Shown here piece after piece: positions 1 to 64,000 of a DNA stretch of 64,000 nt. Location of the stretch: the NCBI GenBank assembly GCA_012839095.1, contig DUOA01000024.1, positions 1 through 64,000 of the forward strand, in the 5' to 3' direction. The DNA is from Clostridiales bacterium (GTDB lineage Bacteria > Bacillota > Clostridia > Caldicoprobacterales > DTU083). A program made the position numbers and the translations under genes. Each line of letters begins with the position of its first letter. The first letter of the stretch is position 1. The notes below the pieces were generated by a model that was not told where the DNA came from, ran no database searches, and saw only the letters and a list, made by a program, of their open reading frames with translations.

Positions 1-1325
1 AGCTGGACGGCACGCCGGCAGCAGGTGATCTTCTGAATCTGGCCGATGAACAGCATCTGGTTCAGTACCGGCAGGGCGACTATATGACCAGCACCTATTT
101 TGATGAAATCTATCATGCCAGAACAGCATATGAACACCTGAATCGTATTAAACCCTACGAGTGGACTCATCCGCCTCTGGGCAAGATTCTGATTGCCATC
201 GGCATCAGTATTTTTGGGATGAACACCTTCGGATGGCGGATAGTGGGAACCATTACCGGAGCTTTGCTGATTCCACTCATGTATATGTTTGGAAAGAAGC
301 TCTTCAGGAAAAGCTTTTACGGCTTTTGTGCAGCATTCCTGATGATGTTTGACCTCATGCATTTCGCCCAGACCAGGATAGCAACCATTGACAGCTATAC
401 CACGCTGTTTGTCATATTGATGTATTATTACATGGCAGATTACTATCTGCAGAAATCCTATGAGAAGGGGTTTTACTCATCGCTTAAGCCGCTCTTTTTA
501 AGCGGGCTCTTCTTTGGATTGGGAGCAGCTGCCAAGTGGTCGGCCCTGTATGGGGCACCGGGGCTGGCAGTGCTATTCTTTCTGGCAAAGTACAATGAAT
601 ATCAGGACTACAAGAAGGCAAAAGTTCTGAGCACGGGAAAAGGTGCCGGTTCTGCGCCGGTCTGGATACAGACCTTCATGCCCCTCTATATGTGGAAAAC
701 TATGCTGTATTGCGTATTGTTTTTCATTATCATCCCGGCCGCCGTGTATCTCCTGTCATATATCCCCTATTTAATGGTGCCAGGTATGGAGTTTTCAGAC
801 ATTCTCAACTATCAGAAATCCATGTACCGTTATCACAGCGGTCTGGAGTCCACCCACAGCTTTCAATCCGACTGGTGGACCTGGCCTCTGATGATTCGGC
901 CCATCTGGTATTATCAGGGTAAGGATCTGGCTGAAGGCATGGCATCCACCATAGCATCCTTCGGCAACCCGGCTGTCTGGTGGGCTGCCATCCCTGCTTT
1001 CTTCGCAGCCGTCCGTGCGGCATGGAGGAAAAATAAAGCCATGATATTTATAGTAATTGCTGTATTATCCCTTTATGCGCCCTGGATTTTAATCTCCAGA
1101 TCGGCTTTCATCTATCACTTTTTCCCCATGGTGCCCTTCATGATGCTGGCTATAGTGTATGTAATCAAGGTATGGAGGGAAAAGGGTGGTTCTATGAAAT
1201 ACATATACGGATACCTGGGTTTGGTATTGATTCTCTTCATAATGTTTTATCCTGCCGTATCCGCACTGGTTGTGCCCCAGAGCTACATCAGATTCCTCAG
1301 ATGGCTTCCCTCCTGGGTATTCTGA
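1..1325 (+). CDS. Dolichyl-phosphate-mannose-type protein mannosyltransferase (GT39), 3' part
   Basis: The open frame runs in from the left edge (readable from base 3) with no stop, so the N-terminus lies outside the window and the Met at 84 is internal. The visible ~440 residues begin just before TYFDEIYHARTAYEH, which resembles the Asp-Glu containing first luminal loop of PMT-family (GT39) glycosyltransferases. A WTHPPLGK segment and many hydrophobic membrane segments follow. Family members transfer mannose from a lipid-linked donor to Ser/Thr of exported proteins; the bacterial acceptor cannot be told from sequence. The gene ends 104 bases before the csfB-like gene and has no obvious terminator. 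Family assignment is good, substrate unknown. Confidence 0.85.
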   Translation, partial: LDGTPAAGDLLNLADEQHLVQYRQGDYMTSTYFDEIYHARTAYEHLNRIKPYEWTHPPLGKILIAIGISIFGMNTFGWRIVGTITGALLIPLMYMFGKKLFRKSFYGFCAAFLMMFDLMHFAQTRIATIDSYTTLFVILMYYYMADYYLQKSYEKGFYSSLKPLFLSGLFFGLGAAAKWSALYGAPGLAVLFFLAKYNEYQDYKKAKVLSTGKGAGSAPVWIQTFMPLYMWKTMLYCVLFFIIIPAAVYLLSYIPYLMVPGMEFSDILNYQKSMYRYHSGLESTHSFQSDWWTWPLMIRPIWYYQGKDLAEGMASTIASFGNPAVWWAAIPAFFAAVRAAWRKNKAMIFIVIAVLSLYAPWILISRSAFIYHFFPMVPFMMLAIVYVIKVWREKGGSMKYIYGYLGLVLILFIMFYPAVSALVVPQSYIRFLRWLPSWVF

Positions 1326-1429
1326 CCAAGCCCGGTGCAAAAACTATAACCTTTCCCATTGGTTTGAATAGAATGACAGTAAGGGGTCAAAGATTGGAAT
1401 AAAGGACAAACGAATGGGAGTGTTTGGAA

Positions 1430-1627
1430 ATGATCCGAACTGCAGAATGCATTATGTGCTGCCTGCCTAAAAGAGAGAACCTGATTCTTCTGGGCAGAAA
1501 TATATGCAAGGAATGCGAGCAAAAACTGATGAAGTGTGATGCCGGCGATGAGTGTTACCCTTTCTATCTGGAGAAGATGAAGAATATTATAAAGCCGGCA
1601 TATTACAAGGAGACAGGTATACGGTGA
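1430..1627 (+). CDS. csfB: Gin/CsfB-type anti-sigma-G factor
   Basis: Small 65-residue zinc-finger protein with CIMC near the N-terminus and ICKEC about 20 residues later, ending in YPFYLEKMKNIIKPAYY. That tail aligns by eye with the end of Bacillus Gin (YAFYVKKLKSIHTPPLYS). Gin binds and inhibits sigma-G, and to some extent sigma-E, during sporulation. I chose ATG 1430 because GGGAG at 1416-1420 is 9 bases upstream; an in-frame TTG at 1424 sits too close to it. The gene lies directly before the YaaO-like decarboxylase and tmk, as csfB does in Bacillus, which supports orthology. It is 8 bases from the next start, so probably co-transcribed. Confidence 0.82.
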   Translation: MIRTAECIMCCLPKRENLILLGRNICKECEQKLMKCDAGDECYPFYLEKMKNIIKPAYYKETGIR

Positions 1628-1634
1628 CGATGGA

Positions 1635-3056
1635 ATGAATACTCCTCTTGTCAGTGCACTGATGAAGTACATCTCAAATCAGCCCATACCCTTTCATATG
1701 CCGGGTCATAAGGGGGGAAGGCTCTTCCCTTCATTTCCGTCTTACCTGCAGATGGATCTGACGGAACTGCCTGGGCTGGATAATTTACAGGCTCCGGAAG
1801 GCCCTATCCTGGAAGCCCAGACACTGGCTGCCCGTGCTTTCCGGTCGGATGCCTGTTTTTTTCTTGTTAACGGCTCCACCTCCGGGATACATGTGATGAT
1901 GATGTCGGCATTCAGGCCGGGTGATAAGGTCATTATTCCCCGCAACTGCCACAAGGCTGTCTGGGGCGGAATGATTCTGAGCGGAGTGCATCCGATTTAT
2001 GTGCAGCCGGAATATGATGAGGATAAATGCCTGCCGACCCATGTCTCTCCGGAAGCGCTGGAGCGGGTTATTGATGAAAATCCTAATGCAGCCGGCATGG
2101 TACTGACCAATCCGGATTATTATGGATTGTGCCCCCGTCTTTCTGAAATTAGAAACATATTAGACCGGTATAATATGAAAATGCTGGTGGATGAGGCTCA
2201 TGGCGCTCATCTTATTTTCCATCCGGATCTGCCTCCCTCTGCCGGGCAGTGCGGTGCTGATTTATGGGTGCAAAGTGCACATAAGACACTGCCTGCACTG
2301 ACCCAGTCTGCTTACCTGCATGTCGGCACTCAGGAAAGGGGCAGCGGCACGGCCCTGTCAGCCCGCACTGCACAGGTTCACCGTCTGATGCAAAGCACAA
2401 GTCCATCCTATTTACTCATGGCTTCTCTGGACTGGGCCAGGGCATATATGGAGACAAGGGGCAGGGAGGATTTGAGTTTGCTCCTTGAGCACTTGTTTTG
2501 GACAAGAAAGGAGCTTGGGAAACTGGGCATAGATACCATGGAGAACTACAGCAGGCCTGAGCTTTTCGGCATCGACAAAACCAGGCTGGTCCTGGATGTC
2601 TCCATGCACGGCTATACAGGATTCGAGGCGGAAGAAGCCTTGAGAAAGGCCGGCCTGCAGGTGGAAATGTCCGACTTTAACCGGTTGCTGCTCATCTGTT
2701 CGGTGGCGGATCGGAAAGAGGATTTTCTGAAACTGACGGAAGCCTGCAGAAATTTGTTTCAAAATAAGGGGAATGCGGGAAAAATGAGTAGGAAATTGAC
2801 AATTTCCCGGGAAATACCAAGGCAAATGCTGTCGCCTAAAGAGGCTTTCGAAAAGGAAAAGGAGTTCATTCCACTTAAAGAGGCAGGGGGACGGATATGC
2901 GGTGAGCCCATAGGAACATACCCTCCCGGAATACCAAGATTTTTACCGGGAGAGCTGATAGATGCTCACGGACTAAATGAGCTTTTGGAAAATCAGGCCT
3001 GGGGTGCCCATTTGTTTGGCGTGCATGCAGGGAATCTGGTTTCAATAATAAAGTAA
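1635..3056 (+). CDS. Orn/Lys/Arg decarboxylase family PLP enzyme (YaaO/SpeA-like)
   Basis: Fold-type I pyridoxal-phosphate enzyme of 473 residues. The N-terminus has PFHMPGHKGG, a hallmark of the family. The cofactor region shows LVDEAHGAH with Asp186 and SAHKTLPALTQ with the Schiff-base Lys217. A C-terminal domain of about 120 residues (EAGGRICGEPIGTYPPGIP) is also typical. It probably decarboxylates arginine, lysine or ornithine for polyamine synthesis; the substrate cannot be fixed from sequence. The start ATG 1635 has only a weak ribosome site and begins 8 bases after the csfB stop, suggesting coupled translation. Its position between csfB and tmk matches Bacillus yaaO. Confidence 0.9.
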   Translation: MNTPLVSALMKYISNQPIPFHMPGHKGGRLFPSFPSYLQMDLTELPGLDNLQAPEGPILEAQTLAARAFRSDACFFLVNGSTSGIHVMMMSAFRPGDKVIIPRNCHKAVWGGMILSGVHPIYVQPEYDEDKCLPTHVSPEALERVIDENPNAAGMVLTNPDYYGLCPRLSEIRNILDRYNMKMLVDEAHGAHLIFHPDLPPSAGQCGADLWVQSAHKTLPALTQSAYLHVGTQERGSGTALSARTAQVHRLMQSTSPSYLLMASLDWARAYMETRGREDLSLLLEHLFWTRKELGKLGIDTMENYSRPELFGIDKTRLVLDVSMHGYTGFEAEEALRKAGLQVEMSDFNRLLLICSVADRKEDFLKLTEACRNLFQNKGNAGKMSRKLTISREIPRQMLSPKEAFEKEKEFIPLKEAGGRICGEPIGTYPPGIPRFLPGELIDAHGLNELLENQAWGAHLFGVHAGNLVSIIK

Positions 3057-3086
3057 TATAAAGCAGCATGGAAGGAAGTTAGTATA

Positions 3087-3758
3087 ATGGGAAAACTGAT
3101 ATGTATTGAAGCCGGAGACGGCAGCGGCAAAGAGACTCAGACCGGGAGGCTCTTCAGGCGGCTTCAGGAGAATAACTGCAAGGTGCGCAAGGTGGAGTAT
3201 CCCAATTATGCCAGCGAGTCCTCTTCCTTAATCAAGATGTATTTGAGGGGCGATTTTGGCAGCCGTGCCGAGGAGGTCAGCCCCTATGTAGCCTCCACAT
3301 TTTATGCGGTGGACAGGTATGCATCCTTTAAGACGGAATGGGAAGGGTTTTACCATGACGGAGGGATCATTCTGGCTGATCGCTACACCACATCCAATAT
3401 GATCCATCAGGCTGCCAAAATTACGGATCCTGCATTAAGAGAGGATTATCTGAACTGGCTCTGGCACTTCGAGTTTGAGATGTTCGGCCTTCCCGTACCG
3501 GACTGTGTTGTCTTTCTGGACATGCCTCCCGCCTGTTCTTCACAACTCATACAAAACAGAAGGAATAAAATAACCGGCAGCAAGGCGAAGGATATACACG
3601 AAAGGGACAGCTCATACCTGGAGAAATCTTACCATGCAGCCTTGTGGCTTGCCGAAAAATATGGATGGCACCGGATTTCCTGCGTAAGAGACAATAAAAT
3701 CCGCTCCATAGAGGACATTCATAACGAGGTGTATGATGTAGTAAGAAGATATCTGTGA
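3087..3758 (+). CDS. tmk: Thymidylate kinase (clostridial variant)
   Basis: 223-residue P-loop kinase expected to phosphorylate dTMP to dTDP. The phosphate-binding loop is AGDGSGKETQ: the residue after the Lys is Glu instead of the usual Ser/Thr, but a Thr follows. The DRY motif (ADRYTTSNMIHQ) and the LID-like segment RRNKITGSKAKDIHE fit dTMP kinases. GGAAGG precedes ATG 3087. The csfB-yaaO-tmk-darA-holB order of Bacillus is kept, supporting the assignment. A related deoxynucleotide kinase specificity is possible. Confidence 0.87.
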   Translation: MGKLICIEAGDGSGKETQTGRLFRRLQENNCKVRKVEYPNYASESSSLIKMYLRGDFGSRAEEVSPYVASTFYAVDRYASFKTEWEGFYHDGGIILADRYTTSNMIHQAAKITDPALREDYLNWLWHFEFEMFGLPVPDCVVFLDMPPACSSQLIQNRRNKITGSKAKDIHERDSSYLEKSYHAALWLAEKYGWHRISCVRDNKIRSIEDIHNEVYDVVRRYL

Positions 3759-3947
3759 TTTGCTTTCCTTATGTGTTATATACAGAATTAATGTTTATAT
3801 ATAAATGATGTCCGTTAAGCGTCTGCTCTGTTCTTATCCCTTTCTTGCACTCCGGGATTGCGACACTGCCTTAGTATAAAAGAGTTTAAGCCGGATATTT
3901 TAATATCATTAAAATAGAGAACATAAGAAGCCTGAAGGAGGATTGTT

Positions 3948-5171
3948 ATGAGTGAGATAATCAATAACAGGGAAGAACGGCAAAGGATACTTAAGGAGCT
4001 GATTAAGGAACTTCATGACGGGAAAACCGTGGACGATGTCAAGGAGCGCTTTGATCAGCTGATAAAGGGCGTCTCTGTCTCGGAAATATCACAGATGGAG
4101 CAGAATCTGATTGCAGAAGGCCTGCCTGTGGAGGAGGTTCAGCGGCTCTGTGATGTCCATGCTGCGGTTTTCAAAGGCTCTATTGAAGATATCCATAAGC
4201 CTCAGGCAGCCCATGAACAGCCCGGTCATCCCGTTCATACCTTCATACTGGAAAACAGAGCCCTGGAGCGGCTGATTGAAAACAGCATTCTTCCGGCCCT
4301 GGATCGCTTTGAAAAGAATGATAAGCAGGAGAATATTGAGGCATTGCTTGCCCATATGAAAAAGCTCCTGGAAGTTGACCGCCACTTCAGCAGAAAGGAA
4401 AACATACTGTTTCCCTATCTGGAAAAATACGAAATAACCGGGCCTCCCAAGGTCATGTGGGGTGTGGACGATGAAATCCGGGAGGACATTAAAAAGAGCA
4501 TCCGCCTGCTGAATAACTACGACGGCAGCAGCAAAAATGCGGCAGAATCGGTGCGTAAGGCCGTACACGGTGTAAAGGAAATGATCTTTAAGGAAGAAAA
4601 CATCCTCTTTCCCCTGGCTCTGGAAACCCTGACAGAGGATGAATGGCGGAAGATGGAGGAAGACAGCGATGAAATCGGTTACACCCTGGTTCGACCTGCA
4701 GGAAAATGGAAGCCCGAAAGGAGAGAAACTGTCACTTCTGAATCCGAACGGCCTGTGATTGACAAGGGCACCATCCGCCTGGAAACCGGCGTATTTACCA
4801 CCGAAGAGCTGGAAGCCATGCTGAACAGCCTGCCTGTGGATATAACCTTTGTAGATAAGAATGATACGGTGAAGTATTTCAGCCAGGGCAAGGAAAGGAT
4901 ATTTGACAGGACAAAGGCAGTAATCGGACGCAGCGTGCAGAATTGCCACCCGCCGGCCAGTGTCCATGTAGTTGAAAAAATTGTTGAGGATCTCCGCTCC
5001 GGAAGGAAGGACAGTGAGGAGTTCTGGATTCAAAGAGGTGATCTCTTTGTACATATACGGTATTTTGCAGTAAGAAATGAAGCCGGGGATTATCTGGGTA
5101 CTGTGGAGTTTACTCAGAACATCAGGCCTCTACAGGCCCTTACAGGAGAAAAAAGGCTGTTGGATGAATGA
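3948..5171 (+). CDS. DUF438 - hemerythrin HHE - PAS domain protein
   Basis: 407-residue soluble protein in three parts. Residues ~10-80 are a helical DUF438 domain. Residues ~90-230 are a hemerythrin-like di-iron bundle (HPVHTFILEN with His94/His97/Glu102; HFSRKEN with His146/Glu151; FKEENILFP near 215-222). Residues ~275-400 are a PAS domain (LNSLPVDITFVDKNDTVKYFSQGKERIF). Such proteins are thought to sense oxygen, NO or redox state in anaerobes; that role is inferred from the family. GGAGG lies 7-8 bases before ATG 3948 and a strong terminator follows, so it is probably its own transcription unit. It interrupts the usual tmk-darA neighbourhood. Confidence 0.88.
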   Translation: MSEIINNREERQRILKELIKELHDGKTVDDVKERFDQLIKGVSVSEISQMEQNLIAEGLPVEEVQRLCDVHAAVFKGSIEDIHKPQAAHEQPGHPVHTFILENRALERLIENSILPALDRFEKNDKQENIEALLAHMKKLLEVDRHFSRKENILFPYLEKYEITGPPKVMWGVDDEIREDIKKSIRLLNNYDGSSKNAAESVRKAVHGVKEMIFKEENILFPLALETLTEDEWRKMEEDSDEIGYTLVRPAGKWKPERRETVTSESERPVIDKGTIRLETGVFTTEELEAMLNSLPVDITFVDKNDTVKYFSQGKERIFDRTKAVIGRSVQNCHPPASVHVVEKIVEDLRSGRKDSEEFWIQRGDLFVHIRYFAVRNEAGDYLGTVEFTQNIRPLQALTGEKRLLDE

Positions 5172-5198
5172 TCTGATCTGCTTTTCTGCCTGCTTCCG

Positions 5199-5229
5199 CG
5201 CCTGCCGGGGAGCAGGCGTCCGTTTTTTT
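5199..5229 (+). terminator. Intrinsic terminator after the DUF438/hemerythrin gene
   Basis: A perfect 7-bp stem, CGCCTGC (5199-5205) with GCAGGCG (5212-5218), is followed by a run of seven T. Confidence 0.85.
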
Positions 5230-5303
5230 GACAGCTTATAGCATATGACTGAATAATGGCATTATTATATGGTGAATTCTCCTGAATCTTCCGCAGATAC
5301 CAT

Positions 5304-5332
5304 TTGCATATACCTGGGAAGTGATATATAAT
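5304..5332 (+). promoter_or_regulatory. Candidate sigma-A promoter for darA-holB-ricT
   Basis: TTGCAT (5304-5309), a 17-base spacer and a consensus TATAAT (5327-5332) lie 70 bases before the darA start. The -35 is only a partial match. Confidence 0.5.
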
Positions 5333-5402
5333 AAAATCAGAAAATTGGACAGATGACTGATGCTGTCAGGGTTGGTATTTTTGTGGAGGAGGGTTCAGCT
5401 GG

Positions 5403-5732
5403 ATGAAGTTGATTATCGCCATTGTACAGGATGAGGATGCTCAGAAGCTTACTACAACCTTGATGAATGATGGATACAGTGTAACCAAGCTTGCAACAAC
5501 CGGTGGTTTTTTACGGGCGGGTAACACTACTTTTCTTATCGGAGTCGATGTGGATAAAGTGGACCACGCTCTGGAGCTGATAGAAAAAGCCTGCAAAAGC
5601 AGAAAACAAGTTGCCACTTCCCCCTCACCGGTGGCCGGGGCAGCCGGTGTGTATGTACCCTATCCTATAGAAGTTACAGTAGGAGGCGCAACGGTATTTG
5701 TAGTGGACGTAGAGGCTTTCCGGAAAATCTGA
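5403..5732 (+). CDS. darA: Cyclic di-AMP receptor DarA/PstA (PII-like)
   Basis: 109-residue PII-like protein. It begins MKLIIAIVQDEDA, followed by TKLATTGGFLRAGNTT, the segment that forms the base of the c-di-AMP pocket in PstA/DarA. In known structures a trimer binds c-di-AMP; the downstream partner is unsettled in the field. GGAGGAGGG (5385-5393) is 9 bases before ATG 5403. It sits just before holB as in Bacillus (yaaQ), but the intervening yaaR is absent here. Probably first gene of a darA-holB-ricT operon. Confidence 0.92.
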   Translation: MKLIIAIVQDEDAQKLTTTLMNDGYSVTKLATTGGFLRAGNTTFLIGVDVDKVDHALELIEKACKSRKQVATSPSPVAGAAGVYVPYPIEVTVGGATVFVVDVEAFRKI

Positions 5733-5775
5733 TGACTCCTCTTTGCATTGAATATACGGAAAGGAAAGCCTTCTG

Positions 5776-6744
5776 ATGAATACCGATCACATTATTGGAC
5801 AATCACCGCTGATTGCCGGAATGAAACGTATTCTGGCCGGGGGAAGGATTGTCCATGCTTATTTGTTTACAGGTCCGGCAGGTGCCGGAAAAAAGACCAT
5901 GAGCGGTCTCTTTGCACAGGCTCTGCTCTGCACCGGCCAGGGAAACAAGCCTTGCCGTCAATGCATTGTATGCCGTCAGTTTCAGAGCGGAAATCACCCT
6001 GATGTAATCCGAATAAAAAAGCCTGTTGATAAAACCGCCATTGTTGTGGATCAAATAAGGGAATTGCAGGGCATTGTCAAGGTTAAGCCCTATCAGGCAG
6101 GAAAAAGGGTCTGCTTTATCGAGCAGGCACATCTCATGACTGAGCAGGCTCAGAATGCACTTCTGAAGACCCTGGAGGAGCCGCCGTCCCACACCCTCTT
6201 CTTTTTGCTTGCCGATAATACAAACACATTGCTGTCCACCATTCTTTCCCGCTGCCAGCACTTTCGGATAGGCAGCATGTCCGGGGAAGACATCAGTGAA
6301 ATATTGGAAAGACGTCTGTCTATTTCCAGGCAGGATGCCGCTGTCTATGCAGCCTTGTCTCAGGGTAATCCGGGAAAAGCTATATCGCTGGCTGAGGATG
6401 ATACCTTCCGGCACAACCGGGAAATTCTCATAAAGGGCTTCAGCCAGGCAGGATCAGCCGGAATTTTGGAGCTTTATGATATATTTTCCCGAAACAAAGA
6501 CAGGAAGGAAGAACTGCTGGATATTCTTCAGATATGGATCCGCGATTTACTGATCCTGAAGGAGACAGGTGAATGGAATCTGGTAGTGAATCTGGATCAG
6601 ACTCATCTGCTTAAGAGGCAGGTCTCACGCTTTACAAGCGCAGCATTAAGGGATATGATTAAAAATATTGAGGAAAGCAGAAGAATGCTGAAGAATAACA
6701 GCAATTATCAATTAACGGTGGAAAGCTTGCTTTTAAGCTTCTAG
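5776..6744 (+). CDS. holB: DNA polymerase III delta' subunit
   Basis: 322-residue AAA+ clamp-loader subunit. It shows GPAGAGKKT (P-loop position), a Cys4 zinc module (CTGQGNKPC then RQCIVC) at ~55-71, and the EEPPSHTLFFLLADN and LSTILSRCQ segments of the sensor-1/SRC region. It helps load the beta clamp. AAGGAAAG precedes ATG 5776 by 7 bases. It is 43 bases after darA and 12 bases before ricT, consistent with one operon. Confidence 0.93.
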   Translation: MNTDHIIGQSPLIAGMKRILAGGRIVHAYLFTGPAGAGKKTMSGLFAQALLCTGQGNKPCRQCIVCRQFQSGNHPDVIRIKKPVDKTAIVVDQIRELQGIVKVKPYQAGKRVCFIEQAHLMTEQAQNALLKTLEEPPSHTLFFLLADNTNTLLSTILSRCQHFRIGSMSGEDISEILERRLSISRQDAAVYAALSQGNPGKAISLAEDDTFRHNREILIKGFSQAGSAGILELYDIFSRNKDRKEELLDILQIWIRDLLILKETGEWNLVVNLDQTHLLKRQVSRFTSAALRDMIKNIEESRRMLKNNSNYQLTVESLLLSF

Positions 6745-6756
6745 GGAGGAACTCTA

Positions 6757-7581
6757 ATGCAACTGGTAGTAGGAGTCCGGTTTAAAAAAGCCGGTAAAAT
6801 ATATTATTTCGGGCCGGATGAGCTCGACCTTAAGGAAAATGACCATGTCATAGTGGAAACTGCCCGCGGTATAGAGTACGGCGACGTGGTTGTACCGCCC
6901 AGGCTGGTTCCGGATGAAGAAATTGTATCACCGCTGAAATCAGTGATCCGTAAAGCCGATGAAAAGGATGAAAAACAGGTCATAGAGAACAGAAAAAAGG
7001 AAGAGGAAGCCTTCCGGATTGGAGAAGAGAAAATTGAGGTCCACAATCTTCCCATGAACCTGGTTGATGTGGAGCTTACCTTTGACGGCAGCAAATTAAT
7101 TTTTTATTTTACTGCTGAAGGACGCATTGATTTTCGGGAACTGGTGAAGGATTTGGCTTCTGTCTTCAAGACACGCATTGAACTGCGTCAGATCGGGGTC
7201 CGGGATGAAGCTAAATTGCTTGGCGGACTGGGGCCTTGCGGGCTGACCTTGTGCTGCAGCACCTTCATGGGCGATTTTCATCCCGTGTCCATCAAGATGG
7301 CCAAGGAGCAGAATCTGTCCCTTAATCCTACCAAGATCTCGGGGATTTGCGGCAGATTGATGTGCTGTCTGAAGTACGAGCAGGATTATTATGAGCAGAT
7401 CAGAAAGTGCATGCCCAGGGAAGGGTGCGAGGTTATGACTCCGGAAGGTTTGGCCGTGGTGCTGGGTACTGCCCTTTTAACACAGACGGTCAGGGTAAAG
7501 CTTATTCTTGAGGATGATACGGTGGAGTTAAGGGAGTTTCATGTAAATGATATCCGGTATCCCGAAGAACAGAAAAAATAG
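6757..7581 (+). CDS. ricT: PSP1-domain protein RicT (YaaT)
   Basis: 274-residue protein with the PSP1 domain. The Cys-rich core (LGPCGLTLCCS and ISGICGRLMCCLKYEQDYY) matches YaaT/RicT. In Bacillus, RicT with RicA and RicF forms an Fe-S-bearing complex that works with RNase Y in mRNA maturation and affects phosphorelay, competence and biofilm traits. GGGAGGAA precedes ATG 6757, 12 bases after holB. No ricA or ricF lies in the window. Confidence 0.92.
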   Translation: MQLVVGVRFKKAGKIYYFGPDELDLKENDHVIVETARGIEYGDVVVPPRLVPDEEIVSPLKSVIRKADEKDEKQVIENRKKEEEAFRIGEEKIEVHNLPMNLVDVELTFDGSKLIFYFTAEGRIDFRELVKDLASVFKTRIELRQIGVRDEAKLLGGLGPCGLTLCCSTFMGDFHPVSIKMAKEQNLSLNPTKISGICGRLMCCLKYEQDYYEQIRKCMPREGCEVMTPEGLAVVLGTALLTQTVRVKLILEDDTVELREFHVNDIRYPEEQKK

Positions 7582-7659
7582 ATCTTTTCTTTTTATGCAA
7601 AAAATGATAAAATATTGACAAATTTTATAACAGGGGTTTCGTGTGAGGAGGTGACTTAC

Positions 7660-7827
7660 ATGGCTCATTTTATCTCAGAGGATTGCATCGCATGCGGTGT
7701 TTGTCAGCCTGAATGTCCTGTTGAGGCCATTTCTGAAGGTGATATCTACGCTATAGATCCTGATCTTTGCACAGATTGCGGAGCTTGCGCAGATGTCTGT
7801 CCTGTAGGTGCAGCCCAGCCTGAATGA
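7660..7827 (+). CDS. Two-[4Fe-4S] ferredoxin
   Basis: 55-residue bacterial ferredoxin with two C-x2-C-x2-C-x3-C-P motifs (CIACGVCQPECP and CTDCGACADVCP). It is a small soluble electron carrier for anaerobic redox enzymes. The start is ATG 7660, placed by GAGGAGGTGA at 7645-7654; a longer frame from 7615 has no ribosome site and would add nonconserved residues. A terminator follows, so it is probably monocistronic or the last gene after ricT. Confidence 0.95.
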   Translation: MAHFISEDCIACGVCQPECPVEAISEGDIYAIDPDLCTDCGACADVCPVGAAQPE

Positions 7828-7841
7828 TAAAAAACAAAGAG

Positions 7842-7873
7842 AGACTTGATCCTTAGGACCAGGTCTTTTTTTA
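7842..7873 (+). terminator. Terminator after ferredoxin
   Basis: AGACTTGATCC (7842-7852) pairs, with two G-T pairs, with GGACCAGGTCT (7857-7867). A run of seven T follows. Confidence 0.75.
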
Positions 7874-7929
7874 TGCTTTTTTCCATCTTATCGTGGTATT
7901 CCAATATTTTTACAGGGTTACAGCAGGAA

Positions 7930-7936
7930 TTCGACA
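7930..7936. promoter_or_regulatory. Candidate Spo0A box upstream of the SpoIID/SH3 gene
   Basis: TTCGACA is the exact complement of the TGTCGAA Spo0A recognition core. It lies 50 bases upstream of the start at 7987. A 7-mer is weak evidence alone, but the same core also precedes abrB and spo0A here. Confidence 0.4.
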
Positions 7937-7986
7937 ACGTATGGCGAATTACTTAATGAGTACCAAATGATAAGGTGGTGAGGTAA

Positions 7987-10278
7987 ATGCGCCGGTTTCT
8001 GGCAATTTTAGTCAGCTTCCTGGTAGCCCTGAACTTTATATGGGTTAAACCGGCATATGCAGCAGATAATTACAACACAATACGCGTCTCGCTTACTTCC
8101 ATGGGGTCAAAGACATCAATTGCCTTCACAGTACAAGGCGATCATGCTGTTAAGGGGAATCCGTCTATAAAGCTGGAACAGAAAGAATACACTGTCCGTC
8201 TAGAAAAGGGCAGTCTTGTTCTGACCGATGGATCAAAAAGCTGGTCTTTGGGCTCTGGTTTTACCTTGCAGCAGAGCTATGGCACCTTGAGGATAAACAA
8301 TACCAGTTACAATTGGGTCAATTATCCCGGTGACATGGAGTTTAAGGTGGACGGAGGCAGCATAAGTCTTATCAATCATGTCAATCTTGAATTGTACCTC
8401 TATGGGGTTGTTCCATATGAAATGGCTGACAGCTGGCCTATGGAGGCATTGAAGGCACAGGCTGTGGCAGCCCGTACTTTTGCAGCAGACAAGATCAAGG
8501 CCAGAAAAAAGTATTCCTACGATCTGGTGGATACACAATACAGCCAGGTATATATGGGTTACAACAAATCCAAGGTCAACTGCATTAAGGCAGTAGATGC
8601 CACCAGGGGGCAGACCCTGATGTATGGAAACAATTTTGCCCAGACCTTTTATTCTGCCAGCAATGGAGGCATCACGGAGAGATCGGGCAACATTTTTTCA
8701 GTGGACTACCCCTATCTGCTGGTCAAACCTGATCCCTACGATGTAGCTAACCCTGCCAATAAGAGAGCAAGCTGGACTGTTACATATGCCAAGACCCCGG
8801 TGGATTCCAGCCTTCAGACAAAGATCAGGGACGCAGTCAAAAGCTCTCTTGAAAAGAAGGGATACAGCACAACAAATTCGGATATTCAGGTAAAAAGCCT
8901 TAAGAATTTGATTGTGAATCACAATGACAGCGGCAGGCTGGATAACGGGCAGCTGACAGTGATACTGGATGTCAAAAAGAAATCCGGTGGTGCAGTGGAA
9001 ACCATAGAGGAAACGGTTTCCCTTACCAAGGGCAACACCAGGTCATTCCTGAATCTGTACAGCCTCCTGTTCACGGTTGAGGACACAGGGGACAGCTTTG
9101 TGCTCAAAGGCGGCGGCTATGGACATGGTGTGGGAATGAGCCAGTATGGAGCCCAGTACATGGCATCAAATGAAAAAATGTCCTATGTTCAGATACTGGA
9201 CTTCTATTTTCCGGGCACAAACCTGGTTACCCTGGATGTCGAAGCTCCGCAGGATCCCGAACTGGTTCCCGAACCAACGGTTGAACCAACGCCTGAACCG
9301 ACGGCCACTCCGAAACCTGAGCCGACAGCTACTCCGAGCCCCGCACCTAGCCCTGAGCCGGCAGTTTATGGCAGGGTTAAGGTAAATACTTCCCTGAATG
9401 TAAGGCAGGGAGCAGGAACCCAGTATAAGGTGATTGGTTCTCTTACCAACAATACCAAAGTAGAAATAATCGGAGAGTCCGGTGAATGGTACAGGATAAA
9501 AACAGGCAGCCTGACCGGATATTCCAGCAAGAAATACATTGTACTCGAATCATCCGAGCCCAGTCCTCCTCCATCAGATGATCCCGGATCACCGCCGACA
9601 GACCCGGCCCTTCCTCCGGAACAGGAGAGATACGGTATTGTTACTGCTTCCGCTCTTAATATCAGGAGCGGCCCCGGAACCAAAAACCATAAGGTGGGTA
9701 TGGTCCTTAAGGGCAAAAAGGTGAAAATACACGAGAAAGTGGGAGAATGGTACAGGATCACCTATAATGGCATAAGCGGGTATGTGCACGGCTCCTATAT
9801 CAAGCTGGAGGAAAGCCAGACCCCGCCGCCTGCAGCAACCACTCCTCTCACCGTAACCTTAAGGAAGGGAAGCAAAGGAAGTCAGGTGAAAATACTGCAG
9901 CAGATGCTTAATCAACTGGGCTTTAACTGTGGTGCGGTAGACGGCAGCTTCGGCTCCAAGACACTCAGTGCGGTTCGTGCTTTCCAAAAGGCCCACGGCC
10001 TGGAAGTTGACGGCGTGGTGGGGCCTAAAACCAGGGCTGTACTTAATGCCGGCGGCAATGCAGCTCCTCCCGAATCGGGCAGAGGCGGCGCAAGCAGAAC
10101 GGCTGTTGTAACAGCAAGCTCTCTCAATGTCCGATCCGGAGCAGGTACCGGCTACAAGGTCATAGGCGGCCTTTTGCGAAATACCAAGGTTGAGATACTG
10201 GGCACAAGCGGCAAATGGTACCGCATCCGATACGGAAGCCTGACCGGTTATGTACATGGTGATTATCTAAAACTGTAG
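7987..10278 (+). CDS. Exported SpoIID/LytB-domain wall protein with three SH3 repeats and a PG-binding domain
   Basis: 763-residue secreted protein with a signal peptide (1-25, ending KPAYA). A SpoIID/LytB glycosidase-like domain spans ~100-410, with YEMADSWP (Glu145 is the likely catalytic acid) and ALKAQAVAARTFA, and the GYGHGVGMSQYGAQ motif near 378-391. A Pro/Glu/Thr linker follows (421-459), then bacterial SH3 (462-520), SH3 (548-607), PG_binding_1 (625-688) and SH3 (705-763). SpoIID-family enzymes are lytic transglycosylases on peptidoglycan stripped of its stem peptides. The SH3 and PG-binding modules suggest tight wall binding. Sporulation SpoIID is a separate gene at 53558, so this is a paralogue, perhaps for wall remodelling or germination. 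GGTGGTGAGG precedes ATG 7987. Confidence 0.9.
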   Translation: MRRFLAILVSFLVALNFIWVKPAYAADNYNTIRVSLTSMGSKTSIAFTVQGDHAVKGNPSIKLEQKEYTVRLEKGSLVLTDGSKSWSLGSGFTLQQSYGTLRINNTSYNWVNYPGDMEFKVDGGSISLINHVNLELYLYGVVPYEMADSWPMEALKAQAVAARTFAADKIKARKKYSYDLVDTQYSQVYMGYNKSKVNCIKAVDATRGQTLMYGNNFAQTFYSASNGGITERSGNIFSVDYPYLLVKPDPYDVANPANKRASWTVTYAKTPVDSSLQTKIRDAVKSSLEKKGYSTTNSDIQVKSLKNLIVNHNDSGRLDNGQLTVILDVKKKSGGAVETIEETVSLTKGNTRSFLNLYSLLFTVEDTGDSFVLKGGGYGHGVGMSQYGAQYMASNEKMSYVQILDFYFPGTNLVTLDVEAPQDPELVPEPTVEPTPEPTATPKPEPTATPSPAPSPEPAVYGRVKVNTSLNVRQGAGTQYKVIGSLTNNTKVEIIGESGEWYRIKTGSLTGYSSKKYIVLESSEPSPPPSDDPGSPPTDPALPPEQERYGIVTASALNIRSGPGTKNHKVGMVLKGKKVKIHEKVGEWYRITYNGISGYVHGSYIKLEESQTPPPAATTPLTVTLRKGSKGSQVKILQQMLNQLGFNCGAVDGSFGSKTLSAVRAFQKAHGLEVDGVVGPKTRAVLNAGGNAAPPESGRGGASRTAVVTASSLNVRSGAGTGYKVIGGLLRNTKVEILGTSGKWYRIRYGSLTGYVHGDYLKL

Positions 10279-10389
10279 CAGCTTCTCTGGGAAAGTGCAT
10301 GAGAAGTCAGAACTGCCGGTATATATAAGCAGAAAAGAATAAACATAAAATTAGTGTCATAAACATTTATCAGCAGGATGAATTTTGAG

Positions 10390-10422
10390 GTGGCCGGGGA
10401 TTTCCCGGTCACGTTTCTTTTT
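10390..10422 (+). terminator. Terminator after the SpoIID/SH3 gene
   Basis: GTGGCCGGG (10390-10398) pairs with CCCGGTCAC (10404-10412), followed by a T-rich run. The 110 bases between the stop codon and this hairpin show no gene. Confidence 0.75.
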
Positions 10423-10507
10423 GTGCCTGCTGTTTTGTTTCTTTTGTGTGGAATCAGGTTACCTTATAAGTAAGCCTTTAAGGAAAAATTAGCCGGAGGT
10501 GTAAGAC

Positions 10508-11200
10508 TTGAAGGATGGGATATACTTTATTTCCGTCTTCCTGGAGGGCCTGGCCTCCTTTTTGTCCCCTTGTGTACTGCCGCTTATACCGGCATATATG
10601 ACCTATCTGACCGGCCAATCGGCGGAAGCAATGTCCAGGGATGAAAGGGCCCGTAAAAGCCTTATTATTAACTCACTTGCATTTGTTGCGGGCTTTACCA
10701 TAGTTTTTGTGCTGCTGGGTGCTGCTGCTACTAAACTGGGGTCCTATTTACTGAGACATCAGCACTCAATCCGGCGGATCAGCGGAATCCTGATTATATT
10801 ATTCGGGTTGTTCCATGCAGGATGGATTCCCATCCGCTTTCTGAACTATGAAAGGCGGCTGCAGCTGCGCCCGGAGAGGAAGGGTTTCCTGTCCTCCCTG
10901 CTGATTGGCATGGGTTTCAGCATGGGATGGACTCCCTGTATCGGCCCTATATTGACCTCTGTACTGATTCTTGCAGCCAATGCCCAAACTGTATCAAGGG
11001 GAATGCTGCTGCTGGCCGTATATGCCATGGGACTGGGGCTGCCGTTTTTAGCCCTGTCCATCGGAATCCGATATTTATGGAAATACTTGAAAATAATTAA
11101 CCGTTACATGGGATTAATTAAGAAGGTAAGCGGGATTATTCTCATTATAATCGGTTTGATGATATACTTTAATCTTTTTGCTATTTTGGCATATTACTAA
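10508..11200 (+). CDS. ccdA: CcdA-type thiol-disulfide membrane transporter
   Basis: 230-residue integral membrane protein with about six membrane segments. The two redox cysteines of the CcdA/DsbD family sit in the SPCVLPLIPAY and WTPCIGPIL motifs. It passes electrons from cytoplasmic thioredoxin across the membrane to extracytoplasmic thioredoxin-like proteins. The start is TTG 10508, set by GGAGGTG 6 bases upstream. It is followed by a TlpA/ResA-like lipoprotein, its natural partner, so the pair probably forms one reducing system on the outer face of the membrane. Confidence 0.9.
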   Translation: MKDGIYFISVFLEGLASFLSPCVLPLIPAYMTYLTGQSAEAMSRDERARKSLIINSLAFVAGFTIVFVLLGAAATKLGSYLLRHQHSIRRISGILIILFGLFHAGWIPIRFLNYERRLQLRPERKGFLSSLLIGMGFSMGWTPCIGPILTSVLILAANAQTVSRGMLLLAVYAMGLGLPFLALSIGIRYLWKYLKIINRYMGLIKKVSGIILIIIGLMIYFNLFAILAYY

Positions 11201-11232
11201 TACAATAATAAATACACGAGGATGTGAATGGA

Positions 11233-11982
11233 TTGACCGCAAAGTTCTTTCGCAGGATGCTGCCGGGTTTGCTTTTAATTGCAGTGTTTACCATGATGCT
11301 TGCTGCCTGTACAGATGCAGCTAAGAATGGGGAAACAGACGGGCTGGTTCAGAATACTGAAGGAAAGCAGGCCGAAGAGGACAAAAATCCCGGCCAGGGT
11401 TCAAATGAAGTGACAGAAGAGCCGGATCCGGGTTTAAATAAAGATAAAGAGGAGCCGGAGGATGAAACACAGGACAATGCTGTAAGTCCTGAAGAGCTTT
11501 TAGAGGGATACTACTATGGGGTGGTGGATGCTCCTATAGTGGATTTTGAACTGGAAGATCTGGAAGGCAACAAGGTCCGTTTGTCCGATTTTAAAGGCAG
11601 GATAGTTTTCCTGAACTTCTGGGCCACCTGGTGTCCTCCCTGCCGGGAAGAAATGCCGCATATGCAGGCCTTTTATGAAAAATATAAAAATGAGGATGTT
11701 GTTATTCTGGCAGTCAACTCCAATATGACGGAAAATCAGGGTATAAACAACAGCAGCAGAGCTGAGGAAAGAGCCCGCAAGTTTGTGGAGCAGGAGGGAT
11801 ATACCTTCCCCGTGCTTCTTGATCGGGATGATTCCGTATGGGCTGTATATCGTCAGAGGGGTATACCGGCAAATTACATGATAGACAGGGATGGCACAGT
11901 AAAATACCTGAAGCCGGGTGCATTCCTCAGCCTGCAGGAAATGGAAGATTTTGCGGCTGCCTTGGGAGCAGGCAGCAAGTAA
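11233..11982 (+). CDS. TlpA/ResA-like thioredoxin lipoprotein
   Basis: Lipoprotein with a hydrophobic leader and lipobox LAAC at ~25-28, then a long acidic linker. A thioredoxin fold follows from ~105 with WATWCPPCREEMP (CPPC active site) and the cis-Pro region RGIPANYMID. It probably reduces disulfides in exported proteins with electrons from CcdA. The start is uncertain: TTG 11233 is 11 bases after GAGG; GTG 11224 is only 2 bases after it, so I prefer 11233. Confidence 0.88.
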   Translation: MTAKFFRRMLPGLLLIAVFTMMLAACTDAAKNGETDGLVQNTEGKQAEEDKNPGQGSNEVTEEPDPGLNKDKEEPEDETQDNAVSPEELLEGYYYGVVDAPIVDFELEDLEGNKVRLSDFKGRIVFLNFWATWCPPCREEMPHMQAFYEKYKNEDVVILAVNSNMTENQGINNSSRAEERARKFVEQEGYTFPVLLDRDDSVWAVYRQRGIPANYMIDRDGTVKYLKPGAFLSLQEMEDFAAALGAGSK

Positions 11983-12034
11983 ATCGGAGCGGTGTGGTTT
12001 TTGAAGCCTTAAACTGTACGGGGAGATCAGTATA

Positions 12035-12775
12035 ATGAAAATCCAGCTGAGGGAGTTTGAAAGAATCGATGACCTTCAATTCAGGGGTCTGAAGATTATA
12101 CAGAATACCAGAAAATTTTGTTTTGGGACAGATGCCGTGCTGCTGTCCCATTTTGCAGGAATCAGAAAAGGGGACAGGGTAGTGGATTTAGGCTCGGGAA
12201 CGGGTATTGTGCCCATTCTTCTATCCGGCCGCATGGAGGATGCTCAGATTTCAGGCGTGGAAATTCAGCCTGACATGGTGGAAATGGCAGGCAGAAGCAT
12301 CATGTTGAATGGCCTGGAATCCCGCGTAAGGATAATCGCCGGGGATTTGAAGGATGCACCGGATATGCTGGGGAAGGGCAGGTTTACCCTTGTCGTTTCC
12401 AATCCGCCGTATAAAAAGGCAGGCAGCGGAATACTCAACCCGGAAGACGATATGGCTGTTGCCAGGCATGAGATTTTCTGCACCCTGGAGGATGTTCTGA
12501 AAGCGGCTTCAGGCCTCCTTTGTTTCGGGGGACGCTTTGCCATGGTGCACAGGCCTGATCGCCTGATGGACATACTCACAGGCATGCGTCAGTATCGCCT
12601 GGAACCAAAGCGAATCCGCCTGGTTCACCCGCAGATACATAAAGCACCCAATCTGGTCTTAATTGAGGCGGTTTTTCATGGGAAGCCCTTCCTTAAATGG
12701 ATGCCGCCGCTTATCATTTATGATGAGAACATGCAGTATACCCATGAACTGAAAGAAATTTATCATTTGGCCTGA
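12035..12775 (+). CDS. tRNA1(Val) A37 N6-methyltransferase-like protein (YabB/TrmN6)
   Basis: 246-residue class I SAM methyltransferase. It has FGTDAVLLSHF, the SAM loop VVDLGSGTGIVPILLS and the catalytic motif SNPPYKK expected for N6-adenine or N5-glutamine methylation. Length and motif order match YabB/TrmN6. It lies directly before rsmI, as in Bacillus (yabB-yazA-rsmI, with the GIY-YIG gene yazA absent here). GGGGAG is ~10 bases before ATG 12035. Confidence 0.87.
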   Translation: MKIQLREFERIDDLQFRGLKIIQNTRKFCFGTDAVLLSHFAGIRKGDRVVDLGSGTGIVPILLSGRMEDAQISGVEIQPDMVEMAGRSIMLNGLESRVRIIAGDLKDAPDMLGKGRFTLVVSNPPYKKAGSGILNPEDDMAVARHEIFCTLEDVLKAASGLLCFGGRFAMVHRPDRLMDILTGMRQYRLEPKRIRLVHPQIHKAPNLVLIEAVFHGKPFLKWMPPLIIYDENMQYTHELKEIYHLA

Positions 12776-12832
12776 GCTTAGCTTTACTTGTGCCCCTGTT
12801 AAGCAAAACATCAGAAAAGGTGGAAGATACAT

Positions 12833-13687
12833 ATGTCTGCGACAGACCAGGGCTGTCTTTATCTTTGTGCAACGCCCATAGGAAATTTGGAGGATATCAC
12901 TCTGAGAGCGCTCAGAATACTGAAAGAAGCCGATTATATTGCCGCAGAGGATACCCGGCATACCCTGAAGCTTTTGAATCATTATGAAATATCCAAACCC
13001 TTGATCAGTTACCATGAACACAATAAAAAGCAAAGGGGACCGGAAATCATTTCCCTGGTGCAGGAAGGCTGCCGGGTGGCTGTGGTTTCTGACGCAGGAA
13101 TGCCCGGAATCTCCGACCCGGGGGCAGATTTGGTATCCCTGGCCTATGAGGCCGGCATCAGGGTTACAATTGTTCCCGGACCGACTGCTGCCCTGTCCGC
13201 CCTGGTCCTCTCCTCACTTCCCACCCAACGCTTTGTTTTTGAAGGTTTCCTTCCCCGGAACAAAAAAGCACGCCTGGAGAGACTCCGTTTGCTGCAAAGG
13301 GAAAGCCGCACCATTATTCTTTATGAAGCACCTCATCGGCTGAGTTCCCTGCTTAAAGATATGCTGGATGTACTGGGAGACCGAAGAATTGCCATAATAC
13401 GGGAGCTGACGAAAATATACGAAGAGGTACTCAGAATGTCCCTTGCGGAATCGGTGAACTATTATCAGGACCGAACTCCCAGGGGTGAGTTTGCTTTGGT
13501 TGTGGAAGGGGCAGACGAGACTCTGCAGCAAAAGAGCTTTTCTGATTTGACCGTGGAAGAACATCTGAAGGAATACCTCCGGGCCGGACTGAGCAAAAAT
13601 GAAGCGGTAAAGCAGGTAGCAAGAGACAGGAAAATTCCCAAGTCACAGGTTTATCCCTTCAGCATAGGCCTGGATCTTCCCGACTAA
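12833..13687 (+). CDS. rsmI: 16S rRNA C1402 2'-O-methyltransferase RsmI
   Basis: 284-residue tetrapyrrole-methylase-fold enzyme with ATPIGNLEDITLRAL, EDTRHTLKLLNHY, SDAGMPGISDPG and VPGPTAALSAL in order, all signatures of RsmI. It methylates the ribose of C1402 in the decoding centre. AGGTGG precedes ATG 12833. It closes the ccdA-tlpA-trmN6-rsmI run and ends at a bidirectional terminator facing abrB, the same rsmI/abrB convergent arrangement as in Bacillus. Confidence 0.95.
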   Translation: MSATDQGCLYLCATPIGNLEDITLRALRILKEADYIAAEDTRHTLKLLNHYEISKPLISYHEHNKKQRGPEIISLVQEGCRVAVVSDAGMPGISDPGADLVSLAYEAGIRVTIVPGPTAALSALVLSSLPTQRFVFEGFLPRNKKARLERLRLLQRESRTIILYEAPHRLSSLLKDMLDVLGDRRIAIIRELTKIYEEVLRMSLAESVNYYQDRTPRGEFALVVEGADETLQQKSFSDLTVEEHLKEYLRAGLSKNEAVKQVARDRKIPKSQVYPFSIGLDLPD

Positions 13688-13714
13688 AAAGGCAGCAAAG
13701 CCTGTAAAAAAAAA

Positions 13715-13735
13715 GCAGCCCTCAGGCTGCTTTTA
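13715..13735. terminator. Bidirectional terminator between rsmI and abrB
   Basis: GCAGCC (13715-13720), loop CTCA and GGCTGC (13725-13730) are flanked by an A run on the left and TTTT on the right. It can serve both converging genes. Confidence 0.8.
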
Positions 13736-13779
13736 TGATTCTAACGGACAATTGACCGTATAAAATGCAGAACTTATGT

Positions 13780-14028
13780 TTAAAATTGTTTATTGCCCAT
13801 GTCATTTAAGCAATTTTTGCAAATGTTTTTTCCTTTGTATTGGATAACATCCCGCGCATCATCACAGAAAATGCAGGCCGGGGCATACTTTTTAAGTACT
13901 ATATGTTCGCCGTCAACGTAGATCTCAAGGGCATCCTTTTCTTCGATATCCAAAGTTCTGCGAAGCTCTATGGGAATTACTACTCTGCCCAGTTCATCGA
14001 CTTTTCTTACAATTCCTGTAGATTTCAT
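13780..14028 (-). CDS. abrB: AbrB/SpoVT-family transition-state regulator
   Basis: 82-residue DNA-binding protein. Residues 1-47 are the AbrB swapped-hairpin domain (VRKVDELGRVVIPIELRRTL). The C-terminal tail carries C-x2-C (52,55) and C-x2-C (70,73), a possible zinc knuckle common in clostridial AbrB. AbrB represses post-exponential and sporulation genes during growth. AGGAGG at ~14033-14040 precedes the start. A consensus-like promoter and a Spo0A box lie upstream. The neighbours rsmI and, further on, metG match the Bacillus abrB locus. Confidence 0.92.
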   Translation of the reverse strand: MKSTGIVRKVDELGRVVIPIELRRTLDIEEKDALEIYVDGEHIVLKKYAPACIFCDDARDVIQYKGKNICKNCLNDMGNKQF

Positions 14029-14052
14029 CTTCCCCCTCCTTTATTTGCAAAA

Positions 14053-14059
14053 TTCGACA
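14053..14059 (-). promoter_or_regulatory. Spo0A box in the abrB leader
   Basis: Read on the minus strand this is TGTCGAA, the exact Spo0A core. It falls at about +11 to +17 from the abrB start predicted from the -10 at 14081-14076. Bacillus Spo0A represses abrB from sites just downstream of its promoter start. Confidence 0.7.
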
Positions 14060-14075
14060 GCTTATTACAACAAAT

Positions 14076-14104
14076 ATTTTACCAATAATTGAAATAAAAG
14101 TCAA
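14076..14104 (-). promoter_or_regulatory. sigma-A promoter of abrB
   Basis: On the minus strand: TTGACT (14104-14099), a 17-base spacer, TAAAAT (14081-14076). Transcription would begin near 14069. Confidence 0.75.
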
Positions 14105-14219
14105 CAAAAAAAGATTTTTTCCAAAAAAAGAATTGTGTGCCTATTTTCCTGCCCTTCAGCAAACCGGTTCTATGGATAAATATCAGCTCATATTCATCTA
14201 TTAGGACAGGTGCAGGCAG

Positions 14220-14807
14220 GTGAGATACTTGGTTAATATTATCTGGCTCATTCTGATAGCGGGCGGTTTCCTGGCGGCTGTATTTACGGGAAGGCTGGAG
14301 CAGACTGTCCAGGCAGCCTTTGACAGCGCAAAGTATGCTGTGGAGCTGGGCTTTGCTTTGATTGGGATATACAGTCTATGGCTTGGGATAATGCGGGTGG
14401 CAGAAAAATCCGGCCTGGTGAAGGCTGTTTCCGGAAGAATGGCTCCGCTCCTTAAGATACTCTTTCCCGATGTACCTGTCAGAAGCCCTGCAATGGGCGC
14501 CATGTCCATGAATATAATTGCCAATATGCTGGGACTGGGCAATGCTGCCACTCCCCTGGGAATCAGTGCAATGAAGGAACTGCAGAAGGTCAACAGAAAC
14601 AAGGGCGCGCCGTCAGATGCCATGTGTCTGTTCACTGTCTTAAATACTGCTTCCGTACAGATCATACCCACTACGGTTATTGCCCTTCGAAGCGCAGCGG
14701 GTTCAACCGGCCCTGCAGAGATCATCGGTACCACTCTGGCAGCCACAATATGCTCCGCAGCAGCCGGCATTACAGCTGCTCTTATATTAAAGCGTTTTTA
14801 CCAATAA
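14220..14807 (+). CDS. spmA: Spore maturation protein A
   Basis: 195-residue membrane protein of the nucleoside-recognition (Gate) family, with LGFALIGIYSLWLGIMRVAEKSGL and MNIIANMLGLGNAATPLGI typical of SpmA. SpmA and SpmB are needed for full dehydration of the spore core. The start is GTG 14220 with a weak ribosome site (AGGTGCAGGCAG). It is 10 bases before spmB, so one operon. The pair is oriented away from abrB. Confidence 0.93.
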   Translation: MRYLVNIIWLILIAGGFLAAVFTGRLEQTVQAAFDSAKYAVELGFALIGIYSLWLGIMRVAEKSGLVKAVSGRMAPLLKILFPDVPVRSPAMGAMSMNIIANMLGLGNAATPLGISAMKELQKVNRNKGAPSDAMCLFTVLNTASVQIIPTTVIALRSAAGSTGPAEIIGTTLAATICSAAAGITAALILKRFYQ

Positions 14808-14817
14808 GGAGGCAGAT

Positions 14818-15354
14818 ATGACAGTAGTACTTAAGAGTTTGTCTCAGCTGGCCATCCCCCTTTTCATTGTATTTGTACTGGGGTATGGCTTTTTAAAAGG
14901 AATACCGGTGTACGAAGTCTTTGTGGAAGGGGCAAAGGAGGGCTTCACAACAGTCATCCGCATTCTGCCCTACCTGGTGGCCATGCTGGTGGCCATCGGC
15001 GTATTCCGCTCTTCCGGTGCAATGGAGCTTATGATAAGAATACTGGCACCGGCAGCAGGCAGGCTGGGCATTCCGCCTGAAGTCCTGCCCCTGGCACTGA
15101 TGCGGCCCTTGTCCGGTTCGGCTTCCATCGGAATTCTTGCTGAATTACTGAAAATTTACGGTCCGGATACCTTCATAGGAAGAACGGCATCCACAATGAT
15201 GGGTTCCACCGAAACCACATTTTATGCTGCCAGCATCTATCTGGGTTCAGTGGGGCACAGGGACAGCCGGTATATACTGGCGGCAGGCCTGATTGCCGAT
15301 ATTACAGGTTTTGCAGTGTCAGTTGCCGTCTGTGCCCTGATTTTTGGCAGGTAA
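14818..15354 (+). CDS. spmB: Spore maturation protein B
   Basis: 178-residue membrane protein of the same Gate family as SpmA, with VEGAKEGFTTVIRILPYLVAML and MRPLSGSASIGILAELL. It acts with SpmA in spore core dehydration in the mother cell or forespore membranes. AAGGAGG is 6-7 bases before ATG 14818. Last gene of the spmAB pair. Confidence 0.93.
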   Translation: MTVVLKSLSQLAIPLFIVFVLGYGFLKGIPVYEVFVEGAKEGFTTVIRILPYLVAMLVAIGVFRSSGAMELMIRILAPAAGRLGIPPEVLPLALMRPLSGSASIGILAELLKIYGPDTFIGRTASTMMGSTETTFYAASIYLGSVGHRDSRYILAAGLIADITGFAVSVAVCALIFGR

Positions 15355-15402
15355 AGGCAGAAGAATATATAAATATATACTATATACATAATAATCGATA
15401 TC

Positions 15403-15431
15403 TCGACTGAATATTTGTTCTGTGCTATAAT
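15403..15431 (+). promoter_or_regulatory. Candidate sigma-A promoter for the comB-like gene
   Basis: TCGACT (15403-15408), 17 bases, TATAAT (15426-15431), 29 bases before the start codon. Confidence 0.5.
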
Positions 15432-15460
15432 TGAGTAAACAAACAGATGGAGGCTAATCT

Positions 15461-16195
15461 ATGAAGCTTAATGTTTACGCCACTCCCGACAGTGTATCAG
15501 ATAAGGAACTTAAGGACAAAACTGCGGTAATTATCGATGTACTGCGGGCTACCAGCACCATACTTGCTGCTCTGGCCAATGGCTGCAAGGAGGTAATTCC
15601 TGCAGTGGAAGTCGAAGAAGTGATTGCCATGTCCAAGAACTACGAAAAAGATTCCTTTTTGCTGTGCGGAGAGAGAAATATTCAGCCAGTAGAAGGATTC
15701 CATCTTTCCAACTCACCCTTGGAGTACACTGAAGAGCAGGTTTCGGGCAAATCACTGCTGATGACAACTACCAACGGCACCCGGGCGGTAAGAAGGGCTA
15801 TGGATGCCAAAGATGTGATCATCTGCAGTCTGTCCAATGTGGATGCAGTGGCAGAATACCTCGCTGAACAGGAAGATGATGCCGCCTTCATTTGTGCCGG
15901 TACCGACGGACAGTTTTCCCTGGATGATATCGTAACAGCCGGAGCTGTGATCCACAGGCTGAGAGACAGGGTGGAACACCTGGATTTGGGTGATCTGGCT
16001 GTTGTATCCGAGTATATGTACAAGCAATGCGCTGATGACTTGCACAAGGTGATTAAACACAGTCTGCACTACAAGAGAATGATGGAATGCGGCCTGGCGG
16101 ATGACATTGAATATTGTCTGACCTTGAATGCCGCTCCGATTGTTGCAGTTTACAAGGATGGGGTTATTAAGAAACTGGACGGTGTACAGGCCTGA
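15461..16195 (+). CDS. 2-phosphosulfolactate phosphatase family protein (ComB)
   Basis: 244-residue protein with VIDVLRATSTILAAL, the GERNIQPVEGFHLSNSP loop, MTTTNGTRAVRRA and CAGTDGQFSLDD, the run of motifs seen in Mg-dependent ComB phosphatases. Family members hydrolyse 2-phosphosulfolactate to sulfolactate, on the way to coenzyme M in archaea and to the sulfolactate stored in Bacillus spores. In this organism the product may likewise be a spore solute, but that is inference. GGAGG precedes ATG 15461. It lies next to spmAB. Confidence 0.85.
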   Translation: MKLNVYATPDSVSDKELKDKTAVIIDVLRATSTILAALANGCKEVIPAVEVEEVIAMSKNYEKDSFLLCGERNIQPVEGFHLSNSPLEYTEEQVSGKSLLMTTTNGTRAVRRAMDAKDVIICSLSNVDAVAEYLAEQEDDAAFICAGTDGQFSLDDIVTAGAVIHRLRDRVEHLDLGDLAVVSEYMYKQCADDLHKVIKHSLHYKRMMECGLADDIEYCLTLNAAPIVAVYKDGVIKKLDGVQA

Positions 16196-16222
16196 TATCA
16201 GCAAAAAAAGGGGGGATGCGTA

Positions 16223-17440
16223 TTGTTAACAGTTGTCGAAGTCAAAACCAAAAGACAGCTGAAAAAGTTTGTGGAATTTCCGTTTCAGCTGTACAAAAAC
16301 AATCCCTATTGGATTCCTCCGCTGCGGGCGGACGAAATGAACACCTTAAGGTGGGACAGGAATCCGGCATTTTCGTACTGCAAGGCCAAATATTGGCTGG
16401 TCTACAAGAACGGCAGGATGGCAGGCAGAATAGCGGGAATAATCAACCGGCGTGCCATTGAGAAATGGAATCGTAAGTATGCAAGATTTGGATGGCTGGA
16501 TTTTATTGACGATCCGGAGGTAGTCAGATGCCTGCTGGGGCTGGTGGAAGACTGGGCCAGGCAGGAAGGGATGACCGGGATACAGGGTCCCATGGGCTTC
16601 TGTGATTTAGACAGGGAAGGAATGCTCATAGAAGGATTTGATGAGGTGGGCACCTTTACCACTCTCTATAACTATCCCTACTATCCCAGGTACATGGAAT
16701 TGATGGGCTACAAAAAGGATGTTGACTGGTATGAATACATCCTGGAGGTACCGGAAAAACTGAATGACAATATCCTTAAGGTGGCTGAATTGATTGAGGA
16801 GAAGAATAAGCTCAGGACCATTACCTTCGACAAGCCCAAACAGATTCTACCCTATGCCAAAGCAATTTTTGATACCATAAATGAGGCATACAAGGATTTA
16901 TACAATGTAGTTCCCTTAAATGATGAACAGGTTGAATTCTATGTCAAACAGTATTTCAGCGTGGTAAATCCGGATTTCGTGAATATTGTGCTGGACAAGG
17001 ATGACAAGCTGGCCGCTTTCAGCCTGGGCTTTCCTTCATTGGCAAAAACTCTTCAGAAGACCAAAGGGAAGCTGCTGCCCCTCGGATTTATACGCATGCT
17101 CAGAGCCCTTAGGGTGAATAACAGTGTTGACCTGCTTCTGGTAGCAGTCCGGCCGGATCTTCAGGGAAAGGGCGTCAACAGCCTGCTTATGAAGGCCATG
17201 GCGGAGGCCTGCTGGAAAAACGGCATCAAGGTGGCACATTTGAATCCGCAGCTTGAGAGCAACCTTAAGGTAAGGTCTCAGTGGAAACATTTTACCGGCC
17301 AGCAGCACAAAAAGAGACGCTGCTATGTCAAGGAGCTCAGCGACGCTGATGATAAGGACCAGGCTGTGCAAGGCGAATCAGAACAGCGGTATGAGACTAT
17401 ATTCTCTTCCATGAAGGTAAAGGATGGGGTACAGGTATAA
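16223..17440 (+). CDS. GNAT-fold acyltransferase-like protein (YghO-type)
   Basis: 405-residue protein beginning LTVVEVKTKRQLKKFVEFPF, with FPFQLYKNNPYWIPPL near 20-35. A C-terminal GNAT-like core follows, including VDLLLVAVRPDLQGKGVNSLLMKA, an acetyl-CoA loop of Q-G-K-G-V-N form. This matches a family of large acyl-CoA N-acyltransferase-like proteins of unknown substrate. TTG 16223 is 7 bases after GGGGGG. The last ~50 residues are charged and probably disordered. Function not known. Confidence 0.75.
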   Translation: MLTVVEVKTKRQLKKFVEFPFQLYKNNPYWIPPLRADEMNTLRWDRNPAFSYCKAKYWLVYKNGRMAGRIAGIINRRAIEKWNRKYARFGWLDFIDDPEVVRCLLGLVEDWARQEGMTGIQGPMGFCDLDREGMLIEGFDEVGTFTTLYNYPYYPRYMELMGYKKDVDWYEYILEVPEKLNDNILKVAELIEEKNKLRTITFDKPKQILPYAKAIFDTINEAYKDLYNVVPLNDEQVEFYVKQYFSVVNPDFVNIVLDKDDKLAAFSLGFPSLAKTLQKTKGKLLPLGFIRMLRALRVNNSVDLLLVAVRPDLQGKGVNSLLMKAMAEACWKNGIKVAHLNPQLESNLKVRSQWKHFTGQQHKKRRCYVKELSDADDKDQAVQGESEQRYETIFSSMKVKDGVQV

Positions 17441-17480
17441 GGGCCTGCCTCTGTGAAATGGGAGAAACAGGTTCCATCGG

Positions 17481-17510
17481 TTGACAAATGCAATTATTTC
17501 TGTTTATAAT
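17481..17510 (+). promoter_or_regulatory. sigma-A promoter of the metG T-box transcript
   Basis: Consensus TTGACA (17481-17486), 18-base spacer, consensus TATAAT (17505-17510). Predicted start near 17517. Confidence 0.85.
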
Positions 17511-17516
17511 TATGAC

Positions 17517-17797
17517 AATATAATAAGTGAAACACAGTGATGGGAAGAGTAGGCAAATGGAACTGCCCGACAGAGAGCCGGGTCAGGTGAAAGCCGGCGG
17601 CAGGGAGATTTGTTGAAGATGGCCCCGGAGTGAAGCGGTTGAAGGAAGCCAGAAGGCGGAAGTAGGCCGCTGCGGAAGATACCGTTATCAAATCAGGTGA
17701 TTGGAAGGTCACTGTAACAAGGCTTTGCTTTTGTGAAGCGAATTAGGGTGGTACCGCGTGCCCCTCGCCCCTAAAGGTGTGAGGGGCTTATTTTATG
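17517..17797 (+). promoter_or_regulatory. T-box riboswitch leader (tRNA-Met) of metG
   Basis: Leader of about 280 bases. The conserved T-box AGGGTGGTACCGCG is at 17745-17758. A GC-rich terminator hairpin follows, GCCCCTC (17760-17766) with GAGGGGC (17781-17787), then a T-rich tail. Stem I elements (GGGAAGAGTA near 17540; TTGAAG before the specifier) are present. The best specifier is ATG at 17619-17621. The UGGU in the T-box pairs with a tRNA ending ACCA, so discriminator A, as in tRNA-Met and unlike tRNA-Asp, which decides against the overlapping GAT reading. Uncharged tRNA-Met should stabilise the antiterminator and allow metG expression. Confidence 0.93.
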
Positions 17798-17853
17798 TGG
17801 TTTGAAAGAAATCCCGCTTGGGTAGAATGTCTATGAGGAAGGAAAGATGAGTT

Positions 17854-19842
17854 ATGAGTGAGAAACAAACATTTTATATTACAACCCCCATTTATTATCC
17901 CAGTGACAAACTGCATATCGGTCACTCCTACACCACCGTGGCAGCAGATGCCATGGCCAGGTTCAAAAGAATGACGGGCTATGATGTCATGTTCCTGACG
18001 GGAACGGATGAGCACGGGCAGAAAATTGAAAAGATAGCGCAGGAGAACAATGTTTCTCCCAAGCAGTATGTGGACCATATTGTGGCCGGGATAAAGGAAT
18101 TGTGGAAGCTGATGGATATCAGCTATGATGATTTTATACGGACCACCGACAGGCGTCATGAGGAAGTTGTGCAGAAAATCTTCAAAAAGCTGTATGACCA
18201 GGGCGATATCTACAAAAGTGAATACGAGGGCTGGTACTGTACTCCCTGTGAGTCCTTCTGGACCCAGCATCAGCTGAAGGAGGGCAATTGTCCTGATTGC
18301 GGGCGGCAGGTGGAACTGGTCAGGGAGGAAAGCTATTTTTTCCGCCTTTCCAAATACCAGGATCGGCTTATTAAGCACATCGAGGAGCATCCGGAGTTTA
18401 TCCAGCCTCAGTCCCGCCAGAACGAGATGCTGAACAATTTTCTTCGCCCGGGTCTGGAGGATCTTTGTGTTTCGAGAACATCCTTTAAATGGGGTATTCC
18501 GGTCACCTTTGACAAGGACCATGTTATATACGTATGGATCGATGCATTATCCAATTATATTTCCGCTCTGGGTTATCTGACCGATAATCCGGAAAAATTT
18601 CATCGCTACTGGCCGGCCGATGTCCATCTGGTGGGTAAGGAAATTGTCAGGTTCCATACCATCATCTGGCCCATTATGCTGATGGCCCTGGGTGAGCCCC
18701 TGCCCAAACAGGTTTTCGGCCATGGATGGCTGATTCTGGAAGGCGGTAAGATGTCAAAATCCAAGGGGAATGTGGTGGATCCCGCAGTGCTGGTTAAGCG
18801 GTACGGCCTGGATGCCCTGCGCTATTTCCTGCTCAGGGAGGTTCCCTTTGGTTCTGATGGGGTCTTTTCCAACGAATCCCTGATCAGTCGGATCAACTCC
18901 GATCTGGCCAACGATCTGGGCAATCTTCTCAGCCGTACCGTTGCCATGATTGAAAAGTATTTTGACGGAATTATTCCTCCCTGCAGTGAGGAAACAGAGC
19001 TGGATTCGGAACTTAAGCAGCTTGCACTGGAGACCCCGGGCAGGGTTGAGAAGCTTATGGACGAGCTTTTGTTCAGCAATGCCCTGCAGGAAATCTGGAA
19101 GCTGGTGTCCAGAAGCAACAAGTATATAGATGAAACCACCCCCTGGCTGCTGGCAAAATCTGAATCCGATGGTCCAAGGCTGGGCACTGTACTTTATAAT
19201 CTGGCGGAATCCCTGCGCTTTATATCCGTGCTGATTTCGCCCTTCATGACCCGTACTCCGCCCCGCATTCAGGAGCAGCTGGGGATAAGCAGCAGTGGCG
19301 ATACAACCTGGGAAAGCCTTAAGGAATTCGGCAGGCTGAAAGCCGGCAGCAGGGTAAAGAGGGGGGAGGTTATCTTCCCCAGATTGGATCCGGAAAAGGA
19401 ACTGGAAGCTTTGGAGGCATTAAGACAGGAAAAGCTTCAGGAAGAGACTGTCCGGGCTGCAGCTGATAAAGCGGAAAAGGAAGATTCAGATTCTAGGCAG
19501 GCACCGGACATCCTGCCTGAGATAACTATAGATGACTTTGCCAAGGTGGATTTGAGGGTGGCAAGGGTTGTAAAGGCAGAGCGGGTGGAAAAGGCTGACA
19601 AGCTTTTGAAACTGACCTTGGATGTGGGAGGGAAATCCCGCCAGGTGGTCTCCGGCATTGCTCAGCATTACAGTCCTGAGGAATTGGAAGGAATGTCTGT
19701 CATCCTGGTTGCAAACCTGAAACCCGTGAAGCTGAGAGGTATCCTATCCGAGGGCATGATTCTGGCAGCGTCCGATGAAAGAGGGAAGCTGGTGCTGGTA
19801 ACGGCTTCAGAAGAAATAGAGAGCGGATCACAGGTCCGGTAG
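17854..19842 (+). CDS. metG: Methionyl-tRNA synthetase
   Basis: 662-residue class I synthetase. It has HIGHSYTT near the N-terminus, a zinc knuckle (CTPCESF and CPDCG, ~129-150), and KMSKSKGN. A C-terminal tRNA-binding OB domain (~555-660) contains KVDLRVARVVKAERV. It charges tRNA-Met for initiation and elongation. Expression is controlled by the T-box leader just upstream. Start ATG 17854 follows GAGGAAGG. tatD begins 10 bases after the stop, as in Bacillus metS-dayD(tatD)-yabE. Confidence 0.97.
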   Translation: MSEKQTFYITTPIYYPSDKLHIGHSYTTVAADAMARFKRMTGYDVMFLTGTDEHGQKIEKIAQENNVSPKQYVDHIVAGIKELWKLMDISYDDFIRTTDRRHEEVVQKIFKKLYDQGDIYKSEYEGWYCTPCESFWTQHQLKEGNCPDCGRQVELVREESYFFRLSKYQDRLIKHIEEHPEFIQPQSRQNEMLNNFLRPGLEDLCVSRTSFKWGIPVTFDKDHVIYVWIDALSNYISALGYLTDNPEKFHRYWPADVHLVGKEIVRFHTIIWPIMLMALGEPLPKQVFGHGWLILEGGKMSKSKGNVVDPAVLVKRYGLDALRYFLLREVPFGSDGVFSNESLISRINSDLANDLGNLLSRTVAMIEKYFDGIIPPCSEETELDSELKQLALETPGRVEKLMDELLFSNALQEIWKLVSRSNKYIDETTPWLLAKSESDGPRLGTVLYNLAESLRFISVLISPFMTRTPPRIQEQLGISSSGDTTWESLKEFGRLKAGSRVKRGEVIFPRLDPEKELEALEALRQEKLQEETVRAAADKAEKEDSDSRQAPDILPEITIDDFAKVDLRVARVVKAERVEKADKLLKLTLDVGGKSRQVVSGIAQHYSPEELEGMSVILVANLKPVKLRGILSEGMILAASDERGKLVLVTASEEIESGSQVR

Positions 19843-19852
19843 AGGTGAGTAC

Positions 19853-20623
19853 ATGCTGTTTGACAGTCATGTCCATTTGGACGACAAGCGGTTTGACCCG
19901 GACAGGCAGGCCCTGATTCAAGGCCTGCCGCAGCGCGGTATATCCCATCTGTTGAATGCGGGGGCGGATATGGAATCCTCCCGCCTGTCCATAGCATTGG
20001 CTGAGCAATATCCAATTATTCACGCTGCTGTAGGTGTTCATCCTCATGATGCACAGGAAATGAAAGACAATGATCTGGATGACCTTATGCAGATGGCAAA
20101 GCACCCCAAGGTGGCTGCTATAGGAGAGATCGGCCTGGATTACTACTATGACAATTCACCCAGGGACATCCAGAGAAAACGCTTTGCAGATCAGCTGGAG
20201 CTGGCCGTTTCTGCTGATCTGCCCGTAGTGATTCACAGCCGGGATGCAGGCAGTGATACCATGGATATACTGAAGGCATATGCCGCCAGGCTGAGGGGCT
20301 GTGTGCTGCATTGTTATTCGGGAAGCTGGGAAATGGCAAAGATTTATCAGAACATGGGTTTTTACATTTCACTGGGCGGCCCTGTTACATTTAAGAAGGC
20401 GGTCAAGCCGGTGGAGGTGGCGAAAAACATCGATTTGGAACGGCTCTTAATTGAAACCGACAGCCCTTATCTGGCCCCCCACCCATACAGGGGCAAGCGC
20501 AATGATCCCGGCCTGGTAGGTCTGGTAGCGGAACGGATTGCTGAAATAAGGGGCATGGAAATGGAGGAAGTGGCTGAAATCACCAGGAAAAATGCCTGCC
20601 GCTTATTTGGCATAGAGCTTTGA
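19853..20623 (+). CDS. tatD: TatD family metal-dependent DNase
   Basis: 256-residue TIM-barrel hydrolase with HVHLD (metal ligands), GEIGLDYYY, HSRDA, HCYSGS and ETDSPYLAPHPYRGKRN, the full TatD signature. The family has 3'-5' exonuclease activity on DNA and has been linked to DNA repair and D-aminoacyl-tRNA quality control. GAGGTGAG precedes ATG 19853. Co-transcribed with metG and closed by a terminator. Confidence 0.95.
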   Translation: MLFDSHVHLDDKRFDPDRQALIQGLPQRGISHLLNAGADMESSRLSIALAEQYPIIHAAVGVHPHDAQEMKDNDLDDLMQMAKHPKVAAIGEIGLDYYYDNSPRDIQRKRFADQLELAVSADLPVVIHSRDAGSDTMDILKAYAARLRGCVLHCYSGSWEMAKIYQNMGFYISLGGPVTFKKAVKPVEVAKNIDLERLLIETDSPYLAPHPYRGKRNDPGLVGLVAERIAEIRGMEMEEVAEITRKNACRLFGIEL

Positions 20624-20644
20624 AAATACGATGAATTTTCTTGA

Positions 20645-20683
20645 GGAGTTCTTAGGAACTGTATTCCTAAGGGCTTCTTTTTT
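20645..20683 (+). terminator. Terminator after tatD
   Basis: A 14-bp stem with a few G-T pairs (20645-20658 with 20664-20677) is followed by TTTTTT. Confidence 0.85.
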
Positions 20684-20814
20684 GTATGCCGGCATGGTTT
20701 ATCGGTATATTACAGCAAAAACGGTATAATCTTTGTGCATTTTGGTATATGAAAAGAAATAAATGGAATAATATAACAAGTGAATTGCAAATCTTTTTCA
20801 ATTGTTAAAAAGGT

Positions 20815-20843
20815 TTGACAATATATTAAGAATATATTACAAT
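20815..20843 (+). promoter_or_regulatory. sigma-A promoter of yabE
   Basis: Consensus TTGACA (20815-20820), 17 bases, TACAAT (20838-20843), 52 bases before the start. Confidence 0.8.
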
Positions 20844-20894
20844 TACTCCATCCTCACCTTAATGATTTTCCGATTATTTAGAAGGAGGTTGAAC

Positions 20895-21959
20895 ATGGAC
20901 TCACACAAGAGGGGCTTCTGGATTAAGAGTTCCATCTTATTCCTGGCGGCCCTGACTATTGCCGCAGTGGCAACAGTCAAACTAACCCATTACGTACAGG
21001 ACATGGCAAAACATGTCACACTGGACGACGATGGTTATCGTGTAGAGATTACTACTTATGACACCAATGTAGAGCAGCTGCTGAATCGATATGACATCAC
21101 CCTGGGCCCGGGGGATGAAATCACACCGGCTCTCGATGAAGCATTGGAGGATGGCACAGAGATTAATATAACCCGGGCCATGACCGTGACTGTAGAAGCA
21201 GACGGAAGGGAGAAAGTGCTTTATGTAACCGGAGGAACCGTAAGGGATATGCTTGGAAAAGCAAGTGTTGAATTACGGGAAAAGGATTTGATTAACTACC
21301 CCCTGTATATGTCGGTAAAACCATACGACCGTATAACCATTACACGAATAGATGAAGAGGTACAGATTGAGACCGAGGCCATTCCTTATCAGGTGGTCAC
21401 CAAGAAGAACAACAGTATGGATGAGGGAACAAGCAGGGTAGTACAGGAAGGACAACAAGGTGAGCTGGAAAGAAGGATACTGGTTACCTACCAGGACGGT
21501 GTGGAAATAGATCGGCAGCTGGTAAGCGAATCAGTAAAAGCGGAACCGGTAAACCGCATAGTGGAAAAGGGCACGGTAAAGAGGATAACCAACTCCCGCG
21601 GAGACTCCTTCCGCTATTCCAAAGTGCGGAAGATGACAGCAACTGCCTATACGGCAGGTTATGAATCCACAGGGAAGAATCCCGGTGACAGGTATTATGG
21701 AGTAACATCCAGCGGAAAAAAGGTCAAGTCATATCACACCATAGCTGCGCCGCCCGATATTCCAATTGGTACCAAGGTTTATATTCCGGAGCTGGTCAAA
21801 TTCTGGGCACAGCGCGGGGTCAGCATCAGCGGTGTCTTCACTGTGGAGGATCGGGGCGGAGCCATCAAAGGCAACAAAATAGACATCTATATGGACAATA
21901 CACAGCTGACCAGAGCATGGGGAAGGCGAAGTGTTACCGTCTATTTTATCAGAAAATAA
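20895..21959 (+). CDS. yabE: YabE-like DUF348-G5-3D wall protein
   Basis: 354-residue exported or membrane-anchored protein. One N-terminal hydrophobic segment (~9-31) is followed by two DUF348 repeats (~45-140), a G5 domain (~155-235) and a C-terminal 3D domain (~255-354, with AYTAGYESTG, KSYHTIAAP and FTVEDRGGAIKGNKIDIYM). The 3D domain is a double-psi barrel of the MltA/resuscitation-factor type, so it probably cleaves peptidoglycan glycan strands. GAAGGAGGTTG fixes ATG 20895; a longer frame from 20802 would place the -10 inside the gene. It lies before rsmA as in Bacillus, but rnmV (RNase M5) is missing between them. Confidence 0.9.
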   Translation: MDSHKRGFWIKSSILFLAALTIAAVATVKLTHYVQDMAKHVTLDDDGYRVEITTYDTNVEQLLNRYDITLGPGDEITPALDEALEDGTEINITRAMTVTVEADGREKVLYVTGGTVRDMLGKASVELREKDLINYPLYMSVKPYDRITITRIDEEVQIETEAIPYQVVTKKNNSMDEGTSRVVQEGQQGELERRILVTYQDGVEIDRQLVSESVKAEPVNRIVEKGTVKRITNSRGDSFRYSKVRKMTATAYTAGYESTGKNPGDRYYGVTSSGKKVKSYHTIAAPPDIPIGTKVYIPELVKFWAQRGVSISGVFTVEDRGGAIKGNKIDIYMDNTQLTRAWGRRSVTVYFIRK

Positions 21960-21985
21960 ATCCGGTAAGTAAAAGAAAAATTTAA

Positions 21986-22010
21986 GGCAGATGCAGATCT
22001 GCCTTTTTTA
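21986..22010 (+). terminator. Terminator after yabE
   Basis: GGCAGAT (21986-21992) with ATCTGCC (21997-22003), then six T. Confidence 0.85.
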
Positions 22011-22102
22011 TTTGCTTGCGGCAGTATATAATGTAAGAACCAGGGAGCAATTCTTCCTGTGAAGGCAGGGTTACAGCCATTGCTGCTTGGAAGGAGAATG
22101 AT

Positions 22103-22978
22103 ATGAACCCATTGACATCGCCCAGATACCTGAAGGAGCTCCTGTCAAGGCATGGATTTAACTTCAGCAGGAGCCTGGGTCAGAATTTCCTAATCGATGA
22201 AAATATTCTGCAGAAGATAATAAAAGGGGCGGCAGTCACCCGGGAAGATGTCATTTTGGAAATCGGACCAGGTGTAGGCACTCTGACTGCTGCATTGGCC
22301 GGGCAGGCAGAAAGGGTGGTTGCGGTAGAGATCGATCGTTCACTCTTGCCCATCCTGGAGGAGACCCTGGGAGACTTTGACAATGTGAAGGTTATTCATG
22401 GTGACATCCTTAAATTGGATCTGGATCTCCTCCTTCGGGATGCTCTTGGCGGAAGGCCCTTCAAAATTGTCGCCAACCTGCCCTATTACATTACAACGCC
22501 CATTATTATGCGCTTTCTGGAAGAAGAGCGGCCCTATACCTCCATCACCGTTATGATCCAGAAGGAAGTGGCGGAAAGAATGGCTGCCGGACCGGGCAGC
22601 AAGGATTATGGAGCCCTCAGTGTGGCAGTGCAGTTTTATACCAGGCCCCGTTTAATTGGCAGGGTGCCCTCCGGTGTATTCATGCCTCCTCCGAAAGTGG
22701 ATTCCATGATTATTACATTGGAAAGACGGAGCAGGCCTGCTGTGGAAGTGAAGAGCACAGCCATGTTTTTTAAGGTGGTAAAGGCAGTCTTTGCCCAGCG
22801 GCGAAAGACCCTGCTAAATACTTTGTCTGCCGCCGGTGTAAGCCCCCTGGGCAAGGCAGCCCTGGGAGAAAGCCTGTCCGGGATAGGCATAGACCCGGTA
22901 AGAAGGGGTGAGACCCTTACCCTGGAAGAACTGGCTGCCATAAGCAACCTCATAACACACCAAAGTCCGACGGCATAA
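22103..22978 (+). CDS. rsmA: 16S rRNA A1518/A1519 dimethyltransferase
   Basis: 291-residue KsgA/RsmA enzyme with SLGQNFLIDENIL, the SAM loop EIGPGVGTLTAAL and the catalytic NLPYYI. It dimethylates two adjacent adenines near the 3' end of 16S rRNA. GGAAGGAG precedes ATG 22103. A terminator overlaps its stop codon. Confidence 0.97.
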   Translation: MNPLTSPRYLKELLSRHGFNFSRSLGQNFLIDENILQKIIKGAAVTREDVILEIGPGVGTLTAALAGQAERVVAVEIDRSLLPILEETLGDFDNVKVIHGDILKLDLDLLLRDALGGRPFKIVANLPYYITTPIIMRFLEEERPYTSITVMIQKEVAERMAAGPGSKDYGALSVAVQFYTRPRLIGRVPSGVFMPPPKVDSMIITLERRSRPAVEVKSTAMFFKVVKAVFAQRRKTLLNTLSAAGVSPLGKAALGESLSGIGIDPVRRGETLTLEELAAISNLITHQSPTA

Positions 22979-22993
22979 CCGTTGGATTTTTTT
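22966..22993 (+). terminator. Terminator overlapping the rsmA stop
   Basis: TCCGACGG (22966-22973) with CCGTTGGA (22979-22986), then seven T. The stem starts inside the last codons of rsmA. Confidence 0.7.
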
Positions 22994-23124
22994 ATTCAGC
23001 AAGATTCCGGCTGACAGGGTACTTTTTCCTTTCTCTTTCATATATTAGTATGGATAAGTATATCGGCAGGGCGTTTTTTGGACATCCGGCAGAGGAAACT
23101 GGACTAAGAGAAAGGAGAGGTATT

Positions 23125-24270
23125 ATGTTGAGCAAACGCCAATTCCATCGGTCCTTTATCATATTGAAGGCACATGACAGCGGATACAGCCTGCGTGACG
23201 GAAGAGAGCCTGCAGGCTACGGTAAGCTGGAAATCAGAAACAGAAGCGGCAGAATACAGCTTTACATACAGGATATGAGGCCGGCAGATCCGAAGCGGGC
23301 AATATATGACGTTGTTCTGGTTTCAGGAAGTTCAGATGTGGAACCTGTTAAGCTTACCAGCATACAGCTGCCTGATAACGGACGGGGAGAATACGAGATT
23401 TCCTTTGATCCCAATGATGTTAAGGAAACGGGGAACAGAATCGGTGATTATCATGCATTGGCTGTTGTTGAGAGGACTCTGGACAGAAATGACCTTCTTG
23501 GCTGTCCCTTGATTGGTTATTCCGATAAAAGGGTGGATTTGGACTGGTCCGGGAGGGTAAGGCGTCAGCTGACGCAGATGTACAGGACGCTGCAGGACGG
23601 AGGGCTTTTTGCAATATCCGGACCGGAAAGAGAGAATAGTGATCTTGAGACTAATATGAATGCTCAGCCTGACGAAATCCAGGAAGATTCAATAAATCCC
23701 GAGCTTCTGAATTTCGTACCGCCGGACATCAGCTATATATATGAGGGTGAAGAGAAGGAAGAAGAATTGGAATTTTCCTTGTCGGAAGCCTCAGGGGAAG
23801 CAGAGGAGGGGGAGTGGGAGCATGACCATCAGGAACCCGATGAGAGAAGCGCTCCATACTGCAGCATGCAGCCGGAGGCTGCCCCCTATTGGAGTCAGGC
23901 TGAAGAATACTACAACCGGTTATTTGACAGGCATAAAAAGGTGACTCCCTTTGATGATGTCATTGGTGAAGTGGACTGGATTCGGCTGGAAAGCCGCCAT
24001 GAAACAGTTTATCCCCAATATTGGTCTGATTATCCTGCTTACCTTTACGGCAGGGATGGCTGGCGGCTTGATCATTACCTGGTAGGGCTGGTCCGCAGCA
24101 AGGGAAAGGTGGAATACGTTGTATATGGAATACCGGGTATTTACAGTGCACTTCCCCCAATGTCCATGCATGGATTCTCCCGATGGCTGCCCGTAAAAAA
24201 CGGATACGGAGCAGGTTACTGGCTCCTGTATATCGATGCTGCTACCGGAAATATTGCATATCCTTATTGA
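23125..24270 (+). CDS. Unrecognised 381-residue protein between rsmA and spo0A
   Basis: I do not recognise an experimentally known function. Residues ~1-120 look like a beta-rich domain (KLEIRNRSGRIQLYIQDM, then VVLVSGSSDVEPVKL). Residues ~170-265 are acidic and low in order (EEKEEELEF, EAEEGEWEHDH). The C-terminal ~110 residues are aromatic-rich (HYLVGLVRSKGKVEYVVYG, GYWLLYIDAATGNIAYP), a module I have seen at the end of other clostridial proteins of unknown role. There is no signal peptide or membrane segment. AAGGAGAGG fixes ATG 23125; the longer frame from 23050 lacks a ribosome site. Bacillus has the sporulation protease YabG at this place, but this protein does not resemble it. Confidence 0.8.
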   Translation: MLSKRQFHRSFIILKAHDSGYSLRDGREPAGYGKLEIRNRSGRIQLYIQDMRPADPKRAIYDVVLVSGSSDVEPVKLTSIQLPDNGRGEYEISFDPNDVKETGNRIGDYHALAVVERTLDRNDLLGCPLIGYSDKRVDLDWSGRVRRQLTQMYRTLQDGGLFAISGPERENSDLETNMNAQPDEIQEDSINPELLNFVPPDISYIYEGEEKEEELEFSLSEASGEAEEGEWEHDHQEPDERSAPYCSMQPEAAPYWSQAEEYYNRLFDRHKKVTPFDDVIGEVDWIRLESRHETVYPQYWSDYPAYLYGRDGWRLDHYLVGLVRSKGKVEYVVYGIPGIYSALPPMSMHGFSRWLPVKNGYGAGYWLLYIDAATGNIAYPY

Positions 24271-24356
24271 ATTTTTCAATTTTCTATTTAAAAATTCCTC
24301 CCAATATGTTATGATAAAAGAAGTAGATTTACCATAAATTTCTATAATTAACAGTA

Positions 24357-24363
24357 TTCGACA
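24357..24363. promoter_or_regulatory. Spo0A box upstream of spo0A
   Basis: TTCGACA, the complement of TGTCGAA, lies 81 bases before the spo0A start and 8 bases after a TATAAT at 24343-24348 that lacks a good -35. It suggests autoregulation. Confidence 0.6.
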
Positions 24364-24385
24364 TTATATTTTGGTAAATTGACTA

Positions 24386-24413
24386 AGCAGGTCTGATAAT
24401 GGAAAAACCTGCT
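24386..24413. repeat. Inverted repeat in the spo0A leader
   Basis: AGCAGGT (24386-24392) and ACCTGCT (24407-24413), a perfect 7-bp inverted repeat with a 14-base loop, 31 bases before the spo0A start. There is no T run, so it is not a terminator; it could be an operator or mRNA hairpin. Confidence 0.5.
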
Positions 24414-24444
24414 GACAAATGTAAACTAATGAGGAGGAAAGGAT

Positions 24445-25230
24445 ATGAATGCAAAGATCAGAGTAGTGGTAATCGATGACAACCCCCATATCCGTGAAAT
24501 CATGTCTTCCTATATAGGCAGGGAAGAGGATATGGAGGTTGCAGGCACAGCCGGCGACGGAAGCAGGGGATTGGAGCTGATAAAGGCTGTCCGACCCGAT
24601 GTTGTATTGTTGGATATGATTATGCCGCATACGGACGGCCTCAGCATACTGGAGCACTTCAGCAGCAGCTCTGATTACATGCCTTCAATTATCTGCCTGT
24701 CAGCGGTAGGGCAGGAGGAGCTAATCCGAAGGGCCATCAACCTGGGGGCAAAATACTATATGGTCAAACCCTTCGATTTTGAGCTGATATTAAACCGCAT
24801 ACGGGAATTGTCCGGTTCTCCCTCACCGGTCATCGGCAGGCCTGTTCCTTCCGCATCAAATAATAACAAGAGCAGGCAAATCAACCTGGAAGAAAGAATC
24901 ACCAATATCTTTCTTACCATTGGAATTCCTGCTCATATCAAAGGCTATCATTTCCTCAGGGAAGCCATTAAGATGGTAGTGGAGGACAATGATATAATCA
25001 ACCGGATAACAAAGGAGCTCTATCCCGGCATCTCCAGAAAATTCAATACCACGCCCAGCAAGGTGGAACGGGCAATCCGGCACTCCATCGATGTAGCCTG
25101 GAGCCGGGGCAAGGTTGAAAATATCAATCAATTGTTTGGGTATGTTGTATACGATAAAAACGACAAGCCTACCAACGGTGAGTTTATTGCCCTGGTGGCT
25201 GACAAGCTTTCCATGGAACTCACCGCCTGA
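24445..25230 (+). CDS. spo0A: Stage 0 sporulation response regulator Spo0A
   Basis: 261-residue master regulator of sporulation. The receiver domain (1-~125) has the acidic pocket Asp11/Asp12, phospho-acceptor Asp57 ([10 protein letters not shown]) and [10 protein letters not shown]. The Spo0A_C DNA-binding domain (~150-261) contains [16 protein letters not shown] and [18 protein letters not shown], the recognition helix region. GAGGAGGAAAGG precedes ATG 24445. In Bacillus and many Clostridia spo0A follows spoIVB; here it follows rsmA and an unknown gene, and no spoIVB is in the window. A Spo0A box upstream suggests it controls itself. Confidence 0.97.
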
Positions 25231-25248
25231 TTGAAAGCCCTCTGCTTC

Positions 25249-26400
25249 TTAGACTTCCCTTAAGGCCCCATCCGCCTCCTTCAGCTTATGAATAATATCT
25301 ATGCTCTGAGGGCAGGCTGTTTCACATTCTCCGCATTCAATGCACCTGGAGGCGTCTTTCTCATCCGATATTAACTTGTTGTATCGGTTCAGATGTCCGT
25401 CGGTCATGCCGAATATGGAAGAGTCGTTCCAGATACTAAATATACCCGGTATGGACACTCCATTGGGACAGGGCATGCAGTATTCACAGGATGTACAATC
25501 CACTTTGGTTTTGCTCTCATACCGTTCCTTTACCTTTCTAACCAAATCCAGCTCATCCCGGCTCAGGCAATTGGGAAGGGCTTTACCAAAAATGCGAATA
25601 TTGTCCTGAAGCTGCTCCATAGTGCTGACACCGCTCAGGATTACCTTTATCTCGGGGAAGTTGTACAGCCAGCGAAAAGCCCACTCCACCGGAGAACGGC
25701 TGCTGCCGGCCTGATTCCACAGTTCCATAATGTCAGGCGGAGCAGATGCCAGCTTTCCTCCTCTCAAAGGCTCCATGACAACCACCGGGATTCCCTTGGA
25801 GGCTGCATATTTAAGCCCCTTTACCCCGGCCTGATAGTTATCATCCAGAATATTAAGCTGTATCTGACACATTTTCCAATCGTAGGAATCGATTATATCC
25901 CTGAAAACCGGAAACTCGTCATGGAAGGAAAAGCCGGGATAACGAATACGGCCGTCTGCTGCTGTCTTATCCAGCCAGTCCAGCACACCCATGTCCCGGA
26001 CCTTCTCCCAGGAATTCTTGTTCAGTGAATGAAGCAGATAAAAATCGACATAGTCTGTCTCCAGCCGGGCAAGCTGCTCATTAAGCAGACGATCAAAATC
26101 TTCATAAGACTTGGCAAGCCAGACCGGCAGCTTGGTTGCCAGCCTGATCTTCTCCCTGTAGCCGTCCTTTATGGCTTTGCCCACCAGACGCTCACTGTTG
26201 CCGCCGTGATATCCATAGGCGGTGTCCAGATAGTTGACCCCATTGTCTATTCCGTGGCGAATCATTCGGATGGCTTCGGATTCATCAATCTTCTCATAGC
26301 TGGTACTGCCATCCGGGTTTCGCAGGAGCGGCAGACGCATGCAGCCGATTCCGAAAACCGAGCATTCAATACCCAGCTTTTCAAATTTGCGATATTGCAT
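25249..26400 (-). CDS. Aldo/keto reductase with C-terminal [4Fe-4S] domain
   Basis: 383-residue protein on the minus strand. The barrel (1-~285) has GIGCMRLPLL, the catalytic-region DTAYGYHGGNSE and DFYLLHSLN. The C-terminal ~90 residues carry cysteine sets CTSCEYCMPCP and CIECGECETACP, so two Fe-S clusters are likely. This is the clostridial class of Fe-S aldo/keto reductase of unknown substrate. A GGGGGG ribosome site lies 5' of the start. It converges on spo0A with only 18 bases between the stop codons and no clear terminator. Confidence 0.9.
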   Translation of the reverse strand: MQYRKFEKLGIECSVFGIGCMRLPLLRNPDGSTSYEKIDESEAIRMIRHGIDNGVNYLDTAYGYHGGNSERLVGKAIKDGYREKIRLATKLPVWLAKSYEDFDRLLNEQLARLETDYVDFYLLHSLNKNSWEKVRDMGVLDWLDKTAADGRIRYPGFSFHDEFPVFRDIIDSYDWKMCQIQLNILDDNYQAGVKGLKYAASKGIPVVVMEPLRGGKLASAPPDIMELWNQAGSSRSPVEWAFRWLYNFPEIKVILSGVSTMEQLQDNIRIFGKALPNCLSRDELDLVRKVKERYESKTKVDCTSCEYCMPCPNGVSIPGIFSIWNDSSIFGMTDGHLNRYNKLISDEKDASRCIECGECETACPQSIDIIHKLKEADGALREV

Positions 26401-26520
26401 CTTACGTCCCCCCTGTTGTTTTTTTATACTTTGTTCTTATTATAGCACTCTTTCTATATTATAGGAAAGATGCACGCCATATTATATCAAAAATGTAAAT
26501 ATAAAGCTTTATTTTTTGTC

Positions 26521-26627
26521 TGTGGAAAACATCTTTTTTGTCCACAAAGCAGGAATCCTTTAATTCCAATAACTTGGGGATAAGCCTGTGGAAACTGTGG
26601 ATAACTTTTCTGCCAGCCTGTGGGTAA
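26521..26627. promoter_or_regulatory. Cluster of DnaA-box-like sequences
   Basis: Six 9-mers related to the DnaA box TTATCCACA fall within 107 bases: TGTGGAAAA (26521, 8/9), TTGTCCACA (26538, 8/9, opposite orientation), TGGGGATAA (26575, 8/9), TGTGGAAAC (26587, 7/9), TGTGGATAA (26596, exact) and TGTGGGTAA (26619, 8/9). The flank 26476-26520 is very AT-rich. The cluster lies in the divergent gap between the aldo/keto reductase and the mutase-like gene. DnaA binding is likely; its role (titration, gene control or replication) is open. Confidence 0.75.
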
Positions 26628-26697
26628 GTTCATCTGTCTGGCCGATATTACACAGAATTTCCTCTCCGGCATACAATGTAGAGAGGAGGTGACGGGC

Positions 26698-28071
26698 TTG
26701 ATTACATTCGGTGAAAGCGGATGGTTTGGAGTTATCAGCGAAGAGATTGGATTTGAAACCATCGGCATCGTTGCCCAGGCGGTTGCAGACTGTCTGTCTG
26801 AGCGGACTGATTCTGCCACAGTGGTGCTGGGCTATGATACCCGTTTTCTTTCCAGGGAATATGCTTGGTGTGTGCAAAAGGTGCTGACAGCCAACCGCAT
26901 AAGGCTCTTCATGCACAAAAAGCCTGTTCCCACACCCTTTCTGAGTATGTCCGTCCGGCTTTATCAGGCTGATCTGGGGATCATGATAACCGGTGAAGAT
27001 CGTCCTGCCCGTTACTCGGGGATGACCTTCCGGCTGCCGTCAGGATGTCCTGTGACGCGGGACTGGATGGACAGCCTATTTCACCATCTGTACAGGAGAT
27101 ATCCCAGAAGTTCAGAAGACAGCAGGCATTTGCTGCGTTATATAGATGTTTTTCCCGAATATGCAGCCCGGCTGCAGGAGTCAGTGGATATTGAACTGAT
27201 TCGAAGCAACAAACCCAATATTGCCAGTGACAGCTTTTTTGGGAGCGTGGGAACCTATATGCAGGAAATGACCAGGAAACTGGGATTAAGCGGGATTCAT
27301 ATCCGAACAAGACCCAATCCCGGCTTCATGGACAGTGTTCCCCAGCCCAATGACAGAAACATGAACCCGCTTTCAAAACTGGTAATGAATAAGAAGGGGG
27401 ATATGGGCATATTTTTCAATGGAGACGGCAGCATCATGGGGGCAGTATCCGCTCTCGGCCGCAGGCTGCCCCATTCATGGGTCTGCGCGGCAATGCTGGA
27501 GGAATGGCTGACTGCCAATGGCCGGGATTTTGATATTTATACCGAGATATTTACACCCGCTGTTATTCATTCTCTGATCTCCCGTCATGGATTGGAGGCA
27601 TTGCCCCTCTGCCGGCTTAATGAAGAAAACAGGCCTTTAGAAAGGGCTGTAATCTGTGATCGGCATTGTCTCATCCTTGGTTCCTTTTTGCCGGATCGGG
27701 ACGCTGTTTTTCAGGGGATGCTGCTGCTGCAGGCTCTGTGCAGGCACAAGCTGAATTGGAAGCAGTTTATGGAACATATGGAAGCACTGGCCGGGGACAG
27801 GCATTTTGAGCAGAAGGTTGTTCACCTGGATGCCCAGGTCTGGGAAAATAAGCAAGGGGATATTCCGGAAAAGGCGGAAAAACTGAGTCCGGAAAAAATG
27901 GTGGAAGTTACAGAGGCGGGAGATGACCGAAAACTTGTTTTTGAAGACGGCAGCTGGCTGGGCTTCAGCTACAATGGTAAGGAAAGCAGCCTGTTCATAT
28001 ATTGTGATGCGGTATCCCGTCAATGGTCGGATAAATTTCTCTCGGAACTGATTGCCTGGTTTATGGAATAG
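26698..28071 (+). CDS. Phosphohexomutase-like protein lacking catalytic loops
   Basis: 457-residue protein of the phosphoglucomutase/phosphomannomutase superfamily by its N-terminus: ITFGESGWFGVISEEIGFE, VVLGYDTRFLS and PTPFLSMSVRLYQADLGIMIT match the family. The active phosphoserine loop, normally TASHNP, reads TGEDRP (98-103), so the catalytic Ser is gone. The metal-binding loop, normally DGDxDR, reads NGDGSIMG (241-248). It is therefore unlikely to be a mutase. The start is TTG 26698, 5 bases after AGGAGGTGA; the frame upstream reaches into the DnaA-box cluster without a ribosome site. A regulatory or binding role is possible. Confidence 0.82.
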   Translation: MITFGESGWFGVISEEIGFETIGIVAQAVADCLSERTDSATVVLGYDTRFLSREYAWCVQKVLTANRIRLFMHKKPVPTPFLSMSVRLYQADLGIMITGEDRPARYSGMTFRLPSGCPVTRDWMDSLFHHLYRRYPRSSEDSRHLLRYIDVFPEYAARLQESVDIELIRSNKPNIASDSFFGSVGTYMQEMTRKLGLSGIHIRTRPNPGFMDSVPQPNDRNMNPLSKLVMNKKGDMGIFFNGDGSIMGAVSALGRRLPHSWVCAAMLEEWLTANGRDFDIYTEIFTPAVIHSLISRHGLEALPLCRLNEENRPLERAVICDRHCLILGSFLPDRDAVFQGMLLLQALCRHKLNWKQFMEHMEALAGDRHFEQKVVHLDAQVWENKQGDIPEKAEKLSPEKMVEVTEAGDDRKLVFEDGSWLGFSYNGKESSLFIYCDAVSRQWSDKFLSELIAWFME

Positions 28072-28235
28072 ATATTTTTCACCCATTTGGGAAGGATTTT
28101 TAATATTTACATCGAATACAATCTCTTGATTTGCTATTTGGCATTATACATGGTTTTATTTTACCGGATAGGGTGTATAATATTAATCAAAAATTGCCTG
28201 ATAAAACGTGGCAGTGATTTCCGGAGGGATACAGT

Positions 28236-28583
28236 ATGGCATATAAAAAATGTCCGCGTTGCAATCTGAATTACATCCAGGATATTGATGTCCTCTGCAA
28301 GATTTGTCTGGAAGAAGTCGGGAAGGCTCTTAGGAACAATGATGAGGAGGAAGAATATGATATTTGCCCCGAATGCGGGGAGCATATTATAAAGGCCGGA
28401 GAAGAGATGTGCTACCAATGCTCATTGGAACTCGGCAAGGAGGAAGTGGATCCTGACGCGGACAAGGAGGAAGAATGGGATACAATAACCGATGAAAATG
28501 AGGATGAAATATTCGATGATGAGGAAGAATCGGATGGGCTGACCGTGATCGATTTGGATGAAGAAACAGAGGAAGAGGAATAA
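28236..28583 (+). CDS. Small acidic zinc-ribbon protein
   Basis: 115-residue protein of unknown function. It begins MAYKKCPRCNLNYI, followed by CKIC, CPEC and CYQC: four CxxC knuckles, enough for two zinc ribbons within residues 6-67. The remaining ~45 residues are almost all Asp/Glu and probably disordered. GGAGGG is ~7 bases before ATG 28236. It is 53 bases before veg with no terminator between, so the two are probably co-transcribed. Confidence 0.8.
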   Translation: MAYKKCPRCNLNYIQDIDVLCKICLEEVGKALRNNDEEEEYDICPECGEHIIKAGEEMCYQCSLELGKEEVDPDADKEEEWDTITDENEDEIFDDEEESDGLTVIDLDEETEEEE

Positions 28584-28636
28584 TAAAGCAGAGGCCGGAC
28601 AAACTAATCCCAACTATGATAATGGGATGTGATTCC

Positions 28637-28903
28637 GTGATCGATGCAGAAGCTCTGGCCAGAATCAGGAAGGCAGTGGAATCCAATGTAGGTCAGAAGG
28701 TGAGACTGAAGGCCAACCGGGGGAGGAGAAAAACCTATATAAAGGAAGGTGTGATTTCCGATACCTACCTTAATCTCTTTACTGTCCGGGTGGACATTGA
28801 TACCAGGTGTGTTCAGACTTTGTCCTACACCTATTCGGATATCCTCACATCCAATGTTGAGCTGGTTAAATGCAGTGACAACGAAAAAATATGTACGGTA
28901 TAA
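28637..28903 (+). CDS. veg: Veg protein
   Basis: 88-residue Veg-family protein: VGQKVRLKANRGRRKTYIKEG and LSYTYSDILTSNVEL match Bacillus Veg (LTLKANGGRRKT, VSYSYADILTETVEL). Veg stimulates biofilm gene expression in Bacillus and is highly expressed there. I chose GTG 28637, ~8 bases after GGGATGTG; ATG 28616 and 28622 are in frame but have no ribosome site. Terminator downstream. Confidence 0.9.
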   Translation: MIDAEALARIRKAVESNVGQKVRLKANRGRRKTYIKEGVISDTYLNLFTVRVDIDTRCVQTLSYTYSDILTSNVELVKCSDNEKICTV

Positions 28904-28917
28904 AGGAATGATGAAAA

Positions 28918-28941
28918 AAAGAAGGTGCGCCTTCTTTTTTT
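28918..28941 (+). terminator. Terminator after veg
   Basis: AAAGAAGG, loop TGCG, CCTTCTTT, followed by T residues. Confidence 0.85.
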
Positions 28942-29021
28942 ATACATATTTTTCAATCTCCCCTACTATTATATAATATGAAAATTTATGGACAAATAAT
29001 GTCAGGGGAGGAGGAACAACA

Positions 29022-30587
29022 TTGGCGATAGAGTGCAGAAGGGACCTGCTTCGGCTGGACCAGCCGGTAGGCGAGGAGACATCCCAGGCTCTGGTGGAAG
29101 GTGAGATAGGTGTGCCTGAAACCAAGGCATCCGTTGCAAAAATACTGGATATAAGCGGAGAAGCCATAATATCGGGTTATGAAGTCATCCAGGATAAGGT
29201 GATGGTGGAAGGGATCCTGCGTTATGACGTCCTGTATATGCCGGAAGATGACAGCAGTATCGATTCTGTGGATGCCGAGATTGGATTTACACAATATCTT
29301 GATATACCGGGAGCCAGGCCTGAAATGGCAACCCGCCTCAGTCTGAATGTGGAACATGTGGATTTTGAACTCTTATCAGGCAGGAAGATTAAAGTCAAAT
29401 CGGTATTGGATCTGTACGGTCAGGTGAGCCAGGTGCTGGAAATGGAGGCTGTAACGGATTTTTCCGGTATTGATGATGTGGAAGTTCTGCGGGACAGGAT
29501 CCGGGTGGCATATAGTGCCGGGTCAGGACGTTCACAGACCATGGTTCGGGAGGATTTGGAGCTTTCGGATTCCATGCCGTCCATCCTGAAAATCATAAGA
29601 AAAAGCGCCAGGGCAAGGATTAATGAGAAGAAGACGGCTGATAACAAGGTGCTGGTTCACGGAGATGTTGCTCTGAAACTGCTCTACCTCTGTGAGGATG
29701 AAGATGAGCCCATACAGAACATATCACACAACATCCCCTTCAGTCATGTTGTGGAAATCCCGGGCACATATCAGGGCATGGAATGCCGGGCAGATGTTCA
29801 GGTAGCGGAGTTCTATGCGGATCCAAGGGAAAACATCAACAATGAACTGAGGATTATCGATACCGAGCTGGTTTTGGCAATGGAGGCCCGGATATTTGAA
29901 GCTCAGGAAGGCGAGATTCTGCTGGACGCATACAGCCCTGGTTCAGCCATGGAACTGAAAAAGAAAAAAATTAAACTGCAGCAATTTGAAGGCGAAAGCC
30001 AGGGGCAGACGGTTGTCAGGGAAAGCATTACCTTTCCGGAGGGTGTGGCAAAGGCAAGGAAGATTCTTTATGTAGACGCCCTTCCCTCCATAACCGATGA
30101 AAGAATTGATGAAGGGAAGGTGTATCTGGAAGGCATTATCTCGGCTCAGGTACTTTACCAGACCAATGACCCCGCTCTGCCTGTAGGAAGCTTCAGGGAG
30201 GATTTCCCCTTCAGCCATGTTCTTGAGGTGGAAGGAGTGCACTCCGGCATGGATTGCCTGAGTGAAGTTTTGGTGGATCAGGCATCCGGCACCCTGCTGG
30301 CTCAGGATGAGGCTGAGCTTAAGATAACCATTCTCTGCCGCAGCAGTGTATTCAGTACAATTGAAAAGGATGTCATAACAGATGCGGATGAGGCGGTGCA
30401 GGCTGAAGGCAGGGAAGCCGGCATTTATGTTTATTATGTTCAGCCGGGCGACACACTCTGGTCCATAGCAAAAAAATACAATACCACCATTTCAGCCATC
30501 CTGAAATACAATACACAGGAAGGTGATACGCCGGTTGCCGGAACCAGACTGCTGATATATAAAAGGCTGGATTTTCCTGCTGTGTAA
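29022..30587 (+). CDS. sipL: SipL-like spore coat morphogenetic protein (SPOCS/DUF3794 + LysM)
   Basis: 521-residue protein with repeated SPOCS (DUF3794) domains over ~30-440 (recurring GVLRYDVLY-like, IPFSHVVEIPG and FPFSHVLEVEG segments) and a C-terminal LysM (~472-517, VQPGDTLWSIAKKYNTTISAI). This architecture is that of Clostridioides SipL, which binds SpoIVA through its LysM domain to anchor the coat on the forespore, in the role of SpoVID. TTG 29022 is 7 bases after GGGGAGGAGG. Own transcription unit between two terminators, so mother-cell control is expected, though I could not pick a sigma-E site. Confidence 0.85.
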   Translation: MAIECRRDLLRLDQPVGEETSQALVEGEIGVPETKASVAKILDISGEAIISGYEVIQDKVMVEGILRYDVLYMPEDDSSIDSVDAEIGFTQYLDIPGARPEMATRLSLNVEHVDFELLSGRKIKVKSVLDLYGQVSQVLEMEAVTDFSGIDDVEVLRDRIRVAYSAGSGRSQTMVREDLELSDSMPSILKIIRKSARARINEKKTADNKVLVHGDVALKLLYLCEDEDEPIQNISHNIPFSHVVEIPGTYQGMECRADVQVAEFYADPRENINNELRIIDTELVLAMEARIFEAQEGEILLDAYSPGSAMELKKKKIKLQQFEGESQGQTVVRESITFPEGVAKARKILYVDALPSITDERIDEGKVYLEGIISAQVLYQTNDPALPVGSFREDFPFSHVLEVEGVHSGMDCLSEVLVDQASGTLLAQDEAELKITILCRSSVFSTIEKDVITDADEAVQAEGREAGIYVYYVQPGDTLWSIAKKYNTTISAILKYNTQEGDTPVAGTRLLIYKRLDFPAV

Positions 30588-30645
30588 GTCCTCTTACTCT
30601 GTCTGACCGCCTTCATCCGGTCAGGAGAATTTAATCCGGTTTAAA

Positions 30646-30684
30646 ATCGCAGCATTATAAGCAAAAATGCTGCGATGTTTTTTT
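30646..30684 (+). terminator. Terminator after sipL
   Basis: ATCGCAGCATT (30646-30656) pairs perfectly with AATGCTGCGAT (30666-30676), then GTTTTTTT. Confidence 0.9.
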
Positions 30685-30818
30685 CTAAGAGGCGAATTAC
30701 AAAAGAATTATGCAGCCGGTATGATTCTGAATAATGATTGTATGGAGCAAAAACATTTTTTATTGTATAATTAGCTTAATACTCTTAAGGACATACTGTT
30801 TGTTTTGATTGGAGCGAA

Positions 30819-31706
30819 ATGATGCGCAGAATCAGGCTGAGGGCACCGGGGAAGATCAATTGGACTCTGGATGTAATAGGGAAGCGGGCTGATGGCTACC
30901 ATGAGGTAGAGATGCTTATGCAGTCTGTCGGTTTATGGGATGAGATTGTTCTGACCCACAGGGACCAGGGGGTTGAGATCAGCTGCGATGCGGCGGGTAT
31001 ACCCCTGGATGATAACAACCTGGCTGTCAGGGCAGCCATGCTCATAAAGAAACATTTTGATCTGCCCCAGGGTATTCATATTGACATCAGAAAGAGTATT
31101 CCCGCGGCTGCCGGATTAGCAGGCGGCAGCTCCAATGCAGCAGCGGTACTGGCGGGCCTGAACGTGATGTGGAGACTGGGGCTGAGCCTCCCCGAACTGG
31201 CGGAACTGGGAACCGGACTTGGTGCAGACGTTCCATTTTGCATTTTGGGAGGAACGGCGGTGGCCAGAGGGATTGGAGAGAAACTGACTCCTCTTCAGCC
31301 TCTGGAGGGAATCCGGCTGGTTCTGGTAAAGCCGTCTTTTGGAGTATCGACAGCGTCCGTTTTTGGGGAGCTGAAGCTGGACAAGCACAGGCATCCCGAC
31401 TGGAGAGAGACATATAATCTGCTGAGAAACAGGAAGTGGGACGAGCTTAACCGGGGCATGGGCAATGTACTTGAGACGGTTACCGCTGCAAGACATCCGG
31501 AAATCTATGAGATTAAGGAGCTGCTTTTAAGGTCGGGTGCAGCTGCCTCCCAGATGACCGGAAGCGGCCCTGCAGTATTCGGTGTGTTTAAGACTGCCGA
31601 GGCAGCCAGGCGGGCAGTAAGGGATATCAGTCCCTTTTATTCGCAAATCTTTATGGTATCAACCCATGGCAGGGGAGTGGAAATAATGGAAGGAGGGAGT
31701 TTGTGA
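30819..31706 (+). CDS. ispE: 4-diphosphocytidyl-2-C-methylerythritol kinase
   Basis: 295-residue GHMP kinase with APGKINWTLDVIGKRADGYHEVEM, the ATP loop PAAAGLAGGSSNAAA and MTGSGPAVFGVF. It phosphorylates CDP-methylerythritol in the MEP route to isoprenoids. A weak GGAG precedes ATG 30819 (ATG 30822 is also possible). Its last four bases overlap the nucleotidyltransferase start. In Bacillus ispE is followed by purR; here purR is 26 kb away. Confidence 0.96.
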   Translation: MMRRIRLRAPGKINWTLDVIGKRADGYHEVEMLMQSVGLWDEIVLTHRDQGVEISCDAAGIPLDDNNLAVRAAMLIKKHFDLPQGIHIDIRKSIPAAAGLAGGSSNAAAVLAGLNVMWRLGLSLPELAELGTGLGADVPFCILGGTAVARGIGEKLTPLQPLEGIRLVLVKPSFGVSTASVFGELKLDKHRHPDWRETYNLLRNRKWDELNRGMGNVLETVTAARHPEIYEIKELLLRSGAAASQMTGSGPAVFGVFKTAEAARRAVRDISPFYSQIFMVSTHGRGVEIMEGGSL

Positions 31707-32479
31707 CTGGAATCAATGCGGTAGTATTGGCAGGGGACAGCAAAAAGAGCCTTGTACAGGAAGGTGTGGAAAACAAATCTCTGCTTCCCATCAATGGAAG
31801 ACCTATGGTGGAGTATGTGGTGGATGCGCTCGGGGAATCGCCTCTCGTCGGCAAGGTTTCCATAGTCGGGCCTGTGGAGCACTTAAAGGCCTGCCTGGGT
31901 GACAAGGCAGATTACTACATAGAGGACAGGGAATCCCTGTTTGAAAATGTAAAGGCCGGTATCGAACCCTTTTCCAATGATGGGGCTGTACTTATAGTGA
32001 CATCCGATATTCCCATGATTACAGGCAGGATGATAACGGATTTTGTTCAGCGTGCCCTGCAGCAGGGAAAAGACTTTTGCTATCCCATTGTAAACAAACA
32101 GGTGAATGAGAAGCATTTCCCCGGAGTTGAACGGACTTATGTCCGGCTGAAGGACGGCACCTATACAGGCGGGAATCTGATTTATCTGAACCCGGCCGTT
32201 GTGGGTCCCTGTGAAGAATTGATGAAGAAACTCATCGAGAATCGAAAACAGCCCTGGAAAACAGCCAGACTGCTGGGCTTCAGATTTCTGGCGGGCTTGC
32301 TGCTGGGATTCCTGACCATATCCGAGGTGGAGGAACGCTTCAGCAGACTGCTGGATATTAAAGCTTCCGCCATTGTCGTACCCTATCCGGAGATCGGAAA
32401 CGATGTGGACAAACCCAGCGATGTGGAAATGGTGACAAGGTATTTTGACTGGCTGCAAGGTGCACAGCGGGCAGAATAA
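31703..32479 (+). CDS. MobA-like nucleotidyltransferase
   Basis: 258-residue protein with a complete NTP-transferase fold: NAVVLAGD, NKSLLPINGRPMVEYVVDAL, the metal-binding TSDIPMI (like GDxPL) and a late DKPSD. The sugar or alcohol substrate is not evident. It overlaps ispE by 4 bases (GTGA), so translation is coupled. Given that GlmU here seems to lack an active uridyltransferase half, this intact enzyme is one candidate replacement, but nothing in the sequence proves it. Confidence 0.82.
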   Translation: MTGINAVVLAGDSKKSLVQEGVENKSLLPINGRPMVEYVVDALGESPLVGKVSIVGPVEHLKACLGDKADYYIEDRESLFENVKAGIEPFSNDGAVLIVTSDIPMITGRMITDFVQRALQQGKDFCYPIVNKQVNEKHFPGVERTYVRLKDGTYTGGNLIYLNPAVVGPCEELMKKLIENRKQPWKTARLLGFRFLAGLLLGFLTISEVEERFSRLLDIKASAIVVPYPEIGNDVDKPSDVEMVTRYFDWLQGAQRAE

Positions 32480-32578
32480 TTTATCGGTATCATATATATT
32501 TATTTTATCTGTTTATATGTATAAACATCTGTATACTGTCAATACTCCTAGATAGGAATCTGATACGGGGGTATACGG

Positions 32579-33199
32579 ATGAACAGGAATGAAAGGATTC
32601 TGGCCTTTCTGGCACTTTTGCTGCTGATCATATCAGCCTTTGCAGGGATAGATGAATCTATTGGGAAACAGGATGACATGATTCGTCTGCATGTCATAGC
32701 CAACAGTGACTCGCCTGAGGATCAGGCACTTAAGCTGAAGGTCAGGGATCAACTGCTGTCTTCCTTCGGAGATATTTTTCAGGAAGCCCTTACAATTGAA
32801 GAGGCCCGGGAGGCAGTTAAGGCCAATCTGAAGTCAATAGAAGAGGTGGCTGCAGCAGAAATAAGAAGCCGGGGCTGTTCCTATCCGGTACAGGCCCGGA
32901 TGGGGATATATCCCTTTCCCACCAGGGTATATGGTTATTCTGTTTACCCTGCCGGCCAATACGAAGCCCTCCGGGTGATTATCGGTGAAGGACGGGGAGC
33001 CAACTGGTGGTGTGTAATGTTTCCTCCCCTATGTTTTGTGGACGTTTCTTCAGGCATTTACGAGACATCCGAAGGGAACAGCCTTAAGGAAGGGGAGTCA
33101 CCTCAAGACGAACCGGATACAATCATTTATACATTTAAGGCAGCAGAATTATGGAATCGCTTCATGGATTGGATAGGAGACCTGTTCTGTACGGATTAA
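32579..33199 (+). CDS. spoIIR: Stage II sporulation protein R
   Basis: 206-residue protein with an N-terminal hydrophobic segment (7-24) and the SpoIIR core: DMIRLHVIANSDSPEDQ, LKLKVRD and GEGRGANWWCVMFPPLCFVD. SpoIIR is made in the forespore under sigma-F, exported to the intermembrane space, and triggers SpoIIGA to process pro-sigma-E. GGGGG is ~7 bases before ATG 32579. Flanked by a terminator downstream. Confidence 0.95.
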   Translation: MNRNERILAFLALLLLIISAFAGIDESIGKQDDMIRLHVIANSDSPEDQALKLKVRDQLLSSFGDIFQEALTIEEAREAVKANLKSIEEVAAAEIRSRGCSYPVQARMGIYPFPTRVYGYSVYPAGQYEALRVIIGEGRGANWWCVMFPPLCFVDVSSGIYETSEGNSLKEGESPQDEPDTIIYTFKAAELWNRFMDWIGDLFCTD

Positions 33200-33264
33200 G
33201 AGTCTGCTGTGCGACAGCAGTGTCAACCGGCTGCTGAGAATTGCATATACAGCAAACAGAGAAT

Positions 33265-33302
33265 AAGAAGGGAAAAGAGCTTGGGCTCTCCCTTCTTCTT
33301 TT
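33265..33302 (+). terminator. Terminator after spoIIR
   Basis: AAGAAGGGA (33265-33273) with TCCCTTCTT (33288-33296) and an inner GAGC/GGCTC pairing, then CTTTT. Confidence 0.8.
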
Positions 33303-33392
33303 ATGCAAAAATTGGAATGTTTTAAAGTGCATATCCTTATTCCGGCTGACAAAAAATAGCTTCAAAGCCATGCGAGAGAAAGGAAGAAAAAT

Positions 33393-34109
33393 ATGGGTAC
33401 AAAACGGAGGCTCATCATTCTTTCCATAATGGTTGCCTTGTTCCTATGTGTCAGCCTGGCTGACCAGTATTATTTCAACAGGCATACAGCTGATGCGGCC
33501 AGCTTGTATTGGGGTTCCACCGGCAGCAAGGTATCGGAGGTACAGAGAAAACTAAAGCAATGGGGCTATTATGACGGGCCTATTGACGGCGTCTTTGGAC
33601 AAAAAACCTATGAGGCGGTTGTTTTCTTTCAAAGAAGAAACGGCCTGAGGCAGGATGGAGTAATCGGGCCTCAAACGGCCAATGCTCTGGGGATTCAGCT
33701 GACGGCAAAAGCACCTGCCCCGGCACCGTCTTCCTCAGGGCAGAGCGGCAGCGGTAATTCCAACGATGTTTACCTCCTGGCAAAGGCAGTTCACGGTGAA
33801 GCACGAGGTGAGCCCTATATTGGCAAGGTTGCCGTAGCTGCGGTTATTCTGAATCGGGTCAAACATCCCGACTTTCCCAATACCATAGCCGGAGTCATAT
33901 ATCAGCCTCTGGCCTTTACTGCTGTTGCAGACGGCCAAATCAATCTGACTCCTGACGAGGAATCAATACGGGCGGCCAGGGATGCCCTGAATGGCTGGGA
34001 TCCCACATACGGGGCCATATATTACTATAATCCTGCAAAAGCTACCAGCAAGTGGATTTGGAGCAGGCCTGTACATATAGTTATCGGAAAGCACAGGTTT
34101 GCAACATGA
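33393..34109 (+). CDS. sleB: Spore cortex-lytic enzyme SleB
   Basis: 238-residue exported enzyme. Signal or anchor segment (~6-24), PG_binding_1 domain (~38-98, VSEVQRKLKQWGYYDGPIDGVFG), Ser/Gly/Pro linker, then the hydrolase_2 catalytic domain (~124-238) with AKAVHGEARGEPY (Glu136 likely catalytic). SleB is a lytic transglycosylase stored in the dormant spore that cuts cortex muramic-lactam peptidoglycan on germination. AAAGGAAG precedes ATG 33393. It is followed by ypeB, needed for its stability, as in Bacillus. Confidence 0.95.
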   Translation: MGTKRRLIILSIMVALFLCVSLADQYYFNRHTADAASLYWGSTGSKVSEVQRKLKQWGYYDGPIDGVFGQKTYEAVVFFQRRNGLRQDGVIGPQTANALGIQLTAKAPAPAPSSSGQSGSGNSNDVYLLAKAVHGEARGEPYIGKVAVAAVILNRVKHPDFPNTIAGVIYQPLAFTAVADGQINLTPDEESIRAARDALNGWDPTYGAIYYYNPAKATSKWIWSRPVHIVIGKHRFAT

Positions 34110-34123
34110 AAGGGGCAGAAATT

Positions 34124-35473
34124 ATGAGAAGATGGATATTGCCTGCTGTCCTGACAACAGCCCTGATCTTTACCGGAATATGGGGATACAACCAATACAG
34201 ATTGAATGAGCAATATAGAATCCATATGGACAATCTTTATCAGAAATCATTTTATGAACTGGTAGGGAATGTGGGCAGTGTGGAAACCAGATTGGCCAAG
34301 CTGATGGTAAGCGGGGATCGCAGCCAGCATATGATGCTCCTGTCCGAAATCAGCCGGCAGGCCCATGCAGCTCAGATGGATCTGGGACAGCTTCCCATCT
34401 CCCATGCAGCCCTGGACAAGACTTCAAAATTCCTCAATCAATTGTCCGACTATGCTTATTATCTGAGCAAACAGGTATCGGACGGGAAGACAATCAGCAT
34501 AGAGGAAATTGAGAATCTGCAGAAGCTGCACGAGAATGCCGCCAGACTAAATTCGGATTTAACAAGGCTGAGCACAGAGGTTCTGAAGGAGCAGCCGGGC
34601 TGGGGGAAGCTGATGAGAAAGGCAGGTTCGGACTTTTATGAGATTTCCGATGACCTGTATACGAAACAATTTGTAAATCTGCAAAAAACCGGCATCGATT
34701 ACCCTTCCCTGATTTATGACGGGCCTTTTTCAGAGGCTCTGAATCAGAAGGCCGGCAGAGAGTTTAAAGGTGCTCCCGTAACGGAACAGCAAGCCGCTGA
34801 AATTGCCCTTGATTTTTTCGGTAATGACAGGACAGCCCGTATCGAAAGGTCTGCCGACAGCACCAATGGGATATTGGATACATGGGGCTTTCAAATCTGG
34901 ACCAGGGAGGAACCCGATAATCCCTTTTATATCTCTGTCAGCAGGAAGGGTGGAAAAGTGGTAAATCTGATTGGCCAGCATCAGGTGGAAAAGGAGACCC
35001 TTTCCGTGAAGGAAGCCATGCGAAAGGCGGAAGAATTTCTGGCAGCCAAAGGATTTAAAGGTATGATACCCACCTATCAGCAAAGCTTCCAGGGAATGTC
35101 CACCATTAACTTTGCCTATGCCCATGACGATATCATTTTCTATCCCGATCTGATCAAAGTAAAAATTGCCCTGGATGACGGCAGGGTCTATGGATTTGAA
35201 TCCAGAAACTATCTCCTGGCTCATAAGGAAAGGAAGCTGGAAGAACCTGCTCTCACCATGGAAGAAGCGCAAAAACTGGTGAATCCCAGCCTCAAGATTA
35301 CTTCCTCCCGCCTGGCTGTAATTCCGACAGATGGCGGACAGGAGCGGCTGTGCTATGAGTTTAAAGGGAATCTGGGCGAAAAACGCTTCATTGTTTATAT
35401 TGATGCCAATTCCGGAGAAGAAGCCGATATTCTTCAGATTATAGAAACCGAAAACGGCTCGCTGACAATTTAA
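34124..35473 (+). CDS. ypeB: Germination protein YpeB
   Basis: 449-residue protein with one N-terminal membrane segment (~4-22), then a long helical region and C-terminal PepSY-type domains (for example EAMRKAEEFLAAKGFKGM and TMEEAQKLVNPSLKI). It is required for SleB localisation and stability in spores. I chose ATG 34124, 8 bases after GGGG; its length then matches Bacillus YpeB (450). The frame is open further upstream inside sleB. It starts 14 bases after sleB, so one operon. Confidence 0.94.
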   Translation: MRRWILPAVLTTALIFTGIWGYNQYRLNEQYRIHMDNLYQKSFYELVGNVGSVETRLAKLMVSGDRSQHMMLLSEISRQAHAAQMDLGQLPISHAALDKTSKFLNQLSDYAYYLSKQVSDGKTISIEEIENLQKLHENAARLNSDLTRLSTEVLKEQPGWGKLMRKAGSDFYEISDDLYTKQFVNLQKTGIDYPSLIYDGPFSEALNQKAGREFKGAPVTEQQAAEIALDFFGNDRTARIERSADSTNGILDTWGFQIWTREEPDNPFYISVSRKGGKVVNLIGQHQVEKETLSVKEAMRKAEEFLAAKGFKGMIPTYQQSFQGMSTINFAYAHDDIIFYPDLIKVKIALDDGRVYGFESRNYLLAHKERKLEEPALTMEEAQKLVNPSLKITSSRLAVIPTDGGQERLCYEFKGNLGEKRFIVYIDANSGEEADILQIIETENGSLTI

Positions 35474-35523
35474 CCAGCATTTTCAGCTAATATCTCATGC
35501 ATTTTGCGGGCAGAATAAGGGCA

Positions 35524-35544
35524 GCATCGAATGAATTTCGATGC
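35524..35544 (+). repeat. Perfect hairpin in the sspF leader
   Basis: GCATCGAA (35524-35531), loop TGAAT, TTCGATGC (35537-35544), ending 6 bases before the AAGGAGG ribosome site of sspF. Only four T follow, so it is more likely a 5' mRNA stabiliser than a terminator. Confidence 0.6.
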
Positions 35545-35566
35545 GATTTTAAGGAGGTATCGATAT

Positions 35567-35749
35567 ATGGCCGGACGCAACCGCAGGATGATGTCTGAGA
35601 ATCTGAAAAGCGAGATTGCAAAGGAGCTCGGGGTTTATGATACGGTAAAAAATGAGGGCTGGGGAAGTGTTTCTTCCCGGGACTGCGGCCGTATCGTGCA
35701 GAAAGCCATTGAGTTTGCTGAGCGTTCCCTTGCCGATCAGCAGAAATAG
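35567..35749 (+). CDS. sspF: Small acid-soluble spore protein, SspF type
   Basis: 60-residue alpha/beta-type SASP: RMMSENLKSEIAKELGVYD, TVKNEGWGSVSSRDCGRIV and KAIEFAERSL align well by eye with Bacillus SspF (VMSDEFKYELAKDLGFYD, TVKNGGWGEIRARDAGNMV). These proteins coat and protect spore DNA. AAGGAGG fixes ATG 35567; the longer frame from 35531 would start inside the leader hairpin. In Bacillus sspF lies between veg and ispE; here it is 6.7 kb downstream of veg. Confidence 0.93.
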   Translation: MAGRNRRMMSENLKSEIAKELGVYDTVKNEGWGSVSSRDCGRIVQKAIEFAERSLADQQK

Positions 35750-35776
35750 CCGAAATATCGATATTGACAGTCTGAG

Positions 35777-35801
35777 AAGCGGAGGAATATCCTCCGCTTT
35801 T
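35777..35801 (+). terminator. Terminator after sspF
   Basis: AAGCGGAGGA (35777-35786) pairs with TCCTCCGCTT (35790-35799), followed by TT then CCC; further T lie at 35810-35815. Confidence 0.7.
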
Positions 35802-35877
35802 CCCATATCTTTTTTAAAGGTTGTTTTCTGAAAAACTCCATAGTAGAATATAGCTGAAAGAATAAGGAGTGGACTGT

Positions 35878-36681
35878 ATGGACAATCGTCCCATTGGTGT
35901 GTTTGATTCCGGCCTGGGAGGCCTGACTGTAGTGAAGGAGCTGATGAGAGAGCTTCCTGGTGAAAATATCGTTTATTTTGGGGATACGGCTCGAATACCC
36001 TATGGGACCCGATCCAGAGATATAGTGACCAAATATTCCTCCCAAAGTATCCGGTTTTTAATGAGCATGGATGTAAAGATAGCTGTCATCGCCTGCAATA
36101 CCGTCAGTGCCGGCAGCTTTGAGGCTTTGTCCTCAGCCTTTGATCTGCCTTTGGTCAGTGTGATTCATCCGGGAGCCCGTGCTGCAGTGGAAGCAACCCA
36201 AAACGGCAGGATCGGAATCATCGGCACCGAAGGCACAATACGCAGCAAAGCCTATCCGAAGGCTATTCAGAGCCTCAATCCCGACATACTGGTCCTGGAT
36301 CAGGCCTGCAGCCTGTTTGTTCCCATCGTGGAGGAGGGCTGGAGCGACACAGAGGTGGCCCGTCTGACTGCCATGCGGTATTTGGAGGGGCTCAGCCGGG
36401 AAAAGGTGGATACCCTGGTTCTGGGCTGTACTCATTATCCTTTGCTGGAGAAGACAATTTCCTCTGTCATGGGGTCTGATGTCCGGCTGATTAATCCGGC
36501 TGTTAATACTGCCTGCCGGGTCGGCGAAATTCTTGGAAACACACATAAGCTTAATGACAGCAAAGGGCAGTCCGCCGTTCAGTTTTATGTCAGTGATTTC
36601 GGCCAGCGTTTTCAGGCCATTGGCAGCCACTTTCTTGGCAGGAAAATTGTGGCTGAGTGTATTGACATTGAAGCGTATTGA
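35878..36681 (+). CDS. murI: Glutamate racemase
   Basis: 267-residue racemase with VFDSGLGGLTVVKEL, the two catalytic cysteines in AVIACNTVSA and VLGCTHYPLL, and DTARIPYG. It makes D-glutamate for peptidoglycan. AAGGAG (35864-35869) is 8 bases before ATG 35878, which I prefer to the GTG at 35869. Confidence 0.96.
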   Translation: MDNRPIGVFDSGLGGLTVVKELMRELPGENIVYFGDTARIPYGTRSRDIVTKYSSQSIRFLMSMDVKIAVIACNTVSAGSFEALSSAFDLPLVSVIHPGARAAVEATQNGRIGIIGTEGTIRSKAYPKAIQSLNPDILVLDQACSLFVPIVEEGWSDTEVARLTAMRYLEGLSREKVDTLVLGCTHYPLLEKTISSVMGSDVRLINPAVNTACRVGEILGNTHKLNDSKGQSAVQFYVSDFGQRFQAIGSHFLGRKIVAECIDIEAY

Positions 36682-36773
36682 GGTTAATATTGGAATCCAG
36701 ACTGCTTGGTAAGAGATATATATATGAAATGAATTAATTACAAAATAAGAATCGTTTCAGGGGGATGAAAGGC

Positions 36774-37190
36774 ATGGATAAAAAAATCCTGTTGACGATA
36801 AAGGGCAGCCACAGAAGTGTGGACGGTGAGAATAAAACTGTGGAACTTATTACGGAAGGCCGTTTGTACGAGAAGGACGGAGCTTATCACATAGAATATG
36901 AAGAGAGTGAAATATCCGGCAAGGAAGGCACCAGAACACTGTTTTCCGTACAGGATGATGCAGTTTTCATGGAACGTTCGGGGACTGTCTCTTCTCAGAT
37001 TATGTTTGAGCGGGGCAAGAAATATGTTAACAGCTTTATGACACCTTTTGGTGCCATTCAAATGGAAATCTATCCGACAAAGGTTAAACATGAATTAAAA
37101 GAAGAGGAAGGCAGGCTGGATTTAAAATACCAGCTGGACATAGACGGAGTATCCACCGGTACCAATGAACTGACCCTCTATTACAGGTAA
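36774..37190 (+). CDS. DUF1934 (YwiB-like) beta-barrel protein
   Basis: 138-residue lipocalin-like protein of unknown function: KILLTIKGSHRSVDGENKTVELITEG, YHIEYEESEISG and LDLKYQLDIDG, NELTLYYR at the end. No signal peptide. The start ATG 36774 is 9 bases after GGGGG (ATG 36765 is only one base after it). It lies after murI and before a terminator. In Bacillus ywiB is next to argS. Confidence 0.88.
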   Translation: MDKKILLTIKGSHRSVDGENKTVELITEGRLYEKDGAYHIEYEESEISGKEGTRTLFSVQDDAVFMERSGTVSSQIMFERGKKYVNSFMTPFGAIQMEIYPTKVKHELKEEEGRLDLKYQLDIDGVSTGTNELTLYYR

Positions 37191-37217
37191 GAGTGATTTT
37201 ATGTGCATTTTGCCAGC

Positions 37218-37257
37218 AATTCGGCAGACTCATGTGAGCTTTTGCCGAATTTTTTTG
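37218..37257 (+). terminator. Terminator after the DUF1934 gene
   Basis: AATTCGGCA (37218-37226) pairs with TGCCGAATT (37243-37251), then a T run. Confidence 0.85.
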
Positions 37258-37667
37258 TTTCAGTTGACTGATAATAGTTTATATTATAACATAAAATGAG
37301 GATAGCAAATAAGATGAAAGAGCCCTCTTCACCATTGTGTGTCAATGTTCTGTTCACTTTTCTTCCTGTTTCCGATTTATTTGAATGATAAATGGATGAA
37401 ACCCTAAGATAAGGTAATAATAGTAAGGACATGTACGTAAAAGTGAATCCAACCCTCTGGGTATTCAGGGCTTACTGGTAACAGCGTCCGGTAATCCGCA
37501 TACCATTATGCTTATCTTTTTATATAACTAAGCCTGGTGAGTTAAACAAGTAATGCATGCAAGCATCATGTTTTATCAGAACATACAAGTGTAAATCGTA
37601 ATTTCAACCATATCAGCGCATCTTTCGTGATGCAGATATTTAGTGAAAGAAAGTGGGGATTGATATT
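37258..37667 (+). other. Long untranslated region before rho
   Basis: About 410 bases without a convincing gene on either strand. It is more AT-rich than the neighbours, and I see no recognisable riboswitch. A Rho-dependent autoregulatory leader is plausible, since rho is self-controlled in several bacteria, but no specific element could be identified. Confidence 0.5.
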
Positions 37668-39365
37668 TTGGATTTGAATAATTTAAGTAACAACACCATT
37701 CTGGAATTGAGGGAATTTGGAAAGGAAATTGGTGTTAAGAGCGTAACCAGGTACAAAAAGGCAGAGCTTGTAGAATTGATTCAGGCCAGGCTTACGGAAT
37801 TGTCAAAAAGTCAGATGATTCCGCCTGAGAAAAAGGAGACTGAGGCAGAAAAAGATGAGAAGCAGGCTGCTCCGGTCAGAAGGCGGGGCCGGCCCAGAAA
37901 GACGCCTGTCATAGATGCGGAAAAGCAGAAGGCTGAAGAGACAGCTGAAAAGCAGCCAAAAAAAGCTGATGCACAGGCGGATGAAGCCCGGGCGGAAACA
38001 GTTCAGGCTGATACTGTAGAGGAAACAGCAGAGGATAGAACAGAAGCAGCTGACGGCAGTGAACAGGAAGAATTGAACCAGGAGGAATATGAAAAAAAGG
38101 TAGCCTACGCCAGGAAGTACTACAACACTTCCAACCCGGCCATACCAGAGCTGCTGAGCAACAGCGATGTAGGCGATGCCTCCGGCATACTGGAAATTCT
38201 CCCCGATGGGTATGGATTTCTTCGTTCAGAAAATTATATGCCCGGAAACAAGGATGTCTATATATCACAATCTCAGATCAGGCGCTTCAGCCTCAAGACA
38301 GGGGATCTGGTAACCGGTAAAACCAGGCGCACCAAGGAAGGAGAAAAATTCAGAGCCCTTCTGTACGTTACCGGCATAAACGGAGAGGATCCGGAAAAGG
38401 CTCCCCTCAGGCGTCCATTTGAAGAACTGACACCTATCTATCCCAATAAGCGAATCACTCTTGAAAACAAGAAATTCAGCAAGGATCTGGCAACCAGAAT
38501 CATTGATCTGGTATCTCCCATCGGAAAAGGACAAAGAGGTCTCATCGTTTCTCCGCCCAAGGCCGGAAAAACCACCCTGCTGAAGAAAATAGCCAACAGT
38601 ATATCCATTAACTACCCGGAAATTCACCTTATCGTACTTCTGATAGATGAAAGGCCCGAGGAAGTAACCGATATGCAGCGGTCCATCAATGGTGATATTG
38701 TATACTCCACCTTTGATGAGCTGCCGGATCACCATATAAAAGTGGCGGAAATGGTGTTGGAGCGGGCCCAGCGCCTGGTTGAACACGGCCGCGATGTAGT
38801 GGTTCTGCTGGACAGCATCACCCGTCTGGCCAGAGCATACAACCAGGTGGTGCCGTCCACAGGCAGAATTTTATCAGGCGGACTGGATTCCGCTGCCCTG
38901 CACAAACCCAAAAGGTTCTTCGGCAGCGCCCGGAATATTGAAGAAGGCGGCAGCCTCACCATAATTGCCACAGCCCTGGTTGAGACCGGCAGCCGTATGG
39001 ACGATGTCATATACGAGGAATTCAAGGGAACAGGCAACATGGAAATTCACCTGGACAGAAAGCTGTCCGAGAAAAGGATTTTCCCTGCCGTCGACCTTTA
39101 CAAATCCGGTACCCGCCGGGAGGATTTGCTCATGAATCAAAAGGAATTGGAAGGCGTATGGGCTATCCGCAAAAACCTCAGCGAGGGACGGCCTGATCAG
39201 ATTATGGAAATAATCATAAACGACCTGATGCGTACAAACTCCAATAATGAATTCATTGATCTGATGATGGAACACTTTGCGATTGCGGAAAAGGAAGGTT
39301 ACATCAATGACCGGAGCGACCGCAGCGATCGTTATGAGCGCAGCAGCTATTCCGGCTACCGTTAA
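37668..39365 (+). CDS. rho: Transcription termination factor Rho
   Basis: ~565-residue hexameric RNA helicase. The N-terminal [21 protein letters not shown] helical domain is followed by a long charged insert (~60-150, rich in Glu/Ala/Lys) of the type seen in Clostridia and Actinobacteria. The RNA-binding cold-shock domain has [24 protein letters not shown]. The P-loop is [14 protein letters not shown], with [13 protein letters not shown] and the Q/R-loop region downstream. I chose TTG 37668, ~9 bases after GTGGGG; GTG 37653 is also in frame. ytvI starts 32 bases later. In Bacillus rho is next to rpmE; here 4.7 kb separate them. Confidence 0.96.
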
Positions 39366-39397
39366 AATCATAAACATTGAATGTCAGGGTGTAACAT

Positions 39398-40492
39398 ATG
39401 ACCTGGTTGAATTTGAATGAAAAACACAAAATAATTGCAATAAAAACAGTACAGATTGCTTTCGTATTGGTTGTCCTGTATCTGATCCTTACAAAAATGC
39501 TGCTTTTTTTCGCACCCTTCCTGGCGGCACTGATCATTGCCCTTATCATTGAACGCCCGGTCTCTTTTATGCAAAAAAAGTTTCGATTCAGCCGGGGAGC
39601 TGCATCGGCGGTATCGCTGTTCTTGTTTGTTATACTGGCCGGCGGGCTGGTGGGTTTTCTATTCTACCGGCTTTTCATGGAGGTTTGGGATCTGACCGGC
39701 AGCAGCGGAGGTCTGCAGCATGTCCTGCCCCGGATCCGGGAGCTGATAGATTTGGGCGGGGCCTGGTATTCAGCCCTGCCTGCAGAAATTGTCGGAGCCA
39801 TAGAATCCAACCTTGAGGGCATACTGGCCAAGGCAAGCAATGCCATTACACAGGGGATAAATGATTTGCTTAATGCCATGGTGACAATCATAACATCTCT
39901 GCCCCAGGCTCTTTTATATACGGTTATAACGCTGGTAGGTGCATTTTTCATCAGCAGGGACAAGGAACGCATCGGCCGGTTTGTATACAGCCAAATGCCT
40001 GATGATTGGAGTCGTAAGATAAAAACCGTCAAGGATGATGCCCTGCTTGCATTGGCCGGCTATATGAGGGCACTTTTGATTCTGGTCACCATAAGTTTTT
40101 TTGAAGTATTGACCGGCTACATCATTCTGGGTGTCCGCTATTCCTTCTTTCTGGCTGTTCTGACTGCCGTAGCAGACTTGCTGCCCGTACTTGGGCCCGG
40201 AACAATTCTTATTCCCGGGGCACTCCTGCATTTAATAAGCGGAAACTATTTCCTGGCTGCTGGATTCTTGATTCTATATATAATAGTTACCGTGGTCAGA
40301 CAGTTTCTCGAACCCAGGATTGTGGGCGGAAACATCGGGCTGCACCCTCTGGTTACCCTGATTTTTATCTATCTGGGATACCGGTTATTCGGCATAAAAG
40401 GGCTTATACTGGGTCCGGTTTTTGCTGTATTGCTGAAGTCCTTCCAGAAAGCAGGTATTCTGCCCTCCTGGAAGTCTGCTGAAACCATCTGA
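39398..40492 (+). CDS. ytvI: AI-2E family membrane protein, YtvI-like
   Basis: 364-residue integral membrane protein of the AI-2 exporter (UPF0118) family with about eight membrane segments and the conserved LLPVLGPGTILIPGALLHLISGNYFLA and GGNIGLHPLVTLIFIYLGY. Its N-terminal and loop arrangement resembles the sporulation integral membrane protein YtvI. Substrate unknown. It follows rho by 32 bases and ends at a terminator. Confidence 0.85.
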   Translation: MTWLNLNEKHKIIAIKTVQIAFVLVVLYLILTKMLLFFAPFLAALIIALIIERPVSFMQKKFRFSRGAASAVSLFLFVILAGGLVGFLFYRLFMEVWDLTGSSGGLQHVLPRIRELIDLGGAWYSALPAEIVGAIESNLEGILAKASNAITQGINDLLNAMVTIITSLPQALLYTVITLVGAFFISRDKERIGRFVYSQMPDDWSRKIKTVKDDALLALAGYMRALLILVTISFFEVLTGYIILGVRYSFFLAVLTAVADLLPVLGPGTILIPGALLHLISGNYFLAAGFLILYIIVTVVRQFLEPRIVGGNIGLHPLVTLIFIYLGYRLFGIKGLILGPVFAVLLKSFQKAGILPSWKSAETI

Positions 40493-40571
40493 GAAAATGG
40501 AAGGTACACTTTATACAGGAGCCTAGACTGATGTCAGAAATTAATAAATGGCTTTAGATTAAGTTAATTCG

Positions 40572-40598
40572 GCTGTTGCAGAAATGCAGCAGCTTTTT
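40572..40598 (+). terminator. Terminator after ytvI
   Basis: GCTGTTGCA (40572-40580), loop GAAA, TGCAGCAGC (40585-40593), then TTTTT. Confidence 0.85.
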
Positions 40599-41287
40599 GT
40601 CTTTTTAGTGATGGAAATGATCTCAATAGGGTAGTGTTCAATTTTTCATGTATAAGTCATCAATTTTGTGCTGTTGTTATATTTTTTTCACTTCTTTATA
40701 ATAAATATAGCTAAAAAACATGAATGGATTTTATTATTTATAGAAACACATATTGTGTTATCTGTGATTTGTGCAGAAGGGGTTTGACAAACAGGATGGA
40801 AAAACTATCGACACTGGATACAAAGCACAGGAAAAAGCGGTTTGTTGGATTTAGTTATTTCCTATGGTATTACCGTTTTTAATACTGGTATTTGTTTTTT
40901 CATATATGCCGATTCGGCGAAGACCTGTGCCACATTCCCCTCTAAACTACCCCCGAAACTACACCTCTCAGAATTCTTTCAGCATCATATTTCTCATGCT
41001 GTTCAGTTACAGGCTCTTCTCTTGCAGCATCTTCGCTGGCATGGAGAGTGAATCAACGAAGTCCGGAAGCGCTGTACAACTGCTAATATCGATAATTCGG
41101 TTCCTGGAATTGGCAAAATAGTCAGGAGCCCGGCTTACTACATACACGATGATGCTTCCTCTGAGAACTATATATGCATCTTTTATCGGAGGCGCTGATA
41201 CCATCAACAAGAAGACCGCACTTAATAATGATTCTTCTGGCTGACATTTCATCTCATCCCTAAATTTGATAGTTATTTGATGAAAAC
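40599..41287. other. AT-rich intergenic patch with decayed coding sequence
   Basis: About 690 bases between the ytvI terminator and the minus-strand URO-D-like gene. Short open frames occur on both strands but none has a ribosome site plus a recognisable product, apart from the permease-like fragment annotated separately. It looks like degraded accessory DNA. Confidence 0.55.
40796..40920 (+). pseudogene. Possible remnant of a sugar ABC transporter permease N-terminus
   Basis: ATG 40796 opens a frame ending in KHRKKRFVGFSYFLWYYRF then a stop. In the +2 frame just after the GFSYF segment the text reads VLPFLILVFVFSYMPI. Joined by a frameshift near 40860 they resemble the cytosolic tail plus first membrane helix of UgpA/LplB-type permeases. 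Nothing permease-like follows, so the gene would be frameshifted and truncated. Weak, by-eye evidence. Confidence 0.35.
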
Positions 41288-42445
41288 CTATGCAAATTCC
41301 TGTAATCTTTTTCTGAAATGAATATAGTTTTCAAAGCTCACTTCTGCAGGTACGCCGTGGTCGCAGGTGGGAATGTAGCCTCCTCTTTTTTTCATAACCG
41401 GCAGAATACTATCAATATGTCTGTCGATAGCTTCTTTGCCTTCTGCCAGTATGCGCTTATCAATACCGCCTGAAATAAGCAGATCAGGATACTCTTTCCC
41501 GGTACGGACAACATCACAGCCTGAAGCAACTTCAAACGGGCTCATATAGTCCATTCCCAACTCTCTGTAGAGGGGTATGACTGGATCTGCAAAACCATCT
41601 GTGTCCACATGAAAATACAGGCGGCGAGTCTTATCAATCTGCCTGGCTTTGACATTGGTAATTAATTGCTGATAATAAGGGATAAGAAATTCCCTGATCA
41701 TATCAGGTGAAATAAGAGAGCCGTGATTATAGCAAATATCCTCTGCTATAAAGAGTTCATCAAGCGTTACATACTGCTGATGTTTTGCTATAACTGTATC
41801 AGCTAGATTAAACCATGCTTCCATACAGTCATGTATGAGTTCCTTATCATCATAGAACTTATATAATAAGTCAACAGGACCTATAAGGCTTCTGAGATAC
41901 ATATAGCCACCTATCAGACCTTGAATGATAACCTCACCTCTTCCTGCTCTTTTCTTTGCACGAAGCATAACGTCTTCGAGGTTTTCGTATCTTCCAGCGG
42001 AATTCGGATCAAGACGCCACTTGCAATTTTCCTCCCATGTCTTCATATCCTTTACCGGATGATCCATATACTCAGGCATAAATCCGTCTCTACGGTCTTT
42101 AAAATACAACACATGGCGTCCTGCATGATCTCTGACAACTTCATGGTCTCCCCTGTCCTCAATAATCTCCACCTCAAAATAAGGATAAAAAGCAGCTTCG
42201 CACCAGCCAAGCCCTCCTAGACTGAAAGTACCCCGCTCATCAAATCCGAAGATATCTGATAGATTGGTATCGTCATTGATGTGCCCCTCATTTTTCCACC
42301 GTTCCAGGGAGTAAAAGCCAAACTCTGTCTGGTAGATAGGAGCATCGGGTTTCATGTCATAGAAATCCCGCATCCGTTTAGCACCTTTGCTCATCTTTTC
42401 CCTTGGAACCATCCCATGTATTCCATCATTCAGGTTATTTATCAC
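41288..42445 (-). CDS. Uroporphyrinogen decarboxylase-like (URO-D superfamily) protein
   Basis: 385-residue protein on the minus strand. It shares the URO-D/MtaA fold features: MRDFYDMKPDAP, EFLIPYYQQLI, RLYFHVDTDGFADPVIPLYRELGMDYMSPFEV and ISGGIDKRILAEG, and a late GGYIPTCDHGVP. These proteins, common beside clostridial sugar ABC genes and AraC regulators, are not true HemE enzymes and their substrate is unknown; some relatives are corrinoid methyltransferases. The start is GTG 42445 with GGGGGG upstream. It lies in the AT-rich accessory patch. Confidence 0.8.
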   Translation of the reverse strand: MINNLNDGIHGMVPREKMSKGAKRMRDFYDMKPDAPIYQTEFGFYSLERWKNEGHINDDTNLSDIFGFDERGTFSLGGLGWCEAAFYPYFEVEIIEDRGDHEVVRDHAGRHVLYFKDRRDGFMPEYMDHPVKDMKTWEENCKWRLDPNSAGRYENLEDVMLRAKKRAGRGEVIIQGLIGGYMYLRSLIGPVDLLYKFYDDKELIHDCMEAWFNLADTVIAKHQQYVTLDELFIAEDICYNHGSLISPDMIREFLIPYYQQLITNVKARQIDKTRRLYFHVDTDGFADPVIPLYRELGMDYMSPFEVASGCDVVRTGKEYPDLLISGGIDKRILAEGKEAIDRHIDSILPVMKKRGGYIPTCDHGVPAEVSFENYIHFRKRLQEFA

Positions 42446-42786
42446 TCGAGTCCCCCCTAAAAGATAATGCTGAATAACTCATGTATTATAAATATATAAT
42501 ATAAAAATAAAAAGTAAATGCAGAATTCAGACAAGTTTATATATAATTCGGCAATAATTGTGTATAATACTTCATATAAGCTTTTAGCATCCTAACGGGA
42601 AGTAGCACTGAATACACAATTGAGCGAATTTCATATTCTACAAGCCAGTAAAACAGCGGATTACAGAAAGGAAGAAAACTGTTTTACCCCTGAAAATAGA
42701 AAACGCTTACTGTTTAAAGGAAAAACCCCTGCACGTGTCGAAGTTTTAGGTACCACCAAAAAACCAAACACGGAGGGGTGATACTA
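42446..42786. other. AT-rich intergenic DNA with an inverted repeat
   Basis: No gene seen. AACCCCTGCACGTGT (~42724-42738) is partly mirrored by ACACGGAGGGGTG (~42768-42780), which may be the left end of the transposase remnant that follows. Confidence 0.4.
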
Positions 42787-42939
42787 ATTTATACTCGACA
42801 ACAATGTCTGTTTTCCTTTGAATAATTAATAAATTTTCAACCTGAAACAAAACTATCAATGGTTTTTAAGACTCTGGACTTATTAAAAGTAGTCGATGTA
42901 TTACAGAAGTCCAAATATAGCTCTAAAGGCTATGACTAG
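42787..42939 (+). pseudogene. Truncated DDE transposase remnant (N-terminus)
   Basis: In one frame, preceded by GGAGGGGTG, the text reads IYTRQQCLFSFE, a TAA stop, LINFQPETKLSMVFKTLDL, then LLKVVDVLQKSKYSSKGYD and a TAG. This resembles the first ~50 residues of IS transposases that start MYTRQQ-LFSFEE and contain a KGYD segment. An internal stop and the loss of the rest mark it as dead. It shows past IS activity in this patch. Confidence 0.65.
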
Positions 42940-43090
42940 AAAAACATGCTTTTGGTACTGCTACTTTCTCTAATGCTGTATTGCGTTGGTTGTATTTGAG
43001 GATATGCTTATTTGTATCACTGCAAAAAGTGTAGTAATGAAATTTGCCAGTTAAGATAACCGTAGGATGCCGTAGGAAGTGAGGGGTTAT

Positions 43091-43891
43091 ATGAAGTTTG
43101 ATTTTTCTTATACTAAAAGTCCATTGACAACACCTCCTGTTGCATTGACAACAGTCTATTTTATTCAGGCCAATTCTACCTACGATGTTTGGAAATATGA
43201 ACTGGATCATAAAGGCCTTGTAGCACTAAGAACAATTAGCGGCAGAGGATATATAAATATTGAAGGTATGGAGGAAATAATAGTCGGCCCGGGAACACTG
43301 CTTTTATTCGAGAATAGAATGATAAGACATTACTATTGCAAAGACACATGGGACTTCTGGTGGTTTGGTTTTATTACTGATAATTGTATCAGCCTTCCAT
43401 TTGATAAAGTGCTTTCTATTGATATGGTTGATAGGGAAACCGCTGATTGTAATGCCTGTTTGAATCTGCTCAAGGAAAATGATTCGATGTCCAGGTACCT
43501 AGCTTCTGCAACATTAAACCTGCTTATAAACAAGTGGATGTATTATTTAGACAAAAAGGAACCAAGGAATCCGCATAAACCTGCAATTGACAAGGTCTTA
43601 AGCTATATCAATTCTAACATGTCTAACTATGTTACAATAAAAGAAATGGCATCGGTTGCAGGCTTAAGTGAACGTAGATATCGTGAGGTTTTCTGCGAAA
43701 TTATGGGCATGCCTCCCAAGAGGTATTATGATGCGCTGCGAATAGACACAGCTAAGGAATTGCTGCGAAATACTCCGCTTACCATTTCCCAGATTGCTTT
43801 CAGACTGGGGTACTCAAGCCAGTTCCATTTTGCCAGGGCTTTTCAGAATGAGTGCGGGATCTCCCCGTCTCATTTCAGAAAACTAATTTGA
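43091..43891 (+). CDS. AraC family transcriptional regulator
   Basis: 266-residue regulator. The N-terminal ~150 residues form a cupin-like sensor (ISGRGYINIEGMEEIIVGPGTLLLFE). The C-terminal ~100 residues carry two HTH motifs (VTIKEMASVAGLSERRYREVF and TISQIAFRLGYSSQFHFARAFQ). ATG 43091 is 5 bases after GAGGGG; GTG 43079 is less likely. It is divergent from the URO-D-like gene across the IS remnant and may have controlled a sugar-uptake cluster that is now mostly lost. Confidence 0.9.
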   Translation: MKFDFSYTKSPLTTPPVALTTVYFIQANSTYDVWKYELDHKGLVALRTISGRGYINIEGMEEIIVGPGTLLLFENRMIRHYYCKDTWDFWWFGFITDNCISLPFDKVLSIDMVDRETADCNACLNLLKENDSMSRYLASATLNLLINKWMYYLDKKEPRNPHKPAIDKVLSYINSNMSNYVTIKEMASVAGLSERRYREVFCEIMGMPPKRYYDALRIDTAKELLRNTPLTISQIAFRLGYSSQFHFARAFQNECGISPSHFRKLI

Positions 43892-44054
43892 GTATAACCT
43901 CCCTGTATTCAAGAGCAAAAACAGAGAAAACATTCTTGTTTTATGATTCTCCTTGTGTTATACTGTAAAAGTTAAAGAAGGCCATGTTTTTATGCAGGCA
44001 ATCTGCCTTTGATACAGAATATGACTGCACAAGATCACGAAAGAGGTGAAAGAG

Positions 44055-44264
44055 TTGAAACCAAATATACATCCACAGTATGGTGAAGCAGTGGTCAGGT
44101 GTGCATGTGGGGAAACTTTTACAACCGGCTCCACCAAGAAAGAGATTAGGGTTGAAATATGCTCCAAGTGCCATCCATTCTTTACCGGCAAGCAAAAACT
44201 GGTTGACACCGGCGGCCGTGTTGAACGGTTCCGGAAGAGATATGGGATGGCCGACGGAAATTAA
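44055..44264 (+). CDS. rpmE: 50S ribosomal protein L31 (zinc-binding type)
   Basis: 69-residue L31 with [30 protein letters not shown] and [26 protein letters not shown]. The CAC and CSKC cysteines bind zinc. TTG 44055 is 5-6 bases after AGAGGTGA and gives the usual N-terminus; GTG 44046 would add three residues inside the ribosome site. Own transcription unit with a terminator. Confidence 0.95.
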
Positions 44265-44279
44265 CATTTACTGACCGGA

Positions 44280-44319
44280 AATACAGATTAGGGCAGGTTT
44301 CCCTGGTCTGTATTTTTTT
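44280..44319 (+). terminator. Terminator after rpmE
   Basis: AATACAGA (44280-44287) with TCTGTATT (44307-44314), inner AGGG/CCCT pairing, then a T run that abuts the ribosome site of the next gene. Confidence 0.85.
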
Positions 44320-44332
44320 AGGAGGAGAAATA

Positions 44333-45343
44333 ATGAAAAAGTGTGTCATCGGCGGTCAGGCTGTCATGGAAGGAGTCATGATGAAGGCACCGAAAACCAT
44401 GGCCATTGCAGTAAGGCGATGGGACGGCAGCATTGAAGTGATCAGGCAGACTCTGACCACCGTTAAGGACAGGGTTCCCATATTGAAGCTGCCCGTTTTA
44501 AGGGGGATTGTAACCTTTGGGGAAACCCTGGTGCTGGGCTTCAGGTCCCTTATGGCCTCAGCTGAATTGTTCGGAGACGAGGATGAAAGCATCAAGCCTT
44601 CAAAATTTGAAGCCTTTCTTGCCGACAAGCTGGGAAAAAAGACGGAGGATGTATTGCTCTATTCTGCCCTTGTATTGGCTGTAGCCTTTGCAATCGGCCT
44701 GTTTATTCTGCTTCCTGCCCTGCTTTCCGGTCTGCTCCGTTCTCTTGTTCACAGCAATATTGTCATCAATTTGATTGAAGGTGTAATCCGGCTGGGTATA
44801 TTTTTGATATACCTTGTGCTGGTATCGCGAATGAAGGATATACGCAGGGTCTTTGAATATCACGGCGCTGAACATAAGACCATTCACTGCTATGAACATG
44901 ATGAAGAGCTGACGGTGGAAAATGCCAGAAAATATACCACTCTGCATCCCCGGTGCGGAACCGCCTTTCTGCTCATTGTCATGGTTATCAGCATTGTCAT
45001 ATTTTCCTTCCTGGGATGGCAGAATATTTTCATACGTGTATTGGGACGTCTGCTTCTTTTGCCCCTGGTAGCGGGTTTGGCTTATGAAGTTACCCGGTTT
45101 GCAGGAAAAAGCGATGCTCCTTTCATACGGGCAATCATGTATCCGGGAATGATGCTTCAGAAGCTGACCACCCGCGAACCCAGCGATGAGCAGCTGGAAG
45201 TGGCCATTCGGGCATTTGTGGAGGCTGCCGGCGACATAATTGAGAATGAAGGGGGCTCCAGGGGTGCAGAAGTCACTGAAGGATGCATTGACTGCGGGGC
45301 AGCAGTTACTGCACAGGCAGGGGAAGGAATCAGCAAGGCTTGA
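44333..45343 (+). CDS. DUF1385 membrane protein (YqhQ-like)
   Basis: 336-residue protein beginning MKKCVIGGQAVMEGVMMKAP, the DUF1385 signature. Four to five membrane segments follow (~112-165, ~215-260), with the conserved FEYHGAEHKTIHCYEHDEELT between them. Function unknown. GGAGGAG precedes ATG 44333. It usually precedes prmC-prfA in Clostridia, as here, and overlaps prmC by 80 bases. Confidence 0.92.
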   Translation: MKKCVIGGQAVMEGVMMKAPKTMAIAVRRWDGSIEVIRQTLTTVKDRVPILKLPVLRGIVTFGETLVLGFRSLMASAELFGDEDESIKPSKFEAFLADKLGKKTEDVLLYSALVLAVAFAIGLFILLPALLSGLLRSLVHSNIVINLIEGVIRLGIFLIYLVLVSRMKDIRRVFEYHGAEHKTIHCYEHDEELTVENARKYTTLHPRCGTAFLLIVMVISIVIFSFLGWQNIFIRVLGRLLLLPLVAGLAYEVTRFAGKSDAPFIRAIMYPGMMLQKLTTREPSDEQLEVAIRAFVEAAGDIIENEGGSRGAEVTEGCIDCGAAVTAQAGEGISKA

Positions 45344-46160
45344 ATGTGAAATGCTTCTTTCTCATATTTTGGGATGGGAAAGGCATCAGCTGTATCTAAG
45401 AGGTGATGAACTGCTGTCTGCCGGGCAGCTAAATGCATTTGAAAGCATGCTGCAAAGGCGGCTGAAAGGTGAGCCTGTCCAATATATTCTGGAAACAAAA
45501 GAGTTTATGGGGCTGTCCTTTAAAGTGGACAGGAGGGTACTGATTCCCAGGTGGGAAACTGAGCTGCTTGTGGAATATGTGCTGAGCGCAGCTGAAAAAA
45601 GGGAAGAGCCTCTTTCCATTCTGGACCTGGGGACCGGGAGCGGTGTCCTTGCTGTCAGTCTGGCAGTGTATCTTCCGAAGGCTGAGTTAACTGCCATCGA
45701 CATACGGGAAGAGGCCCTGCAGGTGGCTGCGGAAAATGCCAAAAACTATAATGTGTCCGACCGTGTTGCTTTCCTGTCCGGTGATTTGTTTACACCCCTT
45801 GACGGTACAGGTGTCCATGCCTGCTTTGACATAATTGTATCCAATCCTCCCTATATTCCTACGGAAGAAATTCAGGGCCTGATGCCGGAGGTCAGGGAAT
45901 ATGAGCCGGTGTCCGCACTTGACGGCGGGCGGGACGGTCTGGATTTTTACCGAAGAATAGCCCAGCAGGCCTGGAAGTATTTGAAGGAGGATGGGTTCAT
46001 TGCGCTGGAAATCGGATATAATCAGGGCATGTCCGTACAGAAGCTGTTTCTGGAAACCGAAGCATATAAAAGAGGAGAAATACACAAGGATTTAGCCGGC
46101 AGGGATCGACTGGCGGTTTTCCATAAAAGACAGGGAGTAGAAAGATGCTGGAAAAATTAG
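45264..46160 (+). CDS. prmC: Release factor glutamine methyltransferase
   Basis: 298-residue SAM enzyme with the helical N-terminus ([25 protein letters not shown]), SAM loop [16 protein letters not shown], and catalytic SNPPYIP. It methylates the GGQ glutamine of RF1/RF2. GTG 45264 is 8 bases after AGGGGG, both inside the DUF1385 gene in another frame. It overlaps prfA by 16 bases, so three genes are coupled. Confidence 0.95.
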
Positions 46161-47215
46161 CTTTGATAGAAAACCGATATGAGGAACTGGAAGGGATGAT
46201 TGCCGACCCGGAGGTAATAAACCGGCAGGAGGAATGGCGGCAGCTGGTTAAGGAACATGCCTCCTTAGAGGAAATTGTGGCCCGCTATCGGGAAATAAAA
46301 AAGATAGAGGAAGAAGTAAAAGGGGCCGGCGAGCTTCTGCAGGAAACCGAAGACAGGGAATTCCGGGTTATGATAGAACAGGAACTGGATGAGCTTAATC
46401 TCAGGCAGGAAGCCCTGCTGCAGGAGCTGAAGCTGCTTCTGCTGCCTAAGGACCCAATGGATGAAAAGAATGTGGTAATGGAAATAAGAAGCGGGGCCGG
46501 AGGCGAAGAAGCAGCCTTGTTCGGAGCGGTACTATTCCGCATGTACAGCAGATATGCTGAAAGGCAGGGCTGGAAAATAGATGTTATGAACTCCAATTTC
46601 ACAGAGCTGGGCGGAGTCAAGGAATTGATCTTCACCATAGAGGGACAGGGCGCATACAGCCGCCTGAAGTATGAAAGCGGTGTTCACAGGGTGCAGCGGG
46701 TGCCCACTACCGAATCCGGAGGGAGAATTCATACCTCCACTGCAACGGTGGCAGTCCTTCCCGAAGCAGAGGATGTGGACGTTGAGTTAAACCCCAATGA
46801 TTTGCGCATTGATGTATTCCGTTCTTCCGGCCATGGGGGTCAGAGTGTCAACACAACGGATTCGGCTGTCCGCGTAACCCATCTGCCTACGGGTATGGTG
46901 GTTTCCTGTCAGGATGAAAAATCTCAGCTGAAAAACAAGGAGAAGGCCATTAAGATTCTGAAATCCAGGCTGCTTGATATGGCCCGCCGGGAAAAGGAAA
47001 TGGAATATGCCCAGAATCGAAGAAGCCAGGTGGGCACAGGAGACCGGAGCGAGCGGATTAGAACCTACAACTATCCCCAGGGTCGGGTTACCGATCATCG
47101 GATAGGACTTACCATTCACCAATTAGAGGACTTCCTGGACGGCAATCTGGATGAAGTGCTGGATGCACTGGCTCATGCGGAACAGGCGGAAAAGCTGCAG
47201 GCTGCTGAAGGCTGA
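46145..47215 (+). CDS. prfA: Peptide chain release factor 1
   Basis: 356-residue class I release factor with [15 protein letters not shown] (GGQ motif that triggers peptide release) and the [13 protein letters not shown] segment typical of RF1. It recognises UAA/UAG. ATG 46145 lies inside the end of prmC, the enzyme that modifies it. GGGAG precedes the start. Confidence 0.97.
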
Positions 47216-47329
47216 AATTGGAATCCTGCAGCAGGCAGAGCCTGCAGCCGGACAGCTCCTTAAACACCGGCATAGGGGCTGTATCTTTGGAATACAATTA
47301 TAAGAGCCATTTGCATCGGAGGTATCATA

Positions 47330-48073
47330 TTGGAGAATGTAATACTTGGCATGGCGGCAGGCACTGCAGCAGGTATAATCGGTACCGGATTGGGCGGAGC
47401 CTTTGCCTTTTTACTTAAAAATCCCAGCAGACGCTGGCTCAGTGCCATACTCAGCATGTCGGCAGGTCTGATGATTGCAGTGGTCTGCTTTGACCTTCTG
47501 CCCCGTTCCTTTGAGCTGGGCGGCTTTGGCACAGGTCTGGCAGGCACGGCAGCAGGGGTTATTGCTATTGCTGCCCTGCAGGAACTGCTTTTTTACAGGA
47601 AAAGCGGGAAGGTAAAGGGCAGTCCCGGTAAGAACTATCTGCGCACAGGCATCCTGATAGGAACAGGGATAGCCCTGCACAATTTTCCCGAAGGCCTGGC
47701 CATCGGAGCAGGCTTCGCATCCTATCAGACCTTTGGGGTTGGTCTGAGTATCATTATAGCCCTGCATGACCTTCCGGAGGGAATTGTTATGGCGGCCCCC
47801 ATGCGGATGGCAGGCATACACCCTGCAAAGATTGTTCTGGCAGCCCTGCTGGCCGGAGTTCCAACGGGCATTGGCGCCCTGATCGGCGCTTTGGCAGGTG
47901 AGATTTCCACGGAGTTCATCGGCTTGTGCCTGGGATTCGCCGGAGGGGCCATGTTATATATTACCTGCAGCGAACTGATACCCGAATCCAGGGATCTTTA
48001 CCGGGGGAGAATCTCCGGCCTGGGTTTGATACTGGGAATTTTGATTGGCATTATCATGTCCCGTTTTATATAG
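47330..48073 (+). CDS. ZIP family divalent metal transporter
   Basis: 247-residue membrane protein with about eight membrane segments. It has the ZIP signatures LHNFPEGLAIGAGF and IIALHDLPEGIVMAAPMRM, where the His/Glu residues bind metal. Likely substrate Zn2+, Mn2+ or Fe2+. TTG 47330 is ~6 bases after GGAGGT. In Bacillus the unrelated Mn exporter MntP lies between ywlC and ywlE; here a ZIP gene lies just before ywlC. Confidence 0.9.
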   Translation: MENVILGMAAGTAAGIIGTGLGGAFAFLLKNPSRRWLSAILSMSAGLMIAVVCFDLLPRSFELGGFGTGLAGTAAGVIAIAALQELLFYRKSGKVKGSPGKNYLRTGILIGTGIALHNFPEGLAIGAGFASYQTFGVGLSIIIALHDLPEGIVMAAPMRMAGIHPAKIVLAALLAGVPTGIGALIGALAGEISTEFIGLCLGFAGGAMLYITCSELIPESRDLYRGRISGLGLILGILIGIIMSRFI

Positions 48074-48095
48074 GAAGCCGGAGGGAGACAAAGAG

Positions 48096-49148
48096 ATGAT
48101 AACCAGGGTCGTTTCCATTACCGACCTTAAAAAGCAGCAAGATGAGATGAGGGAAGCTGCCCGATTGATACGACTGGGAGAAGTTGTCGCTTTTCCGACG
48201 GAAACCGTATATGGTCTGGGGGCTGATGCCCTGGATGCTGGTGCAGTCAGGAAAATTTTCAGGGCAAAGGGCCGGCCGGCCGACAATCCGCTTATCATAC
48301 ATATTCATGATACTGGCCAGTGGCAGAAGTTAGTGGAGGAGATACCGGACTCAGCTTATCTCTTGGCTGAGAAGTTTTGGCCCGGGCCTCTTACCATGAT
48401 TCTTAACAAGTCCGGAGAGGTACCTGCAGAGGTTACAGCCGGGCTTAATACTGTGGCCGTGCGTGTACCCGCTCATCCCGTAGCCCTAAGCCTGATTTCC
48501 CTGTCCGGGGTGCCCATAGCCGCACCCAGTGCCAACAGGTCAGGGCGGCCCAGCCCCACGGCAGCGCAGCATGTCCTTAAGGACATGGCAGGCCGCATTC
48601 CCCTTATTCTGGACGGCGGCAGAACGGATGTGGGTGTGGAATCCACCGTGCTGGACCTGACAAAAAGCCCGCCCGTCATATTAAGACCGGGGGGAGTGAC
48701 GGTGGAAATGCTGGAATCCGTCATTGGGCAGGTTGCCATTCATCCCAGTGTCATGCAGCCTGTGCAGAAGGATGAGGCTGCCCACTCGCCGGGAATGAAA
48801 TATGTTCATTATGCTCCAAAGGCACCTGTTGTCCTTATCAGAGGCAGCCTGCCAAAACAGATGGAATATATCCGAACCCGGGTCAGCAGTGAGCTGGAAG
48901 CAGGAAAGCAGGTGGGCATACTGGCAACGGATCAGACAATTGCCTGTTATGATGAAGGAATCCGGCTTTCCATGGGTGACAGGGACAAGCCTGCTGATCT
49001 GGCAGGAAATCTTTTTGCACGGCTGAGGGAATTTGATGATTTAAATGTTGATATTATTCTGGCAGAAGGGGTAGATGAAAAGGAAGAGGGTCTGGCGGTG
49101 ATGAATCGGATGGCCCGTGCTGCCGGCTTTTGCATCATTGATCTGTAG
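48096..49148 (+). CDS. ywlC: Threonylcarbamoyl-AMP synthase (Sua5/YwlC)
   Basis: 350-residue protein with the YrdC domain (KKQQDEMREAARLIRLGEVVAFPTETVYGLG, AKGRPADNPLIIHI, SANRSGRPSPT) and the C-terminal Sua5 domain (SPGMKYVHYAPKAPVVLI, ~235-350). It makes threonylcarbamoyl-AMP for t6A37 in tRNA. GGAGGGAG is 8 bases before ATG 48096; the longer frame from 48045 would overlap the ZIP gene without a ribosome site. Confidence 0.95.
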   Translation: MITRVVSITDLKKQQDEMREAARLIRLGEVVAFPTETVYGLGADALDAGAVRKIFRAKGRPADNPLIIHIHDTGQWQKLVEEIPDSAYLLAEKFWPGPLTMILNKSGEVPAEVTAGLNTVAVRVPAHPVALSLISLSGVPIAAPSANRSGRPSPTAAQHVLKDMAGRIPLILDGGRTDVGVESTVLDLTKSPPVILRPGGVTVEMLESVIGQVAIHPSVMQPVQKDEAAHSPGMKYVHYAPKAPVVLIRGSLPKQMEYIRTRVSSELEAGKQVGILATDQTIACYDEGIRLSMGDRDKPADLAGNLFARLREFDDLNVDIILAEGVDEKEEGLAVMNRMARAAGFCIIDL

Positions 49149-49191
49149 CAGTGAGCCAAGGCCGGCCGGAGAGGAAGAGGAGGATGAAAAG

Positions 49192-49638
49192 GTGAATATT
49201 TTATTCGTCTGTACAGGCAATACCTGCAGAAGTCCAATGGCGGAAGCCCTTTTCAGGGATATGGTACAGAAAGAGGGGCTGGAAGGAATTGAGGCGGGCT
49301 CAGCCGGCATAGCCGCCTGGCCGGGTCAGAAGGCGACCAGGCAGGCAGAGCGTATTATGGCAGAGCTGGGGCTCAGCCTGGCAGACCACAGGACCAGGCC
49401 TGTTGATGAAAACCTTCTGAATCAGGCTGACCTCATTCTCACCATGACTGAAGGGCATAAATCTGCAATTTTGTCTGAGCAGCCTTCTGTCTGGAACAAG
49501 ATCCATACTCTGAAGGAATTTGCCGGGCAGGAAGGCAGGGATATTCCCGATCCCTTCGGTAAGTCGGATGAGGAATACCGCCATGCTGCCAGGCAAATCC
49601 GGCAGGCACTTCAGGCTGCTCTGGACAAGCTGAAATGA
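49192..49638 (+). CDS. ywlE: Low-molecular-weight protein phosphatase (YwlE-like arginine phosphatase)
   Basis: 148-residue LMW-PTP fold with the N-terminal P-loop VCTGNTCRSPMAEAL and a late DPFGKS general-acid Asp. The Thr in CTGNTCRS is the residue that in Bacillus YwlE gives preference for phosphoarginine. It would reverse McsB arginine phosphorylation. GTG 49192 is ~8 bases after GAGGAGG. ywlC-ywlE neighbourhood conserved. Confidence 0.9.
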   Translation: MNILFVCTGNTCRSPMAEALFRDMVQKEGLEGIEAGSAGIAAWPGQKATRQAERIMAELGLSLADHRTRPVDENLLNQADLILTMTEGHKSAILSEQPSVWNKIHTLKEFAGQEGRDIPDPFGKSDEEYRHAARQIRQALQAALDKLK

Positions 49639-49701
49639 TCACTATATAATATAAAATTGAGCCGGCCTGAGGTCGGATGGATGTAAAAAGGAGGTTATTC
49701 T

Positions 49702-50406
49702 TTGAAATCGGTTTCCAGCAACAGGGAATTGAAGCAAAGGGTAGGTATGAATGCGGCAGATTTCGTTCAGGACGGGATGAAGGTTGGAATCGGCACCGGC
49801 TCTACCGTTGCTTTCTTTATAGAGGAGCTCGGCCGCAGGGTGAAGAGCGGGCTGAATATACTGGGTGTGCCTACCTCCTATGCAGCCAGAATGCTTTGCC
49901 TTGAGCATGGCATTCCGGTACAGGACAGCATGTTGTCCGACCGTCTGGATCTTGCGGTGGACGGAGCTGACGAGATCGATCCTTATCTTAATGCCATAAA
50001 GGGAGGAGGGGCAGCTCATTCCTGCGAGAAGATAATTGCCAGTATGGCTGATGAGTTTATTCTTATTGCCGATGAGACCAAGCTGGTTTCCTCCCTGTGC
50101 AGAAAATTCCCGCTGCCGGTTGAGATAATTCCCCCGGCGCTTTCTTTTGCCAAAAAGCAAATCCGCCTTTTGGGCGGCACAGCGGAGCTGCGGGGCGCAA
50201 TTCGCAAGGACGGCCCTGTGATTACCGAAAACGGCAATTTCATACTTGACATCCTTTTCTCCGATCCTCCTGAGAATCTGGAAAGGCTTGATGCCGAACT
50301 CAAAAAGATTCCCGGCCTCCTTGAAACCGGCCTTTTTTTGGGGATTGCCAAAAAGGCACTGATAGGTTTTCAGGATAAAGTTGAGCTGCTGCTTCCAAAG
50401 GGGTAA
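49702..50406 (+). CDS. rpiA: Ribose-5-phosphate isomerase A
   Basis: 234-residue RpiA with VGIGTGSTVAFFIEEL, LAVDGADEIDPYLNAIKGGGAAH and EKIIASMADEFILIADETK, all RpiA signatures. It interconverts ribose-5-P and ribulose-5-P. TTG 49702 is 6 bases after AAGGAGGT. At this place (after ywlE, near upp) Bacillus has the unrelated RpiB (ywlF), so this looks like a replacement of function in place. Confidence 0.95.
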   Translation: MKSVSSNRELKQRVGMNAADFVQDGMKVGIGTGSTVAFFIEELGRRVKSGLNILGVPTSYAARMLCLEHGIPVQDSMLSDRLDLAVDGADEIDPYLNAIKGGGAAHSCEKIIASMADEFILIADETKLVSSLCRKFPLPVEIIPPALSFAKKQIRLLGGTAELRGAIRKDGPVITENGNFILDILFSDPPENLERLDAELKKIPGLLETGLFLGIAKKALIGFQDKVELLLPKG

Positions 50407-50523
50407 GTCCTGCTGCAGCACTCCATACCGGTTAAGTAAAATTGCCGCATATTTCGCATGTCAAATTGCCATACAGGCAAAATATTGATAAATCTATTTA
50501 ATCCGTACAAAGGGGAGAAGAGA

Positions 50524-51153
50524 ATGTCAAATGTTCATGTGATGGATCATCCGCTTATTCAGCACAAGCTGACCCTGATCCGGGACAAGGAGACAGGTGT
50601 TAAGGAATTTCGGGAACTGGTGGAGGAGGTTGCCCTCCTGATGGCCTATGAGGTGTATCGGGATTTGCCTCTGAAGGAAACTGAGGTGGAAACACCTGTC
50701 GCAAAAGCTGCCTGTCATGTCATAGCAGGCAAGAAGCTGGGCATAATACCCATACTTCGGGCCGGTCTGGGAATGGTTGACGGCATGACCAGGCTGATAC
50801 CCTCTGCCAAGGTAGGCCATATCGGTCTGTACCGGGATCCGGACACCCTGGAACCTGTGGAGTATTACTGCAAGCTTCCATCCGATATTCATGAAAGGGA
50901 CCTGATTGTTGTAGACCCCATGCTGGCTACAGGCGGCTCTGCTTCAGCTGCTATCCGCTTTCTGAAGCAGAGGGGTGCAAGAAGCATAAAGATGGTCTGC
51001 CTGATTGCTGCTCCGGAAGGAATAGCACGGCTTAAGCAGGATCACGATGATATTGATATTTTTGTGGCTGCGGTTGACGAGAAACTTAACAGTCACGGCT
51101 ATATCGTCCCGGGCCTTGGAGATGCCGGCGATCGGTTATTTGGAACAAAGTAA
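50524..51153 (+). CDS. upp: Uracil phosphoribosyltransferase
   Basis: 209-residue enzyme with [34 protein letters not shown] and the PRPP loop [16 protein letters not shown]. It salvages uracil to UMP. AAGGGGAG is 6-7 bases before ATG 50524; the longer frame from 50458 has no ribosome site. Terminator follows. Confidence 0.97.
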
Positions 51154-51196
51154 CGGAAGTTAAGTCTGAAAAATTAAAAATTGACACAGTATACAG

Positions 51197-51229
51197 AGCT
51201 CTGCCTGATATGTAAGGCAGGGCTTTTTT
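51197..51229 (+). terminator. Terminator after upp
   Basis: AGCTCTGCCT (51197-51206) with AGGCAGGGCT (51215-51224), then a T run. Confidence 0.9.
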
Positions 51230-51357
51230 GTCTTCATTTGAAGGTATATACCCGGCAGATATATACATTTCAGAATGACTTGATGTAACTTATTCAGGTA
51301 TACACAAAAGAAGATCAGGTAATAATTGAGATAGGCGATTAAACGGTGAGGTGTATT

Positions 51358-52146
51358 ATGAAAAGACATTATCTGTTCTCTCTTGCTTTATTGCTGCTTA
51401 TATCGTTTTTGCTCTGCTCCCCCGCTTTACTGCAAAATTATGAAAATGCTGCCCTGGCTGCCCCCCCGGACCTGGTGCGGGAGGAAATCAGACGGCAGCT
51501 TGGCGGTTTGGGGGGTAAACTTATTGAGACCCGGATAAAGGGATGGGTACTCTGCAATCATGAGTATAGACAGCTGCCGGAATTGTCGGAAAAGGTGCTG
51601 ATGTTTCCGCCCTTTACAGACAAAGAGGCGCAGGTTCAAATGCACAGGGGACAAGTACAAAATTCCTTGCAGGCAGAGATAGCTGTGTCAGAGAATGATG
51701 CGGTCTGTACCCTTGCCCTGCACAGCAGTATTCTGCCGGTAAACGGATCAGAGACATATAAAACATGGGTATCCATGGAGGTTGTGTTGAATTCTGACTC
51801 CACAGCTTTGGAAGGCAGGATATTTGAAGAAGTTAAAGATATACTGGGGCAGTTCGGTGATAATCCCTTTGTTGGGACGACCTACACGGCTGTCATTCCC
51901 GGAAGATTACAGAAGGCGGAAATGGAGCGGATAGGGAGAAAGGTTTTTTCCGGTTTGGACGCAACGATTACGGAGATGAGCGCCGATGCTGAATGGATTA
52001 GTCTGACCGGATACAGCAGCCTCATCGGGGGCGGGCTGACTTCAGAACAGGGATGTTTCAATCTCAATGCCGCCCTCCGTTATCGTTCCTATGAAGGAAG
52101 TACCTATATCCTGCTGGGTACCCCTGTAATCCTCATGCCATACTAA
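51358..52146 (+). CDS. ywmB: YwmB-like exported protein
   Basis: 262-residue protein with an N-terminal hydrophobic leader (~6-23). The body resembles YwmB, a family with a TATA-binding-protein-like fold and unknown function. GGTGAGGTG precedes ATG 51358. It lies directly before murA-spoIID, as in Bacillus (ywmB-murA-spoIID-spoIIQ), which supports the call; sequence similarity alone is modest. Confidence 0.78.
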   Translation: MKRHYLFSLALLLLISFLLCSPALLQNYENAALAAPPDLVREEIRRQLGGLGGKLIETRIKGWVLCNHEYRQLPELSEKVLMFPPFTDKEAQVQMHRGQVQNSLQAEIAVSENDAVCTLALHSSILPVNGSETYKTWVSMEVVLNSDSTALEGRIFEEVKDILGQFGDNPFVGTTYTAVIPGRLQKAEMERIGRKVFSGLDATITEMSADAEWISLTGYSSLIGGGLTSEQGCFNLNAALRYRSYEGSTYILLGTPVILMPY

Positions 52147-52195
52147 GAAACACTCGGGCGGGTAACACAAAATGGAATGACAGGAGCGTGAATTT

Positions 52196-53482
52196 ATGGC
52201 CTGTTTCTGGATCAGCGGCAAGGGGCCTTTAAAAGGAAAGGTTACCGTCAATGGCTCCAAAAATGCCGTACTGCCCATCATGGCAGCCTCTTTGCTTACG
52301 GATGGCAGCTGCATGCTGGAGGATGTTCCCGGACTGGAGGATGTCCATGTCATGTGTGAGCTGCTGGAGCATTTTGGATGCATGCTGAGGCGGAAGAATA
52401 AAAGCCTGCACATAAATAACAATCGAGTCCGGCCGGCACCTGCACCCTATGATTTGGTCAGGAAAATGCGGGCTTCTTTTCTGGTCATGGGGCCCATGCT
52501 TACGCGATTCGGCAGGGTAAAGATTTCCCTGCCCGGCGGGTGTGCCATCGGAACCCGGCCCATAGATCTGCACCTGAAAGGACTTGCCGCCATGGGGGCG
52601 GACATAACCCTGGGGCACGGATACATTGAAGCCCGTGCGGAAAAGCTGACCGGCGGCATGGTATACCTGGATTTCCCCAGCGTCGGGGCAACGGAAAACA
52701 TTATGATGGCAGCTTCATTGGCTGACGGTCTTACCACCATAGAAAATGCGGCAGAGGAGCCGGAAGTAATAGATTTGGCCAACTTCATCAACTCCATGGG
52801 AGGACATGTGAGAGGAGCCGGAACTGATACAGTCAGGATAGAAGGGGTGAAGGAGCTGAAGGGCTGCAGTCACACCATAATTCCCGATCGGATTGAAGCA
52901 GGCACCTTCATGGTGGCGGCAGCCATAACCGGAGGGGATATAACCCTTGCCAATGTAATTTGCGAACACCTTCGCCCGGTAGAAGCCAAATTGAGAGAAA
53001 CGGGAGTAATGATTGACAGGACCGAAGAGGGTTTACGGGTGCATGGCAGCGGCTGCCGTCCCGTCAATCTGAAAACCCTGCCCCACCCGGGTTTTCCGAC
53101 TGATATGCAGGCGCCCATGATGGCTTTGATGTGTACCCTGCCGGGAATCAGCATGATAACGGAAACCGTGTTTGAAAACCGGTTCATGCATGTCAGTGAA
53201 CTTAAAAGGCTGGGAGCCAGAATCACAATCGAAGGGCGCAGTGCCATTGTGGAAGGTGTGGGGCGTCTTCAGGGTGCAGAAGTGAAGGCCACGGACCTGC
53301 GGGCCGGTGCCGCGCTGATTCTGGCAGGCCTGGCTGCGGACGGGGTAACCAGGGTAATGGATATTCATCATATTGAACGAGGATACGAAGGCATTGAAGA
53401 AAAACTGAGATCCCTTGGTGCTGAAATTGAGCGAAGGCCGTGCCTTGGGCATGAAAAAGCCGGATGGAGTCTCAAGGCATAA
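52196..53482 (+). CDS. murA: UDP-N-acetylglucosamine 1-carboxyvinyltransferase
   Basis: 428-residue EPSP-synthase-fold enzyme with Lys22 ([16 protein letters not shown]), the fosfomycin-target Cys116 in [16 protein letters not shown], and [18 protein letters not shown]. It makes the first committed step of peptidoglycan synthesis. AGGAGCG precedes ATG 52196. The spoIID neighbour recalls the Bacillus murAA locus. Confidence 0.96.
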
Positions 53483-53557
53483 AATGGCCGGTTCTAAAGC
53501 CGGCCTGCCGCTCATAAAATGGTTAAGTACATTAAAGAAGAAATGAGGGATCGACAC

Positions 53558-54577
53558 ATGATATCCAGGACAAACGCACTCCTGTTTGGGATTTTGGTAA
53601 TATTGCTGTCTGCTTCCATACTGACCGGAATTTTCAGCAGGGATATCCCGGAGGATAAGGAACCCGGCAAATCGGATGATCCGAATGAAATCATTATTAC
53701 ACCTGTTAAAAATGACAATTCAGAAGAATTAATCATATCCTTGTATAATCATTGGGAAAAGAAACTGGTTAAAATCTCCTTGGAAGAGTATCTGACAGGG
53801 GTACTGGCAGGTGAAATGCCTGCTTCCTATGAGATGGAAGCCTTAAAGGCCCAGGCGGTGGCTGCCAGAACCCTGGTGGTCTATCAGCTCCCTGCCTACG
53901 GGGGCAGGGGCTGCAGCCGGCATGACGGAGCGGATGTCTGCAGTTCCTATGCCCATTGCCAGGAATGGATTTCCAGGGAGCAGATGCGCAGAAACTGGGG
54001 GGAGGATTTTGAGAGTAATTTCAAGAGGATTGAGCAGGCAGTTCAGGAAACCAAAGGGCAGATCATGACTTACCAGGGAAAGGCAATTGAGGTTTTCTAT
54101 CATTCCACCAGCAACGGCAGGACTGAAGATGTAAGAGAGGTTTTCTCCAACTCCCTGCCCTATTATACCTCGGTGGAAAGCATTGGGGAGGAAAACGGCC
54201 CTATGTTTGAGGGAAGTGTAACTCTGACAAACAAGAAGTTTGCCGAAGTGTTTAAATCCAGATACGGCATTAAGCTTAATCCCGATAATCTGGCTTCTCA
54301 GATAAAAATCGACGGATATACCGACAGCGGGCGAATCCGGACTATCACCGTGGGAGGAAAGAAGCTTAAGGCAACTGAGTTTCGTCTCTTGTACGGGCTT
54401 AATTCCACAGACATCACCTTTGTCTTTGGAAAGGATACCATCACCATGAAGACCAGGGGATTCGGACATGGTGTCGGCATGAGTCAGGTAGGGGCTCATC
54501 AGATGGCAGGAAGGGGCAGCAGTTATAAGGAGATTCTGCAGCATTATTACCGCGGGGTTGAAATAACCCACTATTAA
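53558..54577 (+). CDS. spoIID: Stage II sporulation protein D
   Basis: 339-residue lytic transglycosylase anchored by one N-terminal membrane segment (~7-26). The catalytic Glu86 is in VLAGEMPASYEMEALKAQAV. Zinc-site residues (GCSRHDGADVCSSYAHCQ: Cys119, His122, Cys128, Cys134 region) and GFGHGVGMSQVGAHQM near the end are present. With SpoIIM and SpoIIP it dissolves septal peptidoglycan and drives engulfment. GAGGGA is 7 bases before ATG 53558; length then fits Bacillus SpoIID (343). The frame is open back to 53519. Confidence 0.95.
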   Translation: MISRTNALLFGILVILLSASILTGIFSRDIPEDKEPGKSDDPNEIIITPVKNDNSEELIISLYNHWEKKLVKISLEEYLTGVLAGEMPASYEMEALKAQAVAARTLVVYQLPAYGGRGCSRHDGADVCSSYAHCQEWISREQMRRNWGEDFESNFKRIEQAVQETKGQIMTYQGKAIEVFYHSTSNGRTEDVREVFSNSLPYYTSVESIGEENGPMFEGSVTLTNKKFAEVFKSRYGIKLNPDNLASQIKIDGYTDSGRIRTITVGGKKLKATEFRLLYGLNSTDITFVFGKDTITMKTRGFGHGVGMSQVGAHQMAGRGSSYKEILQHYYRGVEITHY

Positions 54578-54612
54578 AACAATATTAAATGTATACATCC
54601 GGAGCTTCCACT

Positions 54613-54640
54613 GTATACTTGCCTGAAAAGTGGCAATAAT
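54613..54640 (+). promoter_or_regulatory. Candidate sigma-F/sigma-G-type promoter of spoIIQ
   Basis: GTATA (54613-54617), 14-base gap, GGCAATAAT (54632-54640), which fits the GGNNANANT -10 form of sigma-F promoters. It lies 22 bases before the spoIIQ start. spoIIQ is sigma-F-dependent in Bacillus and Clostridioides. Confidence 0.6.
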
Positions 54641-54662
54641 ATCAGTGGAGGTGTGGAAAACA

Positions 54663-55508
54663 ATGGGAAAAGAAGCATTTATACAAAAGCTGAAAGAAGC
54701 CTTCAGCATTGAAAGGATCAGAGCTTTCATTGATAAGTTTGGATTCTATCTGATTCTGCTGATTTGTCTGGCCATCATCGGGGCGACAGCCTTCCTGACG
54801 CAGAAGGGCAGTCCCGGAGACAGGACGGACGATCCCCTGTACGGAGAGGAACAAAGCCCATCCGATATTCCGGTGGAGGGAGAAGGGCCTGACAAGGATG
54901 AGCCGGATAAAATTGACATTATTATTACTGATGTTACCGGAGAAGAAGATCAGGCACCCCTGCCCGTTAAGACAGATGATGAAGAAGCATTAGAGGAGAC
55001 GGACATATCAGAGGGGAAGCCGGATGATTCAGCAGCTGAGACAAATACTGATACCGACTCTGTTCCTGTTTCCTCCGAGGACAACTCCGGTCAGTCTGTT
55101 GTCATGGAGATGCCTGTAGAGGGCGAAATTATGCGGCCTTATGCCATGGATGTACTGGTATTTTCCCCCACCCTGAAGGAATGGACCACTCATGCAGGCG
55201 TGGATTTGGCAGGGGCTCCCGGAGATGAAGTGAGGGCAGCACTGGACGGCCTGGTGGAGAGCATAGAGGAAGACCCGCTTCGGGGCATAGTCATTACGCT
55301 GGCCCATGAAAACGATCTGAAGACAGTATATATGGGTCTGTCAACAGGGGACATGGTTCAACCGGGCCAGAGCGTGAAGAAGGGGCAGGTTATCTCCGGT
55401 ATCGGAAGAACCGCAGCCTTTGAAATCATTGATGATCCCCATCTGCATTTTGAGGTGCTGCTGAATGGAGAGAATCAGGATCCCATGGATTATTTAAATC
55501 ACAAATAA
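54663..55508 (+). CDS. spoIIQ: SpoIIQ-like LytM endopeptidase
   Basis: 281-residue protein with one membrane segment (~28-47), a long acidic linker (~50-145) and a C-terminal LytM/M23 domain (~150-275). The zinc ligands are complete: H177-x3-D181 (HAGVD) and HxH (H260, H262), plus a likely catalytic His in LAHEN. Bacillus SpoIIQ has lost a ligand, whereas clostridial forms can keep them, so this one is probably zinc-binding and may be active. It forms the forespore half of the Q-AH channel. GGAGGTG is 9 bases before ATG 54663. Confidence 0.92.
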   Translation: MGKEAFIQKLKEAFSIERIRAFIDKFGFYLILLICLAIIGATAFLTQKGSPGDRTDDPLYGEEQSPSDIPVEGEGPDKDEPDKIDIIITDVTGEEDQAPLPVKTDDEEALEETDISEGKPDDSAAETNTDTDSVPVSSEDNSGQSVVMEMPVEGEIMRPYAMDVLVFSPTLKEWTTHAGVDLAGAPGDEVRAALDGLVESIEEDPLRGIVITLAHENDLKTVYMGLSTGDMVQPGQSVKKGQVISGIGRTAAFEIIDDPHLHFEVLLNGENQDPMDYLNHK

Positions 55509-55546
55509 CAGATCCATAAGTTTCGTAATTTACATTGGATAAGAAA

Positions 55547-55601
55547 GGGACAAATGACAAGGACGTTGTAACAGACGTCCATTTTTGTACTCATTTGTCC
55601 C
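55547..55601. repeat. Nested inverted repeat with internal terminator
   Basis: An 11-bp perfect outer repeat, GGGACAAATGA (55547-55557) and TCATTTGTCCC (55591-55601), encloses an inner hairpin, GGACGT (55561-55566) with ACGTCC (55575-55580), followed by ATTTTTG. The inner hairpin can terminate spoIIQ transcripts. The outer repeat makes the whole 55 bases a symmetric element, perhaps an interspersed repeat. The rest of the 250-base gap to spoIIID holds no gene. Confidence 0.75.
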
Positions 55602-55758
55602 AATTTGCTTCAGACAGCTTTAATTTATTTATTTCATTCTATATCATTCCCTTTCTGCATAATTATTTAAATATATAAAGCCGCAGTGCCGGAGAAGCCG
55701 GGCTGAGCCTGTCAGTCCGTGATCTTCCGGGACTGATATTGTTAGGGGGGAATCGATT

Positions 55759-56019
55759 TTGAAGGATTACATTGAGGAAAGGGCTGTAGAAATAGCAAAC
55801 TACATTATCGAATCGAAGGCTACCGTGCGGGAAGCTGCCAAGGTCTTCAAAGTGAGTAAAAGTACCGTGCATAAGGATGTGTCGGAACGCCTTCCGAGAA
55901 TAAACCCCAATATTGCAGATGAAGTAAGAAAAGTACTGGAACAGAATAAAGCGGAGAGACACATAAGAGGAGGCAGGGCAACCCGCATGAAATATAAGTC
56001 GTCCGGCAGAATGGAGTAA
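55759..56019 (+). CDS. spoIIID: Sporulation transcription factor SpoIIID
   Basis: 86-residue HTH protein closely like Bacillus SpoIIID: ATVREAAKVFKVSKSTVHKDVSERLP is the recognition helix region, followed by INPNIADEVRKVLEQNK and RHIRGGRATRMKYK. It activates and represses mother-cell genes after sigma-E. TTG 55759 is 8 bases after AGGGGGG. It is followed by mbl, as in Bacillus. Confidence 0.96.
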   Translation: MKDYIEERAVEIANYIIESKATVREAAKVFKVSKSTVHKDVSERLPRINPNIADEVRKVLEQNKAERHIRGGRATRMKYKSSGRME

Positions 56020-56073
56020 TACCCCCTTGATGATAACAGCAGTGAAGAGGATGATACTCAGAAAAATATGACA

Positions 56074-56106
56074 AGAAAAACATGGTAAAACAGACCGTGT
56101 TTTTCT
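56074..56106 (+). terminator. Terminator after spoIIID
   Basis: AGAAAAACATGG (56074-56085) pairs with CCGTGTTTTTCT (56095-56106) with one G-T pair; T-rich stem end. Confidence 0.75.
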
Positions 56107-56219
56107 TTGTGAAAAAAGAGGAATTTCAGGAAAAAGGGAGAATTATATCAATAAATTTGCCATTAGGACCGGGGCACATCAGAATTTGCAAATAGGCAAC
56201 AGGAAAGGAAAGATTATAG

Positions 56220-57254
56220 TTGTTGGGATTCAGGGATATCGGTATAGATTTGGGGACTTCCACCGTTTTGGTATATCTGAAAGGCAAGGGGATTGTACTG
56301 AAGGAGCCTTCGGTCATTTCCATAGATGAAAAAACCGGCCAGATATTGGCGGTAGGGGAAGAAGCACGCAGGATGCTGGGCAGGACACCCGGTAATATCA
56401 GAGCCATCCGCCCCCTGTCCGAGGGCGTTATATCGGACTATGAAATAACGGAAAAAATGCTAAAGTATTTTCTTAAGAAGGTGACAGGAAAAGGCCTTTT
56501 CGGCAAGCCCCGGGTTGTCATCTGTGTTCCCAGCGGAGTCACCGAGGTGGAAAAACGGGCTGTGCTGGATGCAGCAGCCGAAGCAGGCGCAGGGAGGATA
56601 TTTCTTATAGAAGAGCCCATAGCGGCTGCCATAGGTGCCGGGCTGGATATATCCAAGGCATGCGGCCACATGGTGGTGGACATCGGAGGGGGTACCACCG
56701 ATGTGGCAGTTATTTCCCTTGGCGGTGCGGTTCTCTCAGAAACCATCAAGACAGCGGGGAATAATTTTGATGATGCCATAGTAAGATATATGCGTAAGAA
56801 GTACAACCTGTTCATAGGCGAAAGAACAGCCGAGGACATGAAAATAACCATTGGCTCCGCCTATCCGAGAAAGGAGCAGGTCTCCATGGAAGTAACAGGC
56901 AGGAACCTCATATCCGGTCTTCCCAGGACCATCACGGTTACTTCTGAGGAAATGATTGAAGCCCTGGAGGAACCGGTGGAGGACATCGTGGACTGCATTC
57001 ATTCGGTGCTGGAGCGTACCCCGCCCGAGCTGGCTTCCGATATCAGCGAATACGGCATATGCATGACAGGCGGCGGAGCCTTGCTCTATGGGTTTGACAA
57101 GCTTCTTCAGGAGCGCACCAGGATAGCGGTGTATGTGGCAGAATATGCAGCAGCATGTGTTGCCCTTGGAACCGGCAAAGCACTGGAGGCCCTGGATATA
57201 TATTCCCAGACTGCCGTGTTCGAGCACCGTAAGGGAATACCGGTGTCATACTAA
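56220..57254 (+). CDS. mbl: MreB-family actin-like protein (Mbl)
   Basis: 344-residue bacterial actin with [27 protein letters not shown] (phosphate 1 loop), [18 protein letters not shown] (phosphate 2) and [18 protein letters not shown] (adenosine loop). It guides elongasome wall synthesis on the cell side wall. TTG 56220 (or 56223) follows AGGAAAGGAAAG. I name it mbl from its place after spoIIID; sequence alone only gives MreB/Mbl/MreBH. Forms an operon with fabZ. Confidence 0.92.
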
Positions 57255-57271
57255 ACAAAAGGAGACTAACC

Positions 57272-57712
57272 ATGAATCTGGATATAAATGAAATTATGGA
57301 GCGCATTCCTCATCGTTATCCTTTTTTGCTGGTGGATCGGGTGACTGAGCTGATACCGGGAAAATCCGCAAAGGGATACAAGAATGTAACCATCAATGAG
57401 CCTTTCTTTCAGGGTCACTTTCCGGGTCGTCCCATCATGCCGGGCGTGCTGATACTGGAAGCACTGGCTCAGCTGGGTGCTGTGATCCTTCTGGGCAGTG
57501 AGGAAAACAAGGGCAGACTGGCCCTTTTTACCGGGATAGACAAGGTTCGTTTCCGCCGGCAGGTGGTGCCGGGGGATCAGCTGCAGCTGGAAGCAGAGCT
57601 CATCAGGATGAGGCGCTTAATGGGGAAGGCCGCTGTCAGGGCCCTGGTGGATGATGAACCGGCGGCAGAAGGGGAAATTATGTTTGCCCTGACCCATCCC
57701 TCCTTCCAATAA
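57272..57712 (+). CDS. fabZ: 3-hydroxyacyl-ACP dehydratase
   Basis: 146-residue hotdog-fold enzyme with [16 protein letters not shown], catalytic His in [16 protein letters not shown] and Glu in ILEALAQLG. It dehydrates beta-hydroxyacyl-ACP in fatty acid synthesis. It starts 17 bases after mbl, and a terminator follows. Confidence 0.96.
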
Positions 57713-57730
57713 ATCAAGCATGGATTTGAC

Positions 57731-57755
57731 AGCAGCACGAACGCTGCTTTTTTTT
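57731..57755 (+). terminator. Terminator after fabZ
   Basis: AGCAGC (57731-57736) with GCTGCT (57743-57748), then T residues. Confidence 0.8.
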
Positions 57756-57874
57756 AAGATACTTTGATAAAATATAATCAAATATTTTCGGAATTTTTTA
57801 AAATAACATTCGGATTCAGCCCGGCTTATGATATAATAACAGGCAGGAAGAAACTAGACCGAGGGGAGTTGATT

Positions 57875-58699
57875 TTGCTGAAAATCAGAAGAAATGAGAG
57901 GATTGCCGCCATGACCCGCATCCTGTGCAGCCATCCCAATCAGAGCTATACCTTACAACATTTCAGTGACTTATTTAACTCCGGCAAGTCCACAGTTTGT
58001 GAAGATATTGCCATAATACGTGATTCCCTGCTGGCCTTTAAGCTGGGAGATTTGGAAACCACGGCAGGAGCGGGAGGCGGAGTTCGATTTGTTCCCCTGG
58101 CTGATATGGACAGAACCAGGAAATATATAAGAGAACTCTGCCTGACCCTTTCCGATTCCAACCGCATCCTCCCCGGCGGTTATCTGTATATGAATGATAT
58201 CCTCCATTCACCTCAGCAAATTCACCGGATTGGAGAAATCCTGGCAGCCCGTTTTCTGGATTTAAAGCCCGACTTTATCCTTACCGTGGAAACCAAGGGA
58301 ACCCCGGTGGCCATTATGACTGCCTTTGAGCTGGGCTGCCCTGTGGTTGTGGCCAGCCGCAACGGCTTGCTGACAGAAGGCCCCCTGGTTAGCATCAACT
58401 ATGTTTCAGCTTCTTCTCAGCGGATTCAGACCATGTCCCTGTCCAAACGTTCGGTCAGGGAAGGCAGCCGGGCTCTTATCATCGACGACTTCATGAAGGG
58501 GGGCGGTACCGTCAAAGGGATGATTCAGCTTCTGAAGGAGTTTAACGTAGAGATAGCAGGCACCGGGGTGGTTATTGCAACAAGGCAGCCTCGGGAAAAG
58601 ATGGTCAGTGATTATACAGCCCTGATGGTACTGGAAGAGGTTAACGAAGAGGAAAACAGGGTTAAATTGTCTCCTGCTGACTGGATTTGCTCAGTCTGA
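57875..58699 (+). CDS. purR: Purine operon regulator PurR
   Basis: 274-residue Bacillus-type PurR: winged-helix N-terminus (IRRNERIAAMTRILCSHPNQSYTLQHFSDLF, KSTVCEDIAIIRDSL) fused to a PRPP-binding phosphoribosyltransferase-like domain (VETKGTPVAIMTAFELGCPVV; loop ALIIDDFMKGGGTVKGM). It represses purine synthesis genes and is relieved by PRPP. TTG 57875 is 6 bases after GAGGGGAG; the longer frame from 57764 runs back to the terminator. purR-spoVG-glmU-prs order as in Bacillus, minus yabJ. Confidence 0.94.
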   Translation: MLKIRRNERIAAMTRILCSHPNQSYTLQHFSDLFNSGKSTVCEDIAIIRDSLLAFKLGDLETTAGAGGGVRFVPLADMDRTRKYIRELCLTLSDSNRILPGGYLYMNDILHSPQQIHRIGEILAARFLDLKPDFILTVETKGTPVAIMTAFELGCPVVVASRNGLLTEGPLVSINYVSASSQRIQTMSLSKRSVREGSRALIIDDFMKGGGTVKGMIQLLKEFNVEIAGTGVVIATRQPREKMVSDYTALMVLEEVNEEENRVKLSPADWICSV

Positions 58700-58721
58700 T
58701 GTGAAAATATTCAAAAAAATA

Positions 58722-58750
58722 GAAGGAGTATCCATTTTTTTGGCGAATAG
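58722..58750 (+). promoter_or_regulatory. sigma-H promoter of spoVG
   Basis: GAAGGAGTA (58722-58730, -35 form RNAGGAWWW with one mismatch), 11-base spacer, GGCGAATAG (58742-58750, -10 form RNNGAATWW). It is 51 bases before the spoVG start. spoVG is the classical sigma-H target in Bacillus. Confidence 0.75.
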
Positions 58751-58801
58751 AGAAAGTATTGAGAATTGCTGCTTGCTATTTGCTGGAAGGTGGTGAACTG
58801 G

Positions 58802-59062
58802 GTGACCATTACTGATGTTCGCATTCGGAAGATTGGGAGTGAGGGTAAGATGAAAGCTGTGGCATCCGTTACCTTTGATAACGAATTTGTTGTCCACGAC
58901 ATCAAGGTTATTGAAGGACAGAGCGGATTATTCATTGCAATGCCCAGCAGAAAGACCCCGGATGGGGAATACCGGGATATTGCCCACCCAATCAACTCTG
59001 CTACGAGGGAGAAACTGCAGAAACTCGTGTTGGAAAAGTATATTGGAATGGAAGAAGAATGA
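58802..59062 (+). CDS. spoVG: SpoVG regulator
   Basis: 86-residue Spo[41 protein letters not shown] and [21 protein letters not shown] are diagnostic. It is a small nucleic-acid-binding protein affecting sporulation, septation and other genes. GTG 58802 is ~5 bases after GGTGGTGA; the frame from 58766 is longer but lacks a ribosome site. Confidence 0.97.
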
Positions 59063-59101
59063 GCGTTAAAGGAGAGGCAACTCTCCTTTAAGGCTTTTTT
59101 A
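59062..59101 (+). terminator. Terminator after spoVG
   Basis: AGCGTTAAAGGAGAG (59062-59076), loop GCAA, CTCTCCTTTAAGGCT (59081-59095), then TTTTTT. Confidence 0.9.
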
Positions 59102-59234
59102 ATGATATTTTCACCTTTCGAGACCGGCAGATCAATTTAATCATATTTTACAGGAATGACATTTTTGATAATAATAATGTATAATGATATAATAAACAGG
59201 TTGCTTCATTCGGGAATCAGAGGAGCGTAAAAAT

Positions 59235-60554
59235 ATGAAAAATTCCGTTTTTGTCATTATATCTGCCCTGCAGGGTGAATCATCTGCCATGAATTCAGCC
59301 ATTCCCCTCATCCTGCATCCAGTATGCGGGCGCAGCATGCTGCGGCATGCCCTGGCGGCAGCAGGCTGCCTTACCGGCAATCCGCCCCTTGTCATCTTTG
59401 ACGGGGACGGGGAGGCCTTGGAGGAACATCTTGCTGAGGCTGAAATCTCTGACCTGATCTCAGTCAAATACAGTACTCTGTCTGAATGGTTTCAGGTGCT
59501 GGCAAGGCACAGCAGCGGCTATGAATACCTGATCCAGCTTCCGGCCAACCTGCCGCTTCTGTCTGCAGCAGCCCTTGAGGGTCTGCTTCAATTCACTGCC
59601 GGCAATCAACTGGATGCGGTTATAATGTCGGAGGACGAGGATGCATGGACAACCATTAAGCCGGGGCATGCAGTCCTGTGTTTTCGTACGAAATGGCTTT
59701 ATGATGCCCTTTCCATCCATGCCCGTCAGCTTGAGGCCATGCCTCCTGATGCATTGAATTTCAAAGGTTTCTTGGAGACCGGGGAGGCCGGTAAGGCAAT
59801 CTTTCACCCTCCGCACCCGGAAGAGCTGATGTCTGTAACCGATCGGATATGTCTTGCTGAAGCGGAAGCCCGCATGCGGCTGCGAATAAACGAATCCCAT
59901 ATGAGAAAGGGCGTTACCTTCATAGATCCTTCCCATACATATATCGGGCCTGATGTTCATATCAGCCGGGATACCATCATTTATCCGGGCAACGTTCTTG
60001 AAGGAAGCACGGTTATCGGCAGCGGCTGCATCCTCTACCCGGGCAACAGGCTCCACAATGCCCTGATAGGAGATAAGGTATCCCTGCAGTCATCGGTGGT
60101 ACTGGACAGCAGCGTGGGCCATGAAACCACCGTGGGTCCGTATGCCTACATACGTCCCGGCAGCCGGATTGGCAGTCATGCCCGAATCGGAGATTTTGTG
60201 GAAATCAAAAAATCCCTTGTTGGCAGGGGAAGCAAGATATCTCATCTGTCCTATGTAGGAGATGCGGAAATAGGGGAAAATGTAAATATCGGATGCGGCG
60301 TGGTCTGCGTCAATTACGACGGAAAAAGAAAACAGAAGGTAACCGTCGGCGATCATGCCTTTGTAGGCTGCAATGTAAATCTGGTAGCACCTGTGGAAGT
60401 GGAATCCCATGCCTATATTGCTGCCGGCTCCACCATTACGGAAAGGGTGCCGTCCAAAGCCCTGGCCATAGCCAGAGCCAGGCAGGTGAATAAGGAAGGC
60501 TGGGTGGACAAAAGAGAAGAGAGAGAACAGAAAAAAACGGAGGAAAATCAATGA
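59235..60554 (+). CDS. glmU: GlmU-like protein: acetyltransferase half intact, uridyltransferase half degenerate
   Basis: 439-residue GlmU homologue. The C-terminal left-handed beta-helix (~235-410) keeps the glucosamine-1-P acetyltransferase residues: Arg307 (IRPGS), Lys325 (FVEIK), catalytic His337 and Tyr340 (SHLSYVGDA), Asn360-Tyr361 (VNYDG). The N-terminal half should start LAAGxGTRM and PKVLH but reads [12 protein letters not shown] and IPLILH (8-28), and the metal site GDxPL reads ANLPL (104-108). Uridyltransferase activity is therefore unlikely. It overlaps prs by 4 bases, as a coupled pair in the conserved spoVG-glmU-prs order. Confidence 0.88.
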
Positions 60555-61507
60555 ACACCCATGGTAAGAGTATTAAGATTTTTGCGGGCAATTCCAATGT
60601 GGAGCTGGCCAGGGAGATCACCAGATATGTGGGGGTGCCCATGGGCAACTCCAGGGTATCAAAATTCAGTGACGGTGAAATTTCGGTTGATATCTATGAA
60701 ACTGTCAGAGGCTCGGATGTGTTTGTGGTCCAGTCCACCTCATCACCGGTTAATACCAACCTGATGGAGCTTCTTATAATGATTGATGCCTTCAAAAGGG
60801 CATCAGCTGCCCAGGTCACCGCTGTTATTCCCTACTACGGGTATGCCAGGCAGGATCGTAAGGTAAAGGCCAGGGATCCCATAACGGCCAAGCTGGTTGC
60901 CGATCTTATAACCACTGCCGGTGCCGACAGGGTGCTGACCATGGATCTGCATGCAGCTCAGATACAGGGTTTTTTTGATATTCCGGTGGACAACCTCTTC
61001 AGCATGCCCCTTTTTGTCAGATATTTTGCCGATAAGGGCTTCGTTGGAGATGATACTGTAGTGGTATCCCCTGACCTGGGCAGCGTAACCCGGGCCAGAA
61101 ACTTTGCCCACAAGCTGAATACGCCTTTGGCCATAATTGACAAGAGAAGGCCCAGACCCAATGTAGCCGAGGTAATGAATATCATTGGCGATGTTAAGGG
61201 TAAGCGGGCTATCCTTATAGATGATATGATCGATACGGCAGGAACTATCCAGCAGGGAGCCAGGGCTCTGGTTGAGATGGGAGGGGCAAAGGAAGTATAT
61301 GCCTGTGCTGCACACGCTGTACTGTCCGGACCCGCCATAGAGCGGATTGTTGATTCACCCATCAAGGAGCTGGTAGTGACCAACAGCATTCCCCTTGCTC
61401 CTGAAAAACAAGTGGACAAGATCCGCATACTTTCAATAGCTCCCCTCTTTGCCGAGGCCATGGAAAGAATCTATGAGGGATTGCCGGTCAGTATTTTGTT
61501 TGATTGA
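60551..61507 (+). CDS. prs: Ribose-phosphate pyrophosphokinase
   Basis: 318-residue class I PRPP synthase with [24 protein letters not shown], the flexible loop [22 protein letters not shown] and the PRPP loop [13 protein letters not shown]. It makes PRPP for nucleotide, His and Trp synthesis. ATG 60551 overlaps the glmU stop (ATGA). The nearby PurR senses PRPP. Confidence 0.97.
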
Positions 61508-61553
61508 TCCCTCCTTACATCCTTTTATCAACCAAAGCTGAAAGGACCAGGAA

Positions 61554-62114
61554 ATGTTTATAATTGCAGGACTGGGCAATCCGGGAGACAAATACCACGG
61601 GACCAGGCATAATATAGGCTTTTATGTGGTGGATCTTCTGGCACAGGCCCATAACATCCCACTTAACAGAATCAGGCACAAGGCCATTATGGGGGAAGGC
61701 CGCATCGGGGGTCAGAGGGCAGTGCTGGCCAAGCCTCAGACATATATGAATCTGAGCGGGGAGAGCCTGCTTTCGCTTAAGGAGTGGTACAAAACCGATG
61801 CACAGCAGATTATTCTGATATATGACGACGCTGATCTGGACATCGGAACAATCCGCATCCGGCCGTCGGGCAGCGCAGGCACCCATAATGGGATGCGATC
61901 CGTTATATATTGTCTTCAGAGTCAGGATTTTCCCAGAGTCAGAATTGGAATAGGCAGACCGCCGGAGGGCTGGGAACTGACAGACCATGTCCTGTCCCGA
62001 TTCAGGGATGAGGAAGTGGAGACAATGAAGGAGGCCTGTGCCCGGGCAGTGAAAGGAGTGGAATGTATTCTTTCACTGGGAGTTGAGCAGGCTATGAGCA
62101 GATTCAACGGATAG
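61554..62114 (+). CDS. pth: Peptidyl-tRNA hydrolase
   Basis: 186-residue enzyme with GLGNPGDKYHGTRHNIGFYVVD (catalytic His in TRHNIG) and KPQTYMNLSGES. It frees tRNA from dropped-off peptidyl-tRNA. Called spoVC in Bacillus. AAAGGA precedes ATG 61554. The ctc gene usually between prs and pth in Bacillus is absent. Confidence 0.96.
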   Translation: MFIIAGLGNPGDKYHGTRHNIGFYVVDLLAQAHNIPLNRIRHKAIMGEGRIGGQRAVLAKPQTYMNLSGESLLSLKEWYKTDAQQIILIYDDADLDIGTIRIRPSGSAGTHNGMRSVIYCLQSQDFPRVRIGIGRPPEGWELTDHVLSRFRDEEVETMKEACARAVKGVECILSLGVEQAMSRFNG

Positions 62115-62125
62115 GAGAGACCTGT

Positions 62126-62530
62126 TTGATTCTGCTTATTTCACTGGCGGCCCTGGGGCTGTCCTGCCTGATAAACAGGCTGATGCTCAGACTCTTTCGG
62201 GAACATGCCGTAATACTGGGTGCACCGATATTCGAGGAGATATTTAAAACACTGCCGGCCTATTATGCAAATAGGTCTGTTTTTCATGTTCATTTTCTCT
62301 TCGGCCTGGGTGAAGCTCTCTATGATCTTGCCGCAGGCAGCCAGGGTTCCGGGAAGTGGGCGGCGGTATTCAGCATCATCAGCCACTCCTTGTTCGGTCT
62401 TACAGCAGAGTGGCTGCTGGGTCAGACCGGCATGATCCTGCCAGCCCTGCTTTCTGCCATGGCTCTTCATTTTGCCTGGAACCTGATAGTTATGAGAATG
62501 GGAAAAAAGAAAGAGAAGGTTGTTGATTGA
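62126..62530 (+). CDS. Small membrane protein with PrsW/CPBP-like intramembrane protease motifs
   Basis: 134-residue protein with about four membrane segments. It holds EEIFK (Glu37, Glu38, Lys41), FGLGE (Phe59-x3-Glu63), His87 in HSLFG and HFAWN (His115-x3-Asn119). The order EExxK, FxxxE, HxxxN resembles PrsW-type members of the CPBP/ABI glutamic intramembrane protease superfamily, but the protein is shorter than usual. TTG 62126 is ~7 bases after AGGAGAG, 11 bases after pth, and its stop abuts the mfd start. Bacillus has fin (yabK), a sigma-F inhibitor, here. Activity and role unproven. Confidence 0.72.
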   Translation: MILLISLAALGLSCLINRLMLRLFREHAVILGAPIFEEIFKTLPAYYANRSVFHVHFLFGLGEALYDLAAGSQGSGKWAAVFSIISHSLFGLTAEWLLGQTGMILPALLSAMALHFAWNLIVMRMGKKKEKVVD

Positions 62531-64000
62531 ATGGAACCAATCTGGTTCAGACCAATGGAAAGGTGGTCTCAGTTTAATAAGATAAGGGACTCGGTTCGCA
62601 GCGGGAGGGGGATAAGCTCCATTACGGGCATTACCGAGGCACAGAAGTGCCACCTTACAGCCGGTATCCTGTATCCCCGGGGCAGCTCCTGCATTTTTGT
62701 AACATACGATGAAATGCAGGCCAACCGTCTCATGGACGACATGCAGCTCTTCTTTCCGGACAAGGTGGTACGCTTTCCTTCCCGGGAGTATATATTTTAT
62801 CATACTGCCGCCCACAGCCGCGAACTGACAGCCGGCAGGCTCTCCGTGCTGGCCAGGCTGGCGGCAGGAGAAAAGCTTATTGTCATTACCACGGTGGATG
62901 CCCTCCTGCAGCCCATTATTCCCTTTGAGCTCTTTTCCGCCTCCGTGCTTGAAATTGAGGAGGGAGAGGAATACCCCTTGGCTGAGCTTGCTGCCGGGGC
63001 GGTAAGGCTTGGCTATGAAAGGGTATACACGGTGGAGGGACCGGGTCAGTTCAGCGTAAGGGGCAGCATACTGGACATTTTTCCTCTTACCTCTGATTCC
63101 CCCTATAGAATAGATTACTTTGATGAATTTGTGGATTCCATCCGTACCTTTGATCTGCAGAGCCAGCGTTCAGGAGAGCGGCTGTCTTCCATCCGGATTA
63201 CGCCTGCCCGGGAACTGCTGCTGACAGATGAGCGGCTGGAAGAGGGTAGGCTGAAAATAAAAAAGAGCCTGAATAAGCTGGTACAGAAAATGCAGAAGCA
63301 GGAGGACTTCGACAGGGCAAGGCTGGAAAGCAGGATGGACAGTCTGCTGGAGGGGCTGGATCAGGGTGTCATGGAGGATCAGCTGATAAATTACTTTCCC
63401 TTTTTCTTTGAAAAACCGGAAAGCCTGATGGATTACGCAGGCGGGGATGCTTTTCTTGTTCTGGACGAGCCTGTCCGGATCCGCGAGCGGGCCGGCCGGG
63501 CTGCGGAGGAGTTCAATGAGTATTTCAGGGATCTGCTGATAAAGGGAGAGGTGCTTCCCGAGCAGGCGGCCCTGCTGGGGAGTTATGATGCCGTACTGGC
63601 CCGGGCTCATGAATACAGGGGAATGGCACTCCTGTCCCTTCCAAGGACCGGACTTGGCTTTGAACCCCGGCGGATCCATCAGATAGCCGCCCGTACCATA
63701 CCTGCCTATCATGGAAAGTGGGAACTGCTGGCGGAGGATCTCCGCTACTGGAAGGAGCGGAACTACTCCGTTCTGCTTTTGTCGGGCAGCAGACTGAAGG
63801 CAGGGAGCCTGGCTGATGCTCTGCTGGAATACGGACTGGAGACCCTGGTTCAGACAGATGCTGTCACCGATCTGCTTCCGGGTCAGATCCTAATATCCAG
63901 CGGGAGCCTGAGCAAAGGCTTTGAATATGTGGATGGCCGCTTTGTGCTTATCAGCGATCAGGAGCTGTACGGCACCCGGAAGTTAAAGGCAGCACCAAAA
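62531..64000 (+). CDS. mfd: Transcription-repair coupling factor Mfd, 5' part
   Basis: The frame from ATG 62531 stays open for 490 codons to the right edge, so the gene is cut by the window. It begins MEPIWFRPMERWSQFNKIRDSV. The UvrB-like N-terminal domains are visible (PRGSSCIFVTYDEMQANRL; GYERVYTVEGPGQFSVRGSILDIFP; YRIDYFDEFVDSIRTFD), then LISDQELYG near the end. The helicase motifs lie beyond the edge. Mfd removes stalled RNA polymerase and recruits UvrA. It directly follows the mini-protease gene; pth-fin-mfd is the Bacillus order. Confidence 0.96.
   Translation, partial: MEPIWFRPMERWSQFNKIRDSVRSGRGISSITGITEAQKCHLTAGILYPRGSSCIFVTYDEMQANRLMDDMQLFFPDKVVRFPSREYIFYHTAAHSRELTAGRLSVLARLAAGEKLIVITTVDALLQPIIPFELFSASVLEIEEGEEYPLAELAAGAVRLGYERVYTVEGPGQFSVRGSILDIFPLTSDSPYRIDYFDEFVDSIRTFDLQSQRSGERLSSIRITPARELLLTDERLEEGRLKIKKSLNKLVQKMQKQEDFDRARLESRMDSLLEGLDQGVMEDQLINYFPFFFEKPESLMDYAGGDAFLVLDEPVRIRERAGRAAEEFNEYFRDLLIKGEVLPEQAALLGSYDAVLARAHEYRGMALLSLPRTGLGFEPRRIHQIAARTIPAYHGKWELLAEDLRYWKERNYSVLLLSGSRLKAGSLADALLEYGLETLVQTDAVTDLLPGQILISSGSLSKGFEYVDGRFVLISDQELYGTRKLKAAPK

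Follow-up and report, generated by a model that had tools for sequence, protein, structure and literature searches.

What does a dense group of DnaA boxes do in an intergenic region away from dnaA? The question is raised by positions 26521-26627 of the window (the whole stretch of 64,000 nucleotides that was analysed), 107 bp on contig C110. Non-origin DnaA-box clusters have been studied best in Bacillus subtilis, and a constraint on their arrangement is not obvious there. The array described here shows a near-letter-perfect geometry over four families, together with natural losses (genomes G007 and G004) and a rearrangement (G015), so that action by position, through a neighbouring gene or as an assembled unit becomes testable by comparison and in vitro.

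Structure of the DnaA-box array

DnaA boxes were scored against TTATNCACA as the reference 9-mer. The count given in an earlier note on this DNA, one exact box and four with one mismatch in 107 bases, was confirmed, and the sixth box has two mismatches. The same is true of the surroundings as described there, a divergent intergenic region in a window that contains neither dnaA nor dnaN. Box 1 (26521-26529, minus strand) reads TTTTCCACA, or TGTGGAAAA on the plus strand, has one mismatch and was aligned across 26 genomes. Box 2 (TTGTCCACA, 26538-26546, plus strand) also has one mismatch and lies in opposed orientation 17 bp from box 1. The other four boxes are on the minus strand. Box 3 (TTATCCCCA (TGGGGATAA), 26575-26583) is a non-consensus box with one mismatch and has the same letters in 25 of the 26 genomes. 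Box 4 (GTTTCCACA, 26587-26595) has two mismatches, is weak and variable, reads TGTGGATAA in 6 of the 26 genomes and abuts box 5 (26596-26604), an exact TTATCCACA that is identical in 22 of the 26. Box 6 (TTACCCACA, 26619-26627), with one mismatch, is decayed in this genome and is an exact TTATCCACA in 11 of the 26. The layout therefore combines four boxes in the same direction (3-6, two of them abutting) with an opposed pair (1 and 2). The 45-base AT-rich stretch beside the boxes, to which the earlier note had drawn attention, was found to the left of them (26476-26520) with 80% AT in this genome, but relatives have 51-67% AT there. It does not belong to what is conserved in the array, which also rules it out as an unwinding element.

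The earlier note had further asked whether similar clusters occur at chance frequency. This was not the case: among 60 first-order Markov 64-kb windows, none contained 107 bp with at least five boxes (2 contained four), the 297-bp intergenic region was shuffled 20,000 times without ever reaching five, and arbitrary stretches from the same genome, 380 kb in total, contain no place with five boxes and one with four. About 509 kb of stretches, together with pattern searches, served to estimate the background density in this genome. Three further clusters, near a murG-like gene and gyrA, at dnaD-dnaI and on contig C49, came from stretches that had been chosen for holding exact boxes. The genome thus has a few such clusters, well above chance, and the array is one of them.

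Conservation across the order

The comparison comprised 30 genomes of one clostridial order in four families, whose numbers follow the search tool. Relatives with a name are Clostridiales/Bacillota MAGs, and the genome set includes metagenome assemblies. The six-box array is present in 26 of the 30 genomes and in all four families, every time 3' of a Spo0A-like gene. Neighbourhoods of orthologues revealed it with the same box order 5' of the mutase-like gene in nine of ten related genomes, and by a strict pattern it was found once per genome in 9 of 13 family-1 genomes. Families 2, 3 and 4 have the array in the same syntenic position, with the spo0A-like gene on one side and a zinc-ribbon/veg/SPOCS-LysM/ispE block on the other; exceptions on the side of this block are G015 and contigs that end early. 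Family 2 seemed to lack the array when 1.5 kb 3' of the spo0A-like gene were considered, a result that was rejected when longer stretches placed it 2 kb away. In the family-2 genome G013, an ArsR gene and a CoA-disulfide-reductase-like gene (named by eye) lie between the spo0A-like gene and the array.

In the 26-row alignment, between-family identity is 0.82 in the box columns versus 0.36 in the spacers. The distance between boxes 1 and 2 is 17-19 bp, between boxes 2 and 3 34-38 bp and between boxes 3 and 4 always 12 bp. Boxes 3 and 5 are separated by 21 bp in 23 genomes and by 20 bp in three, boxes 5 and 6 by 23 bp in 22 of the 26; a good box 6 is missing from part of family 2 and from some members of family 4. 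A search of 391 genomes from the class with the core pattern gave matches in this order only, and the reversed control gave zero matches, while a looser geometry pattern gave one stray match outside the order (G354). The identity of the box columns and the spacing show that the array is maintained by selection, and it is probably ancient within this clostridial order. In the complete genome G007 the array is lost and the pattern matches nowhere else, and in G004 it is missing at this place, so that it is not essential. The apparent absence in G018 and G011 is due to assembly gaps and not to loss.

Neighbouring genes

The 5' side of the array is always occupied by a Spo0A-like gene, which lies at 24445-25230 on the plus strand of the window and matches TIGR02875 well above the cut-off. 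Across the order there are two Spo0A proteins per genome (here window 24445-25230 and L205 3996-4808); the gene for the canonical one follows spoIVB, and that for the other, a paralogue, lies between ksgA and veg. In G000 the second gene follows argR-recN-spoIVB on contig C79. By this placement it is the canonical gene, and the gene in the window is an order-wide paralogue. The distance of 1.3 kb between the cluster and the end of spo0A stated in the earlier note is correct (1.29 kb), but it refers to this paralogue and not to the canonical argR-recN-spoIVB-spo0A locus. An exact Spo0A box was not found within 250 bp of any of the 26 arrays. A link between replication and sporulation is possible, because the array sits by the Spo0A paralogue throughout the order. 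The missing Spo0A boxes speak against it, as does G015, where no promoter of a downstream gene adjoins the array.

The array is flanked in the window by an aldo/keto reductase (AKR)-ferredoxin gene (25249-26400, minus strand), which is absent at this place in several relatives, and by the mutase-like gene (26698-28071, plus strand) with a likely TTG start at 26698 and the ribosome-binding site GAGAGGAGGTG. Promoter-like elements, TTACAC ... CATACAAT, are located between the array and the mutase-like gene (26648-26677, plus strand) and are kept in most family-1 relatives. The mutase-like gene is a family-1-specific insertion between the array and the zinc-ribbon gene and does not occur in families 2-4. 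Its product is phosphomutase-like and restricted to one family; the TASHNP-type loop of the catalytic serine is replaced, with TGE.RPA in nearly all of 11 orthologues, and the protein is predicted to be a conserved pseudoenzyme. Both genes are later insertions beside the array. The earlier note had placed the array over the promoters of these two genes, which is not borne out: other families keep the array but have neither gene, in G004 the mutase-like gene occurs with no array at this place, and the AKR gene is missing in several relatives. On these grounds an operator of the mutase-like gene, suggested by family 1 alone, was rejected as the general reading of the array, and so was a companion of the AKR gene.

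Further downstream follow the zinc-ribbon protein gene (28236-28583, plus strand) and veg (28616-28903, plus strand). A conserved AAGGATTTTT...CGAATA, which resembles a sigma-H promoter, occurs before the zinc-ribbon gene, at about 28090-28125 in the window and in the gap between array and zinc-ribbon gene in L149, L151, L153, L157, L158 and L161-L163. A sigma-E/K-like nature of GCATACAAT is not established.

Possible functions of the array

The array most probably represents a non-origin DnaA-box cluster of the B. subtilis kind (probability roughly 0.55), which would bind DnaA cooperatively and mainly buffer free DnaA, with possible effects on local transcription. This assignment draws on the sequence and on analogy. 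Boxes 3-6 and the opposed pair 1-2, at their near-fixed spacing, could form a platform for cooperative DnaA binding. DnaA held there would lower the free pool and dampen premature initiation, as the B. subtilis clusters do collectively. The next gene may be modulated as well, since bound DnaA would sit beside the downstream promoter, in this genome the promoter of the mutase-like gene. The array is not an origin, but since it is kept at the same spot with near-fixed spacing across four families, it probably controls the amount of free DnaA. That the array stays while its neighbours change speaks for a role of the DNA as such rather than for the control of a single gene. Fixed inner geometry, a varying promoter distance and the lack of an explanatory neighbour would be expected of a DNA element that acts as an assembled DnaA complex. 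The oriC of this genome uses the same TTATCCACA boxes as the array.

In B. subtilis, a single DnaA-box cluster has little effect alone. Loss of six clusters leads to early initiation, which is partly relieved by one cluster (PMC5295017). DnaA of B. subtilis occupies eight regions in vivo; one lies between the convergent genes gcp and ydiF, and at other bound regions DnaA acts as activator (sda) or repressor (PMC4447404). The clusters of this species (ywlC, yqeG-sda, yydA, ywcI-vpr, gcp-ydiF, trmE-jag) resemble the array in that several boxes lie within about 100-300 bp off oriC and few clusters occur per genome; some are situated at promoters and one between convergent genes. In contrast to the array, none of the eight regions is found at spo0A or veg (PMC4447404), and the near-fixed box order and spacing over four families and the invariant non-consensus box set the array apart. 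The comparison with Bacillus-type clusters outside oriC that the earlier note had drawn is therefore retained for a box cluster away from the origin, but without its framing by the mutase-like and AKR promoters.

Against titration it has to be considered that the array is followed, in almost every genome, by a start codon in the same direction at a distance of roughly 55-230 bp (G015 is the single exception), a placement that also fits a regulatory site. The array could be chiefly a DnaA-responsive site for the transcript just downstream, ancestrally zinc-ribbon-veg and in family 1 the mutase-like gene, and would tie a gene of the transition/sporulation region to the replication state, much as DnaA controls sda in B. 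subtilis. The zinc-ribbon start lies 107-229 bp beyond the end of the array in families 2 and 3 and in most of family 4; in family 1 the array is close 5' of the mutase-like start, and promoter-like elements follow it in family 1 and in families 2-3. The motif AAGGATTTTT...GCGAATA, found 3' of the array in families 2 and 3, resembles a sigma-H promoter, a reading that is not established. DnaA is known to act as a transcription factor (PMC8203912, PMC4447404), and the sda promoter likewise has DnaA boxes beside a promoter in a sporulating Firmicute. However, the gene 3' of the array is not annotated as Sda and differs between families, and the distance from the array to the promoter-like elements varies by tens of bp whereas the inner box spacing is fixed within 1-4 bp. 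In G015 the array is enclosed by the spo0A-like gene and a convergent gene, both with their 3' ends towards it, and adjoins no downstream-gene promoter, and G004 keeps the mutase-like gene in spite of lacking the array. We regard a chiefly regulatory role as possible, albeit somewhat unlikely.

It is doubtful, though conceivable, that the array is a fixed-geometry DnaA control element dedicated to this one order. The invariant weak box would then make assembly dependent on the level or nucleotide state of DnaA, and the position beside the Spo0A paralogue would allow replication state and sporulation decision to be read at one locus.

One feature alone, the invariant weak box 3, is left unexplained by simple titration. 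A passive sink would have no need for TTATCCCCA to be conserved as such in 25 of 26 genomes; this conservation, together with the rigid spacing and orientation, would suit a DARS- or datA-like element, in which the fixed geometry and this box set the nucleotide state of DnaA beyond mere binding. The E. coli loci datA, DARS1 and DARS2 are, like the array, non-origin DnaA-box loci of defined arrangement. However, datA and DARS2 require IHF and DARS2 also Fis, and in B. subtilis the control is aimed at DnaA oligomerisation rather than ATP hydrolysis (PMC5295017). The location of the E. coli loci is also unrelated to that of the array. A function of this kind is improbable for the array.

Binding of another regulator with a TGTGGATAA-like site instead of DnaA would be in line with the invariantly non-consensus box 3 but is very unlikely, as the same 9-mers form the oriC of this genome and the cluster upstream of dnaD-dnaI, and as its DnaA carries the box-recognition stretch GRDHTTVIHACDKI.

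An origin function of the array, whether by itself or within a bipartite origin, is hardly tenable despite the dense boxes and the AT-rich flank in this genome, since the oriC lies at dnaA-dnaN on another contig (C134), the flank is not conserved, and G007 has no array and no match to the pattern elsewhere. On C134, the rpmH-side genes diverge from dnaA-dnaN-recF-gyrB-gyrA, the dnaA-dnaN gap contains TGTGGATAA, TTATCCACA and, by reading, the DnaA-trio-like run TAGTAGTAGTAATAGCAGTAG, and the GC skew changes sign. At the array, reading of the sequence gave no DnaA-trio. The GC skew analysis proposed in the earlier note gave no sign switch at the array: the skew of the window is that of a leading strand throughout, positive on either side of the array, and the only dips fall on the AKR gene, which is on the minus strand, and on a short minus-strand stretch near 41-43 kb. 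The array as oriC is ruled out by the dnaA locus elsewhere, the skew and the missing trio. For clostridial origins, a dnaA-dnaN layout with a trio is expected (PMC7561715). The bipartite oriC of Firmicutes (dnaA promoter and dnaA-dnaN) has the same 9-mers as the array, which differs from it by the absence of dnaA/dnaN, of a noted trio and of a skew switch.

In G007, which has no array, the locus lies 279 kb from dnaA in 3.13 Mb and is thus moderately origin-proximal. Positions 5776-62114 of the window join two gene blocks, holB-rsmI-metG-tatD-yabE-ksgA-veg-ispE-purR-glmU-prs-pth and rho-prfA-upp-murA-spoIID-mbl. In B. subtilis these blocks flank oriC on either side.

Further DnaA-box clusters

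A second conserved DnaA-box cluster was observed beside the murG-like gene, close to gyrA (L033 7552-7660 on G000:C134; G007:C1:1007244-1007284; L170-L173, L175 and L176). It is present in many family-1 genomes; in two genomes its distance from dnaA is about 9-13 kb. Directly 5' of the dnaD-dnaI operon, a cluster is found in at least four family-1 genomes (L035 9812-9920 on G000:C157; L177 4228-4268; L179; L126). Another dense cluster is flanked by the genes of a CxxC zinc protein and of an amino-acid transporter (L036 8386-8469 on G000:C49).
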